A stretch of DNA of 58,084 nucleotides from an uncultured Lachnospiraceae bacterium. Lineage in GTDB: Bacteria > Bacillota > Clostridia > Lachnospirales > Lachnospiraceae. Below are positions 1 through 58,084 of the stretch, piece after piece; the stretch's first letter is position 1; each line of letters starts with the position of its first letter. The stretch lies in assembly GCA_949740725.1 (NCBI GenBank), contig CATJIO010000115.1, forward strand, positions 1 to 58,084. Direction: 5' to 3'. The notes beneath the pieces are model-generated. The model searched no databases. It was not told the DNA's origin and worked only from the letters and a program-made list of their open reading frames with translations. The position numbers and the translations under genes were made by a program.

Positions 1-1
1 A

Positions 2-127
2 CTGGCAAGCATCCGCGAGAGCATTGAGGATAATGATATCCCATTTAATTTCCAGGGGTCTCCAATCGTTTTGATTACCTCCGGTCTGATGGCGATTGCA
101 TTCTTAGGCTTCTCAGGACTGATTTAA
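2..127 (+). CDS. rnfA: RnfA, C-terminal end only (electron transport complex subunit A)
   Basis: The window opens inside this gene. The visible 41 codons end in a hydrophobic stretch, SGLMAIAFLGFSGLI, typical of the last membrane helix of RnfA/RsxA. It is followed 13 bases later by rnfB, the normal rnf order (rnfE-rnfA-rnfB). RnfA is an integral membrane subunit of the Rnf complex, which couples ferredoxin oxidation by NAD to ion export. Only the tail is present, so family assignment rests on this motif and on the neighbour. Confidence 0.85.
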   Translation: MASIRESIEDNDIPFNFQGSPIVLITSGLMAIAFLGFSGLI

Positions 128-139
128 TTAGGGAGGAAG

Positions 140-931
140 ATGAATATGACAGGTTTGCTTTTAGCGGCGGTCATCATCGGTGCGATCGGTATTATTATCG
201 GTGTGCTCCTGGGGATTGCCAGTGAAGCGTTTAAGGTAGAAGTAGACGAGAAGGAAATCCTGGTCCGCGCCGAGCTGCCCGGCAATAACTGTGGCGGCTG
301 TGGCTTTCCAGGATGTGACGGACTGGCCGCGGCCATCGCAGCCGGAACAGCTCCGGTAAACGGATGCCCGGTAGGCGGCCCTGACGTGGCGGATAAGATC
401 GCCGCTATCATGGGTGTGGAGAGCGGCAGCGCAGATAAAAAGGTGGCTTTTGTCAAGTGCAAGGGCACTTGCGATAAGACGAGAGTGCAGTATAATTATT
501 ACGGCATTGATGACTGTAGCAAGGTAGCGGTGGTTCCCGGAGCTGGGGAGAAGGCCTGCGCTTACGGGTGTATGGGCTATGGCAGCTGCGTGAAGGCCTG
601 CCAGTTTGGCGCCATCCATGTGGTGGACGGCGTGGCTGTGGTGGATAAGGAGAAGTGTGTGGCCTGCGGAAAGTGCGTGGCGGCTTGTCCGAACCATCTC
701 ATCGAGCTGGTGCCTTATAAGGCGGAGCATCTGGTGCAGTGTTCTTCCCACGACAAAGGCAAGGACGTAAAGGCCAAATGCGACAATGGCTGTATCGGCT
801 GTACGCTGTGTACCAAGCAGTGTGAGGCAGGGGCCATCCACATGGATAATAATGTGGCAGTCATTGACTACAACCTATGTACCAACTGCGGGAAGTGCGC
901 GGCTAAGTGTCCGTCGAAGGTGATTTTGTAG
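140..931 (+). CDS. rnfB: RnfB, iron-sulfur subunit of the Rnf ferredoxin:NAD oxidoreductase
   Basis: 263 residues. An N-terminal membrane helix (about residues 4-28) is followed by the Fe-S cluster motif CGGCGFPGCDGLAAA and then by several 4Fe-4S ferredoxin motifs (for example CVACGKCVAACPNH, CIGCTLCTKQCEAGAI and CTNCGKCAAKCP at the C-terminus). In the family RnfB is the entry point for electrons from reduced ferredoxin on the cytoplasmic face. The start is the ATG after GGGAGG at 131-136. It is the last gene of the operon, as a rho-independent terminator follows at 959. Function is family knowledge; the cluster motifs are seen directly. Confidence 0.96.
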   Translation: MNMTGLLLAAVIIGAIGIIIGVLLGIASEAFKVEVDEKEILVRAELPGNNCGGCGFPGCDGLAAAIAAGTAPVNGCPVGGPDVADKIAAIMGVESGSADKKVAFVKCKGTCDKTRVQYNYYGIDDCSKVAVVPGAGEKACAYGCMGYGSCVKACQFGAIHVVDGVAVVDKEKCVACGKCVAACPNHLIELVPYKAEHLVQCSSHDKGKDVKAKCDNGCIGCTLCTKQCEAGAIHMDNNVAVIDYNLCTNCGKCAAKCPSKVIL

Positions 932-958
932 GATGGGATAAAGATTTAGGAAGTTTGG

Positions 959-995
959 AAAAGGCCAGAGCGATTAGGTGCTCTGGCCTTTTCTG
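959..995 (+). terminator. Rho-independent terminator of the rnf operon
   Basis: Perfect stem AAAAGGCCAGAGC (959-971) / GCTCTGGCCTTTT (980-992) with an 8-base loop, ending in a T run. It separates rnfB from the nuclease gene, so the latter must have its own promoter; I see no convincing one in the 40 bases left. Confidence 0.9.
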
Positions 996-1034
996 AAATA
1001 GGCAAAAGAACCGTTGGGGGAAGGAGGCGCAAAA

Positions 1035-3107
1035 GTGAGTATTCAGAACATTGACAATGGTGTGATTACGGTTCAAAAAAAGAGGGCGGAATGGCGGAGA
1101 AAAGGGTGGTCGATCCCCGATTTAAGAGGCGGAAAGAAAATCTGGTTTTCTTTAGTGAAAGAGCTAATTGCCTTGATCGATGATGGACAGGCAAATGATT
1201 TGGATGGATATCCAAATCTCCATGAGGTGGTATCGCCTCAGACGTGGCGTACATATGTTCCGTTTTTAAAGGGAATTGGTCTCGCAAGCAACCAAGGGGG
1301 GATGTTGTCTTTATCCGATGCTGGCAGGCGATTTTGCCAAGATCCCACAAAAAGCTGCCTCGCAGACCTAATACAGGATAAAATACGCTTATTTGGCGAA
1401 ATAGTGGAGCTTCTTAAGGTGTCCCCGGCAACGATTGAAGAGGTGAATCACCAGCTTTGTGAAGCTTATCGGTTAAATTGGAGTAATCTTAGTAATACCC
1501 GGAGAAGAATGGACTGGCTGGAGGTACTGGGCTATATACAATGCGGCGGGAACCATAAATGGGAGACAACAACCGCGGGAAGAGAGGCGTTAGAAGGCTG
1601 GCGCCTTGTTACACCGGAGGTTCTGGAACCTCTCGATTCGGATTCCAGCAGTATAGAGGTTGCTGAGCCGCCAGCAGAAATTGAGATGCTTTTGAAATGC
1701 CTGGTAAATTCGCCGGAGCTACATAAAAAGAGAAGCACTTATAATATTTGGGTTCCCAGCCCTAACCGCATCGAGAATTTGCGCAAGATTACCCAAGCCG
1801 CGTCCGAGCGAATTGGGAAAGGAAATTTTTTTGGATTTATCGAAAAGGAATTTCACCTGAAAACAAGTAGCGTAGAATCAATGTTGCCATTTTTAAAAGT
1901 TTCCGGGCTGATCAAGGAAGTAGGGAGGAATGTTTACCTGGCAACCCCTGGGGCAAAAGCATGGCTGGAAACAGGGAATAATCTGGATTTTATCCGGATT
2001 CTTCATACAAACATGCAGTTTGTGGGAGAAATGATTCAGGCTGCCGCTCATGATATCGTCCGCAATGACCTTTACGCACAGGCCAAATTATATGGTTTAA
2101 ATTCCGAAAAGGCCAGGTGGATTGCGGGATTCTTATTAGAGGCAGGACTTTTAGAAGAAACGCAGTATCTTCACCTAAAGGCGACGCCCATTGGCCTGCG
2201 TTTTGCTGCTGGCCTACCTTTGGCAGAGCCGGCGGCAGGAGAACCCGAGGAAACAGAGCAGCCGGATCAAGGGGAATATGCGGAGGATTCATCTACAGAG
2301 GAGCTTAAACAGCTGATTCACCGCCTTCACCGTGCTTCGCGGGATCCAAGTGCAGAAGGAAAGGCCTCCGGCGCTGCCTTTGAAGAAGCGATTTATCACT
2401 TATTTCGGTTTATGGGATTTGAAGCAGAACGAGTTGGAGGCTCTGGCGACACAGATGTGATTTTACGGTGGCGGGATCGAGAAGGCAAAAGTACGGTAGC
2501 AATCATTGACGGGAAATCAAAGTCAAGTGGCCAGGTTTCTCACGGCGATATAAGCGATGTGGCCATCGATACGCATAAAGAAAAAAATAATGCGGATTAT
2601 GTAGGGATTATCGGTCCTGGTTTCAGCGGTGATACCATACGAAATCATGCGAAGAAAAAAGGATTTGCGTTGATTACGGATGAACAGTTAACAAGAGTTG
2701 CCCATGCTTTCCAGACATTTGGATTAAGCTTACAAGAAATAGCCCTTATCTTCCAAGTGCCTGAAGGCCTCTCCCAACTGGATGAACGGATCGCTTTGAA
2801 GCAAAGGGAACTGGATATGATCTCCACGGTAATTGCAAGGTTTTGCAAGGAGCAGGAAGCATTGGGAAGCCTTTCGCCCCGTGATTTATTCTTATTGCTG
2901 CACGATACCGATATTTCTCCCTCCCTGAAGGAGCTGATCAGCATATTCGAAACCCTTTCCAGCCCGGAAATCGGAATCTTGCGAGCGATAGACAGCTCCC
3001 GCTCTTCAGAAAATACCACGTATCTCCTCAATGATACAAAAAGGGCGATCAATCGACTTCGGGCTTTGGCATCTGCTGTGGAAAAAGGGGTAATCTTCGG
3101 GAAATAG
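1035..3107 (+). CDS. FokI-like restriction endonuclease (winged-helix repeats plus PD-(D/E)XK nuclease), no methylase partner
   Basis: 690 residues from GTG 1035, chosen because AAGGAGG (1021-1027) sits 7 bases upstream; an in-frame TTG at 1014 has no ribosome site. Residues 1-400 look like successive winged-helix modules (for example around WRTYVPFLKGIGLAS and SSVESMLPFLKVSGLI). The C-terminal third has a nuclease core: FEEAIYHLF (E450/E451), GGSGDTDVIL (D472/D474), VAIIDGKSKS (D492, K494). The order and the trailing region NADYVGIIGPGF...ITDEQL resemble the cleavage domain of FokI-type type IIS enzymes. No methyltransferase or second restriction subunit lies nearby, so it may be an orphan, a modification-dependent enzyme or a nickase. 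The nuclease fold is fairly sure; target and role are not. Confidence 0.7.
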   Translation: MSIQNIDNGVITVQKKRAEWRRKGWSIPDLRGGKKIWFSLVKELIALIDDGQANDLDGYPNLHEVVSPQTWRTYVPFLKGIGLASNQGGMLSLSDAGRRFCQDPTKSCLADLIQDKIRLFGEIVELLKVSPATIEEVNHQLCEAYRLNWSNLSNTRRRMDWLEVLGYIQCGGNHKWETTTAGREALEGWRLVTPEVLEPLDSDSSSIEVAEPPAEIEMLLKCLVNSPELHKKRSTYNIWVPSPNRIENLRKITQAASERIGKGNFFGFIEKEFHLKTSSVESMLPFLKVSGLIKEVGRNVYLATPGAKAWLETGNNLDFIRILHTNMQFVGEMIQAAAHDIVRNDLYAQAKLYGLNSEKARWIAGFLLEAGLLEETQYLHLKATPIGLRFAAGLPLAEPAAGEPEETEQPDQGEYAEDSSTEELKQLIHRLHRASRDPSAEGKASGAAFEEAIYHLFRFMGFEAERVGGSGDTDVILRWRDREGKSTVAIIDGKSKSSGQVSHGDISDVAIDTHKEKNNADYVGIIGPGFSGDTIRNHAKKKGFALITDEQLTRVAHAFQTFGLSLQEIALIFQVPEGLSQLDERIALKQRELDMISTVIARFCKEQEALGSLSPRDLFLLLHDTDISPSLKELISIFETLSSPEIGILRAIDSSRSSENTTYLLNDTKRAINRLRALASAVEKGVIFGK

Positions 3108-3144
3108 AAACTGCCGCATAAAGATCCCCTTTATGCGGCAGTTT
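3108..3144. terminator. Bidirectional terminator between the nuclease gene and tRNA-Ala
   Basis: A 16-bp perfect stem, AAACTGCCGCATAAAG (3108-3123) / CTTTATGCGGCAGTTT (3129-3144), starts immediately after the stop codon. A-rich on one side and T-rich on the other, it can end both the plus-strand nuclease transcript and the minus-strand tRNA transcript. Confidence 0.85.
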
Positions 3145-3147
3145 ACG

Positions 3148-3220
3148 TGGAGCATACGGGACTCGAACCCGTGGCCTCCACACTGCCAGTGTGGCGCGCT
3201 CCCAGCTGCGCTAATGCCCC
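3148..3220 (-). tRNA. tRNA-Ala (anticodon GGC)
   Basis: On the minus strand the sequence folds as a complete cloverleaf: acceptor GGGGCAT/ATGCTCC, D arm with GCGC/GCGC, anticodon stem CCACA/TGTGG with loop CTGGCAG (anticodon GGC), and T arm ACGGG-TTCGAGT-CCCGT. The third acceptor pair is G-U, the identity element of alanine tRNAs. The 3' CCA is not encoded (discriminator A, then CGT), as is common in Clostridia. Confidence 0.95.
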
Positions 3221-3287
3221 AAACACAGGTAGTATAGCATAAAATACGACATTTGTAAACGAGAAATTTAAAGTTTTGAACAAAATC

Positions 3288-3317
3288 TTTGCAAACCACT
3301 TACGCCTGTAGTAAAAT
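3288..3317 (+). promoter_or_regulatory. Putative sigma-A promoter of the HAD phosphatase gene
   Basis: TTTGCA (3288-3293), an 18-base spacer, TAAAAT (3312-3317), about 40 bases before the chosen start. Read from consensus only. Confidence 0.5.
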
Positions 3318-3357
3318 AAACCAAGCGGTAAATAGCAAAAGATGGAGGACAAGAACA

Positions 3358-4032
3358 ATGAAGGATAATTACCGATGCGGTATTTTTGATTTAGATGGAA
3401 CGATTATCAACACCATTCACGCCCTGACCTATACAACAAACCTGGTAATGGCCCGATTTGGCCTGGGGCCCTTGACAGAGGAGCAAATGAAGAAAATCGT
3501 GGGGGACGGCTATCGGATGCAGATGGAGCGCAGCCTAATAGCCTGCGGAGATAAAGAGCTTGTACATCTGGAAGAATCTTTTCCGATTTATCAGGAGCTG
3601 TTTCGGGAAAATTGTTTGTATCAGCTGGAGCCTTATGAAGGGATGCAGAAGATGCTGGATGGGATGAAGGCAGCTGGGATGAAGCTGGCAGTGCTGACCA
3701 ATAAACCCCACGACCGCGGCGTGGAGAGTGTGGAAGCGGTATATGGGAAGGGATACTTTGATTACATTTTGGGAGAGAAGGAAGGGATACCAAAGAAACC
3801 AGATCCAACTGGGGTATATCTGGTGCTGGAGGCCCTCGGGATGAAGCCGGAGGAGTGCCTTTACCTGGGGGATACGAATACAGATATGCGCACCGCGGCT
3901 AATGCTGGACTGGATGCGGTGGGGGCTGTATGGGGATTCCGGGAAAGGGAGGAGCTGGAGGCATTTCATCCTAAATTTTTAGCGGATTGCCCATTGGATG
4001 TGGTAAAAATGCTGGGTTTGTTTTCTATTTAA
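3358..4032 (+). CDS. HAD-family hydrolase, phosphoglycolate phosphatase-like
   Basis: 224 residues from ATG 3358, which has GGAGG at 3344-3348; upstream codons to 3289 lie inside the promoter and lack a ribosome site. All four HAD motifs are present: I FDLDGT, II LTNKP, III the lysine in GIPKKPDP, IV YLGDTNTDM. An alpha-helical cap (about residues 18-85) makes it subfamily IA, like Gph and PpaX. The usual substrates are small phosphates such as 2-phosphoglycolate; the exact one cannot be read from the sequence. It is a single gene, not obviously co-transcribed with the next. Confidence 0.85.
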   Translation: MKDNYRCGIFDLDGTIINTIHALTYTTNLVMARFGLGPLTEEQMKKIVGDGYRMQMERSLIACGDKELVHLEESFPIYQELFRENCLYQLEPYEGMQKMLDGMKAAGMKLAVLTNKPHDRGVESVEAVYGKGYFDYILGEKEGIPKKPDPTGVYLVLEALGMKPEECLYLGDTNTDMRTAANAGLDAVGAVWGFREREELEAFHPKFLADCPLDVVKMLGLFSI

Positions 4033-4064
4033 GGAAACTGTAAGACACTGTAATAGGAATGGCC

Positions 4065-4092
4065 TTGTTTTTTTTCACGAAACCCGTATAAT
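4065..4092 (+). promoter_or_regulatory. Promoter of the DUF5722 gene
   Basis: TTGTTT (4065-4070), 16-base spacer, perfect TATAAT (4087-4092), 59 bases before the start codon at 4151. Confidence 0.65.
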
Positions 4093-4105
4093 AGGCTCAT
4101 GGTAA

Positions 4106-4128
4106 GGGCGCGTTCAGGCAGAGCGCCC
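4106..4128 (+). other. Leader hairpin before the DUF5722 gene
   Basis: GGGCGC (4106-4111) / GCGCCC (4123-4128), 11-base loop, in the 5' untranslated region between the -10 box and the ribosome site. No T run follows, so it is not a terminator; it may stabilise the transcript. Role unknown. Confidence 0.45.
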
Positions 4129-4150
4129 GAACATGAGAATGGAGGACATG

Positions 4151-5839
4151 ATGAAAAGTTTTTTTGAACGAGTGAAGACAAAGTTTGGCGCATTTCTTTG
4201 GGTTGCCTTAGCAGCGCTTTTGATGGCGCTGAATTTTGGCGTGAGAATCGTCCGGGCGGAGGCAGTCATCCCCACTGAGCAGGTGGTTATTTCCTCGGTA
4301 ATCCAGGGAGAACAGGTACAGATAACTGGGGTGAATGTGGGCGGTATATCGGCCAATGATGGCCAGTTTTACCTCTTTGAGCTGCAGCCCTATGAGGATA
4401 GCATCGGTCTGCGGACAGATTATGTGGCGACGGCGGTAAAGGGGGCAGAGTTTTCCTTTTCCATTCCGTTAAACCAGAATACAGCCGCCAGCCGCCTGTA
4501 TTCTAAGTTTGTTGCCGCGGTTTGGGATGGAGAAAAGTATGTGGCGGTGAGCCAGCCTTCCTACATCACCAATCCGGAGGTAGTGGCGAAAAATCAGAAT
4601 CCCTTTAAGACCCCATTGACGAAGAAGGGGCTCCTCATCGAGCCTTCTATGCTGGATGATGCCTTTAATCTGGGCGTGAAGCATGTGATTGTGAATTTTC
4701 CCTTTCAGTTTATCCTGGGATCAGGGATTGACTATGAATATGAGGGAAAGACTTATCATTTTAATAAAGCCCTGCTGGATGAGTACGATAAAGTAGTCCG
4801 GAATATGACGGCGAAGGACCTGTCTGTGACTGCCGTGATTCTGAACAGCTGGAATCCGGCCACACCGGATCTGTATTATCCAGGGATGGAGCAGCAGGCG
4901 GGGGTATATTATTATCTGTTTAATGCTTCCACTCAAGCCGGCTTCGAGGATATCAAGGCCATTGCCTCATTTCTGGCAGAGCATTACAGCGGCATCGGGA
5001 ATGGAAAGGTTTCTAACTGGATCATTGGCAATGAGATCAATAACCAGGAGTGGAACTATATCGGCCCGATGGCTCTGGATCAATATGTGGCGGAATACGA
5101 GCGGGCTTTCCGGGTATTCTACACAGCCATTAAGAGCACCAGCGCCAATGACCGGGTGTATTTTTCCACAGATTTTTACTGGAATTATCAGGGAAACGGT
5201 ACAACGAAATATGGGGCTAAGGAGATAGTAGACAGCTTTAATGCTAGGATTAAGGCAGGGGGACAGATCGACTGGAATCTGGCCTATCACCCTTATTCCT
5301 TCCCCATGACTGAGCCGGAATTCTGGGATGACGAGGCCACTGGTCTGGTCAACTGGACCGACCAGTCCCCGATTATTAATATCAGTAATCTGAGTGTGCT
5401 GACGGATTATTTCCAGAAGCCGGATCTGCTCACTGCTTCTGGACAAGTGCGACATATCATCCTGTCAGAGCAGGGTTTTACCTCAGTCAGTGCAACCAGG
5501 GGAAACTGTGAGGATCTCCAAGCGGCGGCCATCGCCTATGCCTACTATATTGCGGACAGTAATCCCTATATTGACGCATTTATCATGAGCCGTCAGGTAG
5601 ATGCTCCGTCGGAGGCGAGGCTCTCTGCCTGCTTCGGGCTGTATCAGTGCGATATGAACCAGGAGGCCAGCGTGGCCACCAGGATGAAGAAGAGCTATGA
5701 GGTATACCGGAATATTGACAAAAGCGGGAAGACCTTGGAGGCGACCAAGTTTGCCAAGGAGCTTTTGGGGATTGAGCACTGGTATGATGTGATTCCCGAT
5801 TTCCGCTGGAGAGGTCTAGAGAAGCGGACGCAGAATTAA
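4151..5839 (+). CDS. Secreted TIM-barrel glycosidase-like protein (DUF5722)
   Basis: 562 residues from ATG 4151, the best placed of three in-frame ATGs (4133, 4148, 4151) behind GGAGG at 4141-4145. A signal peptide is clear: basic MKSFFERVKTK, hydrophobic FLWVALAALLMALNF and a likely cut near VRAEA. An N-terminal beta region is followed from about residue 150 by a clan GH-A-like barrel. The NE pair in WIIGNEINNQ would be the acid/base and the Glu of ILSEQGF the nucleophile, as in GH5/GH39-like enzymes. It is probably exported and may act on polysaccharide, but no substrate is known for DUF5722. It stands alone between its own promoter and terminator. Confidence 0.8.
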   Translation: MKSFFERVKTKFGAFLWVALAALLMALNFGVRIVRAEAVIPTEQVVISSVIQGEQVQITGVNVGGISANDGQFYLFELQPYEDSIGLRTDYVATAVKGAEFSFSIPLNQNTAASRLYSKFVAAVWDGEKYVAVSQPSYITNPEVVAKNQNPFKTPLTKKGLLIEPSMLDDAFNLGVKHVIVNFPFQFILGSGIDYEYEGKTYHFNKALLDEYDKVVRNMTAKDLSVTAVILNSWNPATPDLYYPGMEQQAGVYYYLFNASTQAGFEDIKAIASFLAEHYSGIGNGKVSNWIIGNEINNQEWNYIGPMALDQYVAEYERAFRVFYTAIKSTSANDRVYFSTDFYWNYQGNGTTKYGAKEIVDSFNARIKAGGQIDWNLAYHPYSFPMTEPEFWDDEATGLVNWTDQSPIINISNLSVLTDYFQKPDLLTASGQVRHIILSEQGFTSVSATRGNCEDLQAAAIAYAYYIADSNPYIDAFIMSRQVDAPSEARLSACFGLYQCDMNQEASVATRMKKSYEVYRNIDKSGKTLEATKFAKELLGIEHWYDVIPDFRWRGLEKRTQN

Positions 5840-5890
5840 AGATAAATCGGACAGAGGGGCAGGAAGATATCCCTTTGAACGACTGCAGAT

Positions 5891-5948
5891 AGAGAGAAAT
5901 CTGTTGTACATGGAAGGATCCATGTATGGCGGGTTTCTCTCTTTTTCT
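5891..5948 (+). terminator. Terminator after the DUF5722 gene
   Basis: A long interrupted stem: AGAGAGAAAtC and GTACATGG pair with CCATGTATgg and GGTTTCTCTCT, followed by TTTTTC. It ends 20 bases before the cooS promoter. Confidence 0.75.
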
Positions 5949-5968
5949 GTATTTTTCCTAAAATAACA

Positions 5969-5997
5969 TTGTAAATTGTGAATATTTATAGTAAAAT
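5969..5997 (+). promoter_or_regulatory. Putative promoter of the cooS operon
   Basis: TTGTAA (5969-5974), 17-base spacer, TAAAAT (5992-5997). The spacer contains TTGTGAATATTT, which resembles half of a Rex operator, but no complete dyad is present. Confidence 0.55.
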
Positions 5998-6079
5998 TAA
6001 CCTAAATGTGAAATCGTTAAAAGGAATACTACGATTGACAGGAAGAAAGTGGTTAAAACGATAAATACAAGGAGGAACG

Positions 6080-7966
6080 ATGATGAATCAATGCTATGGA
6101 TGTAGCACTTGTAAAAGTGCAGACAAGTCTCTGGAGGGCTATATTGCAGGGCTTCCCATGGAGACCTCCCATCACCGGGTGGAAGGACAGAGCACGAAAT
6201 GCGCCTTTGGCCTGCAGGGAATATGCTGTCGGTTGTGCGCCAACGGGCCATGCCGGATTACGCCGGAGGCCCCCAGAGGGATATGCGGAGCCAATGCAGA
6301 TACTATTGTGGCGCGGAATCTTCTCCGGGCAGTGGCTTCCGGATCCGGCTGCTACATTCATGTGGTGGAAAATACAGCCTTAAATGTGAAGAATACGGCG
6401 AAGACCAAAGGGGAGATCAAAGGTGTAAATACACTGAACCGCCTGGCAGCTATCTTTGGGATCCAGGAGGAGGATGTACATAAGCGGGCGGAGCTGGTGG
6501 CGGATGCTGTGCTGAAGGATTTGTATCTGCCAGAGTATGAGAAAATGGAGCTTACCGAAAAGATGGCTTATGCCCCCCGTTATGAGAAGTGGAAAGAGTT
6601 GGGGATTTTGCCTGGCGGCGCCAAGTCCGAGGTATTTCATGGGGTGGTAAAGTGCTCCACCAACTTAAATTCTGACCCAGTGAATATGCTGCTGGATTGC
6701 CTGAAGTTGGGGATATCTACAGGAATCTACGGCCTGGTGCTGACTAATTTGTTAAATGATGTGGTGCTGGGAGAGCCTGAGATCCGTCTGGCTCCGGTAG
6801 GGCTGCGGGTCATTGATCCGGATTATATCAATATCATGATCACAGGGCATCAGCACTCAATGTTTACGCTGCTCCAGAAGCGGCTGGCGGACGAGGATGT
6901 GAAGGAAAAGGCCAGGAAGGCTGGAGCTAAAGGCTTTAAGCTGGTAGGCTGTACCTGTGTGGGCCAGGATTTGCAGCTGAGGGGAGCCCACTACACCGAG
7001 GTATTTGATGGTCATGCGGGGAATAACTATACCAGCGAGGCCATTCTTGCCACCGGCGGGATCGACGCGGTGATTTCGGAGTTTAACTGTACCCTCCCCG
7101 GAATCGAGCCTATCTGTGATGAGCTGAAGATCAAACAGATCTGCATTGACAATGTAGCGAAGAAGGCCAATGCTCAGCTGAAGGAATTTGATTTTGAAAG
7201 CCGCCCCGCTGTGACGGAGGAGATTATCGACGAGGTGGTGGAGGCCTACCTGGCGCGCCGGGGCAGCGTGCCGATGAATCTGTTAGAGGATCACGGCAAT
7301 GAGAATACGCTTACCGGTGTCAGCGAGGTTTCCCTGAAGGAATTTTTCGGAGGCAGCTGGCAACCGTTGATCGATCTCATTGTTTCCGGTGAGATTAAAG
7401 GGGTGGCCGGGGTGGTAGGCTGCTCTAATCTTACTGCCGGGGGACATGATGTGCTCACGGTGGAGCTGGTGAAGGAACTGATTTCCAGAGATATTCTGGT
7501 GCTGACAGCAGGCTGCTCTTCCGGCGGCATCGAAAACTGCGGGCTGATGACACCGGAGGCAGCCAGGCTTGCAGGGCCCAGGCTGCGGGCGGTATGCGAG
7601 AAGCTTCAGATCCCGCCGGTGCTGAATTTCGGCCCTTGTCTGGCCATTGGGCGTCTGGAGATCGTGGCCACAGAGCTGGCAGAAGCCTTGAAGGTGGATC
7701 TGCCTCAGCTTCCTCTGGTGCTCTCCGCGGCACAGTGGCTGGAGGAACAGGCTCTGGCGGATGGCTGTTATGGACTTGCCCTGGGCCTGCCGCTGCATTT
7801 AGGCCTGCCGCCGTTTGTGACAGGGAGCAAGGTGGCGGTACAGGTGTTGACTGAGGAGATGAAGAGTCTGACCGGAGGCCAGGTCATCATCAATGGAGAC
7901 GCCGGGGAATCTGCGGACATTCTGGAGAAGATTATATTGGAAAAGCGTGCGGGGCTGAACATATAG
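6080..7966 (+). CDS. cooS: Carbon monoxide dehydrogenase catalytic subunit, divergent CooS
   Basis: 628 residues behind AAGGAGG. D- and B-cluster cysteines are intact in CAFGLQGICCRLCANGPCRI (C41, C49, C50, C53, C58) with C69 in RGICGA. C-cluster ligands align with the Ni-Fe-S site of canonical enzymes: H257 (TGHQHS), C293 (GCTCVGQDL), C337 (EFNCTLP), C448 (VVGCSN), C479 (LTAGCSSGG), C520 (NFGPCLAIGR). Three differences stand out. The catalytic Lys of the usual EKAVAIG motif is Gln557 (EEQALADG). The usual histidine ladder is reduced to CYIHVVEN. The GSCVDNSR motif is GPCLAIGR. It is therefore a real CooS homologue with all metal ligands, but CO:CO2 chemistry is not certain. It is followed 15 bases later by its likely redox partner. 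No cooC nickel chaperone or acetyl-CoA synthase lies nearby. Confidence 0.88.
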   Translation: MMNQCYGCSTCKSADKSLEGYIAGLPMETSHHRVEGQSTKCAFGLQGICCRLCANGPCRITPEAPRGICGANADTIVARNLLRAVASGSGCYIHVVENTALNVKNTAKTKGEIKGVNTLNRLAAIFGIQEEDVHKRAELVADAVLKDLYLPEYEKMELTEKMAYAPRYEKWKELGILPGGAKSEVFHGVVKCSTNLNSDPVNMLLDCLKLGISTGIYGLVLTNLLNDVVLGEPEIRLAPVGLRVIDPDYINIMITGHQHSMFTLLQKRLADEDVKEKARKAGAKGFKLVGCTCVGQDLQLRGAHYTEVFDGHAGNNYTSEAILATGGIDAVISEFNCTLPGIEPICDELKIKQICIDNVAKKANAQLKEFDFESRPAVTEEIIDEVVEAYLARRGSVPMNLLEDHGNENTLTGVSEVSLKEFFGGSWQPLIDLIVSGEIKGVAGVVGCSNLTAGGHDVLTVELVKELISRDILVLTAGCSSGGIENCGLMTPEAARLAGPRLRAVCEKLQIPPVLNFGPCLAIGRLEIVATELAEALKVDLPQLPLVLSAAQWLEEQALADGCYGLALGLPLHLGLPPFVTGSKVAVQVLTEEMKSLTGGQVIINGDAGESADILEKIILEKRAGLNI

Positions 7967-7981
7967 AAGGAGGTGGCGGAT

Positions 7982-9700
7982 ATGAAACGCATCATAGTAG
8001 AGTATGAGAAATGTGATGGCTGTAAGAACTGTTCGGCCGCCTGTATGCAGGCCCACCGCACCACAGAGGGCACGATTTACGACCTGGATTTTGCTAGCCC
8101 TGAGAATGAATCCCGGAATTTCATCTTAAAGGACGGGAGGGGGCGCTATAAGCCCTTATTCTGCCGTCACTGCGATGACCCGGAGTGTGTGAAGTCCTGT
8201 ATGAGCGGGGCGCTGAAAAAGGATCCAGAAAGCGGCCATGTGTTTTACGACGAGACACGCTGTGGATCCTGCTTTATGTGCGTGATGAACTGCCCCTTCG
8301 GTGTGTTAAAGCCGGATCAGGTGAGCCGAAGCAAGGTGATCAAATGTGACTTCTGCGTCAACGCAGGAGGCGAGCCTTCCTGTGTGTCTTCCTGCCCCAA
8401 GAAGGCTATCCATGTGGAGGAGGTAGAGGCGGAGGGTATTTTGCCCCAGGCAGAGTCCTCCTCCTCGCCGGAGGGCCGGGCAGACTACATGATTATTGGC
8501 GCCGGCGTGGCCGGGATTGAGGCGGTGAAGGAAATCCGGAAGAGGGATAAGAAAGGCAGTATCTGCATGATTTCCGCGGACACCCAGGTGCATTCCCGCT
8601 GTATGCTTCACAAATATATTGCCGGGGAGCGGGATGAGGCTGGGTTGGACTTTACGGAGGAGGATTTCTTTGACAAGTATCAGGTCCAGTGGATCAGAGG
8701 CCTTAAGGTGATCCAGGTCTGCGCGGATACAAAGGAAGTCTTTCTGGAAAACGGTGAGAAGGCAGGATATTGCAAGCTCCTTTTGGCAAACGGCGCGGAC
8801 AGCTTCATCCCTCCGGTAGGGGAATTGCGCAAGGCCTCCAATGTCTACGGCTTGCGGAACCTTTCCGACGCCCAGGCCATTGTGGCAGAGGCAGAGAAGG
8901 CAGAGCATGTGCTGGTAATTGGATCTGGCCTGGTAGGGCTGGATGCAGCTTACGGTCTGCTGGAGCGGGGGAAGGAGATCACCATCGTGGAGATGGCGGA
9001 TCGGATCCTGCCGGTGCAGTTGGATGCCCATGGGGCCCTGGGATATCAGGAGCGGTTTGAGAAGGCGGGCGTCCGCTTTGTCCTGGGCAGAAAGGCTTCC
9101 CAGGCAGTCTGCGAACCGGATGGGAAGATCCACAAAGTAACCCTGGATAATGGGGAGGAGCTTTCCTGCGACTTGGTGATTGTGGCAGCCGGCGTGCGTC
9201 CCTCAGTGGGATATCTGGATGGCAGCAAGATCGCCTGCGACCGCGGGATTACTGTAGATGAGAGGATGAGGACTTCCATCCAGGATATCTATGCCGCCGG
9301 AGATATTACCGGGCGTTCAGGTATTTGGCCCAATGCCGCCGATCAAGGGCGGATTGCCGGGAGATCCATGTGTGGTTTGAAGGCGGAATACACGGATACC
9401 TATGCCATGAAAAATACCATCAATTTCTTCGGGCTGGAAACGCTCTGCGTAGGGAGAATCCAGGCTGGGGAAGGGGATGAAGTATTGATAAAGGAGGATC
9501 GGAACCAGTATAAGCGGGCTATTGTAAAGGGTGGAAAAGTGGAGGGAATCCTCCTTCAGGGAAATATCGCCAACGCCGGATTTTGGCAGTATTTGATCAA
9601 GAATGCCATCGATATCCGGGGAATACGGGAAAATATCTTTGACATCAGCTATGCAGATTTCTACCATGTAGGGAAAAATGGTGCATACCAGTGGGAATAA
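7982..9700 (+). CDS. CooF-type ferredoxin fused to FAD/NAD(P)H oxidoreductase (FNOR)
   Basis: 572 residues from ATG 7982, chosen for AAGGAGG at 7967-7973; an in-frame GTG at 7973 overlaps that site. Residues 1-150 form a four-cluster ferredoxin module (CDGCKNCSAAC, CRHCDDPECVKSC, CGSCFMCVMNCPFG, CDFCVNAGGEPSCVSSCP) like CooF and DmsB. From about residue 170 comes an FAD domain (MIIGAGVAGIEA), then an NAD-binding motif (VLVIGSGLVGLDAA, about residue 312) and the second FAD motif (DIYAAGDITG), as in NADH oxidase/rubredoxin reductase enzymes. CooF and FNOR are usually separate genes beside cooS; here they are one polypeptide. It likely carries electrons between the CODH and NAD(P). Confidence 0.88.
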   Translation: MKRIIVEYEKCDGCKNCSAACMQAHRTTEGTIYDLDFASPENESRNFILKDGRGRYKPLFCRHCDDPECVKSCMSGALKKDPESGHVFYDETRCGSCFMCVMNCPFGVLKPDQVSRSKVIKCDFCVNAGGEPSCVSSCPKKAIHVEEVEAEGILPQAESSSSPEGRADYMIIGAGVAGIEAVKEIRKRDKKGSICMISADTQVHSRCMLHKYIAGERDEAGLDFTEEDFFDKYQVQWIRGLKVIQVCADTKEVFLENGEKAGYCKLLLANGADSFIPPVGELRKASNVYGLRNLSDAQAIVAEAEKAEHVLVIGSGLVGLDAAYGLLERGKEITIVEMADRILPVQLDAHGALGYQERFEKAGVRFVLGRKASQAVCEPDGKIHKVTLDNGEELSCDLVIVAAGVRPSVGYLDGSKIACDRGITVDERMRTSIQDIYAAGDITGRSGIWPNAADQGRIAGRSMCGLKAEYTDTYAMKNTINFFGLETLCVGRIQAGEGDEVLIKEDRNQYKRAIVKGGKVEGILLQGNIANAGFWQYLIKNAIDIRGIRENIFDISYADFYHVGKNGAYQWE

Positions 9701-9725
9701 AGAGCACATTCAGAAAGGGGATATT

Positions 9726-10730
9726 ATGAGAAAAGGGAGAGCATTGCTTTCGATGGCCGCCATACTGACTGTGTTTTTGCTGTCAGGCTGTATGGTCAGT
9801 GGAAAGGACACCTCTGGCCAGAGCGCCGAAAAGGCAGGAGAAGGGAGCGGCGCCCAGACGGCGGAAGGCTCCTCCAAAATAGAGGAGGACTTTGCCGGGT
9901 TGTCTCTGGGATGGCCGGAAACTGGCTCCCAGGCTGCTCCGTCCCCGGAGCTTTTAGAGGAAGGGGAGCGAATGATCATCTCGGAGGTGGATCTGGATCT
10001 TGAGATCTCCCCTCAGGACACGGTGGACATGGTGGAGAAATTAAAGACACTGGTTGCAGAGCATGGGGGCTATCTGTCGGCGCTGTCCTCCTCCCAGTAT
10101 GATTTCCAGGAGGAAGAAGAGGAGAGCGACGATTCTACGGGTGAGAAGGACGAGGATGGGCTGCCGGCAGACCGAAATGCCACCCTGGGAGAAGAAGAGG
10201 CAGAGGGCAGCGAATATGATCTCAATGATGATTATGGCTATGATGATTATGACTATGATTATTGGGATTATTATTATGGCAGCGCCAGCCACTGGACTGA
10301 GGCAAGTATTCTGATTCCGGAGAACCAGGCGGACGAATTCATCAAGAAGCTGACTCAGGATTATGAAGTGATTGACCGCCTCGATGAGATGGAAGATTAC
10401 ACTACGGTTTATCAGAATCTGGTGGGCCGGATCAAGGCGTTGGAGGAGGAAGAGCAGCGGTTAATCCTCATGCTGGAGGAGGCGAGGCTTTCCGGAAAGG
10501 GCCGCCTTGCTGATGAGGAGAGCGGCTTCCTGGAAAAGATGATGCGGCTGGAAAATAATCTCTGGATGACCAGAGACGAGTTGGATCACTACCGTTATGG
10601 ATCGGTCGAGGATAGCTATTACAGCAGTTATTACAGCAATTACTTTGAGGGCGCCAGCCTGTGGGAATTTGACGAGAGGAGAGGGAAGACGCTGATCGAA
10701 GTAGATATTTACGTGGCAGAGGAGAGATAG
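9726..10730 (+). CDS. DUF4349 lipoprotein with an Asp/Tyr-rich insert
   Basis: 334 residues from ATG 9726 (GAAAGGGG upstream). A type II signal peptide ends in the lipobox LLSGC, so the protein is probably lipid-anchored outside the membrane. It matches DUF4349 in its conserved start (MIISEVDLDLEI), the HWTEASILIPENQADEF segment and the coiled-coil LVGRIKALEEEEQRLILML. Between the halves is a low-complexity acidic insert (about residues 130-180) ending in a run of Asp and Tyr. The C-terminal membrane helix common in DUF4349 proteins is absent, replaced by the lipid anchor. Function unknown. It starts 26 bases after the CooF-FNOR stop and may share its transcript. Confidence 0.8.
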   Translation: MRKGRALLSMAAILTVFLLSGCMVSGKDTSGQSAEKAGEGSGAQTAEGSSKIEEDFAGLSLGWPETGSQAAPSPELLEEGERMIISEVDLDLEISPQDTVDMVEKLKTLVAEHGGYLSALSSSQYDFQEEEEESDDSTGEKDEDGLPADRNATLGEEEAEGSEYDLNDDYGYDDYDYDYWDYYYGSASHWTEASILIPENQADEFIKKLTQDYEVIDRLDEMEDYTTVYQNLVGRIKALEEEEQRLILMLEEARLSGKGRLADEESGFLEKMMRLENNLWMTRDELDHYRYGSVEDSYYSSYYSNYFEGASLWEFDERRGKTLIEVDIYVAEER

Positions 10731-10740
10731 GCAGAACCGG

Positions 10741-10791
10741 AAGAAACCGATGGAATAGATGAATTTTTGTCAGAGCCATCGGTTTCTTTTT
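10741..10791 (+). terminator. Terminator after the DUF4349 lipoprotein gene
   Basis: AAGAAACCGATGG (10741-10753) pairs with CCATCGGTTTCTT (10776-10788), followed by TTT. Confidence 0.85.
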
Positions 10792-10835
10792 GATCTGGCG
10801 GCAGGGCAAAAAGTGAAAATAATCCTGGTCAAATA

Positions 10836-10864
10836 TTGAACATTTTCAGTACATCGGTTAAACT
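10836..10864 (+). promoter_or_regulatory. Promoter of clpS-clpA
   Basis: TTGAAC (10836-10841), 17-base spacer, TAAACT (10859-10864), 48 bases before the clpS start. Confidence 0.6.
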
Positions 10865-10911
10865 ATACAGGAGGATTTACAGGCGAGGAAAGTTAAGAAG
10901 GGAATAATCAC

Positions 10912-11211
10912 ATGGCAGTAAAGGAAAATGTGCAGGAGCATACCAGGGAACGGATCCGCATTCCCAGACAGTACCAGGTCTTAATTTACAATGACGACTT
11001 TACCCCAATGGATTTTGTGGTAGAGGTGCTGGTGCGTATTTTCGATAAAGAGGCAAATCAGGCGGTAACACTGATGATGAGTATCCACAAGGGAAACTAT
11101 GCCGTAGCAGGGGTATATCCCAGGGACATCGCTCAGACCAAGGCCCTGGAGGCAGTTTCCTGGGCCAGGGAAGAGGGGTATCCGCTGAAGGTGGAGGCGG
11201 TCTGTCAGTGA
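10912..11211 (+). CDS. clpS: ClpS, N-end-rule adaptor of the Clp protease
   Basis: 99 residues, the usual length. It has the ClpS core: YNDDFTPMDFVVEVL (substrate-pocket Asn-Asp-Asp), the helix VTLMMSIHKGNYAVAG with the conserved HxxG region, and the C-terminal AREEGYPLKVEAV. ClpS binds proteins with a bulky hydrophobic N-terminal residue and hands them to ClpA. clpA follows 48 bases downstream, with a small hairpin (GGTTTC/GAAACC, 11217-11232) in the gap. Confidence 0.95.
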   Translation: MAVKENVQEHTRERIRIPRQYQVLIYNDDFTPMDFVVEVLVRIFDKEANQAVTLMMSIHKGNYAVAGVYPRDIAQTKALEAVSWAREEGYPLKVEAVCQ

Positions 11212-11259
11212 GCTGCGGTTTCCCTAGAAACCACTCTCGGAAGAATCGAGGAAGAATAA

Positions 11260-13599
11260 ATGGAATTTAGCAAGGATATGGAGAAAGTGATGGAACGGGC
11301 AGCAGGGCTTGCCAGAACAGGCCGGCACCGCTATTTTTTACCGGAGCATATGATCTATGGATTAACCTTTGACGAGGAATTTTCCCAAGAATATGAGGCC
11401 GGAGGCGGCAATGTGGAAAAGCTTCAGGAGGATGTGCTACAATATATCCAACAACAGGCAGGGCAGAGCACAGATGAGGAGGGAGCCAGGCTGACGGGAG
11501 ATACGGAAAAGGTTCTCCGCATGGCGGAGGCCCAGGCCATGACCAGCGGCCGCCCCTTTGTGGATACGGGCCATCTCATGGCGGCTATTCTGCGGTTGGA
11601 GGAGAGTTTTGGGCTTTACTATCTAGCGGTGCAGGGTGTGGATCTGGTAGAGATTTTGGGAAATTTGTCCCGCATCAGCCTGGCCAGGGAGAGGCCGGAA
11701 GAGGCGGGCAGGATAGCCGGGGCCCATGAGCCGGGATCCGAAGGCAGTGACTGGGAGGAAGGGCGCTGGGACGAAAATGGAAATGATGGGCAGAGACGTG
11801 CTGGAGGACAGACTGCTGTCCCGGGCAATGATCGGGAAGGCAGAGATGCCCAAAGAGAGGGCTGGAGACAATTCCTGGAGGATATGAATGAGACTTGCAG
11901 GAAGCAAAAGCCCTTAATCGGCCGTGGAGAGGAGCTGGAGAGAACCATTCAGATCCTCTGCAGAAGGGATAAGAATAATGTGCTTCATGTGGGAGAGCCT
12001 GGGGTGGGCAAGACGGCCCTGGCCTATGGCCTGGCCCGCCAGATTATGGAGAAGCGGGTGCCAGAGCCATTATCTGGAGCCCACTTGTACGCACTGGATC
12101 TGGGTGGGCTGTTGGCGGGAACCCAGTATCGGGGAGATTTTGAGAAGCGGTTTCAAAAGATCATGGCAGGGCTTTCCAGAGAGGAAAAGCCCATTCTATA
12201 TTTGGATGAAATCCATAATATCGTAGGAGCTGGGGCGGTGAATGGAGGCAGCCTAGATGCGGCCAATCTTCTGAAGCCTTATCTGGCTGCCGGTCATATC
12301 CGCTTTATTGGGGCTACTACCTACGAGGAGTACAAGAAGCATTTTTCCGGGAGCAAAAGCCTGGCGCGCCGGTTTCAGAATGTGGACATCAAGGAGCCGG
12401 ATATCCAAGAGACGGTTAAGATACTAAAAGGGTTGAAGTCAGGCTATGAGAAATTCCACGGTGTTAAATACGGCAGAGGCGTATTAGCGCATGCGGTGGA
12501 GGTAAGCAGCCGTTATATCAATGAACGGTTCCTGCCAGATAAGGCCATTGACTTGATCGATGAGGCTGGGGCTTACCGCCGTCTTCACCCTTTACCACAG
12601 AAGAGCCAGACCGTGAGCAAGGATTTGATCAATGAGGTATTGTGGAAAACCTGCAATATTCCGGCAAAGACAGTGGAAAAGGATGACGTGGAGAAGCTGG
12701 CTTCTCTGGAACGGGAGCTTAAGAGTCAGATTTTTGGCCAGGACGAGGCGGTAGACCAGGTCTGCAATGCGGTAAAGTTTTCCAAGGCTGGATTAAATGA
12801 CGAGAATAAGCCCATCGCCAGTTTTCTCTTCGTGGGATCTACCGGAGTGGGCAAGACAGAGTTGGCAAAGGCGTTGGCAGCAGAGATGGGGATTTCCTTT
12901 ATCCGCTATGATATGAGCGAATATGCGGAGAAGCACACGGTGGCAAAGCTGATCGGCGCTCCGGCCGGGTATGTGGGATATGAGGAGGGCGGATTGCTCA
13001 CCGAGGAGATCCGGCGTCATCCCCATGGGGTCCTGCTGCTGGATGAGATAGAGAAGGCTCATCCGGATATCTTTAATGTGCTTTTGCAGGTGATGGATTA
13101 TGCCACCCTTCGGGATAACCAGGGGAGGAAGGCGGATTTTAGGAACATCATCCTGATTATGACCTCCAATGCAGGGGCGAGCCAGATAGGGAAGAGCCAG
13201 ATTGGTTTTGGCAGCAGTGAGAGGAATACGGATGCACTGATGGAGGCGGTAAACCGGATCTTCCAACCAGAGTTTCGAAACCGTTTAAGCCGCATTGTCC
13301 TTTTTCAAAGCATGGACGATGAGATGGCGGGGCAGATTACCGAGAAAAAGCTGAAGGAGCTTAAGGAGAAGCTGGCCCTACGGAAAGTAGAGCTATCCAT
13401 TTCACCGGAGGCGGCAGAATATGTGAGGAGGGCCGGGATCACCAAGGAGTACGGCGCCAGAGAGATCGATCGGGTGATTGACCGGGAGGTGAAGCCTATT
13501 TTTGCGGAGCTTCTCCTCTTCGGACGCCTGAAGCGAGGAGGAAAGTGTGTGCTGGAGGTAAAGGACGGGAAGCTGAGGGTTCAGGAAAAGGTGAGGTAA
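11260..13599 (+). CDS. clpA: ClpA, AAA+ unfoldase of the ClpAP protease
   Basis: 779 residues. An N-terminal Clp_N double repeat (about 1-145) is followed by a poorly conserved Gly/Glu/Arg-rich linker (about 150-210). AAA-1 has Walker A GEPGVGKTA (about residue 245) and Walker B ILYLDEIH. AAA-2 has GSTGVGKTE (about residue 526) and VLLLDEIEKAHP. The loop KSQIGFG (about 648) supplies the IG(F/L) tripeptide that docks on ClpP, so this is a protease-coupled unfoldase. It lacks the long middle domain of ClpC and ClpB, and the adjacent clpS supports ClpA. clpP is not in the window. Confidence 0.93.
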   Translation: MEFSKDMEKVMERAAGLARTGRHRYFLPEHMIYGLTFDEEFSQEYEAGGGNVEKLQEDVLQYIQQQAGQSTDEEGARLTGDTEKVLRMAEAQAMTSGRPFVDTGHLMAAILRLEESFGLYYLAVQGVDLVEILGNLSRISLARERPEEAGRIAGAHEPGSEGSDWEEGRWDENGNDGQRRAGGQTAVPGNDREGRDAQREGWRQFLEDMNETCRKQKPLIGRGEELERTIQILCRRDKNNVLHVGEPGVGKTALAYGLARQIMEKRVPEPLSGAHLYALDLGGLLAGTQYRGDFEKRFQKIMAGLSREEKPILYLDEIHNIVGAGAVNGGSLDAANLLKPYLAAGHIRFIGATTYEEYKKHFSGSKSLARRFQNVDIKEPDIQETVKILKGLKSGYEKFHGVKYGRGVLAHAVEVSSRYINERFLPDKAIDLIDEAGAYRRLHPLPQKSQTVSKDLINEVLWKTCNIPAKTVEKDDVEKLASLERELKSQIFGQDEAVDQVCNAVKFSKAGLNDENKPIASFLFVGSTGVGKTELAKALAAEMGISFIRYDMSEYAEKHTVAKLIGAPAGYVGYEEGGLLTEEIRRHPHGVLLLDEIEKAHPDIFNVLLQVMDYATLRDNQGRKADFRNIILIMTSNAGASQIGKSQIGFGSSERNTDALMEAVNRIFQPEFRNRLSRIVLFQSMDDEMAGQITEKKLKELKEKLALRKVELSISPEAAEYVRRAGITKEYGAREIDRVIDREVKPIFAELLLFGRLKRGGKCVLEVKDGKLRVQEKVR

Positions 13600-13627
13600 A
13601 GGACAGGAGGATTATACGGAGGATAAA

Positions 13628-14317
13628 ATGGTTAAAGAAGGAAAGAGCAAGCGAGGAAGCCGCCTGTTCGGCTATCGGACGGATTATATCGTTTTTGATC
13701 TGGAGACCACCGGGTTGAGCCCAGTGACGGATGACATCATTGAGATCTCGGCGGTAAAGGTGAAAGGGGGAGTGGTGACAGAGACCTTTTCATCCCTTGT
13801 GAATCCGGGGCGGCCTATTCCCAGACAGGCCACCATGGTGAATGGAATCACAGACGAAATGGTGGCTGGAGAACCGGGGCTCCGGGAGGTAATGGATCGG
13901 TTTTTAACGTTTATCGGGAATCAGGTGCTGGTGGGACATAATATTCACAGCTTTGATATGAAATTTTTGTACCAGGCAGTTTCGGAGCTGTATGAGAAGG
14001 AATTGGGAAATGATTACATCGATACCCTCTTTATGGCCAGAAGCTGCGTAAAAGAGCTCTCCCACCACCGTCTGGCGGATCTCGCCAATTATTTCCACAT
14101 CAGTACAGATGGCGCTCATCGGGCGCTGAATGACTGTGTCATGAATCAGAAGTGCTTTGAGGAGATGGGAAAACGGATGCCCGGAGAGGGATCTGCCGGG
14201 ACAGCCGGGAATTGCCCCAGATGTGGCGGGGAGATGGTGAAACGCAGCGGGAGATTTGGAGCCTTCTATGGGTGCAGCAATTTTCCGGAGTGCAGGTATA
14301 CCAGGAATGGAAAATGA
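13628..14317 (+). CDS. DEDDh 3'-5' exonuclease (PolC/DnaQ-type) with C-terminal topoisomerase zinc ribbon
   Basis: 229 residues. The exonuclease motifs are complete: ExoI FDLETTGL, ExoII GHNIHSFDMKFL, ExoIII HRALNDC. This is the epsilon/PolC proofreading fold without any polymerase. The last 35 residues carry CPRCGGEMVKRSG...YGCSNFPECRY, a four-cysteine zinc ribbon of the topoisomerase I type that should bind nucleic acid. It probably trims single-stranded DNA or RNA ends in repair; the precise role is unknown. It starts 28 bases after clpA behind ACGGAGG and probably shares its transcript. Confidence 0.88.
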   Translation: MVKEGKSKRGSRLFGYRTDYIVFDLETTGLSPVTDDIIEISAVKVKGGVVTETFSSLVNPGRPIPRQATMVNGITDEMVAGEPGLREVMDRFLTFIGNQVLVGHNIHSFDMKFLYQAVSELYEKELGNDYIDTLFMARSCVKELSHHRLADLANYFHISTDGAHRALNDCVMNQKCFEEMGKRMPGEGSAGTAGNCPRCGGEMVKRSGRFGAFYGCSNFPECRYTRNGK

Positions 14318-14330
14318 TAGTTATAGAAGT

Positions 14331-14363
14331 AAAGGCAGTTCTCCAGAGAGAGCTGCTTTTTTT
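14331..14363 (+). terminator. Terminator after the clpSA-exonuclease unit
   Basis: AAAGGCAGTTCTC pairs, with one bulge and a G-U pair, with GAGAGCTGCTTT, followed by a seven-T run (14357-14363). Confidence 0.75.
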
Positions 14364-14436
14364 GCGCATGTAAAGAAGAAACTTTGAGAGACGTGCATGA
14401 GAAAAGCGATTGCCGCCCCCATCGTGATCTGGTGCA

Positions 14437-14458
14437 AGAGTCCGGCTTGCCGGACTCT
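14437..14458. repeat. 10-bp perfect inverted repeat
   Basis: AGAGTCCGGC (14437-14446) and GCCGGACTCT (14449-14458) separated by two bases, GC-rich in an otherwise AT-rich gap. No T run follows. It could be a hairpin at the edge of the polysaccharide locus or a small mobile repeat; nothing else identifies it. Confidence 0.5.
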
Positions 14459-14495
14459 CTGCTCGGTGAACATTGTAAAAATATATCCGTTATTT

Positions 14496-14523
14496 TGTCT
14501 CAAAACCTATAGGTTTTGAGACA
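14496..14523. repeat. 28-bp perfect palindrome upstream of the polysaccharide locus
   Basis: A fully self-complementary 28-mer whose half is TGTCTCAAAACCTA, centred between 14509 and 14510. A 14-base piece of it, TCTCAAAACCTATA, recurs at 14625-14638 in the same orientation as the left half, hence inverted relative to the right half. The about 100 bases between carry promoter-like boxes. Protein operator or recombinase site; see findings. Confidence 0.7.
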
Positions 14524-14527
14524 GTCT

Positions 14528-14579
14528 TTGTAAGCAAACAAACTATGCTTATTCTAACACATTGTAATGAATAATTCAA
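14528..14579. promoter_or_regulatory. Overlapping promoter-like boxes inside the inverted-repeat segment
   Basis: On the minus strand TTGAAT (14574-14579), 17-base spacer, TAGAAT (14551-14556) points away from the polysaccharide genes. On the plus strand a weaker TTGTAA (14528-14533), 16-base spacer, TATTCT (14550-14555) points toward them. They share the -10 region. Confidence 0.4.
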
Positions 14580-14593
14580 GAAAATCCCGGATT

Positions 14594-14651
14594 TTATGCA
14601 ACAATATGCACTAGAAAAATTTTATCTCAAAACCTATACATTATGCAACAA
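14594..14651 (+). repeat. Direct repeat TTATGCAACAA plus second copy of TCTCAAAACCTATA
   Basis: TTATGCAACAA occurs at 14594-14604 and again at 14641-14651, bracketing TCTCAAAACCTATA (14625-14638). The rest of the 14364-14726 gap holds no open frame of note. Confidence 0.6.
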
Positions 14652-14726
14652 ACGGCAATAAAGGGGAAAAGAGGTTACTGGGGAACGTCCCAAAAAGGGA
14701 GTGAACAGGAACAATAGAGGAGAACT

Positions 14727-16658
14727 ATGGAGATTCAGCTTCAAAGTACCTTACTGCCGTCAAAAGAGATTTGCAGTATTCCAGAGCTATACTTCCACCG
14801 CCATGGCAGGCAGGTGGATTTTGACGGATATTTTAATCTATTTTATATCAAGAAGAGGAAAAGCTATACCAATATCCAAGAAATGTCCCTCCTTCTGCGC
14901 TTGAAGGGGTATGAGGAGCTGATCCTGTATCACGACAGGACACCTATTTCCCGAACTCGATTGGAGGCGGAAAAAGAGAAGGAATACCGGATTTCTGTGC
15001 CCTATGAAGTGCATTCCAGCGGAGTATTCTGGTATAGCCTAGTAGAGCTGGAGACAGAAGAGAAACAAAATTCTGATGAAGAGAGAATGCTAGATGTGGA
15101 GCAAGGCCTGGACAGGAAGCATACTCTGGATTTGGAACGAAGCCCAGATGGAAAAGAAAGATCAGCTGGAGAGCGCCGCCTACAGGGAATATTCGTGGCA
15201 AAGGTGAGAGATGACCTGGTCTGTCCAGTAAATATCGGGATTGATATTTGCACTTACCAGAGAGAGGCCTATGTGGCCAGAAATTTGGCTCAGCTGGAAA
15301 AGCAGCTTTTGAATCATCCGGATCTGGACGTGTCCTCCCACATCCGGATCTATGTGGCGGATAATGGAAGAACCCTGAAGAACCAGGAGGAAATCCAGAG
15401 GATTGCGGAAAAATCCCAGGGTAAGATCCAGATATTCGCCAATAAAAATACGGGGGGAGCCGGAGGCTTTACCAGGGGAATGCTTGAGATTCTGGGAGAA
15501 AAAGAAGCCCATCAGCTCACCCACGTACTGCTGATGGATGATGATGTGACCGTGGAGCCGGATTTACTGGTACGACTGTATGGACTGCTGACTACCCTAA
15601 AGGAGCCATGGAGGGAGGCCTCCATAGGCGGCGCTCTGATGAGGGAGGATTACCCCTATATCCTGTTCTGCGCAGGGGAGGAATGGGAGAATGGGGTGGT
15701 GAAAAATCCAGAGAAAAATCTGGATGTGAGAGATTTTGGGAACGCCTCCTGCGCCTATTTAACTGAGCCTGGAAAAGAACAGGGATGGTATTCCGGATGG
15801 TGGTGTTGCTGTTATTCCTTGAATACCGTGGGCCAGGATAATCTTCCCCTGCCCCTGTTTCTCCACCGGGATGATATTGAATTTTGCCTTCGGAATCAGC
15901 AAAAGGGAATGCTGTTTCTCAACGGCATCGGGGTGTGGCACAAGGCATTTGATCTGACCTTTGAAAGTAGCACCCTTTACTATGATATACGAAATGAATT
16001 GATCACTATTCTCCTTCACGGGGCTGGAAAGAAAAAGAAAATTGCCCAAAGCTTTGTACTCAAGGCCATGATTACGGCAGCCATCCGGATGCGGTATAAG
16101 GATGCAGAGGCCGTATACCGGGGCGCCATGGATTTCTTCAAAGGGCCGGAATGGCTTTGGAGGCAGGATGGGGAGGAGCTAAACAGAAAAAGCCGCGATA
16201 AAGCCTGCCAGTACCGCCCGATGAAAGAGATTTTCCGGCAGGTATCCCAGAGCGAAGCCTGCCAGCTGCAGCGCCAACTGGACGAATTTCTGGAGGGTTT
16301 TACCATGGAGCGAATCCGAAAGGGGCCTTGGGAGGGAAGGCAGGGCAGCTGGGTTCACTACCTTACCTTGAACGGTCTGCTGCTGCCGGGAGACTGGTCT
16401 GAGGTAAAGTTGATGACCACCTTAGACTCCCCCTGGGAGGCATTTCGGAAAGGAAAGGTGGTTTGGTATGAGCCGGCAACTGGCAGAGGCTTGCTTGTAA
16501 AGCGGGATTACAGACAGCTGATAGGAATATTCAGCCGTTTGGCAAAGTTGCTGCTGGCATTTCACCGACATTTTGACCAGACCCTCCAGGCATATGAGGA
16601 AAAAATGATTACCCCCAATAACTGGTCCGCCTGGAAGGAGTATTTAAAAGAAAAATGA
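14727..16658 (+). CDS. GlfT2-like family 2 glycosyltransferase (galactofuranosyltransferase type)
   Basis: 643 residues. An N-terminal beta-rich region (about 1-170) with a Glu/Arg-rich insert precedes a GT-A domain. The domain has IRIYVADNGRTL, the donor loop NKNTGGAGGFTRGM (about 239-252) and the metal-binding VLLMDDDV (DDD at 271-273). WWCCCYSL, FLHRDDIEFCLR and the acceptor motif GVWHKAFD follow. This layout is that of actinobacterial GlfT2, which polymerises galactofuranose; the sugar here is inferred. It opens a locus with an ABC polysaccharide exporter, and its TGA overlaps the exporter permease ATG, so the two are translationally coupled. A second, shorter homologue lies at 18270. Confidence 0.85.
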   Translation: MEIQLQSTLLPSKEICSIPELYFHRHGRQVDFDGYFNLFYIKKRKSYTNIQEMSLLLRLKGYEELILYHDRTPISRTRLEAEKEKEYRISVPYEVHSSGVFWYSLVELETEEKQNSDEERMLDVEQGLDRKHTLDLERSPDGKERSAGERRLQGIFVAKVRDDLVCPVNIGIDICTYQREAYVARNLAQLEKQLLNHPDLDVSSHIRIYVADNGRTLKNQEEIQRIAEKSQGKIQIFANKNTGGAGGFTRGMLEILGEKEAHQLTHVLLMDDDVTVEPDLLVRLYGLLTTLKEPWREASIGGALMREDYPYILFCAGEEWENGVVKNPEKNLDVRDFGNASCAYLTEPGKEQGWYSGWWCCCYSLNTVGQDNLPLPLFLHRDDIEFCLRNQQKGMLFLNGIGVWHKAFDLTFESSTLYYDIRNELITILLHGAGKKKKIAQSFVLKAMITAAIRMRYKDAEAVYRGAMDFFKGPEWLWRQDGEELNRKSRDKACQYRPMKEIFRQVSQSEACQLQRQLDEFLEGFTMERIRKGPWEGRQGSWVHYLTLNGLLLPGDWSEVKLMTTLDSPWEAFRKGKVVWYEPATGRGLLVKRDYRQLIGIFSRLAKLLLAFHRHFDQTLQAYEEKMITPNNWSAWKEYLKEK

Positions 16659-17443
16659 CAATGATTACAAAACGTGTGGAGGTTTTTCGACGCTACTGGC
16701 CCTTATTAGAGCAGCTGGTGATGAAAGACATTAAACTAAAATACCGGAGAAGCTTTCTGGGATATCTGTGGAGCATATTAAACCCGTTGATGATTATGGG
16801 GATCATGATGTTGATTTTCTCCAATATGTTCCGCTTTGACATTGACAATTATCCAGTGTACCTGATCATTGGCCAGACGATTTACAACTTTGTGTCCGAG
16901 TCCACCAATCAGGCCATGTGGTCAATTACCGGCAATGCCGCGCTAATGAAGAAAACCTACGTCCCAAAATATATTTTTACTTTGTCTAGAATCACCAGCT
17001 CCTTTGTGAATATGGTATTTGCCCTGGGAGCGATGATCATCGTATTTTTCGTCTGTCGGGTGAAGTTCACCGCATTCATGTTGTTTATTCCGGTTATCTT
17101 GGCGCAGGTTTATCTATTTGCGTTGGGACTGGGGCTGTTTCTGGCTCAGGGAACCGTATTTTTTCGGGATATCCAGTATATCTACAGCGCATGTTTAACC
17201 GCATGGATGTATGCAACGCCCATCTTTTACCCCATCAGCCAGCTTCCAGAGAGGCTGGCATGGCTGATCAAGCATGTGAATCCCTTATATTCCTATATCA
17301 CTCAATTCCGTGTGATTGTGCTGGAGGGAGCCTTTCCGGATGGAAGACTGATCCTTTATGGGTCAGCGATGTCACTGCTAATGTTAGGGGCGGGGAGCTG
17401 GGTTTTTATGAAGACGCAGGATAAGTTTATCCTGTATATTTAG
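16655..17443 (+). CDS. Polysaccharide ABC exporter, permease (Wzm/TagG type)
   Basis: 262 residues with six likely membrane helices and the family motif LKYRRSFLGYLWSILNPL near the N-terminus. This is the ABC-2 permease used to export undecaprenyl-linked O-antigen-like chains or teichoic acid. It overlaps the preceding glycosyltransferase by 4 bases (ATGA) and is followed 22 bases later by its ATPase. Confidence 0.92.
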   Translation: MTMITKRVEVFRRYWPLLEQLVMKDIKLKYRRSFLGYLWSILNPLMIMGIMMLIFSNMFRFDIDNYPVYLIIGQTIYNFVSESTNQAMWSITGNAALMKKTYVPKYIFTLSRITSSFVNMVFALGAMIIVFFVCRVKFTAFMLFIPVILAQVYLFALGLGLFLAQGTVFFRDIQYIYSACLTAWMYATPIFYPISQLPERLAWLIKHVNPLYSYITQFRVIVLEGAFPDGRLILYGSAMSLLMLGAGSWVFMKTQDKFILYI

Positions 17444-17465
17444 AAAACGAAATATAGGTGAAAGA

Positions 17466-18212
17466 ATGAATAAAAATGAGAATTATGCAGTCCAGGTAGA
17501 GCATGCTGTGGTCCGCTTTAACATGGCGTCAGAACGGATTGATAATTTAAAGGAATACTTTGTTAAGCTTATGAAAGGAGAATTAATGTTTAAGGAATTT
17601 CTGGCTCTGCAGGACGTAAGCTTCCAGGTGAAAAAGGGAGAGGCCTGGGGCATTATCGGAACTAATGGATCTGGAAAATCTACGCTGCTAAAGTTGATCT
17701 GTGGAATCCTGAAGCCCTTTAAGGGTAAGGTGGAGATCTGTGGCTCTATCGCCCCGTTAATCGAGCTGGGGGCGGGATTTGACGGAGACCTGACCGCCAG
17801 GGAAAACATTTTTTTAAATGGGGCGGTGCTGGGTTACAACAAGTACTTTATGCAAAAGCATTTCGACGAGATCGTAGACTTCGCGGAGCTTTGGAATTTT
17901 CTGGACATGCCAATTAAGAACTATTCCTCCGGTATGGCTGCCCGCCTGGGGTTTGCCATTGCCACGATGGTGCGCCCGGATATTCTAATCTGCGATGAGG
18001 TGCTGGCGGTGGGCGACTACGCCTTCCAGCAGAAATGTGAGCGCCGGATGAGCGAGATGCGGAAGCAGGGAACCACCCTTTTGTATGTTTCCCATTCCAT
18101 GGACTCCGTGAAAAGTGTATGCGACCATGCTCTTTGGCTGGATCATGGGGTGGTGAAGATGGAAGGAGATGTGGGGCTTGTGGGGGACGCGTATATGGAG
18201 ATGCTGCGGTGA
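17466..18212 (+). CDS. Polysaccharide ABC exporter, ATPase (Wzt/TagH type)
   Basis: 248 residues. Walker A GTNGSGKST, signature YSSGMAARLGF (the form typical of Wzt/TagH), Walker B ILICDEVLAVGD and the H-loop VSHSMDSV are all present. IELGAGFDGDLTARENI is the characteristic linker of the polysaccharide-export subfamily. It lacks the C-terminal carbohydrate-binding domain of some Wzt proteins, so chain-length recognition is probably elsewhere. Forms the transporter with the preceding permease. Confidence 0.93.
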   Translation: MNKNENYAVQVEHAVVRFNMASERIDNLKEYFVKLMKGELMFKEFLALQDVSFQVKKGEAWGIIGTNGSGKSTLLKLICGILKPFKGKVEICGSIAPLIELGAGFDGDLTARENIFLNGAVLGYNKYFMQKHFDEIVDFAELWNFLDMPIKNYSSGMAARLGFAIATMVRPDILICDEVLAVGDYAFQQKCERRMSEMRKQGTTLLYVSHSMDSVKSVCDHALWLDHGVVKMEGDVGLVGDAYMEMLR

Positions 18213-18269
18213 TCGAAGGAGTTTTCATCAAAGGGCTTTCGAAAACCAGTCGAAAAAGAGGAGGAGATC

Positions 18270-20087
18270 ATGAAACAGATAATTCAGCATATTTTATTTC
18301 CGGACGATGATGCGCTGTTTGCTTACAGGGAGATGTTTTATCGTGGAAGTAAAGGGGTTCTGACCGAGGAATCGATAGAGGGATATTTGTGTCTGAATAA
18401 ATACGAAACCGTGGAATTTTGTACCTACTTCAATAGCGTATCCTATGGAAAGTGGAGAAAATACACCTCCATCAAACAGATATCCCTATCCCTGGAAATC
18501 CAGGGAAATTGCGAGATTACACTCTGTGGCTATACATTAATCAATGATGTCCCAAAGCGAAATGTTCTGGGAAAGCGGCGATTATCCTGTGAGGAAAGAA
18601 CATGGTTCCCTTTCGAATTTCCAGAAAACCAGGAGCAGCTCCTGGGATTTGAGGTGAAAACATATGGGGAAATAAGGATATTTGGTGGACATTATGAAGG
18701 GGAATTTGCTGAGAAAACAGCTAATTCGGTGGAGTTGGCATTAGCTACCACAACCTGTTGGAAAGAGGATTTTATCAAGAAAAATATCACCAGATTAAAG
18801 GCGGGGCTTCTGGACGGGGAGGATGGGTTTTCTGCTCATTTCCGGATTCACATCGTAGATAACGGGAGAACATTAAAACGGGAAGATTTTCCGGAGGATG
18901 AGCGAATTTATTATCATTCCAATAAAAATACAGGGGGATCCGGGGGCTATGCAAGAGGAATGATCGAATGTCTCCACCAGAAGCCGAAGCCTACCCATGT
19001 GCTCTTAATGGATGATGATGTGATGATCTTGCCGGACAGCATTTTCAGAACGTATGTTTTGTTAAGACATGTGAAAGAAGAGTACAAAAATCATTTTATT
19101 AGTGGGGCAATGTTGACATTAGAAAAAATGAATATACAGCATGAAGACATTGGAAGTGTGGATGATCTGGGGACATTCGCGCCATTAAAGCCCACATATA
19201 ATCATTTGCGGTTGCATGACAATATGCAAAATGAAGAAAGTTTTCAAAGAAAAAATGTGTTTCAGGGATGGTGGTATTGCTGTATACCCATTCAAGTTAT
19301 TGAAAAGAACGGACTTCCATTGCCATTGTTTATTCGCGCGGATGATATGGAATATTCCTTGAGATGTAACGCGCAAATGATGTCTATGAATGGAATTTGT
19401 ATTTGGCATATGGGATTTTATGGAAAATACAGCGCATCCATGAACCTGTATCAGGAATGTAGAAATATGCTGATCGCCCAGGCTACCACAGGCGTTTTAC
19501 CAAATGCAAATCTGATTGGCCGCATTAAAAAGTTTTACCGGGATAATCTGCTTAAGCATGATTACAATGCAGCAGAACTACTATTGCGGGCTCTTGAAGA
19601 CTTTATGAAAGGGCCAGAGTTTATTATGAAGGATAATGGAGAGCGAATAGTAAAAGAAAACGGGAAGCTGAATCAGAAGATGGAGCCACTGGAGCATTTG
19701 GAGCGGGAGGATGTGGATGTTTATTTGGATCCATATCAAGATGTTCCGAGGAAATTTTTGAAAAAATGGTTATATCGTCTTACCTATAATGGCCATCGAT
19801 TATGTCCGGATTATTTATTGGATAAAACTCCTGTGGTAATTCCTTTTGATTTCGGCTATACACCAGGAAAAATGGAAATGAAGAAAACGTATATTGCGGT
19901 GAATCCAGTGCAGAGAAGCGGGTGTATAAAGGAGATAGATAAAAAACGTTTTGCAAAGCTACAGAGACGTTATAAAAGGGATATAGGGTATTTTTTAAAG
20001 CACGAGAAGGAGATTAGAGAGAGATATCGAAGGAAAAAAGAGGTATTGATCTCGGAGGAATTTTGGCGGGAATATTTGAAGGTATAA
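18270..20087 (+). CDS. Second GlfT2-like family 2 glycosyltransferase
   Basis: 605 residues behind AGAGGAGGAG. Same architecture as the protein at 14727: VDNGRTL, NKNTGGSGGYARGM (about 218-231), VLLMDDDV (DDD at 248-250), FQGWWYCCIP, FIRADDMEYSLR and IWHMGFYG. The two presumably split the work of initiating and extending the chain, as GlfT1 and GlfT2 do in mycobacteria, though both here resemble GlfT2. Base composition falls in this gene's second half (many AAA, ATA and TTA codons) and stays low through 22800, unlike the window's general high-GC codon choice. Confidence 0.85.
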   Translation: MKQIIQHILFPDDDALFAYREMFYRGSKGVLTEESIEGYLCLNKYETVEFCTYFNSVSYGKWRKYTSIKQISLSLEIQGNCEITLCGYTLINDVPKRNVLGKRRLSCEERTWFPFEFPENQEQLLGFEVKTYGEIRIFGGHYEGEFAEKTANSVELALATTTCWKEDFIKKNITRLKAGLLDGEDGFSAHFRIHIVDNGRTLKREDFPEDERIYYHSNKNTGGSGGYARGMIECLHQKPKPTHVLLMDDDVMILPDSIFRTYVLLRHVKEEYKNHFISGAMLTLEKMNIQHEDIGSVDDLGTFAPLKPTYNHLRLHDNMQNEESFQRKNVFQGWWYCCIPIQVIEKNGLPLPLFIRADDMEYSLRCNAQMMSMNGICIWHMGFYGKYSASMNLYQECRNMLIAQATTGVLPNANLIGRIKKFYRDNLLKHDYNAAELLLRALEDFMKGPEFIMKDNGERIVKENGKLNQKMEPLEHLEREDVDVYLDPYQDVPRKFLKKWLYRLTYNGHRLCPDYLLDKTPVVIPFDFGYTPGKMEMKKTYIAVNPVQRSGCIKEIDKKRFAKLQRRYKRDIGYFLKHEKEIRERYRRKKEVLISEEFWREYLKV

Positions 20088-20116
20088 AATGCAATTTCCT
20101 TTAGACTGGAGACAAT

Positions 20117-21784
20117 ATGAATGCTGAAGTGTTAAATAAAGTGAAGGGATATATGTGGAAATTTCGAAAAAGCAAACAGGAAAAAAGAATTCAATGGGGT
20201 GTTGGGATTTTTTTAATCGTATTGTTTGTTCAAACTATGCTTGTAGTGTCGGCAGGAATCCATAAGGAAGGCTATTTTGTTGATGAATTATGGGCATATG
20301 GGTTAGCAAATAGCTATTATCATCCGCATGTTTATTCAGAGGGCATATTTGAAAAGGATGAATATTTATCCCCTGACTATTTTAAGGATTATTTAGAGGT
20401 CTCAAAAGAAGACGCATTTCAATACGATTCTGTTTTTTATAATCAATCAATGGATTCACATCCACCGTTATTTTATTGTGTATTGCATACGGTTTGTTCA
20501 TTGTTTTTAAACTCGTTTAGCAAGTGGTATGGAATTATACCTAATATAATCTATTTTACTATAGCGAGAATTGGACTTTATTTACTTTCGAAAAAGATTT
20601 TTCATAATGAATATATGGCATTATTTCCCGTGATTTGCTGGGGATTTAGTATACAAGCGGTAAGTTATGCGATTTTAATTCGCATGTATATGCTTTTTGC
20701 CATGTTTGTGGTGCTAGATTCTTTGCTTCACCAAAAGTACTTATCATACCAGGGAAAATGGGAAACAAAATATTACATTATACTATTTTTCGTTAATTTG
20801 GGAGGATTTTTAACCCAATATTATTATTACATATTTGCATTTTTCCTCTCGGCATCTACAGCGATATTATTGATGGTAAAAAAACAATGGATAAACTTGT
20901 TAAAATATTGTGGAACAATGCTGTTAAGTGTTATCTCGGCATTAGTGATTTTTCCAGGAATTATTCATACTTTTCTATATGAGCGAGGAGCGGAGGCTCT
21001 GAATAATTTTTCTTCAGGCAGATCTTGGCTGGAACTGCTGGATAACTATTTAAGAAATTTTCATGAAAAAATGGTGTATGGTGCGAATAAATGGATAATT
21101 ATTCTGAGCTTATTTGCTGTGTGCATATTATTAATTAAAGGAATATTGAGCCATTTAAATACTACAGTAAGAGAACTATTACACCGAATAAACTTAGGTG
21201 TCCTAAGCCTATGGATTGCTTTTTTCGCTTATATGGCGGTGATGATTAAAATTGCTCCATATATAGCAGATCGATATTATTTTTCCGTTACTCCTATTTT
21301 TTGGCTGTTAATTGTACATTTAATTTATATCGGAATGAGTAAATTGAAATATGGTGTCTTATCAAGTGTGATCATATTGTCAATGTGTACTTTGGGATCT
21401 CTGATTCAAGGATATGGAGAGGGCAAAGTGATGTATCAGTACCCAAGTCAACTGGATAATATGAATCAAATAAAAAATTTTAAGGGTTCATCATGCATCT
21501 ATATTACTAATGGCAAACAATATGCAGCGGCAGTACATGCGCTAGAGTTTCAAAATTTTTCTGAAATTAAAATTATCGATATAAATTGTAGAAGTGTACT
21601 CGATACGGAAATTCACAATGAATCCTCTTTTTTGGTGGTATATATTGATGATACATTAAATCAGGAAGAAATTATCGCTCAGATTTTTCAAAAAACAGGT
21701 TATAGACAATATTTAAGTATAGGCAGAGGAAGTGGAATAGGATGGGAAGATGAACAAGAAGTCTATATCTATGCATTTCGATAG
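20117..21784 (+). CDS. Multi-membrane GT-C glycosyltransferase (family 39/ArnT-like)
   Basis: 555 residues with about ten hydrophobic helices. The first extracellular loop begins GYFVDELWAYGLANSYY, with the Asp-Glu pair that GT-C enzymes use near the N-terminus, and a later loop has SMDSHPPLFY, the HPPL motif of PMT/ArnT-like enzymes. Such enzymes transfer a sugar from a polyprenyl-phosphate donor outside the membrane. The next gene encodes a GtrB-like enzyme that would make that donor. Strikingly AT-rich compared with the surrounding genes, suggesting recent acquisition. The sugar and acceptor are unknown. Confidence 0.8.
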   Translation: MNAEVLNKVKGYMWKFRKSKQEKRIQWGVGIFLIVLFVQTMLVVSAGIHKEGYFVDELWAYGLANSYYHPHVYSEGIFEKDEYLSPDYFKDYLEVSKEDAFQYDSVFYNQSMDSHPPLFYCVLHTVCSLFLNSFSKWYGIIPNIIYFTIARIGLYLLSKKIFHNEYMALFPVICWGFSIQAVSYAILIRMYMLFAMFVVLDSLLHQKYLSYQGKWETKYYIILFFVNLGGFLTQYYYYIFAFFLSASTAILLMVKKQWINLLKYCGTMLLSVISALVIFPGIIHTFLYERGAEALNNFSSGRSWLELLDNYLRNFHEKMVYGANKWIIILSLFAVCILLIKGILSHLNTTVRELLHRINLGVLSLWIAFFAYMAVMIKIAPYIADRYYFSVTPIFWLLIVHLIYIGMSKLKYGVLSSVIILSMCTLGSLIQGYGEGKVMYQYPSQLDNMNQIKNFKGSSCIYITNGKQYAAAVHALEFQNFSEIKIIDINCRSVLDTEIHNESSFLVVYIDDTLNQEEIIAQIFQKTGYRQYLSIGRGSGIGWEDEQEVYIYAFR

Positions 21785-21830
21785 TTAATGACTATGCTTA
21801 TGATGAATCTAATATTTGCAGGAGTAAAAG

Positions 21831-22802
21831 ATGAAAGTGAATCCGATTTTATATATTATTATTCCATGTTTTAATGAAGAAGAGGTTCTTCCAGTTACCG
21901 CGCCAATTTTCTTAGAAAAAATAGAAGCGCTTATTGAACAAGGAGAGGTGGATAACCAAAGCCGAATTCTGTTTGTGGATGACGGAAGTAAGGATAACTC
22001 ATGGGCAATGATTAAAAGTCTTTCCAAAAAGAATATCCATTATAAAGGAATTGCACAGAGCCGAAATAGAGGACATCAAAATGCTGTCCTGGCAGGCTTA
22101 ATGGAAGCAAAGGATAACGCGGATATTACAATATCAATGGATTGTGACGGACAAGATGACATCAATGTGATGGATGATATGATTAAAGCTTATCAGAGCG
22201 GCGCAGAAATTGTATATGGTGTTCGAAGCAGGCGGGATACAGATAGTTTTTTTAAACGGTTCACTGCGGAATCTTTTTATCATTTAATGAATTGGATGGG
22301 AGCGGAGATCGTTTTTAATCATGCGGATTACCGTCTTGTTTCTTCAAAGGTTTTGAAAGAATTTTCAAATTTTGGCGAGGTAAATATTTTTTTGAGAGGA
22401 ATGTTTCCGCTGGTAGGATTTAATAGCACATGTGTATATTACGAGCGGAATGAAAGAATGAAGGGAAAGAGCCATTATCCATTAAAGAAAATGCTAGCCT
22501 TGGCATTTGAAGGAATTACCAGCCTAAGCATAAAACCTATTCGAATGATTACCAGTTTAGGAATTGTGATTTCCGTATTGGGAATGGCGGAAATTATCTG
22601 GGCAGTGGCGATGCGGATTTTGGGCAATACAATAGCCGGATGGTCTAGTATTGTATGTATTATTTGCTTTCTTGGGGGAATGCAGCTGCTTTCTCTGGGG
22701 ATTATTGGGGAGTATATCGGAAAGATTTATTTAGAAACAAAGAGAAGACCGAGATATATTATAAGCGAACGAACAGAGGAGGAGGAAAACAGAGAAACTT
22801 AA
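21831..22802 (+). CDS. Polyprenyl-phosphate glycosyltransferase (GtrB/CsbB type)
   Basis: 323 residues. A GT2 domain (IIIPCFNEEEVLP, ILFVDDGSKDNSW, MDCDGQDD, RMKGKSHYPLKKM) is followed by two C-terminal membrane helices (about 238-262 and 272-296) and the tail IGEYIGKIYLETKRRP. This is the exact layout of bactoprenol glucosyl- or mannosyltransferases, which load a sugar onto undecaprenyl phosphate. Paired with the GT-C enzyme upstream, it forms a two-step side-branch module. AT-rich like its neighbour. Confidence 0.88.
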   Translation: MKVNPILYIIIPCFNEEEVLPVTAPIFLEKIEALIEQGEVDNQSRILFVDDGSKDNSWAMIKSLSKKNIHYKGIAQSRNRGHQNAVLAGLMEAKDNADITISMDCDGQDDINVMDDMIKAYQSGAEIVYGVRSRRDTDSFFKRFTAESFYHLMNWMGAEIVFNHADYRLVSSKVLKEFSNFGEVNIFLRGMFPLVGFNSTCVYYERNERMKGKSHYPLKKMLALAFEGITSLSIKPIRMITSLGIVISVLGMAEIIWAVAMRILGNTIAGWSSIVCIICFLGGMQLLSLGIIGEYIGKIYLETKRRPRYIISERTEEEENRET

Positions 22803-22831
22803 TTTAACTAAGTGACTGCATCTTTTCAATT

Positions 22832-25159
22832 ATGGATAGGACAAAAATCATACATAAAATAAACCAATACAATATATGGGAGAGTTTGTATTTACTGGCG
22901 CTGGCATTATATATTCTCCGGGCATTTTTTGATACTACTTTATTCTCCCTTCCCTGGCCAGGTTATTATGATAATTTCTTGCGGACAGGGATGATCAGTG
23001 TTGTCCTGTTGAAAACAGGTTATTCTGAGCCATATAAAGGGAAGACATGGCTTCTGTGCATTTGCACAGTGCTTGCCTTTTGGCTGTCCTGGCTGTCAAC
23101 AGGATATCTATTTCTCTTTGACCTTGCTGCCTTGATTGTTGGAGCGAAAGACATCCCATATAAAAAAATATTAAAGGTCTATTTCTGGTGCGGCATCACC
23201 ATCCTGGGTCTAGCCATTGTTGCCTCCCTAACCGGGGCAGTCCGGGACCTAGTTTATAAGAAGGATGGCGCCTACCGCCATTCCTTTGGAATCTGCTATC
23301 CCACTGATTTTGCGGCACACGGTGTGTATCTGATTTTAGTGGGATTTGTTATTTTTGACCAAATCCCTCTGCTTATCAGTGGGGGGCTGATGTTCCTGTT
23401 CTTCCTTTTCCAGTACGTTTACTGTGTCACAGAATGCAGCGAGATCGTTATGCTTTTGTCGATTATGGGTGTGGCTTATGTGGGGATCGCATCCCGGGTA
23501 AAGGGTACAAAGTCGGTTTTGGGAAGAATGATTTTCCTGATTGACCAGTGCCTGACCGTATTTATGGCGTTCTGCGCAGGCCTGATCATCTGGCTGTCCG
23601 TCCAGTATCGTGAAGAAAGCCAGCTGCTGCAGAAGATTGATTCCATTATAACCAGCCGGCTGCGTCTGGCGCGGGAGGCTTTTACCACTTATGGGGTCAA
23701 GCTGTTTGGAACGCCTTTTGATATGGTTGGCGCCGGTTCTGACACGGTGTGGCGTCGGAATTACAATTTTGTGGATAGCTCTTTTTGCATGATTTTAATA
23801 CGATATGGACTGGCAGTTTTGTGCGCGGTTTTTTTAATTTACTTTATTGTGGAGAGAAAAGCGCTGCGGGCGGGAAACCGGAAGCTGATGGTGGCATTTG
23901 CGTTGATTTCTATTCACAGCATGATTGAGCATCATTTACTGGAGCTTGCATATAACCCGCTGATTCTTCTTGCCTTTTCCCATATGGATCTGGCAAAGGA
24001 GCAGGAGGGAATGATAATGAGGCAAGAGGGAGAGAGGATAGGAGGAGAGAGCGGGACAGAAGAAAAACGGGACAGGGAAAGGCAGGGAAGAACGCAGATA
24101 TCCCGCTGGAATAACCATCAAGTGGGATATGGTATGGGCAGCGGGATGTTGATTTTGTTAGCCCCCAGGATTTTGCGCTATGGGAAAACGATCGTTACGT
24201 TGCTTCGGCTCTATGAGCCGTGGCGAAATTGGTATTTTATCCTTGGTCTGCTTTTTGTAGGCGGGGCTGTGGCCGGACTGATTAAGGGGATAGTGGATAT
24301 CCTCATTTTTTGGCTGGAGCATAAAGTAGTGACACGGTGGAAAAGATATTTCGTGGCAGGGTGCGGGGGAGTTTTCCTTCTCACCATTGGAGTGTCTGAA
24401 TACGTGATCAGGAAAAAATCCGGATTATATGAGGAGTCTTTGGCCGCCGGGGAAAAAGCGCTCTCGTTGCTTCGCCAAGGCGATCTGGATGAGGGAAGAT
24501 TTTTTGTAGATGATATTCCGGAACTTTACCAGCGGCGGATCCATGGGATATCTGTTCGTGTATTAAGCGCGGACAGCGCTGGAGCGGGATCGGATTCGAA
24601 TACGGTTGTCATCGCCAGGAAAGATCGGGACATTAAGCGGCTGATTGAGGCAGGATTTTGGTTTGGGGAGCTTTCTGACCAGGAGGGAATTTATACGGAC
24701 AGTGAAAGGGCAGTGGAAATCCTGAAAGAGAATGGGATCGACATGAAGGACTTTTACAGCGTAAGGAAGGAAATTGATTTACCTGGATTGGCGGCTCACA
24801 ATGGCCTGACGGTGACGGAAAGCGGCGGCTTACTGGTAGAAGGGCAGGAGAAGTCGTTGATTTACGGTTCCTATGATGTGCTTTATCAGGGGCTGCTGCG
24901 GGTGGAGTATCGGATCCGTCTCCTGGATACATCCATTACTGACGGGGAGGTAGCAAAGGTGCGTCTTGCTTATGACTGGGGGAAACATGTGGTGAAAGAG
25001 CAGGGGCTGATGATAGGGGATTTTGATGGAAATGGTTATTGCACAGCGGTGATTGAGGAAAGGATCCCAGATTCGGAAGGCGTGGAGTGCCTCTTGTTTG
25101 CAAATGGGGATACCAGGATTGAGATTGAGAGTATTTCTTTTGGGAAGGTGGAACGGTAG
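22832..25159 (+). CDS. Polymerase-like polytopic membrane protein with C-terminal extracellular domain
   Basis: 775 residues. Residues 1-390 contain about ten membrane helices with the loop AYRHSFGICYPTDFAAHG, reminiscent of O-antigen/capsule polymerase (Wzy-like) proteins. A charged Gly/Glu/Arg segment (about 390-425) leads to further helices near 430-540. A soluble C-terminal region (about 550-775) ends in a beta-sandwich-like stretch (YRIRLLDTS, CLLFANGDTRIEIESISFGKV). No ribosome site is evident before the ATG at 22832, and other in-frame starts are no better. Position in the locus suggests polymerisation or ligation of the glycan; this is inference. Composition returns to the window average here. 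Confidence 0.6.
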   Translation: MDRTKIIHKINQYNIWESLYLLALALYILRAFFDTTLFSLPWPGYYDNFLRTGMISVVLLKTGYSEPYKGKTWLLCICTVLAFWLSWLSTGYLFLFDLAALIVGAKDIPYKKILKVYFWCGITILGLAIVASLTGAVRDLVYKKDGAYRHSFGICYPTDFAAHGVYLILVGFVIFDQIPLLISGGLMFLFFLFQYVYCVTECSEIVMLLSIMGVAYVGIASRVKGTKSVLGRMIFLIDQCLTVFMAFCAGLIIWLSVQYREESQLLQKIDSIITSRLRLAREAFTTYGVKLFGTPFDMVGAGSDTVWRRNYNFVDSSFCMILIRYGLAVLCAVFLIYFIVERKALRAGNRKLMVAFALISIHSMIEHHLLELAYNPLILLAFSHMDLAKEQEGMIMRQEGERIGGESGTEEKRDRERQGRTQISRWNNHQVGYGMGSGMLILLAPRILRYGKTIVTLLRLYEPWRNWYFILGLLFVGGAVAGLIKGIVDILIFWLEHKVVTRWKRYFVAGCGGVFLLTIGVSEYVIRKKSGLYEESLAAGEKALSLLRQGDLDEGRFFVDDIPELYQRRIHGISVRVLSADSAGAGSDSNTVVIARKDRDIKRLIEAGFWFGELSDQEGIYTDSERAVEILKENGIDMKDFYSVRKEIDLPGLAAHNGLTVTESGGLLVEGQEKSLIYGSYDVLYQGLLRVEYRIRLLDTSITDGEVAKVRLAYDWGKHVVKEQGLMIGDFDGNGYCTAVIEERIPDSEGVECLLFANGDTRIEIESISFGKVER

Positions 25160-25235
25160 TTCTGTCTCTGGGATTTGGGGAATTTGGCATGAATTTTGGA
25201 TACGATATTTCTGTATGGGAAAGGATAAGAAATAA

Positions 25236-25264
25236 TTGACAAGAGGAATAAAATTTGTTATGTT
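25236..25264 (+). promoter_or_regulatory. Strong promoter of the GltD-like gene
   Basis: Perfect TTGACA (25236-25241), 17-base spacer, TATGTT (25259-25264), about 94 bases before the start. The leader contains a weak stem (GGAAAG 25281-25286 / CTTTCC 25300-25305). Confidence 0.75.
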
Positions 25265-25357
25265 CGACTTATCCTGCGGGAAAGGACGTTCATGCTTCTT
25301 TCCTTGTATAACCTGGCAGGAAGCGCAGGTCTGAAAAATTAAAGGAGGATGTGAACC

Positions 25358-26596
25358 ATGGCATTACACGTAATGGATGAAGCAAACCGCTGCCTACAGT
25401 GCAAGGCGCCCCAGTGCCAGAAAGGATGCCCCATCAATACCAATATTCCGGAGGCTATTCGTCTGTTAAAGGAAAACCAGCTGGATGAGGCAGGAAGAAT
25501 GCTGTTTGAAAATAATCCCCTGACAACGGTGTGTAGTTTAGTCTGCAATCATGAGAAGCAGTGCGAAGGCCACTGTGTTTTAGGAAGGAAAGGCGCGCCG
25601 GTGCATTTTTCCACCATAGAAAATTACATTTCCACCACTTATGCCAATAAGATGACCAAGGGACCGGCTAAGTCCAATGGGATGCGGGTCGCGATTATTG
25701 GCTCTGGCCCGGCAGGCATCACCATCGCCATCATTTTAGCCAGATATGGATATCAGGTGACCATCTTCGAGGGCAAAGATAAGATCGGCGGTGTGCTCCG
25801 CTATGGAATTCCGGAGTTCCGCCTGCCTAAGAGCGTCCTGGACGACATCCAGTACCGCCATTTGGAGATGAAAGGAATCAAGATCCGCCCTAATACCACT
25901 ATCGGTGGCGGAGCCATCGGAATCGAGGATTTATTTAGGGACGGTTATAAGGCGATTTTTATCGGAACTGGGGTGTGGAACCCCAACTCTCTTCACATTA
26001 AGGGAGAGACCTTCGGCAACGTCCATTTTGGGATCAATTACCTAAATAATCCAGATAGCTACAAGCTGGGGGAGCGGGTGATTGTGATTGGCGCGGGAAA
26101 TGCAGCGATGGATGTGGCCAGGACGGCTATCCGGAAGGGAGTACGGGAATTAACTTGCTTTTCCCTGAGTAAAAAGGTAGCGGCCAGCGACTATGAGTTT
26201 AGCTATGCCAAGCTGGAGGGGGTGCAGTTTGCCTATAATAAAATGCCCGTTGAGATCAAGGATGAGGGGGTGATCTTCCGGGATCTCACCGAAGACGAGG
26301 AGGGGAACTTTACCCAAGTGCCAGATTCCGACCGCCTGTATCCTTCTGACAGCGTGATCATTTCCATCAGCCAGGGCCCCAGAAACCGGATTGTCAGCAC
26401 TACAGAAGGCTTGAAAGCTAATGCCAGAGGGCTTCTGGTGGCAGATGAGACCGGCCATACTTCCAGACCAGGGATTTTTGCCTCCGGGGATGTGGTAAAC
26501 GGCGCGCGCACGGTGGTAGAAGCGGTAGCTCATAGCAAGGTGGTTGCGGAGTCCATGCATCAATACATGCAAAGCCTGCCAAAAGAGGATAAGTAA
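25358..26596 (+). CDS. GltD-like NAD(P)H oxidoreductase (glutamate synthase small-subunit family)
   Basis: 412 residues behind AAAGGAGG. The N-terminal Fe-S segment is CLQCKAPQCQKGCP with a further set in CSLVCNHEKQCEGHC, then an FAD motif (VAIIGSGPAGITIA), an NADPH motif (VIVIGAGNAAMDVA) and the closing FAD motif (IFASGDVVNGARTVVEA). This is the GltD/NfnB/preA-type electron-bifurcating or transferring subunit. No glutamate synthase large subunit is adjacent, so it may act alone or with NfnA or a distant partner. Function beyond NAD(P)H-Fe-S electron transfer cannot be fixed. Confidence 0.85.
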   Translation: MALHVMDEANRCLQCKAPQCQKGCPINTNIPEAIRLLKENQLDEAGRMLFENNPLTTVCSLVCNHEKQCEGHCVLGRKGAPVHFSTIENYISTTYANKMTKGPAKSNGMRVAIIGSGPAGITIAIILARYGYQVTIFEGKDKIGGVLRYGIPEFRLPKSVLDDIQYRHLEMKGIKIRPNTTIGGGAIGIEDLFRDGYKAIFIGTGVWNPNSLHIKGETFGNVHFGINYLNNPDSYKLGERVIVIGAGNAAMDVARTAIRKGVRELTCFSLSKKVAASDYEFSYAKLEGVQFAYNKMPVEIKDEGVIFRDLTEDEEGNFTQVPDSDRLYPSDSVIISISQGPRNRIVSTTEGLKANARGLLVADETGHTSRPGIFASGDVVNGARTVVEAVAHSKVVAESMHQYMQSLPKEDK

Positions 26597-26617
26597 GGAA
26601 ACGGAAGAATCAGAGAA

Positions 26618-27154
26618 ATGGGACAGACAACCAGGACGAAAAAAAAGAAACTTACTCCAGCTGCCGCGGCTTCCATATATGGCTTCCTTATTGCCCTGGC
26701 CTTTTTATTCAGCTATATTGAGACGCTCTTTCCCATCTACCTGGGAGCGCCGGGGATTAAGCTGGGCCTGGCAAATCTGGTGACCGTGGTGGGGCTCTAT
26801 ACGATCAGCATTCCCGGCACGGTTATGGTTAGCCTGACGCGGGTTATTTTGGCAGGCTTTACCTTCGGAAATATGTTCAGCATGTTTTACAGCTTGGCAG
26901 GGGCAGCCCTCAGTATGGCTTTGATGGTGCTTTGCAAGAGAAGCGGGTGGTTCGGCACAGTAGGCGTGAGCGTAATTGGCGGGGTGGGACACAATGTGGG
27001 ACAGTTGCTTATCGCTGCCTTTGTGGTGCAGACGGCGGGCGTCTTCACCTATCTCCCAGTATTGCTCATCGCAGGTACCATTGCAGGGACGCTTATCGGA
27101 CTCCTGGGGGGGATGATCACTGCCCGGGTCGAAACTTATGTAAAGAGACTTTAG
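26618..27154 (+). CDS. Gx transporter family membrane protein (heptaprenyl-diphosphate synthase component I-like)
   Basis: 178 residues. After a basic N-terminus (TRTKKKKL) come five to six membrane helices with the motif GIKLGLANLVTV and GGVGHNVGQLL, hallmarks of the Gx/Hpre_diP_synt_I family. These resemble substrate-binding ECF transporter subunits and often sit near redox or quinone genes. Substrate unknown. It starts 21 bases after the GltD-like gene and is probably co-transcribed. Confidence 0.82.
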   Translation: MGQTTRTKKKKLTPAAAASIYGFLIALAFLFSYIETLFPIYLGAPGIKLGLANLVTVVGLYTISIPGTVMVSLTRVILAGFTFGNMFSMFYSLAGAALSMALMVLCKRSGWFGTVGVSVIGGVGHNVGQLLIAAFVVQTAGVFTYLPVLLIAGTIAGTLIGLLGGMITARVETYVKRL

Positions 27155-27296
27155 CTCAGCTAAGTTACTGAACCTGGGCAGTTTTCTGCCTGCCAACAAA
27201 AAGATAATAGAAAAAAACATTTTTGCATGTTCATTTCCAGGATTTCGAGGTAAAATATAAGGAACAGATTTTATTCCACCACAGGAGGAGCAGAGT

Positions 27297-28808
27297 ATGG
27301 TATATGAAGCAATTAAGGGGTTAGTGCAATACGGTTTGAACACCGGTCTGATCCGCGAGGAGGACAGGATTTATGCGGTAAATCAGATCCTGGATGTGCT
27401 GAAAATGGACGAGTATGAGGAGCCGGAGGGAGCAGTGGAATCTGGAGATCTGGAAGGGATATTAAAGGAACTTCTGGACTATGCCCGCGAGACCGGCGTT
27501 TTGGCGGAGGATGGAGTGGTGTACCGGGATTTATTGGATACCCGGCTGATGAACTGCCTGATGCCCCGGCCCAGCGAGGTGGTGAAGGAGTTCTGGAGCC
27601 GCTATAAGGAGTCACCCCAGACAGCCACCGATTATTTCTATCAGCTGAGCCAGGATTCCGACTATATCCGGCGTTATCGGGTGTGTAAGGATTTAAAGTG
27701 GAAGACCAAGACCAAGTATGGCAATCTGGACATTACGGTAAATCTTTCCAAGCCGGAGAAGGATCCTAAGGCCATTGCGGCGGCCAAACTTGCCAAGCAG
27801 AGCGGCTATCCTAAATGCCTCTTGTGCATGGAAAACGTGGGTTACACAGGAAGGGTGAACCACCCTGCCAGGAATAACCACAGGATTATCCCCATTACCA
27901 TCAATGACAGCGGCTGGGGTTTTCAGTACTCCCCGTATGTGTATTACCATGAGCACTGCATTGTTTTCAACGGTCAGCATGTGCCTATGAAGATTGAGAA
28001 AAATACCTTTGTAAAATTATTTGACTTTGTAAAGTTGTTCCCCCACTATTTCCTGGGTTCCAATGCGGATCTTCCGATTGTGGGCGGATCCATCTTAAGC
28101 CATGATCATTTTCAGGGTGGGCACTATACTTTTGCCATGGCCAAGGCAGCGGTGGAGAAGAGGTATGAGATGCCGGGCTTTGAGGATGTGGAGGCTGGGA
28201 TCGTGTACTGGCCCATGTCGGTGCTTAGGCTGAGAGGAAAGGACAGCGGACGGCTCATCCAGCTGGCGGATCAGGTGTTGACCGCCTGGAGGGGCTATAC
28301 TGATGAGGAGGCCTTTGTCTTCGCGGAGACAGAGGGAGAGCCACATAATACCATTACGCCCATCGCCAGGATGAAGGATGGTTTCTTTGAGCTGGATCTG
28401 GTGCTTCGGAACAATATTACCACAGAGGAATTTCCGCTGGGGGTATATCATCCTCATCAGGAGCTGCATCACATCAAAAAGGAAAACATCGGCCTGATCG
28501 AGGTTATGGGGCTGGCGGTCCTGCCTTCACGGCTAAAGGATGAGTTGACGAGGCTGGGCCAGGCTATGGTAAAGGGCGAAGATATCCGGGGGGATGAGGC
28601 TCTTTCTAAGCACGCGGACTGGGTGGAGAAATTCCTGCCTAACTATGCGGCCATTACAGAGGAAAATGTTATGGATATCCTGAAGGAAGAGGTAGGGCAT
28701 GTGTTTGCCCGGGTTCTGGAGGATGCCGGCGTTTATAAATGTGACGCGAAGGGCCGGGAGGGCTTTGGCCGTTTTCTGCATCAGGCAGGCTTTAACGAGT
28801 TGGCGTAA
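27297..28808 (+). CDS. galT: UDP-glucose:hexose-1-phosphate uridylyltransferase, class II GalT
   Basis: 503 residues, the length of the Firmicutes class II enzyme rather than the about 350-residue E. coli type. It begins VYEAIKGLVQYGLNTGLI and contains YPKCLLCMENVGYTGR, the central SILSHDHFQGGHY and NTITPIARM, all characteristic. It exchanges UDP between glucose-1-P and galactose-1-P in the Leloir pathway, and could feed UDP-galactose to the galactofuran-like locus upstream. Behind AGGAGGAG; a -10-like TAAAAT lies at 27251-27256. galK and galE are not in the window. Confidence 0.94.
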   Translation: MVYEAIKGLVQYGLNTGLIREEDRIYAVNQILDVLKMDEYEEPEGAVESGDLEGILKELLDYARETGVLAEDGVVYRDLLDTRLMNCLMPRPSEVVKEFWSRYKESPQTATDYFYQLSQDSDYIRRYRVCKDLKWKTKTKYGNLDITVNLSKPEKDPKAIAAAKLAKQSGYPKCLLCMENVGYTGRVNHPARNNHRIIPITINDSGWGFQYSPYVYYHEHCIVFNGQHVPMKIEKNTFVKLFDFVKLFPHYFLGSNADLPIVGGSILSHDHFQGGHYTFAMAKAAVEKRYEMPGFEDVEAGIVYWPMSVLRLRGKDSGRLIQLADQVLTAWRGYTDEEAFVFAETEGEPHNTITPIARMKDGFFELDLVLRNNITTEEFPLGVYHPHQELHHIKKENIGLIEVMGLAVLPSRLKDELTRLGQAMVKGEDIRGDEALSKHADWVEKFLPNYAAITEENVMDILKEEVGHVFARVLEDAGVYKCDAKGREGFGRFLHQAGFNELA

Positions 28809-28853
28809 GCGGCGCCGGGGCGATTACATAAAAGCGAAAGAAAGGAGAAGAGG

Positions 28854-29420
28854 ATGGAGAATTTGATTGGGAGAGAGTTGGAGGACTTTCGGGTCCAAGC
28901 CTATTGCCGGGGGGCGTTTCAGGAGGTGTCCAAGGGAGATTTGCTGGGGCACTGGTCAGTGCTGTTTTTCTATCCGGCGGATTTTACCTTTGTGTGCCCT
29001 ACTGAATTAGGGGATCTTCAGGACTTCTATGAAAAATTTCAGGAGATCGGCTGTGAGATTTACTCGGTTTCAGAGGATACCCATTTCGTGCACAAGGCAT
29101 GGGCAGATGCCTCGGAGACCATCAAAAGGATCCAGTACACCATGCTGGGGGATCCGGCGGGGGTGCTGGCCAGGCAGTTTGGCGTGCTGGTGGAAGAGGA
29201 GGGACAGGCCCTGAGGGGGACCTTTATCCTGAATCCAGAGGGCCGGGTGAAGGCCTATGAAATTCACGATATGGGCATTGGACGGAACGCGGAGGAGCTT
29301 TTGCGGAAGGTGCAGGCGGCCCAGTTTGTGGAGGAGCACGGTGACCAGGTGTGTCCGGCCAAATGGAAGCCAGGGGAAGAGACGCTGACGCCCAGTCTGG
29401 ATTTAGTGGGGTTGCTGTGA
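28854..29420 (+). CDS. ahpC: AhpC/Prx-type 2-Cys peroxiredoxin
   Basis: 188 residues. Peroxidatic cysteine in PADFTFVCPTELGD and resolving cysteine in DQVCPAKWKPGEETL define a typical 2-Cys Prx1/AhpC enzyme that reduces H2O2 and alkyl peroxides. Its TGA overlaps the ATG of the next gene by one base (29420), so the reductant partner is translationally coupled. It lies 45 bases after galT with AAAGGAG upstream. Confidence 0.93.
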   Translation: MENLIGRELEDFRVQAYCRGAFQEVSKGDLLGHWSVLFFYPADFTFVCPTELGDLQDFYEKFQEIGCEIYSVSEDTHFVHKAWADASETIKRIQYTMLGDPAGVLARQFGVLVEEEGQALRGTFILNPEGRVKAYEIHDMGIGRNAEELLRKVQAAQFVEEHGDQVCPAKWKPGEETLTPSLDLVGLL

Positions 29421-30082
29421 TGATTGATTGTATGCAGATTTCAGCGGACAGCCCACTGCTGGACGAGAAGACTAGGGAGACTATCCACGGCGTCTTCGGA
29501 AAACTTAACCAGGATGTGGTGATCAAGGCAGTGGTGGACATGAAGGAAGAAAAGTCGCTGGAAATGGCTTCCTTCCTTCGGACATTGACCGAATTAAGCG
29601 ACCATATCGCCCTGGAGCTTTATGAGCCTTTGGACGGGGCTGATCTTGGGATGGAGATCAGCCATCTTCCGGCTACCGGATTATTTTTTAACGGGGAATA
29701 CACTGGTGTTTCCTTCCATGGAGTTCCAGGAGGGAAGGAGATTAATTCCTTTGTGATCGGGATTTACAACCTGGCAGGGCCTGGCCAGGAGCTATCGAAA
29801 GCCGCGGTAAAGAAGATCGGGAAGCTGAAGCGCCCGGCCAAGGTAAAGGTATGTGTGTCCCTGGCCTGCCATCATTGTCCGGGAGTGGTGATCGCCTGCC
29901 AGAGAATTGCTATGTTAAGCCCGTTGGTAGAGGCAGGGATGTATGACGCCAACCTTTATCCTGATCTGGTGGAGAAGTTTAAGATTGAACGGGTGCCGCT
30001 GGTGATCATCAACGACAAGGATGTTTTTGCCGGCCCCCGAAGCATTGAGGATCTGACGCAGCTGCTTCTGGACGCCAAGTGA
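29420..30082 (+). CDS. Stand-alone AhpF N-terminal-like double thioredoxin-fold protein
   Basis: 220 residues from ATG 29420. Two thioredoxin folds are seen; the second has the redox CXXC in CVSLACHHCPGVV, followed by cis-Pro-like ERVPLVIIND. This equals the N-terminal domain of AhpF, which reduces AhpC, but the FAD/NADH reductase half is missing. The ORF ends cleanly, so this is a domain architecture and not a broken gene. Electrons must come from another thioredoxin reductase or ferredoxin-linked enzyme. Longer in-frame starts overlap ahpC and are unlikely. Confidence 0.85.
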   Translation: MIDCMQISADSPLLDEKTRETIHGVFGKLNQDVVIKAVVDMKEEKSLEMASFLRTLTELSDHIALELYEPLDGADLGMEISHLPATGLFFNGEYTGVSFHGVPGGKEINSFVIGIYNLAGPGQELSKAAVKKIGKLKRPAKVKVCVSLACHHCPGVVIACQRIAMLSPLVEAGMYDANLYPDLVEKFKIERVPLVIINDKDVFAGPRSIEDLTQLLLDAK

Positions 30083-30215
30083 TTTGCAAACCGTGGTTTT
30101 GCGAAATGACGATAAAATTGATAAATTAATAACAAAAATTTTGTTAATATTTCACAAATAACGGAAAAATTATACTGGGAATTATGTGTAATTTACAAGA
30201 ACTTACAAATAAACC

Positions 30216-30244
30216 TTGCAATAATCTGTGCAGTGTGCTATATT
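30216..30244 (+). promoter_or_regulatory. Promoter of the glp-dha operon
   Basis: TTGCAA (30216-30221), 17-base spacer, TATATT (30239-30244). It lies upstream of the attenuator at 30281. The region 30083-30215 is AT-rich, with imperfect dyads (30129-30147, 30141-30157) but no open frame. Confidence 0.75.
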
Positions 30245-30280
30245 GGGTACATAGAAAACAAATAACATGCTGAGACAGGA

Positions 30281-30329
30281 GAGCATAGCATTACAACAGA
30301 AATGTTGTTTTATGCCGTGCTCTTTTTTT
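30281..30329 (+). terminator. GlpP-responsive attenuator in the glp leader (probable)
   Basis: GAGCA, GCAT and ACAACA pair with TGTTGT, TATGC and TGCTC around a GAAA loop, followed by TTTTTTT. It lies between the promoter and glpP, with no gene before it, so it is a transcription attenuator and not an end-of-operon terminator. In Bacillus, GlpP with glycerol-3-phosphate prevents termination at such a site before glpD. Here it would control glpP itself and the genes after it. Confidence 0.8.
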
Positions 30330-30465
30330 GCATCATTTTATTTCCAAAAAATGCTATCCTGGAAGGAGAGCGAACAGTAAGGGCAAAGATGATGCAGTGG
30401 AGTTACTAGCCATGGCAAGAGGGCTGGTAGTTGGAAAGAGACAGCTGGAGGGCAGGTAAGGCGCG

Positions 30466-31035
30466 ATGGAGCAAAAGTTTTATGACATGGTAGAGGCGAA
30501 TCCGGTAATTGCGGCGATTAAGGATATGGATGGGCTTGAGCAGTGCTGTCAGCTGCAGGATGTGAAGGTAGTATTTGTCTTATTTGGTGATATCTGCAAT
30601 ATTACCCAGATTGTAAAGGAGATCCGGGAGTCCGGGAAGCTTGCCATCGTCCATGTGGACTTGATTACTGGCCTAGGGGCCAAGGAGATCGCGGTGGATT
30701 TTATCCAGAAGCAGACCGGGGCCGATGGGATCATCTCCACGAAACCTGCCATGATCCGGAGAGCGAAGGAGTTAGGGCTGTATACAGTGATGCGGTTTTT
30801 CCTTCTGGATTCCATGTCCTTTGACAATATCGAAAAGCAGCTGGCGGCGGTGAAGCCAGATTTTGTAGAGATTCTGCCTGGCGTCATGCCGAAGATCATT
30901 AAGAGAGTCTGCAGGAGCGTTCGGGTACAGGTGATCGCCGGGGGGTTGATCACCGACAAGGAGGATATCATGGCTGCTCTTGGAGCCGGGGCCATGGCGG
31001 TGTCCTCCACCAACCGGAAGGTTTGGATGATGTAA
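30466..31035 (+). CDS. glpP: GlpP, glycerol-3-phosphate-responsive antiterminator
   Basis: 189 residues with the GlpP barrel: VVFVLFGDICNI, KLAIVHVDLITGLG, DGIISTKPAMIRRAK, PDFVEILPGVMPK and QVIAGGLITDKEDI. GlpP binds glycerol-3-phosphate and leader RNA and prevents premature termination. As first gene of the operon behind a leader terminator it should be autoregulated. glpK follows after 84 bases with no visible promoter between. Confidence 0.95.
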   Translation: MEQKFYDMVEANPVIAAIKDMDGLEQCCQLQDVKVVFVLFGDICNITQIVKEIRESGKLAIVHVDLITGLGAKEIAVDFIQKQTGADGIISTKPAMIRRAKELGLYTVMRFFLLDSMSFDNIEKQLAAVKPDFVEILPGVMPKIIKRVCRSVRVQVIAGGLITDKEDIMAALGAGAMAVSSTNRKVWMM

Positions 31036-31050
31036 AGACCGATGTTGTGA

Positions 31051-32616
<1,566 letters not shown>

Positions 32617-32757
32617 AGTGCTGCTTGAATAATGCTTTAATGGAATGCCCGGCGATCATCCACCGGCAAGATTGTAGCAAAATATTGTCCATAAACCTCC
32701 CGGACATGAGGGCATGCCCGGGGAGAGGCGAAGTAAAAAATGACAGGGGGAAATAAC

Positions 32758-33462
32758 ATGTTACCATACATAGCAGAATTTATCGGAACTATGCTGCTGA
32801 TCATCTTAGGCGACGGCGTAGTGGCAAATGTAACTTTAAATAAATCCGGCATGAAGGGGGCTGGCTCTATCCAGATCACCCTGGCCTGGGGCCTTGCGGT
32901 TATGATTCCCGCCTTTATCTTCGGCGCGGCATCCGGCGCGCATTTTAATCCGGCCCTTACCATCGCTCTGGCGGTAGACGGAAGCCTGGCCTGGGGCCTG
33001 GTTCCCGGATACATTATCGCACAGTTTGCCGGAGGCTTTGCCGGCGCATGCCTGGTATATGCCATGTTCAAGGATCAGTTTGACGCCACCGACGATGCAG
33101 GAACCAAGTTGGGCGTATTTTCCACCGGCCCGTCAGTTCCCAATATGCCTTTAAATATCTTAAGTGAAGCCGTAGGAACCTTTGTTCTGGTATTCGCCAT
33201 CAAAGGAATCCCGGCGACAGCAGCTCCCGGCGTAGAGAAGTTTATGGTATTTGGAATCATCGTATCTATCGGTATGTCTTTAGGCGGCCTGACTGGCTAT
33301 GCGCTGAATCCGGCCCGTGACTTAGGACCCCGTATCGCACACGCAGTCCTTCCCATTAAGGGCAAGGGCGATTCTAATTGGGGCTATGCTCCGGTAGTTA
33401 TCGCAGGTCCGGTGATTGGCGCGCTGATTGCTGTTCTGTTATACGGAGCTATTCCGTGGTAA
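32758..33462 (+). CDS. glpF: Glycerol uptake facilitator (aquaglyceroporin)
   Basis: 234 residues from ATG 32758, with AGGGGGAAA as ribosome site. Six membrane helices and both NPA pore motifs are present (HFNPALTIAL and ALNPARDLGPR); the Asp and Arg after the second motif are typical of glycerol rather than water channels. It lets glycerol diffuse in for trapping by GlpK. The 141-base gap from glpK holds no gene. Confidence 0.95.
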   Translation: MLPYIAEFIGTMLLIILGDGVVANVTLNKSGMKGAGSIQITLAWGLAVMIPAFIFGAASGAHFNPALTIALAVDGSLAWGLVPGYIIAQFAGGFAGACLVYAMFKDQFDATDDAGTKLGVFSTGPSVPNMPLNILSEAVGTFVLVFAIKGIPATAAPGVEKFMVFGIIVSIGMSLGGLTGYALNPARDLGPRIAHAVLPIKGKGDSNWGYAPVVIAGPVIGALIAVLLYGAIPW

Positions 33463-33520
33463 AAAGAGCTGTATCCCGTCTGGAAGGGCGTGAACGGCGC
33501 CATAAAGCTTGATAGAGTCT

Positions 33521-33613
33521 GTCAGAAAAACTGACTCAATAAAATCTATATATAATGATGAGAGCAGAGCCTGACAATCATACCGCGCGAAAAGCGCTTT
33601 GTCAGACTCTGCT
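33521..33613 (+). repeat. Nested inverted repeats between glpF and the glpA-like gene
   Basis: GTCAG-AAAAA-CTGAC at 33521-33535, a TATAAT at 33551-33556, then a long stem: GCAGAGcCTGACAA (33566-33579) pairs with TTGTCAGaCTCTGC (33600-33613) around an inner GCGC-GAAA-AGCGC. No T run follows. It may be a processing site, an internal promoter with operator, or a small palindromic repeat. The 33463-33677 gap holds no supported gene. Confidence 0.55.
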
Positions 33614-33677
33614 TCCGCGTTTGGCGCTCTGCCGCAGGGCGTGGGAAGGATTTAAGAAGGAAGAGAGGTCGGTTACT

Positions 33678-35114
33678 ATGTATGATGTCATCATCATCGG
33701 AGCAGGCGTATCCGGGGCGGCCGCAGCCAGAGAGCTGTCACGCTACCAGGTGAAAGCCTGTGTGCTGGAAAAGGAAGAAGATGTATGCTGTGGTACATCG
33801 AAGGCAAATAGCGCCATTGCCCATGCGGGCTATGACGCGGCCAATGGTTCTCTGATGGCAAAGTTAAATGTCCAGGGAAATAAAATGATGGCCCAGCTTT
33901 CTAAGGATCTGGATTTCGAATTTATCCAGAACGGTTCACTGGTGGTATGCACCGAGGAGGAGAACCGCCCAGGGTTGGAAGCCCTTTTGGAACGGGGGAT
34001 TAAGAATGGCGTGGAAGGCCTTCGGATCGTCGAGAGAGAGGAATTGGTGGAAATGGAGCCAAATATCTCCGATGAGGCGGTTGCCGCTCTTTACGCTCCC
34101 ACTGGCGGCATTGTATGCCCATTTAACTTAAATATTGCCCTGGCGGAGAATGCCTGCGCTAATGGGGTGGAATTCCGCTTTAACACACAGGTGGAAGAGA
34201 TCGAAAGGATCCAGGGTGGTTACCGCCTAAAGACCAATCAGGGGGATGTGGAGGCCAAATGCGTGGTAAACGCTGCCGGTGTATTCGCCGATGAGATACA
34301 CAACATGGTCAGTGAGAAAAAAATTACCATTATCCCCAGAAGAGGAGACTACTGCCTGCTGGACAAGACGGCGGGCAACCATGTAAAAAGAACCATATTT
34401 GCCCTTCCAGGCAAATATGGCAAGGGTATCTTAGTATCGCCCACGGTCCACGGAAATCTCATTGTAGGGCCCACGGCTATTGATATCCAGGACAAAGAAG
34501 GAACCAATACCACCAGAGCCGGACTGGATGAGGTGATTACAAAATGCGCCAATACGGTGAAGAATGTGCCTCTTCGTCAGGTGATCACTTCCTTTGCCGG
34601 CCTGCGCGCCCATGAGGAGGGCCATGAGTTTCTGATCGGCGAGCTTCCTGACGCCCCGGGCTTCGTGGACTGTGCGGGCATCGAGTCCCCCGGCCTTACC
34701 AGCAGCCCGGCCATCGGATGTATGGTGGCGGAGATCATCAAAGGGATTCTGGACTTAAAGGAGAATCCAGATTTCGTGGGAACCAGGAAGGGCATTTTAA
34801 ACCCGGAAACCCTGTCCATGGAGGAGAGAAATGCCCTGATTAAAGAAAAGCCGGCTTATGGAAATATTATCTGCCGCTGCGAGATGGTAACTGAAGGAGA
34901 GATTCTGGATGCCATCCACCGTCCCTTAGGCGCCAAGTCTTTAGATGGGGTAAAGCGCAGAACCAGGGCTGGTATGGGCCGGTGCCAGGCAGGCTTTTGT
35001 TCGCCCCGTACCATGGAGATTCTCTCCAGAGAGCTTTCCATGGATATGATGGAGATTACCAAGAGCGGCGGGAAATCTAGCTTTGTGGTAGGGACCAATA
35101 AGGATCAGATATAG
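33678..35114 (+). CDS. FAD-dependent glycerol-3-phosphate dehydrogenase-like protein (GlpA/GlpO family) with BFD-like Fe-S domain
   Basis: 478 residues from ATG 33678; a longer frame from 33555 runs through the inverted repeats and has no ribosome site. FAD motif VIIIGAGVSGAAAARELS, DAO core with STVxR-like CCGTSKANSAIAHAGYD, and NAAGVFADEI. The C-terminus has a BFD-like [2Fe-2S] domain (CRCEMVTEGEILDAI and CQAGFCSPRT), as in anaerobic GlpA. With the next two genes it forms the GlpA/GlpB/DUF1667 set common in Clostridia, which oxidises glycerol-3-phosphate to dihydroxyacetone phosphate. Close relatives oxidise 2-hydroxyglutarate, but the operon points to glycerol-3-phosphate. Confidence 0.85.
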   Translation: MYDVIIIGAGVSGAAAARELSRYQVKACVLEKEEDVCCGTSKANSAIAHAGYDAANGSLMAKLNVQGNKMMAQLSKDLDFEFIQNGSLVVCTEEENRPGLEALLERGIKNGVEGLRIVEREELVEMEPNISDEAVAALYAPTGGIVCPFNLNIALAENACANGVEFRFNTQVEEIERIQGGYRLKTNQGDVEAKCVVNAAGVFADEIHNMVSEKKITIIPRRGDYCLLDKTAGNHVKRTIFALPGKYGKGILVSPTVHGNLIVGPTAIDIQDKEGTNTTRAGLDEVITKCANTVKNVPLRQVITSFAGLRAHEEGHEFLIGELPDAPGFVDCAGIESPGLTSSPAIGCMVAEIIKGILDLKENPDFVGTRKGILNPETLSMEERNALIKEKPAYGNIICRCEMVTEGEILDAIHRPLGAKSLDGVKRRTRAGMGRCQAGFCSPRTMEILSRELSMDMMEITKSGGKSSFVVGTNKDQI

Positions 35115-35129
35115 AAAGGGGCGTCAGAA

Positions 35130-36395
35130 ATGAAAGCATATGATATCGTAATCATTGGCGGCGGCCCTGCAGGGCTGGCTGCTGCAGTTTCCGCGAAAGA
35201 GAAGGGAGTGGATTCTATCCTGATTCTGGAGCGTGACAAGGAGCTTGGAGGCATTTTAAATCAGTGTATCCACAATGGCTTCGGCCTCCACACGTTTAAG
35301 GAGGAGCTTACAGGGCCAGAGTATGCCGCGAGATTTATCAAGCAGGTATTGGATTTAGGAATTGAGTATAAGCTTCACACTATGGTAATGGACATCAGCC
35401 ATGATAAGGTAGTTACGGCAATGAACCGGGAGGAGGGCATGTTTACTATCCAGGCAAAGACTGTTATCCTGGCTATGGGGTGCAGGGAGCGGTCCAGAGG
35501 GGCCTTAAATATCCCGGGCTATCGTCCGGCAGGCATTTACTCTGCGGGCACTGCCCAGCGGCTGGTGAACCGGGAAGGATTTATGCCGGGCCGTGAGGTG
35601 GTGATCTTAGGTTCTGGCGACATTGGCCTGATCATGGCGCGCCGTATGACCTTCGAGGGGGCGAAGGTGAAGGTGGTGGCAGAGCTGATGCCCTATTCTG
35701 GAGGATTAAAGAGAAATATCGTTCAGTGTCTGGACGATTATGGCATCCCCTTAAAGCTGAGCCACACAGTGGTGGAGATCCGAGGCAAGGAACGGCTTAC
35801 CGGAATTACTATTGCTGAGGTGGACAGCAAGGGAAAACCCATTCCCGGCACAGAAGAGGATTATGACTGCGACACCCTTCTCCTCTCTGTGGGATTGATT
35901 CCGGAGAATGAGCTTTCCAGAGGTGCTGGGGTGGAGATGAGCCCCATTACTTCCGGCCCCTTGGTGAATGAGAGCTTAGAGACCAATATCGAGGGTGTCT
36001 TTGCCTGTGGAAATGTGCTCCATGTCCATGATCTGGTGGACTTTGTGTCTGAAGAGGCAGGGGCGGCAGGAAGAAATGCAGCCGCATTTGTGATGGGAGA
36101 ACGCAGGACTTCTCAGGGCAGAGAGATTAAACTTAATCCCATCGAGGGCGTGCGTTACACCGTTCCGTCGGTGATTCATCCGGATCAGATGGACGACAAA
36201 TTGACTGTGCGTTTTCGGGTGGGCAATGTTTATAAAAACTGCTATATCAGCGTATACTTTGATGATGAGAGGATCAGCCGCCGCAAGCGTCCGGTGGTAG
36301 CGCCAGGGGAGATGGAGGAGATCAAGCTGGAAAGGGAAAAGCTGTTATCTTACCCAGATTTAAAAACCATAACCGTGAAGATCGAGGAGGCGTAG
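35130..36395 (+). CDS. FAD/NAD(P)-binding oxidoreductase, partner of the GlpA-like protein
   Basis: 421 residues. FAD motif IVIIGGGPAGLAAAVSAKE, then CIHNGFGLHTFKEELTGPEYA, a second nucleotide motif VVILGSGDIGLIMARRM and the closing GVFACGNVLHVHDLVDFVSEEA. It belongs to the pyridine nucleotide-disulfide family without the redox CXXXXC. In this gene order it likely passes electrons between the GlpA-like flavoprotein, the DUF1667 Fe-S protein and NAD(P). 15 bases after the previous gene, 3 before the next. Confidence 0.85.
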   Translation: MKAYDIVIIGGGPAGLAAAVSAKEKGVDSILILERDKELGGILNQCIHNGFGLHTFKEELTGPEYAARFIKQVLDLGIEYKLHTMVMDISHDKVVTAMNREEGMFTIQAKTVILAMGCRERSRGALNIPGYRPAGIYSAGTAQRLVNREGFMPGREVVILGSGDIGLIMARRMTFEGAKVKVVAELMPYSGGLKRNIVQCLDDYGIPLKLSHTVVEIRGKERLTGITIAEVDSKGKPIPGTEEDYDCDTLLLSVGLIPENELSRGAGVEMSPITSGPLVNESLETNIEGVFACGNVLHVHDLVDFVSEEAGAAGRNAAAFVMGERRTSQGREIKLNPIEGVRYTVPSVIHPDQMDDKLTVRFRVGNVYKNCYISVYFDDERISRRKRPVVAPGEMEEIKLEREKLLSYPDLKTITVKIEEA

Positions 36396-36398
36396 GCG

Positions 36399-36764
36399 AT
36401 GGAAAAGAGAGAATTAATCTGCATAGGCTGTCCTCTGGGCTGCCCGGTAACCGTGACAATAGAAGAGGGCCAGGTAGTGAAGGTAGAGGGAAATACCTGT
36501 AAACGAGGCGATGATTATGCCAGAAAAGAAGTGACCAATCCCACCCGCATCGTAACCAGCACGGTCACGGTGGAGGGAGGAAAAGATGTTACCGTATCGG
36601 TAAAAACCCAGTCCGATGTGCCTAAGGGAAAAATTTTTGAATGTGTGAAGGCCCTGAAGGGAATTGTGGTGAAGGCTCCGGTTCACATTGGCGACGTGAT
36701 CGTAGCCAACGCGGCAGATACTGGGGTGGACATTGTCGCTACCAGCAATGTGGACGAGAAGTAG
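36399..36764 (+). CDS. DUF1667 small Fe-S protein of the glycerol-3-phosphate oxidation complex
   Basis: 121 residues. The N-terminal LICIGCPLGCPVTVTI and EGNTCKRGDDYA supply four cysteines for a probable Fe-S cluster like that at the N-terminus of molybdopterin oxidoreductases. The rest is a beta-rich DUF1667 fold. It is regularly encoded after paired FAD oxidoreductases of this kind; a third-subunit role similar to GlpC is inferred. Separated by 3 bases from the gene before. Confidence 0.87.
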   Translation: MEKRELICIGCPLGCPVTVTIEEGQVVKVEGNTCKRGDDYARKEVTNPTRIVTSTVTVEGGKDVTVSVKTQSDVPKGKIFECVKALKGIVVKAPVHIGDVIVANAADTGVDIVATSNVDEK

Positions 36765-36796
36765 AAGGGACATGTCTGGGAGAGAAAGGAGAAGGA

Positions 36797-37000
36797 ATGG
36801 AAGAGAAAAAGAAATCAACTGGATGGGGAAACTTAAATGGGATCAGTGACGATGATAAGACCTGCGGCTTAAATGATATGAACTGCCTGGGAGACGAGGA
36901 CGATAAGAGCTGCGGCTTAAATGACATGAACTGTTTAAGCGAAGAAGAGGACAAGACTTGCGGCTTAAATGATATGAACTGCCTGGGAGAGAAAAAATAA
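36797..37000 (+). CDS. 67-residue microprotein with three identical-length Cys repeats
   Basis: From ATG 36797 behind GAAAGGAGAAGG. A basic-then-Gly/Asn N-terminus (MEEKKKSTGWGNLNGISDD) is followed by three 16-residue repeats, each D-K-(T/S)-C-G-L-N-D-M-N-C-L plus four mostly acidic or small residues. The nine-residue core CGLNDMNCL is identical in all three while its codons differ (GATATG/GACATG, AACTGC/AACTGT), so the peptide appears to be under selection. No signal peptide. It could bind metal or an Fe-S cluster, make disulfide loops, or be a modified peptide precursor, but no modifying enzyme is adjacent. I do not recognise the family. It sits in the glp-dha operon between DUF1667 and dhaK. 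Confidence 0.75.
   Translation: MEEKKKSTGWGNLNGISDDDKTCGLNDMNCLGDEDDKSCGLNDMNCLSEEEDKTCGLNDMNCLGEKK
36854..36997 (+). repeat. Three tandem 48-bp coding repeats
   Basis: Units 36854-36901, 36902-36949 and 36950-36997, each starting GA(T/C)AAGA and holding TGCGGCTTAAATGA. They fill the second two-thirds of the microprotein gene. Confidence 0.85.
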
Positions 37001-37137
37001 CTGGCTGCTGCGGGGCTGTAATCTGATAGGCATAATCAATGGAACTGCACAGCGCAGCAGGCTTACACAGGGGCCGTCCTGGCAACGGGTGGACTGCTGC
37101 GCTGATTTCAATTATGGAGAAAGGGGAGCGTTACAGA

Positions 37138-38127
37138 ATGAAAAAATTTATTAATGGAGTCGATCAGGTAGAGAATCAGATGATTCAGGGTATGGTAAAG
37201 GCATATCCCGGCTATTTGCGGAAGCTGGATTGCGGAAATGTAGTGGTGCGGGCAAATAAGAAGGAGGGAAAGGTGGCCTTGATCAGCGGCGGCGGAAGCG
37301 GCCATGAGCCGGCCCACGGCGGATTTGTAGGCGAAGGCATGCTGGACGGAGCAGTGGCTGGCGCCGTGTTCACCTCCCCTACCCCGGATCAGATCCTGGA
37401 GGGTATCCGGGCCATTGCCACAGACAAAGGCGTCCTGATGGTGGTGAAGAATTACACCGGTGATGTAATGAACTTCGAGATGGCGGCAGAGATGGCAGAG
37501 ATGGAAGGAATCACCGTAAAGCATGTGGTGACCAATGATGATGTGGCGGTAGATGGAAGCCTATACACGGTAGGCCGCCGAGGGGTGGCAGGGACAGTAT
37601 TTGTACATAAGATCGCAGGAGCCCTGGCAGAGACCGGCGCTGATTTAGACGAGGTCCAGGCAGTGGCCCAAAAGGTCATCGACAATGTACGCACCATGGG
37701 CGCAGCCATCGCCCCCTGCATTGTTCCTGCAGCCGGAAAACCAGGCTTTGAGCTGAGCGAAAATGAGATGGAAGTGGGAATCGGCATCCACGGTGAGCCG
37801 GGAACCCACAAAGAAGCCATGCGCCCAGCGGACGAAATTGTAGATATGCTGTTGGACAAGATTTTGGCGGATCTGGACTACTCTGGCAGCGAGGTGGCGG
37901 TGATGATCAATGGCGCCGGGGCGACGCCGCTGATGGAGCTGTTTATTATCAACAACCGGGTGGCGGATGTGCTGGCGGAAAAAGGGATTAAGGTTTACCG
38001 CACCCTGGTAGGGGAGTATATGACCTCCATCGAGATGGAGGGCTTCTCCATCTCCCTGCTAAAGCTGGATGATCAGATGAAGGAGCTTCTGGATGCCAAG
38101 GCAGATACCCCAGCCTGGAAAGAATAA
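37138..38127 (+). CDS. dhaK: DhaK, dihydroxyacetone-binding subunit of PTS-dependent dihydroxyacetone kinase
   Basis: 329 residues from ATG 37138 (GGGGAG upstream); in-frame codons back to 37039 have no ribosome site. It has SGGGSGHEPAHGGFVG (substrate site) and VGIGIHGEPGTHKE, where the His forms the covalent hemiaminal with dihydroxyacetone. The about 330-residue length without a C-terminal ATP domain marks the PEP/PTS-dependent type. Works with DhaL and DhaM below. Confidence 0.96.
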   Translation: MKKFINGVDQVENQMIQGMVKAYPGYLRKLDCGNVVVRANKKEGKVALISGGGSGHEPAHGGFVGEGMLDGAVAGAVFTSPTPDQILEGIRAIATDKGVLMVVKNYTGDVMNFEMAAEMAEMEGITVKHVVTNDDVAVDGSLYTVGRRGVAGTVFVHKIAGALAETGADLDEVQAVAQKVIDNVRTMGAAIAPCIVPAAGKPGFELSENEMEVGIGIHGEPGTHKEAMRPADEIVDMLLDKILADLDYSGSEVAVMINGAGATPLMELFIINNRVADVLAEKGIKVYRTLVGEYMTSIEMEGFSISLLKLDDQMKELLDAKADTPAWKE

Positions 38128-38171
38128 TCGTCAGAATCCGGGGCGATAACGTACAAATCCTAGAAATTTTT

Positions 38172-38207
38172 GGAAAGTCAGCTGTATTGAATACAGCTGG
38201 CTTTTCC
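38172..38207 (+). other. Intercistronic hairpin between dhaK and dhaL
   Basis: GGAAAGTCAGCTGTAT (38172-38187) pairs with ATACAGCTGGCTTTTCC (38191-38207) around TGA. Only a short CTTTT is present within the stem and no T run follows, so it is more likely an RNA-stability or partial attenuation element than a full stop. The 170-base gap holds nothing else. Confidence 0.6.
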
Positions 38208-38297
38208 GGAGTATATCAAAAAGAACAGCGCGTTGCCAGGCACAACCAGGCAGAAGCGTGAACAGGAATAGAAAATCAGCGGAGGAGAGGACAGAGG

Positions 38298-38921
38298 ATG
38301 GCAGACAGTAAATTAGTGATGGAAGTATTAAAAAGGATCGGAGAAAAGATCGAGGAGAAGAAGGAATATCTGACAGAGCTGGATCAGCCGATTGGGGACA
38401 GTGATCACGGCATCAACCTGGCCAGAGGTTTTGGCGAGGTGGAAAAGAAGCTTCCCACTCTGGAGGAAAAGGATTTGGGAACCATAATGAAAACCGTTGG
38501 CATGACGCTGGTATCCACTGTAGGCGGCGCCTCCGGCCCTCTTTATGGCTCAGCCTTTATGAAGATTGGCATGGCTTGGGGCGGAAAAATGGAGATTAGT
38601 ATGGAAGAGATTCTGGCCGGAATGGACGTGGCGGTGGAGGCAGTAAAGCAGAGAGGCAAATCCACAGTGGAGGAGGCTACTATGCTGGATGCCATGGTTC
38701 CCGCGCTGAACGCCATGAGGACGGCTGCAGAGGAAGGGCTGGAAAAGAAGGAAGTCCTGGAGGCAGGCTGCAGGGCTTCCTGGGCCGGAGCGGAGCACAC
38801 AAAGGATTTAGTGGCAACAAAAGGCAGAGCCAGCTATGTCGGTGAGCGGGGGCTTGGCCACCAGGATCCTGGCGCTACCTCTTTTTCTTTTATGCTGGAA
38901 ATGGTGAAGGACAGCCTGTAG
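38298..38921 (+). CDS. dhaL: DhaL, ADP-binding phosphotransfer subunit of dihydroxyacetone kinase
   Basis: 207 residues. DQPIGDSDHGINLARGF supplies the Asp residues that hold Mg-ADP. TLVSTVGGASGPLYGSAF and the closing GERGLGHQDPGATSF are DhaL signatures. It carries the tightly bound ADP that DhaM rephosphorylates. Confidence 0.96.
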   Translation: MADSKLVMEVLKRIGEKIEEKKEYLTELDQPIGDSDHGINLARGFGEVEKKLPTLEEKDLGTIMKTVGMTLVSTVGGASGPLYGSAFMKIGMAWGGKMEISMEEILAGMDVAVEAVKQRGKSTVEEATMLDAMVPALNAMRTAAEEGLEKKEVLEAGCRASWAGAEHTKDLVATKGRASYVGERGLGHQDPGATSFSFMLEMVKDSL

Positions 38922-38954
38922 GCTGCCTGTTCAAGGAAAGGATGTGATTGGTAC

Positions 38955-39338
38955 ATGGTAGGTCTGGTAATTGTCTCCCACAGCGAAAATCTGGCAAAAA
39001 GTGTGGTGGAGTTTACCTCCATGATGGCAAAGGAGGCGGTGATTGCCCCGGCAGGTGGACTGGAAGACGGAACCTTTGGAACCAGCTTTGAACGGATTCA
39101 ACATGCTATTGAGAGCGTATACTCTGATGATGGGGTGATCGTCCTGATGGATTTAGGAAGCGCGGTGATGACCACGGAGATGGTGCTGGAGATGATGGAG
39201 GGGCAAAAGGTCGCTATGGCGGACTGTCCCTTAGTGGAGGGGGCAGTGATCGCTTCCATCAGCGCTGTGGGCGGAAAGAGCTTTGAGGAGATTTTGCAGG
39301 ATCTGGATAAGGTCAGAGAGATGAAGAAGCTGCAGTAA
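38955..39338 (+). CDS. dhaM: DhaM, EIIA-type phosphoryl donor of dihydroxyacetone kinase
   Basis: 127 residues, the single-domain form. The active histidine is in VIVSHSENLAKSV, and VIVLMDLGSAVMTTEM and CPLVEGAVIAS match the EIIA-mannose-like fold. HPr phosphorylates it and it rephosphorylates DhaL-ADP. The HPr and EI domains fused in E. coli DhaM are absent, as usual in Firmicutes. Last gene of the operon; a hairpin follows at 39379. Confidence 0.95.
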   Translation: MVGLVIVSHSENLAKSVVEFTSMMAKEAVIAPAGGLEDGTFGTSFERIQHAIESVYSDDGVIVLMDLGSAVMTTEMVLEMMEGQKVAMADCPLVEGAVIASISAVGGKSFEEILQDLDKVREMKKLQ

Positions 39339-39378
39339 GGTGTAGGACACAGAAAAATATTTGTATTTAAAATGGTAA

Positions 39379-39418
39379 GATGCCGGAAAGCCCAAGGAAC
39401 AGAGGCTTTCCGGCATTC
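39379..39418 (+). terminator. Terminator hairpin after dhaM
   Basis: GATGCCGGAAAGCC (39379-39392) pairs with GGCTTTCCGGCATTC (39404-39418). Strong stem but weak T tract (TTCATCGTTT). Confidence 0.65.
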
Positions 39419-39574
39419 ATCGTTTATGGGATATTTTCCCTGCTTTATAGGACAAAAGTTTCCATTGCTGCAATGCATCTATCGTCCCTTGAACCATTAT
39501 CTATGATGAATACGTTCAGGACCTTAGAATGCACAGATAGCGATGTATAGGCATGTTCATTTGTAGTTCATTCT

Positions 39575-39709
39575 TCAATGACTGGAGTCGGGAGTGAGAG
39601 ATTTTTCTAATTCCTCTAACAAATTGATAAAAGCAAGAACTGCTTTAACCTGCTCTTCATTCATTTTTTCTAACTGTGCAAGGGCCTTTTGATGAAGTTG
39701 AGATAAAGT
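39575..39709 (-). pseudogene. C-terminal remnant of a small helical protein
   Basis: On the minus strand an open frame without a ribosome site encodes ...HQKALAQLEKMNEEQVKAV followed by LAFINLLEELEK and ends at 39575. The sense looks protein-like (amphipathic helices, good Lys/Glu/Leu balance) and resembles the tails of short regulator or antitoxin proteins, but the start is missing beyond a stop at 39710. The rest of 39419-39734 shows nothing. Confidence 0.3.
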
Positions 39710-39734
39710 TCAATGAACCAGCAAAACCATATCC

Positions 39735-40385
39735 CTAAAGGAACACCAGCTCTTTCCCGTCCACTCCGTAAAATACTGGGCCCTCCTCCTGTACCTGGGC
39801 GATTCCCCCGGTCAACTGGGCGATCCGCTTTACCGCTGCTTCTGTTTGGCGCTCTTCGGACAGAAGCTTTATCACCACCTGATCTGTGTACACAGTGTCC
39901 AGGATCCAAAGCCCCATCTGACCGGCCATATACTGAAGCTTCCCCACCGCGGTATAGTCCGATGTCACTGTCAGGATCCTTCCCTTCTGTTTTTCCAGAA
40001 GCTGGCTGGCAGAAAGCCCTTCCTTCACTGCCTGGGAATACGCCCTTACCAGGCCGCCAGTGCCCAGAAGCGTCCCGCCAAAATACCGGGTCACCACCAC
40101 GCACACGTCGCAGAGCCCCTCTCCTAATAGCACGTCAAGCATCGGACGCCCTGCTGTCTGGCTGGGTTCACCGTCATCACTGCACTTCATCTGAGGCCGC
40201 TTCTCTCCGCAAATATAGGCATAGCAATTATGCCGGGCATCCCAATACTTCTTCCGCATTTCCTCCACAAAGGCCATGGCCTCGTCCTCGTTTTTCACCG
40301 GCCTTACTGTGGCGATAAACCGGGACTTTTTCTCCACGATTTCCCCTTCCCCGCCGCGATAGCATATCCGGACCATATCCCCCAT
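39735..40385 (-). CDS. yigZ: YigZ/IMPACT family protein
   Basis: 216 residues from the ATG whose complement is 40383-40385, preceded on that strand by GGGAGGAAA; a longer frame to 40541 lacks a ribosome site. N-terminal IMPACT domain with KKSRFIATVRPV, YWDARHNCYAYI, DDGEPSQTAGRPML and VVVTRYFGGTLLGTGGLVRAY. The C-terminal domain (DYTAVGKLQYM) has an EF-G domain V-like fold. It probably acts in translation or proline peptide handling; the exact role is unsettled in bacteria. Confidence 0.93.
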   Translation of the reverse strand: MGDMVRICYRGGEGEIVEKKSRFIATVRPVKNEDEAMAFVEEMRKKYWDARHNCYAYICGEKRPQMKCSDDGEPSQTAGRPMLDVLLGEGLCDVCVVVTRYFGGTLLGTGGLVRAYSQAVKEGLSASQLLEKQKGRILTVTSDYTAVGKLQYMAGQMGLWILDTVYTDQVVIKLLSEERQTEAAVKRIAQLTGGIAQVQEEGPVFYGVDGKELVFL

Positions 40386-40509
40386 GTTGATTTCCTCCCT
40401 ATCCTGCTGATAATAAGATTTCCTCCATTTTACTATACCTTGCGGCATTTTGTAAATAAGGGATCTGCCTTCAGTGGACAAAGGCGCAAAACTCCTTCGG
40501 ATCCCAAGC

Positions 40510-40548
40510 GCCAAATTTTGGCGTTTACATACTTGTGGCACAAGTATG
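40510..40548. repeat. Two adjacent inverted repeats in the yigZ-typA divergent region
   Basis: CGCCAAA-T-TTTGGCG (40510-40524) and CATACTTGT-GGC-ACAAGTATG (40528-40548) lie three bases apart upstream of both genes. They could be operators or a cruciform; neither is followed by a T run. Confidence 0.5.
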
Positions 40549-40671
40549 AATTCTGTCTGCTCCTGACTGTCTTAATACTATAACGATATAGAAATTGGAA
40601 AGGGAAGGTCCATCAGAATTTGGCTGAAGTGCTTTCCACAAGAAAAGTAGGGAAGAAACCGGAAAAATCCC

Positions 40672-40700
40672 TTGAAATCGCAGGCATTGGGTGATATAGT
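40672..40700 (+). promoter_or_regulatory. Promoter of typA
   Basis: TTGAAA (40672-40677), 17-base spacer, TATAGT (40695-40700), 53 bases before the start. Confidence 0.7.
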
Positions 40701-40753
40701 AGAACACTGTGAAAAGATATAAGTGTGTTGCGTGACAGAAAGGTATACGATTT

Positions 40754-42586
40754 ATGAAGATGAAACGAGACGATGTGAGAAATATTGCCATCATTGCCCA
40801 TGTGGATCATGGGAAGACGACTTTGGTGGATGAGTTGTTAAAACAGAGCGGTGTATTCCGCGCTAATCAGGACATAGGGGAGAGGGTGATGGACTCCAAT
40901 GATTTGGAACGGGAGCGTGGCATCACTATCTTGGCGAAGAATACCGCTGTATTTTATCATGGAATCAAAATCAATATTATCGACACCCCAGGCCATGCAG
41001 ATTTCGGCGGTGAGGTAGAGCGGGTATTAAAGATGGTGAACGGCGTAATTTTAGTGGTGGACGCCTTTGAGGGGGCCATGCCCCAGACCCGTTTTGTGCT
41101 TCAGAAGGCTCTGGAGATGGATCTGCCGGTGATCTGCTGCGTTAACAAGATAGACCGCCCGGAGGCTCGTCCGGCGGAAGTGGTAGATGAGGTTTTGGAG
41201 CTGTTTATGGATCTGGATGCTTCTGACGAGCAGCTGGAGTGCCCTTTCCTCTACGCCTCAGCCAAGGCAGGCTTTGCCAAGAAGGAGCTGGAGGATGAGG
41301 AAGTGAATATGGAACCCCTCTTTGAGACCATTGTCCGTTATATCCCAGCTCCGGAGGGAGATCCCCAGGCGCCTACCCAGGCGCTGATCAGTACTATTGA
41401 CTACAATGAATATGTAGGCCGGATTGGTATCGGCAAGGTGGATAATGGAGGATTGCGGATTAACCAGGAGTGTGTGCTGATGAATCACCATGAGCCGGAC
41501 AAGTTCCGCAAGATTAAGATCGGAAAGCTCTATGAGTTTGACGGGTTGAAGCGAGTGGAGGTACAGGAGGCCGGCGTGGGATCCATCGTGGCCATATCCG
41601 GGATCAGCGATCTTCATATCGGGGATACCATATGTTCTGTGGACAGCCCGGATCCTATTCCCTTCCAGAAGATTTCCGAGCCTACTATTTCCATGTATTT
41701 TATGGTGAATGACAGCCCTCTGGCAGGACAGGAGGGGAAGTATATCACCTCCCGCCATATCCGGGACCGCTTATTCCGTGAGCTGAATACAGATGTAAGC
41801 CTTCGGGTGGAAGAGACAGATTCGGCGGATTGTTTCAAGGTATCCGGACGGGGAGAACTGCACCTGTCAGTGTTGATTGAGACTATGCGCCGGGAAGGCT
41901 TTGAGTTTGCGGTAAGCAAGGCGGAGGTCATCTATAAATACAATGAGCGGAACCAGAGGCAGGAGCCTATGGAAATTGCCTATGTGGATGTGCCGGAGGA
42001 GTTTACCGGAGCCATTATCCAGAAGCTGACTGCCAGAAAAGGCGAGCTGACTGGGATGACACCCATTGCCAGAGGCTACACCAGACTGGAGTTTACCATC
42101 CCCTCCAGAGGCCTGATCGGCTATCGAGGAACCTTTATGACCGATACTAAGGGCAATGGCATATTAAATACGATCTTTGATGGTTACGGTCCTTATAAAG
42201 GGGATTTAACCTATCGCCCCACTGGATCTCTCATTGCCTACGAGTCTGGGGAGTCCATCACTTACGGACTGTTTAATGCCCAGGAGCGAGGAATTCTGTT
42301 TATCGGGCCCGGAGTGAAGGTATATGCGGGGATGGTTATTGGCCAGAATCCTAAGGCAGAAGACATCGAGGTAAATGTGTGTAAAACCAAGAAGCTGACC
42401 AATACCCGTTCTTCAAGCGCCGACGAGGCCCTGCGTCTGGTTCCCCCTAAGGTGATGAGCTTAGAGCAGTGCCTGGAGTTTATTGACACAGATGAGTTGC
42501 TGGAGATCACGCCGGTATCCTTAAGGATCCGCAAAAAGATCTTGGATCCCACATTGAGAAAACGGGCTTCCTTTAAAAATAAATAG
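40754..42586 (+). CDS. typA: TypA/BipA ribosome-associated GTPase
   Basis: 610 residues. G1 HVDHGKTTL, switch [12 protein letters not shown]3 [13 protein letters not shown]4 NKIDRP. Later elongation-factor domains follow, with the TypA C-terminus [16 protein letters not shown] and [10 protein letters not shown]. It binds the ribosome and helps 50S assembly under stress or cold. Start ATG 40754 with AGAAAGG 10 bases upstream; the ATG two codons later is also possible. Single gene with its own promoter and terminator. Confidence 0.97.
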
Positions 42587-42599
42587 AGCTGCAAAATAT

Positions 42600-42640
42600 A
42601 AGAAATCCTGTCGAGAAGTTCTGCCAGGATTTCTTTTTTT
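42600..42640 (+). terminator. Terminator of typA
   Basis: AAGAAATCCTG (42600-42610) / CAGGATTTCTT (42625-42635) followed by a T run. Confidence 0.9.
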
Positions 42641-42776
42641 GTGGTCATAATTTCGGTTCTCTGCCCATATATTTGTTATGTGCAGCAGCCTATGGGTCTG
42701 GTAATATTTCTGAAAAAGAGGGAGATTTTAGATTTTTTGGCTGTGACGAATTGAATGGAAAGAGGAGAGAGATACT

Positions 42777-43406
42777 ATGTCAGAAAAAATGATTGAAAAC
42801 AACAAAGTGACCGTGATCGGCAAGATTGTTTCCGGCTTTACCTTCAGCCATGAAGTCTTCGGGGAAGGCTTTTATATGGTGGATCTGGAGGTGAACCGGC
42901 TTAGCGAGCAGGCCGATATTATTCCCCTGATGATATCTGAGCGGCTGATTAAAGTGGATGAGGATTACCAGGGCTGCACCATCGAGGCTACAGGGCAGTT
43001 CCGCTCATATAACCGTCATGAAGGGGTAAAGAACAAGCTGATTTTATCTGTTTTTGTCCGGGAAATTCATTTTATTGAGGAGTTTACCGATTATACGAAA
43101 ACCAACCAGATTTTCCTGGACGGCTATATCTGCAAGGCGCCGGTTTACCGAAAGACCCCTCTGGGCAGGGAGATCGCAGATCTGCTTTTGGCGGTGAACC
43201 GTCCTTACGGGAAATCGGATTACATACCCTGCATCGCCTGGGGGAGGAATGCCAGATTTGCTTCTGGCTTTGAGGTGGGCTCCCGGGTGAAGGTGTGGGG
43301 CCGAGTCCAGAGCCGGGAATATACCAAGAAGCTGAGCGAGACCGAGTGCGAAAAGCGTGTGGCCTATGAAGTGTCGGTCAGCAAGCTGGAGTTTGGAGAG
43401 GGGTAA
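42777..43406 (+). CDS. Single-stranded DNA-binding-like protein (double OB fold)
   Basis: 209 residues. The first half (NNKVTVIGKIVSGFTFSHE) and the second (KTNQIFLDGYICKAPVYRKT and IPCIAWGRNARFA with VGSRVKVWGRVQSRE) both look like SSB/PriB OB folds. There is no acidic C-terminal tail like that which recruits repair proteins to true SSB. This is the family annotated as SSB in Lachnospiraceae; it is not the replication SSB, which normally lies between rpsF and rpsR. Role unknown; behind AGAGGAGAG. Confidence 0.75.
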   Translation: MSEKMIENNKVTVIGKIVSGFTFSHEVFGEGFYMVDLEVNRLSEQADIIPLMISERLIKVDEDYQGCTIEATGQFRSYNRHEGVKNKLILSVFVREIHFIEEFTDYTKTNQIFLDGYICKAPVYRKTPLGREIADLLLAVNRPYGKSDYIPCIAWGRNARFASGFEVGSRVKVWGRVQSREYTKKLSETECEKRVAYEVSVSKLEFGEG

Positions 43407-43429
43407 ATGTAAGAAAAATGTAAGAAATG

Positions 43430-43458
43430 TTGCATGTTTCGAAAAAATATGTTATGAT
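43430..43458 (+). promoter_or_regulatory. Promoter of the BtuR/CobO-type gene
   Basis: TTGCAT (43430-43435), 17-base spacer, TATGAT (43453-43458). Transcription would start near 43465, giving a leader of about 110 bases. Confidence 0.7.
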
Positions 43459-43462
43459 GGGC

Positions 43463-43556
43463 TTCGTTGCTTCGATCCACCGGTGAAGGTGGATCATAGA
43501 TTCGTTGCAGGAGAATCCATGATGAAGCGCGGGCGCAGCTTGCGCCGGGGCGCTTC
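43463..43556 (+). ncRNA. Structured leader with three hairpins, class unknown
   Basis: GATCCACC/GGTGGATC (43474-43495), GATTC/GAATC (43499-43517) and a two-tier stem GAAGCGC-GGCGCA-GCT-TGCGCC-GCGCTTC (43524-43556). TTCGTTGC repeats at 43463-43470 and 43501-43508, so alternative pairings are possible. No T run and no cobalamin riboswitch B12 box. It precedes the ribosome site of the next gene by eight bases, which would suit translational control. Confidence 0.5.
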
Positions 43557-43576
43557 CAGGTATGAGGTGCATTCAG

Positions 43577-44086
43577 ATGAAAAACGGAACGATTCAGGTG
43601 ATCTGCGGTTCTGGCAGGGGAAAGACAAACGCTGCCGTGGGTAGGGCTATCCGTGCTCTGGCAGAGCAGAAAAATGTGATTATGATACAGTTCTTAAAGG
43701 GAAGTCAGGACGAGGGGATGAAGGATGTGTTGGCCCGCCTGGAGCCGGCGCTTAAGGTTTTCCGATTCGAGAAGGCCGCTGCGTTTTATGAGGCATTATC
43801 CAGCCAGGAGAAGGCGGAGGAGTGTGTTAATATCCGCAACGGGTTGAACTTTGCCAGAAAGGTGATGGCCACGGGAGAGTGCGATCTGCTGATTTTGGAT
43901 GAAATTTTAGGGATCGTAGACTGCGGCATTATCAAGACCGGGGAATTGATCCAGATGCTGGAATCCCGGGAGAGCGAAATGGACGTGTTGCTCACCGGAA
44001 AGGTTTTTCCGGAAGGGCTGGAGGGCATCGCAGATGATATTTCTGTGATTCAGAAAGTTAAAGTTGACAAGGAAGAGGAAGGATGA
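43577..44086 (+). CDS. BtuR/CobO/CobP family corrinoid adenosyltransferase-like ATPase
   Basis: 169 residues from ATG 43577, where GAGGTG (43564-43569) is well spaced; an ATG at 43562 is in frame but lacks one. P-loop VICGSGRGKTNAAVG, VIMIQFLKG, the Walker B-like CDLLILDEILGIVDCGII and VLLTGKVFPE match the CobA/BtuR fold, which transfers adenosyl from ATP to cob(I)alamin. No other corrinoid genes are near, so it may serve salvage. The dapA promoter lies inside its 3' end. Confidence 0.85.
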   Translation: MKNGTIQVICGSGRGKTNAAVGRAIRALAEQKNVIMIQFLKGSQDEGMKDVLARLEPALKVFRFEKAAAFYEALSSQEKAEECVNIRNGLNFARKVMATGECDLLILDEILGIVDCGIIKTGELIQMLESRESEMDVLLTGKVFPEGLEGIADDISVIQKVKVDKEEEG

Positions 44087-44092
44087 TAGGAT
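44064..44092 (+). promoter_or_regulatory. Promoter of the lysine riboswitch-dapA transcript
   Basis: Perfect TTGACA (44064-44069), 17-base spacer, TAGGAT (44087-44092), overlapping the end of the upstream gene. Confidence 0.65.
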
Positions 44093-44107
44093 AATAAAAA
44101 GCAAAAG

Positions 44108-44275
44108 AGAGTAGAGGTTGCGCTGATTATCAGTAGGCTGGCGGATGTGACGGGCACAGAGGAAGACAGCAGAAAGGAAAAGGCGCCGAAGGAAGGGAGA
44201 GGCCGTATCCTCCGACCTGGGCATGCAGTGAAGAATTGTATGACTGTCATCTGACAGGATGGAGAGCTACTTAAG
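44108..44275 (+). ncRNA. Lysine riboswitch (L box) controlling dapA
   Basis: The conserved L-box blocks appear in order: AGAGGTTGCGC with AGTA just after, GGAAAAGGCGCCGAAGG in the centre, then CTGGGCATGCAGTGAAGAA, ACTGTCATCTGACAGG and GGAGAGCTACTT closing P1. A terminator at 44304-44330 is the expression platform. Lysine binding would favour termination and shut off dapA, the entry to diaminopimelate and lysine. Confidence 0.95.
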
Positions 44276-44303
44276 AGAGAAGAAGTATTCGTACTAACCT
44301 TAA

Positions 44304-44330
44304 GGGCTGACAGACGTCAGCCCTGTTTTT
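44304..44330 (+). terminator. Riboswitch-controlled terminator before dapA
   Basis: GGGCTGAC (44304-44311) / GTCAGCCC (44316-44323) and TGTTTTT. Confidence 0.92.
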
Positions 44331-44365
44331 GTACCGTATAAGAAAAAATATCAGGAGGAAAGAAT

Positions 44366-45253
44366 ATGGCAGTATTTGAAGGCGCAGGCGTGGCATTGAT
44401 TACCCCGATGAAGGCTGACGGGGCGGTAAATTATGAGAAGCTAGAAGAGATCCTGGAGGAGCAGATCGCAGGAGGGACGGACGCCATTGTGGCCTGCGGT
44501 ACCACTGGAGAGGCATCTACCCTGACTCATGAGGAGCATTTGGATGTGATCCGTCATACCTGCAAGGTGGTGGCAGGCAGGATCCCGGTGATCGCGGGAA
44601 CGGGATCCAACTGTACGGAGACTGCCATCTACCTGTCTGTTGAGGCGGAGAAGGCCGGGGCAGACGGGGTCCTGGTGGTATCCCCCTATTACAATAAAGC
44701 TACTCAGAAGGGATTGGCCGCCCATTTTACCGCTGTGGCAAGAGCCATCAAGATTCCGGTAATTTTATATAATATTCCGGGACGGACCGGGGTGACCATT
44801 CAGCCCCAGACCATTGTGGAGCTTTGCCGAAATGTGGAAAATATTGTGGGAGTGAAAGAGGCCAGCGGCAATTTCTCCAGCATTGCCACGCTGATGAGCC
44901 TGGCAGATGGATGTGTGGATGTTTATTCTGGAAACGATGATCAGATCGTGCCCCTGCTGGCTTTGGGAGGAAAGGGCGTGATTTCTGTCCTCTCCAATGT
45001 AGCTCCCAGACAGACCCATGAAATATGTGCGTCATTTTTTGCGGGAGAGGTGAAAAAGAGCATGGAGATGCAGATTAAGGCGATCCCCCTGATCACGGAG
45101 TTGTTCCGGGAGGTAAATCCTATCCCGGTAAAGGCGGCCATGAATCTGATGGGCAAGGAAACCGGGCCTCTGAGAATGCCTTTGACCGAGATGGAGCCGG
45201 AGCATCAGGCGCTGCTAAAGAAGGCAATGGAGGAGTATGGAGGGTTACTGTAA
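44366..45253 (+). CDS. dapA: 4-hydroxy-tetrahydrodipicolinate synthase
   Basis: 295 residues behind CAGGAGGAAAG. GTTGEASTL (pyruvate/semialdehyde site), the catalytic Tyr in ILYNIPGRTG and the Schiff-base Lys in VGVKEASGN are present. Condenses pyruvate with aspartate semialdehyde, the first step specific to lysine and diaminopimelate. Under the lysine riboswitch. dapB follows after 119 bases. Confidence 0.97.
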   Translation: MAVFEGAGVALITPMKADGAVNYEKLEEILEEQIAGGTDAIVACGTTGEASTLTHEEHLDVIRHTCKVVAGRIPVIAGTGSNCTETAIYLSVEAEKAGADGVLVVSPYYNKATQKGLAAHFTAVARAIKIPVILYNIPGRTGVTIQPQTIVELCRNVENIVGVKEASGNFSSIATLMSLADGCVDVYSGNDDQIVPLLALGGKGVISVLSNVAPRQTHEICASFFAGEVKKSMEMQIKAIPLITELFREVNPIPVKAAMNLMGKETGPLRMPLTEMEPEHQALLKKAMEEYGGLL

Positions 45254-45372
45254 GCCAAGTGGATATAGACGCGGCGTACTTGCATGAAAGCATCTATGGA
45301 TATTTGGCGCACCTGTAGGATGAACAAGTAGGGCGATATAGCCTGAACGGGTGGTAAAGGATGGAGGAAGCA

Positions 45373-46134
45373 ATGGTAAAAATGATAATGCATGGCTGTA
45401 ATGGAGCCATGGGCCAGGTGATCGCTGGGATTGTGGAAAAGGATAAGGATATCACGATTGTAGCTGGAGTGGATATTCATACAGAAAGAAAACGGGATTT
45501 TCCGGTATATGCCTCCCTCAATGAGGTAAAGGAGGAAGCAGAGGTAATTGTGGACTTTGCTTCGGCGTCGGCGGTAGACGGGCTTCTGGACTTCTGCCAG
45601 GAGAAATCTATGCCGGTGGTGCTCTGCACCACTGGACTGACCGAGGAGCAGCTGGAGAGGGCCAAAGAGGCTTCCTGCCAGACAGCAGTGCTCCGTTCCG
45701 CCAATATGTCTCTGGGGGTAAATACGCTCCTTAAGCTGGTGGCAGAGGCGGCAAAAACATTGTCTGTGGCGGGATTTGACGTAGAGATCGTGGAAAAGCA
45801 TCATAATCAGAAGATAGACGCTCCCAGTGGGACTGCGTTGGCACTGGCGGACGCGGTGAATCAGGCGATAGGAGATACCTGCCATTATGTTTACGATCGG
45901 AGCCAGAGAAGAGATAAGCGGGACGGGAAGGAGATTGGCATCAGCGCGGTTCGCGGTGGTACCATTGTGGGAGAGCACGATGTGATTTTTGCCGGAACGG
46001 ATGAAGTGGTAACCTTTCATCATACCGCTTACTCGAAGGCAGTGTTTGCAAAGGGCGCCGTGGAGGCGGCGAAATTCCTGGCAGGTAAGGGGCCAGGATA
46101 TTACCATATGTCCGATGTAATTGGAAATGATTAA
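45373..46134 (+). CDS. dapB: 4-hydroxy-tetrahydrodipicolinate reductase
   Basis: 253 residues. ATG 45373 gives the usual N-terminus MVKMIMHGCNGAMGQ and has GGAGGAAG close upstream; ATG 45361 is in frame but less likely. NAD(P) motif HGCNGAMGQ, the catalytic EIVEKHHNQKIDAPSGTA and GGTIVGEHDVIF are all present. Reduces the DapA product. Probably co-transcribed with dapA and thus lysine-regulated. Confidence 0.96.
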   Translation: MVKMIMHGCNGAMGQVIAGIVEKDKDITIVAGVDIHTERKRDFPVYASLNEVKEEAEVIVDFASASAVDGLLDFCQEKSMPVVLCTTGLTEEQLERAKEASCQTAVLRSANMSLGVNTLLKLVAEAAKTLSVAGFDVEIVEKHHNQKIDAPSGTALALADAVNQAIGDTCHYVYDRSQRRDKRDGKEIGISAVRGGTIVGEHDVIFAGTDEVVTFHHTAYSKAVFAKGAVEAAKFLAGKGPGYYHMSDVIGND

Positions 46135-46153
46135 CAGATAAGCCAAATATTTT

Positions 46154-46183
46154 TTTCATATTTTTATCTTCTCCGCCTATACT
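46154..46183 (+). promoter_or_regulatory. Possible promoter of the small lipoprotein gene
   Basis: TATACT at 46178-46183 with a weak -35 TTTCAT (46154-46159) at 18 bases. Confidence 0.35.
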
Positions 46184-46226
46184 ACATGGAGAAAAGGCAA
46201 ATCAGCATGAAAGGAGAAGGAGAATA

Positions 46227-46574
46227 ATGAAAAAAGCCAAATATCTTGTAGTCTGCCTGGCTGCCGCCTTTGGGCTGTGGACAGCCGGATGCTCCAACCG
46301 GAGTGATGAGAATCAGACCCAGAGTACAACAAGCAGCACCTCTGCCGCCACCTCTGGATCAGAAACTTCCAGTTCCAGAAATCAGAACAACAAAGACAAC
46401 AGTAACCGTGACGAGGGCGCTGGGGCTGGAAGCACCGGCAGCACCGAGGGAGAGACTGGGGTAATTAACGGCCTGATCGAAGATGCCAAGGACGGCATTG
46501 ATGACATTATGGACGATGAGGATGGGAATAGCCGGGGCACCGGCGCAGCCAACGATGGCCAGAACGGAAGATAA
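46227..46574 (+). CDS. Small low-complexity lipoprotein, unknown function
   Basis: 115 residues behind AAAGGAGAAGG. A signal peptide (MKKAKYLVVCLAAAFGLW) ends in the lipobox TAGC, then a Ser/Thr/Asn-rich linker and an acidic Gly/Asp tail (DAKDGIDDIMDDEDG). No known domain; likely a surface-exposed lipid-anchored peptide of the kind common in Lachnospiraceae. Own terminator. Confidence 0.75.
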   Translation: MKKAKYLVVCLAAAFGLWTAGCSNRSDENQTQSTTSSTSAATSGSETSSSRNQNNKDNSNRDEGAGAGSTGSTEGETGVINGLIEDAKDGIDDIMDDEDGNSRGTGAANDGQNGR

Positions 46575-46631
46575 CCCATGGAATAGATATGCGATGGGTA
46601 GAAGAAAGCAGAGATAAAGCCGATAATCAGC

Positions 46632-46663
46632 GGGAAGATGAAACCATCTTCCCCTGTTTTTTT
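46632..46663 (+). terminator. Terminator after the small lipoprotein gene
   Basis: GGGAAGATG (46632-46640) / CATCTTCCC (46645-46653), loop AAAC, followed by TGTTTTTTT. Confidence 0.92.
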
Positions 46664-46727
46664 GCGCGATAGAAAATTCTCCTTGGCACGGCAAAAAACC
46701 AACGTTAATACCAATGTGCAAAACTCC

Positions 46728-46756
46728 TTTACTTATAGCGGATTTTGTTGTAAATT
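46728..46756 (+). promoter_or_regulatory. Putative promoter of purA
   Basis: TTTACT (46728-46733), 17-base spacer, TAAATT (46751-46756), 51 bases before the start. Confidence 0.5.
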
Positions 46757-46807
46757 AGTAAGGTAGGTAAAAAAGTACTGTGGGATAATCCCAAAGGAGG
46801 AATTTAC

Positions 46808-48088
46808 ATGGTTCGAGCTATCGTTGGCGCTAACTGGGGAGATGAAGGAAAGGGTAAGATCACGGATATGCTTGCAAAGGAATCCGATATCATCGTCCGT
46901 TTCCAGGGAGGAAGCAACGCTGGTCACACGATTATTAATAATTACGGCAAGTTTGCCCTTCATTTGCTGCCGTCCGGCGTCTTTTACAATCATACTACCA
47001 GCATTATCGGCAATGGGGTGGCATTAAATATTCCCTATCTTATTCAGGAAATCAATTCCATTGTAGAAAAGGGCGTTCCCAAGCCCCGCATCCTGGTGTC
47101 TGACCGGGCACAGGTTTTGATGCCTTATCATGTACTGTTTGACACTTATGAGGAGGCAAGGCTGGCCGGGAAATCCTTTGGCTCTACGAAATCAGGAATC
47201 GCACCATTTTATGCGGATAAGTACGCGAAGATTGGGATTCAGGTGAGCGAGCTTTTCGACGAGGCGGTGATCCGGGAAAAAGTGGAGCAGATTTGTGAGA
47301 CGAAAAATGTGCTTCTGGAACATTTGTACCATAAGCCTTTACTAGATGCGGCGGAACTTTTAGACACATGCTATCAGTATCGGGATATGATCGAGCCTTA
47401 TGTGTGTGATGTATCTTCCTACCTTCACGAAGCCATCAAGGAAGGCAAAACCATCCTGCTGGAGGGTCAGCTGGGTTCGTTAAAGGATACAGATCATGGG
47501 ATTTACCCTATGGTTACTTCCTCCTCTACGCTGGCTGCCTATGGAGCTATCGGCGCAGGGATTCCCCCTTATGAGATCAAGGACATTATCACTGTGGTAA
47601 AGGCCTACTCTAGCGCAGTGGGGGCAGGGGCCTTTGTCAGTGAAATCTTTGGGGATGAGGCAGATGAGCTTCGCCGCAGAGGGGGAGACGGAGGAGAGTT
47701 TGGCGCTACCACCGGCCGGCCGCGCCGGATGGGCTGGTTTGACGCGGTGGCTAGTCGTTACGGCTGCCGGATTCAGGGCGCTACAGAGGTGGCCTTTACT
47801 GTCCTGGATGTGCTGGGATATCTGGATGAGATTCCTGTGTGTATCGGCTATGAGATCGACGGAGAGGTGACGAAAGAATTTCCCACTACGGTGAAGCTGG
47901 AGAAGGCGAAGCCAGTTTTGACGACCCTACCCGGCTGGAAGTGTGATATCCGGGGCATCCGCAAATACGAGGAGCTGCCGGAGAACTGCCGGAATTATAT
48001 CGAATTTGTAGAGAAAGAAATCGGCGTTCCCATCACCATGGTTTCCAATGGGCCGGGACGGGACGACATTATTATGCGGGAAGAATAA
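46808..48088 (+). CDS. purA: Adenylosuccinate synthetase
   Basis: 426 residues behind AAAGGAGG. N-terminal GANWGDEGKGKITDML (GTP/IMP site with catalytic Asp), GGSNAGHTI with the catalytic His, EGQLGSLKDTDHGIYP and the Arg-loop TTGRPRRMGWFD. Makes adenylosuccinate from IMP and aspartate, committing purines to AMP. Single gene between terminators. Confidence 0.97.
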   Translation: MVRAIVGANWGDEGKGKITDMLAKESDIIVRFQGGSNAGHTIINNYGKFALHLLPSGVFYNHTTSIIGNGVALNIPYLIQEINSIVEKGVPKPRILVSDRAQVLMPYHVLFDTYEEARLAGKSFGSTKSGIAPFYADKYAKIGIQVSELFDEAVIREKVEQICETKNVLLEHLYHKPLLDAAELLDTCYQYRDMIEPYVCDVSSYLHEAIKEGKTILLEGQLGSLKDTDHGIYPMVTSSSTLAAYGAIGAGIPPYEIKDIITVVKAYSSAVGAGAFVSEIFGDEADELRRRGGDGGEFGATTGRPRRMGWFDAVASRYGCRIQGATEVAFTVLDVLGYLDEIPVCIGYEIDGEVTKEFPTTVKLEKAKPVLTTLPGWKCDIRGIRKYEELPENCRNYIEFVEKEIGVPITMVSNGPGRDDIIMREE

Positions 48089-48095
48089 GGAAAAC

Positions 48096-48137
48096 CAAAT
48101 GCGCAGGGACAATCAAGCATTATCCCTGCGCACTTTT
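48096..48137. terminator. Bidirectional terminator between purA and the minus-strand small membrane gene
   Basis: TGCGCAGGGA (48100-48109) / TCCCTGCGCA (48123-48132) flanked by A-rich and T-rich sides, between two converging genes. Confidence 0.85.
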
Positions 48138-48151
48138 GTTCCATTTTAACA

Positions 48152-48406
48152 TTAAAGGATAGTGGTTTCATCTTCATCCCCAGCGGTTCTGCCATCTTTC
48201 TCCGATTTCTCCTGCTTATTGATCAGATTCAGAAACATTTGATACCCGTAAAAAACAGCAGGAATAACCATAAGGCAGAATAGATCCGCGATTAAAAGTT
48301 TACGGGCATACTCTGTTCCGATCACTGCAAGGATCAGCGCGCCAACGCTCAGGATTCCGATTAAGATCAGGCAGATAATCGCTAAGGGGCGTTTCCATTG
48401 ATTCAT
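48152..48406 (-). CDS. Small two-helix membrane protein, unknown function
   Basis: 84 residues: a short basic start (MNQWKRP), two hydrophobic helices (about 8-30 and 38-60) and a charged cytoplasmic tail (KQEKSEKDGRTAGDEDE). No family recognised. On the minus strand 34 bases after the ABC-F stop, with AGAAAGGAC as ribosome site, so probably co-transcribed with it. Confidence 0.7.
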   Translation of the reverse strand: MNQWKRPLAIICLILIGILSVGALILAVIGTEYARKLLIADLFCLMVIPAVFYGYQMFLNLINKQEKSEKDGRTAGDEDETTIL

Positions 48407-48440
48407 ATGTTTCGTCCTTTCTGGTGGGCGGTACAGTAGC

Positions 48441-50435
48441 TCACTCTTCAGCTAGCGCCTCCCACACTTCATAAAGCTCTTCTAATTTCCCCTCTAATTC
48501 CTCTTTCTCCTGATTTAATTCCAACAGCCGGGAAACGTTGGTGTAGATTTCCTCCTGGGTCAGGAGGGCGTTAATTTCTCCATTCCGGGTTTCCAGCTGA
48601 TGGATCTGCTCCTCGGTCTTTTTCAAATCATTCTGCCGTTTTCGAATCCTGGCTTGCTCTTCCCGCTGGGCTTTCCAGTCCAGCTTGCCCGCGGTTTCGG
48701 AGCTTGGGGAGATGGCTGGAGTGTTTGGTAAGCTGGACTGGGAGGAGGAAGCAGTCAGTCCGGAGAGAGGGCCAGCGGCCTTTCCGCGCTGGGCGATGGC
48801 TCCATCTTGGCCGGTGTAGACCCGGGTCAGCTCTTCCTTTTTTTCCAGGTAATAGTCATAGTTTCCCAGATAATTGATGAAGGTCTGGCCGGTGAGCTCC
48901 AGGATCCTGGTGGCGGTTCTGTTGATAAAGTAGCGGTCGTGGGACACGTAGAGAACTGTACCAGTGTAATGGTTTAGGGCATCCTCCAGGATCTCTTTGG
49001 AGGTGATGTCCAGATGATTGGTAGGCTCATCCAAGATGAGGAAATTTGCCTCACTGAGCATGAGCTTGGCCAGAGAGACCCGGCCCCGCTCGCCTCCGCT
49101 TAAGTCAGAGATCCGCTTAAAGACGTCGTCCCCGGTAAAGAGAAAGGCGGCCAGCACATTCCGCACCCGGGTATTATCCATTGTTGGGTAATCGTCCTGG
49201 ATTTCGTCAAAGATGGTTTTTTCCGGATGGAGTACCTGCTGTTCCTGGTCATAGTACCCCACATGAACTTTTGAGCCGGGACGGATTTCTCCGGTATCAG
49301 CGGGAAGCATGTCCATAATGATCTTCAGCAGGGTAGACTTCCCGGTTCCGTTATTTCCGATGACGGCGATCCGTTCTCCCCGCTTGATCTCCATGTCTAC
49401 ATGGGAGAAGAGGGAAAGTGGCCCAAAGGCCTTGCTTAAATTCCGGATAGAGAGCACATCATTGCCGCTCTCAGTCCATGGCTCCAGGGTGATGGACATG
49501 GCATCATTGATTTCAACGGGCTTATCCAAAACCTCAATCTTAGCCAGCATTTTTTCCCGGCTTTCCGCCCGCTTTATGGACTTTTCCCGGTTAAAGGATT
49601 TTAGCTTGGCGATCACCTCCTGCTGATGCTTGATTTCCTGCTGCTGGTTCAGATAAGCCTTCATCTGGGCCTGACGGACCATAGCCCGTTTCTGGCTGTA
49701 GGCGTCATAGTTTCCCAGATAAACCTGGGCGCGGCCGCGCTCCAACTCCACCACCTTCTTCACCACCCGGTTTAAAAAGTAACGATCGTGGGCTACGATG
49801 ATGACGCTGCCCTTGTAGTTCAGCAGATAATTTTCCAGCCAGGCGATAGACTCCATGTCCAGGTGATTGGTGGGCTCGTCTAACAGGATAATGTCCGGAT
49901 TGGAAAGCAGAAGCTTGCCCAGGGAGACGCGTGTTTTCTGCCCTCCGGAGAGGGTGGTTACCTTCTTTTGAAATTCCTCCTCGGTAAAGCCCAGGCCTTT
50001 TAAGACACCGATGACCTCGCTTTGATAGGCATAGCCATTTTCCAGCTCGAATTGGTGATTGAGACGGCTGTATTCGGAGAGCATGGATTCTAATTCCTGG
50101 CCAGAGGCGTCTTTCATCTTTTGTTCCAATTTCCGGATCCGCTCCTCCATCTGGATAATGGGGCGCTTGATCTCCAGCACTTCGTCGTAGATAGTGCGAG
50201 AGCTCTCCAGCTCCTGGTGCTGGGCCAGATAGCCCAGGGTCTTTCCTTTGGAGACCACCACGTCCCCGGTGTCAGGGGGAATCTCTCCGATAATGATCTT
50301 TAACAGGGTGGTTTTCCCGGCGCCATTGATACCCACGATGGCAGCTTTTTCGTGTTCTTCAATGTGAAAGGAGACCTGATCCAGGATCACGTCGCTGCCA
50401 AATGCTTTTCCTATGTTATTACATGATAAAATCAT
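48441..50435 (-). CDS. ABC-F family ATPase (translation factor type, YdiF/Uup-like)
   Basis: 664 residues with two ATPase cassettes and no membrane segment. Cassette 1: Walker A GINGAGKTTLL, signature LSGGQKTRVSLG, LLDEPTNHLDMESI. Cassette 2: GNNGTGKSTLL, LSGGERGRVSLA, ILDEPTNHLDITSK. An inter-domain linker rich in Arg, Lys and Gln (residues about 240-310) reaches the ribosome in this family. A C-terminal coiled coil (EEQARIRKRQNDLKKTEEQI) follows a Ser/Ala/Gly/Pro-rich linker. ABC-F proteins free stalled ribosomes or confer antibiotic resistance; this is closest to the housekeeping YdiF/YfmR/Uup kind by layout. Ribosome site GGGAGGAA. Confidence 0.93.
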   Translation of the reverse strand: MILSCNNIGKAFGSDVILDQVSFHIEEHEKAAIVGINGAGKTTLLKIIIGEIPPDTGDVVVSKGKTLGYLAQHQELESSRTIYDEVLEIKRPIIQMEERIRKLEQKMKDASGQELESMLSEYSRLNHQFELENGYAYQSEVIGVLKGLGFTEEEFQKKVTTLSGGQKTRVSLGKLLLSNPDIILLDEPTNHLDMESIAWLENYLLNYKGSVIIVAHDRYFLNRVVKKVVELERGRAQVYLGNYDAYSQKRAMVRQAQMKAYLNQQQEIKHQQEVIAKLKSFNREKSIKRAESREKMLAKIEVLDKPVEINDAMSITLEPWTESGNDVLSIRNLSKAFGPLSLFSHVDMEIKRGERIAVIGNNGTGKSTLLKIIMDMLPADTGEIRPGSKVHVGYYDQEQQVLHPEKTIFDEIQDDYPTMDNTRVRNVLAAFLFTGDDVFKRISDLSGGERGRVSLAKLMLSEANFLILDEPTNHLDITSKEILEDALNHYTGTVLYVSHDRYFINRTATRILELTGQTFINYLGNYDYYLEKKEELTRVYTGQDGAIAQRGKAAGPLSGLTASSSQSSLPNTPAISPSSETAGKLDWKAQREEQARIRKRQNDLKKTEEQIHQLETRNGEINALLTQEEIYTNVSRLLELNQEKEELEGKLEELYEVWEALAEE

Positions 50436-50520
50436 GAAATTCCTCCCGATTGGCTTTTAATGTATATGTTGTATACAAAAAAATAGCGTATTAAAAAAAT
50501 ACAAGAAAAATAGTATTAAT

Positions 50521-50549
50521 AGTATAATATAAACGGTAAATATTTGCAA
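50521..50549 (-). promoter_or_regulatory. Promoter of the ABC-F gene
   Basis: On the minus strand TTGCAA (50544-50549), 17-base spacer, TATACT (50521-50526). The leader is AT-rich with small dyads (GTATA/TATAC near 50462-50476). Confidence 0.65.
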
Positions 50550-50564
50550 GAATTGAAAATTCGT

Positions 50565-50593
50565 TTGACAACGTTTTCACACACATCTATAAT
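50565..50593 (+). promoter_or_regulatory. Promoter of rex with an overlapping cre-like site
   Basis: Perfect TTGACA (50565-50570), 17-base spacer, perfect TATAAT (50588-50593). TGACAACGTTTTCA (50566-50579) fits the CcpA cre pattern TGNNANCGNWNNCA and covers the -35 box, so catabolite repression is plausible. Confidence 0.8.
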
Positions 50594-50613
50594 AGGGGGA
50601 GAAGGATGAGGGG

Positions 50614-51279
50614 GTGAAATACTTGGAGCGGAAAGAAATTTCGAAAGCAGTGATTTCCAGGCTGCCCCGGTATTACCGGTATTTAGGGGAATTGCTGGAG
50701 GACGGGGTGGAGCGCATTTCTTCTAATGATTTAAGCGCAAGGATGAAAGTCACTGCTTCGCAGATTCGCCAGGACTTGAATAATTTCGGTGGGTTTGGGC
50801 AGCAGGGATATGGATATAACGTCAAGTACCTGTATGCGGAAATCGCGAAAATTTTAGGGATTGACCGGCAGCATAATCTAATCATTATCGGCGCTGGCAA
50901 CCTGGGGCAGGCGATTGCCAATTATGCAAATTTTGAGAAGCGGGGTTTTATGATCAAGGGGATGTTTGATATTAATCCCAGATTGATCGGGCTGGTGGTG
51001 CGGGGAATTGAGATCCGGGGTGTGGAGGACTTGGAGAAGTTTATTGTGGAGAATGAAGTCCAGATTGCCGCCTTAACGATTCCCAAGACCAAGGCGCCAG
51101 AGATTGCAGACCGCTTGGTGCAGGCTGGGATCAAGGCTATATGGAACTTTGCCCATGTAGATCTGCAGGTTCCTGAGGATGTGGTGGTGGAAAATGTGCA
51201 TTTGTCCGAAAGCCTGATGCAGCTTTCTTATCGGGTATGCAGTATGCAGGATGCAGTGACGGATAGTCATAAAGAATAA
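50614..51279 (+). CDS. rex: Redox-sensing transcriptional repressor Rex
   Basis: 221 residues from GTG 50614 (AAGGA 7 bases upstream). TTG 50623 with GAGGG before it would give MERKEISKAVI and is a fair alternative. N-terminal winged helix (ISKAVISRLPRYYRYL, RMKVTASQIRQDLNNFGGFGQQGYGY) and a Rossmann domain (LIIIGAGNLGQAIANY) that senses NADH/NAD. Rex represses fermentative and NADH-consuming genes when NADH is low. In this window the CODH/FNOR and glycerol genes are possible targets, but I find no complete Rex operator before them. Confidence 0.97.
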   Translation: MKYLERKEISKAVISRLPRYYRYLGELLEDGVERISSNDLSARMKVTASQIRQDLNNFGGFGQQGYGYNVKYLYAEIAKILGIDRQHNLIIIGAGNLGQAIANYANFEKRGFMIKGMFDINPRLIGLVVRGIEIRGVEDLEKFIVENEVQIAALTIPKTKAPEIADRLVQAGIKAIWNFAHVDLQVPEDVVVENVHLSESLMQLSYRVCSMQDAVTDSHKE

Positions 51280-51292
51280 GTAAGCTTGAGTT

Positions 51293-51336
51293 AGCCGGCA
51301 GGCAAGGGGGATAGCCGTTTGCCTTGCTGGCTTTCT
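51293..51336 (+). terminator. Terminator of rex
   Basis: AGCCGGC-AGGCAA (51293-51305) pairs, with one mismatch, with TTGCCTTGCTGGCT, then TTCTCATTTC. Confidence 0.65.
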
Positions 51337-51344
51337 CATTTCAT

Positions 51345-51374
51345 TTGGGAAAAATGCGCCTTATGAGATAAAAT
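51345..51374 (+). promoter_or_regulatory. Putative promoter of nnr
   Basis: TTGGGA (51345-51350), 18-base spacer, TAAAAT (51369-51374). Confidence 0.45.
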
Positions 51375-51468
51375 CCTAAGAAGGATGTGTTGGCTGGCGT
51401 ATAAGGGATATGGCTGCTTAGGCAGCCCAAAGACGGGGATGATAGGTTTAGAGACAGGAGGGATGGGA

Positions 51469-53007
51469 ATGAGAGCACTGCTAACAGGACAGCAGATGAA
51501 GGAGATAGACCAGATTACCATTGAGAAGATCGGGATTCCGTCTATGGTTTTGATGGAGCGGGCGGCTATGGCTGTGGCAGAGGAGGTAAAGAAGCGGTCG
51601 AAGGGGGATGAGCGGATCTGGTGCGTGTGCGGATGTGGAAACAATGGGGCTGACGGTATAGCTGTGGCCAGGATCCTTTCCCAGGCCAGCTATTCGGTAA
51701 CGGTAATGATTCTGGGGGAACGCTTAAAGGGGACCAAAGAGTTTCAGCAGCAGGCAGCTATCGCAGAGAAGCTGGGGATCCGTTTGATGGATGTGGGGGA
51801 CTCCCCGGAGTTTTTCCAGGTATTTTCCAAGGGCTGCGATGTGGTCATTGACGCGATGTTTGGAGTGGGCTTATCCCGGGCAGTAGAAGGGCGGTATCGG
51901 ACATTTCTGGAGCAGCTTTCCGCGATAAGCCGGAAGCTGACGGTGGCGGTGGATATTCCCTCAGGCATCAGCAGTGAAGGAGGCCAGGTACTTGGGACAG
52001 CTCTCAGGGCAGATGTCACGGTCACCTTCGGGTGGGAAAAGCTGGGGACTGTTCTGTATCCAGGAAGAACCTATGCCGGGGAAGTGGTGATTGCGGATAT
52101 CGGCTTTCCCAAGGCCGCATTGTCTCTGGCTGAGGAGATGGGGGCAGGCGAAGTCTGGACCTTTGCCTGCGAGAGAGAGGATGTGAAACGGATTCCTTCC
52201 CGTCCCCCTTATTCCAATAAGGGGACTTTTGGCAGGGTTTTAATCGCTGCTGGTTCGAAAAATATGGGAGGGGCAGCCTATTTCAGCGCCCTGGCTGCCT
52301 ACCGGACCGGAGCCGGACTGGTGAAGGTGCTGACCGTGGAGGAGAACAGAGCCGCACTGCAGACCCTTCTTCCGGAGGCGGTGCTGGCAGTCTATGATCC
52401 GGAGCGCATGGCCAGGGAGCCGGTGTATTACCGGGAATGGCTGGAGCAAGAGTGCGGATGGGCGGATGTGGTAGTTTTAGGGCCAGGCCTTGGACGGGAG
52501 ACATATGTAGAATATCTGGTGGAAATGCTTTTGACAGCAGCCTGCAGCCCGATGATTATCGATGCGGACGCATTGAATATTATTGCGGCCAATCCCCACA
52601 TGACCAAGTATTTTACCGAGAATATTGTTATCACTCCCCATCTGGGCGAGATGGCCCGCCTGACAGGGGAGACTATCGGGGAAATCCGACGGAATTTGAT
52701 TCTTGCGGCCAGGGAATATGCCCTTCGGTTTGGGATTACCTGCGTGTTAAAGGACGCGGCCACGGTGATCGCGTTGCGGGACGGCCGGGTATTTATCAAT
52801 GTGAGCGGCAACAGCGCCATGGCAAAGGGAGGAACGGGAGATGTGCTCACCGGGGTGCTGGCTGGCCTGATTGCTCAAGGAATGGAGGAAGGGGAGAGCG
52901 CGGTGCTGGGAACCTTTCTTCACGGCGCAGCCGGGGATACTTATGGGGAAGAGAAGGGAGAGTATGGCCTTCTTGCCAGGGAGTTAGCGGACTGGATTTG
53001 GCGATAA
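51469..53007 (+). CDS. nnr: Bifunctional NAD(P)H-hydrate epimerase/dehydratase
   Basis: 512 residues from ATG 51469, 7 bases after AGGAGG (51456-51461); a frame from 51385 lacks a ribosome site. N-terminal YjeF_N epimerase domain (MRALLTGQQMKEIDQ, CGCGNNGADGIAVAR) and a C-terminal ribokinase-like dehydratase domain (NKGTFGRVLIAAGSKNMGGAA, VVLGPGLGR, TPHLGEMARLTG, AKGGTGDVLTGVLAG). Repairs damaged NAD(P)H hydrates. Upstream of alr, a common Firmicutes order. Confidence 0.95.
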   Translation: MRALLTGQQMKEIDQITIEKIGIPSMVLMERAAMAVAEEVKKRSKGDERIWCVCGCGNNGADGIAVARILSQASYSVTVMILGERLKGTKEFQQQAAIAEKLGIRLMDVGDSPEFFQVFSKGCDVVIDAMFGVGLSRAVEGRYRTFLEQLSAISRKLTVAVDIPSGISSEGGQVLGTALRADVTVTFGWEKLGTVLYPGRTYAGEVVIADIGFPKAALSLAEEMGAGEVWTFACEREDVKRIPSRPPYSNKGTFGRVLIAAGSKNMGGAAYFSALAAYRTGAGLVKVLTVEENRAALQTLLPEAVLAVYDPERMAREPVYYREWLEQECGWADVVVLGPGLGRETYVEYLVEMLLTAACSPMIIDADALNIIAANPHMTKYFTENIVITPHLGEMARLTGETIGEIRRNLILAAREYALRFGITCVLKDAATVIALRDGRVFINVSGNSAMAKGGTGDVLTGVLAGLIAQGMEEGESAVLGTFLHGAAGDTYGEEKGEYGLLARELADWIWR

Positions 53008-53093
53008 ACTGTAGGAAGAAAACTGCCCGACGGCTGGTCCGTTTGCACAGATATTAAGGAGGCGGACGATATTCATCGTCCAAAGGAGAAGAA

Positions 53094-54275
53094 ATGGAAG
53101 AGTACAAGAGAGTATATGCGGCGATTGATTTAGATGCGGTAAAAAGCAATATGGAGGCAATGGAGAAGGCGCTTCCCCAGAAGGCGGGGATCATCGGTGT
53201 GGTGAAGACGGACGGATATGGCCACGGGGCAGTGCCTGTGGCTCAGGCAATCAGGGAGCAGGTGAAGGGGTATGCAGTAGCTACGCCAGAGGAGGGGTTG
53301 ATCCTGCGTCGGCACGGCATCACAAAGCCGATTTTGGTGTTGGGCCCGGTGCCGGAGTGTAGCTATCCGGAGATGATCCGCCATCAGCTTCGCCCGCCTA
53401 TGTTTGAGCGGGAGAGTGTGGAGCGGTTTCACCAGGCGGCGTTGGAACTAGGGGTGCGGGCGCCCATCCATCTGGCTGTGGACACAGGGATGAGTCGCAT
53501 CGGTATGAAGCCGGATGAAGCTTCCGCGGACATGGTAAAGGGGTTTGCGGCGCTCCCTGCTATTGAGTTGGAGGGGATATTCACCCATTTTGCCACAGCG
53601 GATGAGAGGGATAAGAGGAAAACCTTGGTTCAGCTGAAGAAATACCTGGATTTTGACGCGATGCTGATCGCGCGGGGGGTGGACATTCCCCAAAAACACT
53701 GTGCGAATAGCGCCGGGATTCTGGAGTCTCTTGGCACAGGCTGCAATCTGGTGCGGGCGGGGATTTCCATCTATGGTATGTATCCTTCTGACCAGGTAGG
53801 ACGGGATTCGGTAAAGCTTCGCCCGGCTATGGAACTGAAGGCCTTTATCACTTATGTGAAGACTATAGAACCAGGCACGGAGGTGAGCTATGGGGGCGCC
53901 TTTACTGCTGAGAGAAAGATGCGGATTGCCACTATTCCGGTAGGCTACGGGGATGGATATCCCAGGAACCTTTCCCAGAAGGGGTGGGTGCTGATTCGGG
54001 GAAGACGAGCGCCTATCTTAGGACGGGTTTGCATGGATCAGTTCATGGTGGATGTGACGGAAATTACCGGAGTGCAAGCGGGAGATTTGGCCACCCTTAT
54101 GGGGAAAGACGGCAGCGAGGAGATTTTGGCTGAGGATCTGGCCAGACTCAGCGGTGGCTTTCACTATGAAATTGTCTGCGGTATCGGAAAGAGGGTTCCC
54201 AGGGTATATTTGTCGGGAGGCCGCATTGTGGGCAAAAAGGATTATTTTCAGGATACCTATGAAGAATTACCGTAA
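53094..54275 (+). CDS. alr: Alanine racemase
   Basis: 393 residues behind AAAGGAGAAG. PLP-lysine motif GVVKTDGYGHG, the barrel motifs ELEGIFTHFATAD and HCANSAGIL, and the catalytic-Tyr region IPVGYGDGYPR. Interconverts L- and D-alanine for peptidoglycan and teichoic acid. The usual VKADAYGHG is VKTDGYGHG here, still with Lys and Tyr. Confidence 0.96.
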   Translation: MEEYKRVYAAIDLDAVKSNMEAMEKALPQKAGIIGVVKTDGYGHGAVPVAQAIREQVKGYAVATPEEGLILRRHGITKPILVLGPVPECSYPEMIRHQLRPPMFERESVERFHQAALELGVRAPIHLAVDTGMSRIGMKPDEASADMVKGFAALPAIELEGIFTHFATADERDKRKTLVQLKKYLDFDAMLIARGVDIPQKHCANSAGILESLGTGCNLVRAGISIYGMYPSDQVGRDSVKLRPAMELKAFITYVKTIEPGTEVSYGGAFTAERKMRIATIPVGYGDGYPRNLSQKGWVLIRGRRAPILGRVCMDQFMVDVTEITGVQAGDLATLMGKDGSEEILAEDLARLSGGFHYEIVCGIGKRVPRVYLSGGRIVGKKDYFQDTYEELP

Positions 54276-54360
54276 CCGTAAATCTTTGCATATCATAATG
54301 TATAAGAGGTGAAAATCGGGCGATAATACCTTTAGAATGATGATATGGAGAGTGAAAGCG

Positions 54361-54705
54361 ATGATTAGACGAGGCGATGTGTTTTACGCAGACTTACGGC
54401 CGGTAGTTGGCTCAGAGCAGGGGGGCATCCGGCCGGTTTTAATCATACAAAATGATGTGGGAAACCGGCACAGCCCTACGGTAATCTGTGCTGCCATTAC
54501 ATCGAAAATGAATAAAGCCAAGTTGCCCACTCATGTGGAAATGGACATCAGACGTTGTGATATGATAAAGGATTCGGTTATTCTTCTGGAGCAGTTGCGG
54601 ACCATTGATAAGATGCGTTTAAAAGAAAAGATCTGCCATATTGATGACGGGCTTCTGGAAAAGGTAAATGCTGCATTGATGGTAAGTCTTGAAATATCTA
54701 CATAG
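54361..54705 (+). CDS. MazF/EndoA-type mRNA interferase, no adjacent antitoxin
   Basis: 114 residues from ATG 54361, GGAGAG upstream; ATG 54337 is in frame but extends into non-conserved sequence. [30 protein letters not shown] is the PemK/MazF signature (split here: [25 protein letters not shown]), followed by [13 protein letters not shown] and [13 protein letters not shown]. It cleaves mRNA at short sites. In Bacillus the order is alr-ndoAI-ndoA; here only 85 bases separate alr from the toxin, too few for the about 90-residue antitoxin. Confidence 0.93.
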
Positions 54706-54712
54706 ACGAACC

Positions 54713-54741
54713 TTGACGAATGAAGCGTAAGATGGTATGAT
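54713..54741 (+). promoter_or_regulatory. Promoter of the CNNM-MATE unit
   Basis: TTGACG (54713-54718), 17-base spacer, TATGAT (54736-54741), 83 bases before the start. Confidence 0.7.
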
Positions 54742-54823
54742 GTTACCGTTTATTAGTGTTTACAGATGTTTTCTGTGAGTAAAAGTCAGACTTACAGGCA
54801 GTAAAAGGAGAAGAGAACATTTC

Positions 54824-56191
54824 ATGGATGATGATTATTTGCCGCTCAGCTTGTTATTGCTGGTCGGCTTTATCTTGTTGGAGGCTTGCTTTTATGGGTT
54901 TGGCGCTGCCATACAGAGCGTGAATGCAGGAAAGCTGGAACAGGATATGGAGAACGGGAGCAGGAGGGCGGCCAGACTGCTTCGAGTAATTGACCGGCCG
55001 GGCCGGTTTGTAAATACCATTCAGATAATGACCCACTTAATCGGCATGATCACCGGGGCATATCTGCTGGTGACTCTCCGGTTTCAGCTGGAGCGGATTT
55101 TGAGTGGAAACAGTCTGCTATCCGGACGGAGGCCTTTTAGCCAGGGGCTGGCCGCTGTGGCCGCGGTTTTACTTCTGCTAGTGGTTCTGGTGAGCTTTGG
55201 AATTATTATTCCCAAACAATGCGCCAGGAAAAAGCCGGAGGCCTGGGCCTACAGGCTTTTTCCTGCCGTGATGGGGGCTGTTGGCCTGTGCCTTCCTTTA
55301 ATCGCCTTGATTGACGGGATCTGCTGGCTGACCCTACGGCTCTTCGGCATGGATTTAAGTAGCGGGGAAGAGAATGTAACGGAAGAGGACATTATGTCCA
55401 TGGTAAATGAAGGGCATGAGCAAGGGGTAGTGGAGGAGGATGAGGCGAAGATGATCACCAATATCTTCCAGCTCAATGACAAGGAAGCTCACGATATCAT
55501 GACCCACCGGACTAACCTGAACGCGCTGGAGTGCCATATGACTTTGGGGGAGGCAGTGGACTTTATCCTGAAGGAGGGAAATAATTCCCGCTATCCCGTA
55601 TACGAGCAGGATCTGGATAATATTGTGGGGCTTCTGTACATGAAAGATGCCCTGCTTTACGCAGATAATGAGGAGAACCGGGGCAAGGAGCTTGCCGCCC
55701 TTTCCGGTATTTTGCGGGAGGCCTATTTTATCCCGGAGACCAGAAATATCGATACCCTGTTCCGACAGATGCAGGAAGAGAAACGACATATGGTGATCGT
55801 GGTGGACGAGTACGGGCAGACCGCCGGAATTGTTACCATGGAGGATATTCTGGAAGAGATCGTGGGAAATATCATGGACGAGTACGACGAAGAGGAAGAG
55901 CTGATCACCCGGCAGCCAGATGGAAGCGTGGTGATCGCTGGCATGACTAGGCTGGAGGATGTGGAAGAGGCCCTCTCCATCACCTTTGACCAGGAGGATT
56001 CGGATACATATGACACCTTGAACGGATTCCTGATTTCGAAATTGAACCGGATTCCGGAGGAAGGGGAGGAATTGGAGCTGGAGTATCAGGGCTATCAGTT
56101 CCATGTGCTGAAAGTGGAAAATAAAATGATACATTCCGTGAGGGCCTGCTCCCTTCCGGAACAGGAACAGATGAAAGAAGGAATAGAATGA
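54824..56191 (+). CDS. CNNM/CorC (hemolysin-type) membrane protein with CBS domains
   Basis: 455 residues. N-terminal DUF21/CNNM membrane domain with four helices (about 1-185), then the hinge EEDIMSMVNEGHEQGVVEEDE and IMTHRTNLNAL. A CBS pair follows with SRYPVYEQDLDNIVGLLYMKD and MVIVVDEYGQTAGIVTMEDILEEIVGNI. The C-terminal CorC_HlyC domain is DGSVVIAGMTRLEDVEE. Relatives export Mg2+ or Na+/Co2+; substrate not fixed. Its TGA overlaps the ATG of the MATE gene. Confidence 0.92.
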   Translation: MDDDYLPLSLLLLVGFILLEACFYGFGAAIQSVNAGKLEQDMENGSRRAARLLRVIDRPGRFVNTIQIMTHLIGMITGAYLLVTLRFQLERILSGNSLLSGRRPFSQGLAAVAAVLLLLVVLVSFGIIIPKQCARKKPEAWAYRLFPAVMGAVGLCLPLIALIDGICWLTLRLFGMDLSSGEENVTEEDIMSMVNEGHEQGVVEEDEAKMITNIFQLNDKEAHDIMTHRTNLNALECHMTLGEAVDFILKEGNNSRYPVYEQDLDNIVGLLYMKDALLYADNEENRGKELAALSGILREAYFIPETRNIDTLFRQMQEEKRHMVIVVDEYGQTAGIVTMEDILEEIVGNIMDEYDEEEELITRQPDGSVVIAGMTRLEDVEEALSITFDQEDSDTYDTLNGFLISKLNRIPEEGEELELEYQGYQFHVLKVENKMIHSVRACSLPEQEQMKEGIE

Positions 56192-57603
56192 CAATAGGAC
56201 TGCTGCAAGATACGAGGGATATGCTTAATGACAGGATATTTTTGGGGAAAGCGTTGAAGATAGCCTGTCCGGTAGCTATGCAGGGAATGCTGAATACGGT
56301 AGTCAATCTGGTGGATACGATGATGATCGGTACTCTGGGCGAGACAGCCATCGCGGCAGTGGGACTGGCAAATAAGGTGTTTTTCGTGTTTAACCTTCTG
56401 GTATTTGGAGTGGTGAGCGGCGGGGGAATCCTAGCCGCTCAGTACTGGGGAAACCAGGACGTGAAAAATATCCGGAAAGTAATGGGTCTGTCGCTGATGA
56501 TCGCTTTGGGGGGAGCCCTTCTTTTTTTATCCGCAGGACTTATGAATCCCATGGGAGTGATGAGCATTTTTACTGAGAGTAAGGCCAGCATCCACTTGGG
56601 AGCTGCCTATCTGACCATCGCTGTGCTTTCCTACCCATTTACAGCGGTGACCAATGTTTTTGTGGCCATGCTTCGGGCAGTGGGACAGGTGAAGGCTCCT
56701 GTGATAACCAGCTGTATGGCCATTGTAGTGAATATTGTGCTGAATGCACTGCTGATCTTCCCGGAAAGGACAGTGGCCTTGTTTGGAATTTCCTTTGTGA
56801 TGCCTGGCATGGGTCTGGGCGTGGTGGGAGCCGCCATCGCCACTCTTTCTGCCAGGATTCTGGAAATGCTGGTGCTGGTTTCGGTTACCTATTATCAGAA
56901 ATGGCCGGTGGCCGCCAGGATATCGGAGATGCTGGGATATTCTGGGGCGTTTATGAGGCAGTTCATCCGGACAGCCGCGCCAGTGATAATCAATGAATTT
57001 ATGTGGGGGCTGGGAACCACCATGTATTCCCTGGCCTACGGCCGTATGGGGGATAATGCGGTGGCGGCCATTACCATTGCCGCCACCATACAGGATATTG
57101 TAGTGGTTCTGTTCCAGGGATTGAGCGCGGCTACTGCCGTGATTCTGGGGAATGAGATGGGGGCCGGAAAACTCAAGCAGGCGGAGCGGTATGCAACCTT
57201 TTTCTTCCTGCTTCAATTTCTGGTTACCCTGGCCGGAGCCGCGGTGATCGTGGCCGGGCGCTGGTACATGATCGGTTGGTATCGGATTACGCCCCAGGTG
57301 GCCCAGGATGTGAGTCAGCTGATTCTGATTTTTGCCGCCTATATGCCCGCCAAGATGTTTAATTACATTAATGTGGTAGGTGTGCTGCGAAGCGGAGGGG
57401 ACACGAAGATGTGCCTTTTTCTGGATACCAGCGGCGTGTGGTTCATCGGCGTTCCTCTGGCATTTTTGGGCGGCCTGGTGTGGAAGCTTTCTATCTGCCA
57501 GGTGTATGCGCTGGTGCTGTTGGAGGAGATCTATAAGATGACGCTGGGATATTGGCGTTACCGGCAGAAAAAATGGTTGAAAAATCTGGCGGTGGAGATA
57601 TAG
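56188..57603 (+). CDS. MATE family efflux transporter
   Basis: 471 residues with about twelve membrane helices in two halves. N-terminal KALKIACPVAMQGMLNTVVNLVDTMMIG and the second-half equivalent APVIINEFMWGLGTTMYSLAYGRMG are MATE signatures. Exchanges Na+ or H+ for organic cations, drugs or metabolites. Starts by 4-base overlap (ATGA) with the CNNM gene; ATG 56221 is an alternative that removes 11 residues. Confidence 0.93.
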   Translation: MTIGLLQDTRDMLNDRIFLGKALKIACPVAMQGMLNTVVNLVDTMMIGTLGETAIAAVGLANKVFFVFNLLVFGVVSGGGILAAQYWGNQDVKNIRKVMGLSLMIALGGALLFLSAGLMNPMGVMSIFTESKASIHLGAAYLTIAVLSYPFTAVTNVFVAMLRAVGQVKAPVITSCMAIVVNIVLNALLIFPERTVALFGISFVMPGMGLGVVGAAIATLSARILEMLVLVSVTYYQKWPVAARISEMLGYSGAFMRQFIRTAAPVIINEFMWGLGTTMYSLAYGRMGDNAVAAITIAATIQDIVVVLFQGLSAATAVILGNEMGAGKLKQAERYATFFFLLQFLVTLAGAAVIVAGRWYMIGWYRITPQVAQDVSQLILIFAAYMPAKMFNYINVVGVLRSGGDTKMCLFLDTSGVWFIGVPLAFLGGLVWKLSICQVYALVLLEEIYKMTLGYWRYRQKKWLKNLAVEI

Positions 57604-58084
57604 GAGGGCGTTTTCCTGCCCTGTTCCAGGGCTCATTATTCATTCAACTGGACGCTGAATGTGATAATGTATAGCCGTGACACAATAAAGGTTTCTATTT
57701 CACAAATCCGCTTTATCTGGCTAAGTCAGGTAACTTCCACTGAAGCGATGGCAGCTAATTCTAGAGGGAATCTTGGGAATGCCGGACTCTGTTTATCTGA
57801 AAGGGAATCCTGGAAACACCTGGGAGGCTTCTTTGAGACGTGGGCCCTGTATTGTAGGACTCTATGTATTGCTATATTATTGAGTTGCTGGTTAAGTGAG
57901 CCGTGAAGGCCCAGTGAATTGCTGGCTAAGGATTCGCGGTGGCTTTAGGAGTCGTGAACTAGGTAGGGTGCGGCCGGTTAGGAGTCGCAGGCTGTGGGGG
58001 AGATGCGGGCGCATACTCGGCGGGGGATACGCGCCCCGTCCTCCGGGTTCCAACGGAAACGCGCTTTCGCTCGGGATGAAACGG
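57604..58084. other. Gene-free end of the window
   Basis: No supported gene. A short hairpin (GGGC...GCCC near 57606-57621) follows the MATE stop. The stretch 57650-57900 is ordinary with one unsupported 81-codon frame. From about 57905 the sequence turns G-rich, with two TTAGGAGTCG copies (57945-57954 and 57979-57988), and from 58003 it is GC-rich with short dyads. It may be the upstream region of the next gene or a repeat continuing past the edge. Confidence 0.4.

Follow-up and report, generated by a model that had tools for sequence, protein, structure and literature searches.

By analogy, the closest precedent in action for the microprotein analysed here would be CP12, which it resembles in being small, charged and (as predicted) disordered, in carrying cysteine pairs, and in standing beside a thiol–disulfide partner in a neighbourhood of triose metabolism. 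According to the available sections of the sources, CP12 is defined by its AWD_VEE core (PMC3906501), and CP12-like proteins include some that have their cysteine pairs and some that lack them (PMC3906501; PMC9406205). This core is missing from all members of the microprotein family that were inspected, so membership of CP12 fails; furthermore, the microprotein has no Pfam match (no CP12 row up to E 1 for 10 members), carries three equal C-x6-C repeats rather than the two different pairs of CP12, and belongs to a host among the non-photosynthetic Clostridia.

A second likeness is to ranthipeptide precursors such as PapA, in which C-x3-D is likewise repeated within a short peptide and for which the accessible portion of PMC9413430 describes the chemistry of the C-x3-D link made by PapB. 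Unlike these precursors, the microprotein has no radical SAM maturase seen nearby and no recognisable leader, and it has cysteine-free relatives. Metallothionein-like and CFEM proteins, the latter a fungal extracellular family, are also small and cysteine-rich, but the window protein scores 11.5 bits against a CFEM cut-off of 22 (6 of 10 members match that profile, best E 0.058) and the cysteines of the family are optional.

Beyond these comparisons, Pfam, NCBIfam, PHROGs, PADLOC and PDB returned no significant match (best E 0.1 for one member in PHROGs, nothing up to E 1 in PADLOC), and the string CGLNDMNC was not found in the open-access literature searched. The earlier statement that no described family has this repeat therefore holds for the libraries searched, to which the family is new, while for the mechanism proposed CP12 offers a precedent. 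An EF-hand or dockerin loop was rejected because the register does not fit, and a toxin or phage origin was dropped after the PHROGs and PADLOC searches.

The microprotein gene and its conservation

The window, meaning the whole analysed stretch of 58,084 nucleotides, holds these features at the gene itself:

36787..36791, forward strand, ribosome binding site AGGAG, 5 nt 5' of the ATG, read from the sequence
36797..37000, forward strand, microprotein gene, 67 aa, pI 4.2, net charge about -9.5, six Cys
36821..36844, forward strand, cryptic first unit GWGNLNGI, Cys-free, from sequence comparison with relatives
36863..36889, forward strand, Cys-pair unit 1, CGLNDMNCL
36911..36937, forward strand, Cys-pair unit 2, CGLNDMNCL
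36959..36985, forward strand, Cys-pair unit 3, CGLNDMNCL

The ORF at 36797-37000 translates as MEEKKKSTGWGNLNGISDDDKTCGLNDMNCLGDEDDKSCGLNDMNCLSEEEDKTCGLNDMNCLGEKK, an acidic and hydrophilic sequence with three methionines per 67 residues in addition to its six cysteines; it starts 32 bp past the DUF1667 gene, and dhaK comes next. A preliminary description had recognised this 67-residue ORF, its three CGLNDMNCL units and its own ribosome site, all of which are confirmed, but had overlooked the Cys-free N-terminal stretch, which counts as a fourth unit because relatives read LGLNNMNGI (G314) or LGISNMNGA (G183) there; G713 has LGLTNMNGV. Spanning 36854-36990 with a period of 48, the tandem array scores 190 against 64 for the runner-up among the 18 array rows of the 58-kb window, and relatives keep the start, the frame and the units, which places the array far above chance.

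The window's three 9-codon cores differ from one another by 0-4 silent and 0 replacement changes. Among 8 orthologues that agree in length (L017 and L018, which differ, were excluded), the 28 pairs sum to proportions of 0.78 for synonymous and 0.084 for non-synonymous differences; dS is computable for 12 of these 28, the others being saturated, and omega in those 12 is 0.02-0.10. Because silent sites are saturated and non-synonymous changes few, it is the protein, not the RNA, that is kept, as had been suggested from silent codon differences, and 36797-37000 is a real gene under strong purifying selection. A longer in-frame ORF from 36641 (119 aa) is not favoured, since in the DNA alignment the shared upstream part is DUF1667 coding sequence, the leader is unconserved and conservation restarts at the ATG. 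AlphaFold2, given 10 close sequences as input, returned a mean pLDDT of 44 and no secondary structure, and the microprotein is probably intrinsically disordered as judged by this model.

Relatives, repeat units and cysteine pairing

Relatives extend well past one strain: 22 genomes, the window's included, carry the microprotein or a relative with start, frame and units kept. This set combines the window's own genus and the contig-scan loci with G314, G235, G183, G304, G713, G1048 and six more genomes of the genus of G183; the contig scan supplied 9 loci, all confirmed by tblastn, of which L010, L011, L012, L014 and L016 overlap the own-genus set and were counted once. The gene is accessory: in the window's genus 6 of 11 genomes have it (own included) and in that of G183 7 of 10, which leaves five and three without it, respectively.

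The family scan matched 10 of 397 genomes at E < 0.1, of which five (own, G314, G235, G183, G304) were accepted; G403, G029 and G238 were rejected because their frames contain stops or the match is a CSLPDMRL/CPLPDMRL repeat, G181 and G227 once their sequences were inspected, and own-genus scan matches in G011, G020 and G029 (E 0.07-0.49) were treated as chance. A pattern scan matched 50 of 392 genomes, with a true array only in the window, G304 and G713 (30 loci scanned, the others judged by their matched text; a reversed control pattern matched several genomes too). The class scan matched 4 of 341 genomes, own and G1048 being accepted and G748 (low-complexity repeat) and G829 (internal stop) rejected, and the phylum scan with a two-unit model gave, besides own, 7 weak matches (E 0.011-0.092). 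From 4 of 260 genomes matched in a further scan, own, G183 and G235 were accepted, the G103 match (E 0.0018) falling inside a 399-aa frame; two more scans gave G1048 alone among 32 and own alone among 181. None of 140 pattern stretches in viral contigs was confirmed as a relative, and plasmids yielded none, one Arthrobacter place at E 8 being disregarded. The tandem CSLPDMRL.INGRD or similar stretches of L032, L035 and L036 (G403, G238 and G029), in frames with stops, probably reflect a DNA repeat common to these three genomes and not related to the microprotein.

The unit follows the motif x-[GS]-[LI]-x-[ND]-M-N-[GC], with Asn-Met-Asn at its centre, framed in the Cys form by a C-x6-C pair at unit positions 1 and 8; its Asn positions are conserved and the acidic spacers vary. 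Across 88 units from 22 loci, recounted with position 8 left free and one out-of-register match in L031 discarded, 52 carry both cysteines, 36 neither and none a single one, the fixed mid-unit pattern leaving strongly degenerate units (e.g., one in G1048) outside the count. The same all-or-none picture is given by distinct 8-mers (11 with both cysteines, 25 with neither) and by 46 distinct 10-mers: the two cysteines come and go as a pair. As had been anticipated, repeat number varies, with four Cys units in L017 (8061-8315, the last degenerate, CSLKDMNC), three in the other glp-type loci and two in the genus of G183.

Only Cys-free units occur in the relatives of G304, G1343 and G1048, which retain the motif and its spacing behind a clear GGAGG 5' of the start; cysteines outside unit positions 1 and 8 number two in G1343 and one in G304. 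The Cys form is also the acidic one: pI is 4.2 for the window's peptide and 4.1 for that of G183, as against 5.7 (G304), 9.1 (G1343) and 10.0 (G1048) for the Cys-free relatives. The G304 copy (L031:8539-8736) is flanked by ACR3 and ArsD within an ArsR-ACR3-ArsD-ArsA-ArsC operon, apparently within a mobile region, and about 1.4 kb downstream of the G1048 copy, at L102:10038-11221, an EncFtn-like protein and an encapsulin (Linocin_M18) are encoded, another oxidative-stress neighbour.

Since three relatives dispense with Cys pairs, the core role of the microprotein does not need redox chemistry. A multivalent docking or adaptor peptide in which Asn-Met-Asn does the work, the cysteines stiffen a loop or are incidental, and no redox sensing takes place would fit these relatives, with their strong ribosome sites, as well as the N-terminal unit, Cys-free in 22 of 22 relatives. 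It would leave unexplained both the all-or-none pairing and the match, described below, between the Cys form and AhpC/PDO-like genes, and is regarded as possible but doubtful.

Gene neighbourhoods and the AhpC/PDO-like pair

The genes surrounding the microprotein in the window are as follows:

28854..29420, forward strand, AhpC peroxiredoxin, TIGR03137 above its cut-off
29372..30082, forward strand, AhpF/PDO-like dithiol protein with CHHC site, Thioredoxin_3 above cut-off; start codon uncertain (ORF opens 29351)
30466..31035, forward strand, glycerol-3-phosphate responsive antiterminator (G3P_antiterm), Pfam
31057..32616, forward strand, glpK glycerol kinase, ORF coordinates, named by sequence recognition
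32740..33462, forward strand, glpF glycerol facilitator, named by sequence recognition
33555..35114, forward strand, GlpA-like FAD oxidoreductase with BFD-like [2Fe-2S] domain, ORF (start probably 33678), Pfam
35130..36395, forward strand, pyridine nucleotide-disulphide oxidoreductase family protein, Pfam
36399..36764, forward strand, DUF1667 protein, Pfam
37138..38127, forward strand, dhaK dihydroxyacetone kinase subunit, TIGR02363 and Pfam Dak1 (ORF opens 37039)
38298..38921, forward strand, dhaL (Dak2), Pfam
38955..39338, forward strand, dhaM-like EIIA-man protein, Pfam

The preliminary description had named the glycerol/dihydroxyacetone operon and passed over the AhpC/PDO-like pair (28854-30082), 7-8 kb upstream of the microprotein. 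The PDO-like protein matches TIGR03143 (E 7e-56, over the C-terminal part of the model) and TIGR02187 (E 8e-34), both under their cut-offs, and the best model for the GlpA-like protein is type 2 glycerol-3-phosphate oxidase (E 1e-89, 301 bits, below its cut-off of 460).

The proposed co-occurrence with these genes was borne out, with DUF1667 directly 5' of the microprotein in 11 of 13 glp-type loci (the exceptions being L013, with glpF there, and L028, which starts at the microprotein) and dhaK directly 3' in 9 of 13. The rearranged locus L013 (2503-12907) reads glpP-glpA-oxidoreductase-DUF1667-PDO-glpK-glpF-peptide-dhaKLM-AhpC, so that the microprotein stays with dhaK and is parted from DUF1667. 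The window's genome also holds a second, diverged glpA-like/oxidoreductase/DUF1667 set (G000:C82:27575-27820), without the microprotein or an AhpC/PDO-like gene. The position before dhaK could suggest a translated leader or pseudo-gene-like ORF acting in cis, for example in dhaK attenuation, but the copies of G713, the genus of G183, G304 and G1048 are not before dhaK, silent sites are saturated and dN/dS is much smaller than 1, Rfam gave no match, and no terminator-like site lies on the microprotein's strand within 36300-37200; such a role is very improbable.

Among Cys-type loci whose contig reaches far enough to be informative (L011 and L028 are cut and L133 ends after AhpC), the PDO-like gene is found in 15 of 16, made up of 10 of 11 glp-type loci and 5 of 5 from the genus of G183. 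Counting cut loci too, 13 of 19 Cys-type loci have AhpC: seven of glp type (window, L010, L012, L013, L014, L018, L029) and all six from G183's genus. In the stretches fetched for L015 and L067 a PDO-like gene is present but AhpC is not, and L017, with its four pairs, has neither gene in its 13-kb contig. By comparison, neither gene occurs in any of the three Cys-free loci (G304, G1343, G1048) or in any of five glp loci that lack the microprotein within the window's genus, where longer flanks were searched for G003, G004 and G006 and where L092 and L094 are near contig ends. In an all-against-all comparison of 364 ORFs from 19 loci, the PDO-like protein was the only protein-coding neighbour common to the glp-type loci and the genus of G183; one other cluster with the same span consisted of reverse-strand frames over the microprotein and DUF1667.

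In the genus of G183, the stretches fetched around the Cys form hold no glp gene, and the order is spoVAC - peptide - AhpC - PDO - (MATE or) thiT, the last being a thiamine transporter gene. Outside the glycerol operon, the AhpC/PDO-like pair is the more constant partner of the microprotein. G1343 shows spoVAC - peptide - thiT in the same orientations as its congeners, with AhpC and PDO missing at the site and four units reading Y/F...G/A in place of C...C. AhpC, PDO and the paired cysteines are thus missing together, in one case and in a genome 76% complete, so that AhpC/PDO may lie elsewhere in it. Proximity of genes does not in itself prove a link; the loci are moreover related and their counts therefore not independent, coming down to some two separate associations and a single case of shared absence.

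Two roles raised in the preliminary description lose ground against these neighbourhoods. Core repeats within a short peptide are common among RiPPs, and C-x3-D (CGLND in all three window units) recurs in 49 of 52 Cys units or close to that, as would suit a RiPP precursor with, for example, Cys-Asp thioethers of the PapA type. Some units nevertheless read C-x3-N, Cys-free relatives exist and no leader is obvious; a CxxxCxxC motif scan of 364 ORFs of at least 60 aa from 19 loci picked out only a ferredoxin (window 140-931) and, on the reverse strand, one frame that overlies coding sequence, no modifying enzyme being seen nearby, and a cyclised-peptide precursor is accordingly judged improbable.

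A store or chaperone for metal or sulfur ligands (Zn, Cu(I), Fe-S) would draw on the six cysteines and three methionines, on C-x4-M-x-C as a potential binder of soft metals, on the Fe-S and flavin enzymes encoded upstream and on the Cys-free relative in the arsenic operon. That relative, however, has no Cys pair (one Cys in total) where thiols would be most useful, the acidic spacers vary as well as the ligands, the conserved Asn are non-ligands, and no glp-type Fe-S oxidoreductase accompanies the Cys form of the G183 genus in the fetched stretches. The idea is weakened further by the all-or-none counts and by the three relatives without any pair, and serving the upstream oxidoreductases in this way appears unlikely.

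A candidate redox-conditional docking protein

The reading we prefer, tentatively and with a probability of roughly 35%, is a disordered multivalent docking protein whose Cys loops would close and open with the redox state of peroxide and the PDO-like protein, like CP12 in action without being CP12. Several copies of a short Asn-Met-Asn docking motif would be displayed on a small, acidic, disordered protein; oxidation would close each Cys pair into an intramolecular disulfide loop, reduction by the AhpF/PDO-like dithiol protein would reopen it, and one redox state alone would bind the partner. The best guesses for that partner are AhpC, the PDO-like protein itself or a triose-entry enzyme (DhaK, GlpK or the GlpA-like oxidoreductase), and the peroxide state would thereby be handed to glycerol use. 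A link between glycerol-3-phosphate oxidation and peroxide is plausible, since type 2 glycerol-3-phosphate oxidase is the best-scoring model for the GlpA-like protein, albeit below cut-off, the peroxide output of this protein being putative; the available part of a study of Clostridia thioredoxin systems contains no occurrence of glycerol.

At the level of sequence, purifying selection, all-or-none pairing, the AhpC/PDO link in two neighbourhoods and predicted disorder would support redox-dependent docking, while L017, the gaps in L015 and L067, the Cys-free relatives, the accessory distribution, a disorder prediction from 10 close sequences and the relatedness of the loci count against it. 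More broadly, and more speculatively, the microprotein may exemplify an Asn-Met-Asn docking repeat that is general among Clostridia and serves in several stress or metabolic operons (glycerol, arsenic, peroxide), into which a Cys pair would be built where a peroxiredoxin/PDO adjoins, and thus a non-photosynthetic counterpart of CP12 coupling peroxide state to triose entry; this wider generalisation is at present doubtful.

At minimum, a conserved protein family missing from the annotation libraries searched has come to light, and its natural series of Cys and Cys-free versions is a ready-made test of the proposed redox lock. Should the proposal be true, anaerobic gut bacteria would own a redox-conditional disordered regulator that is both modular and countable, built from units with or without a cysteine lock.
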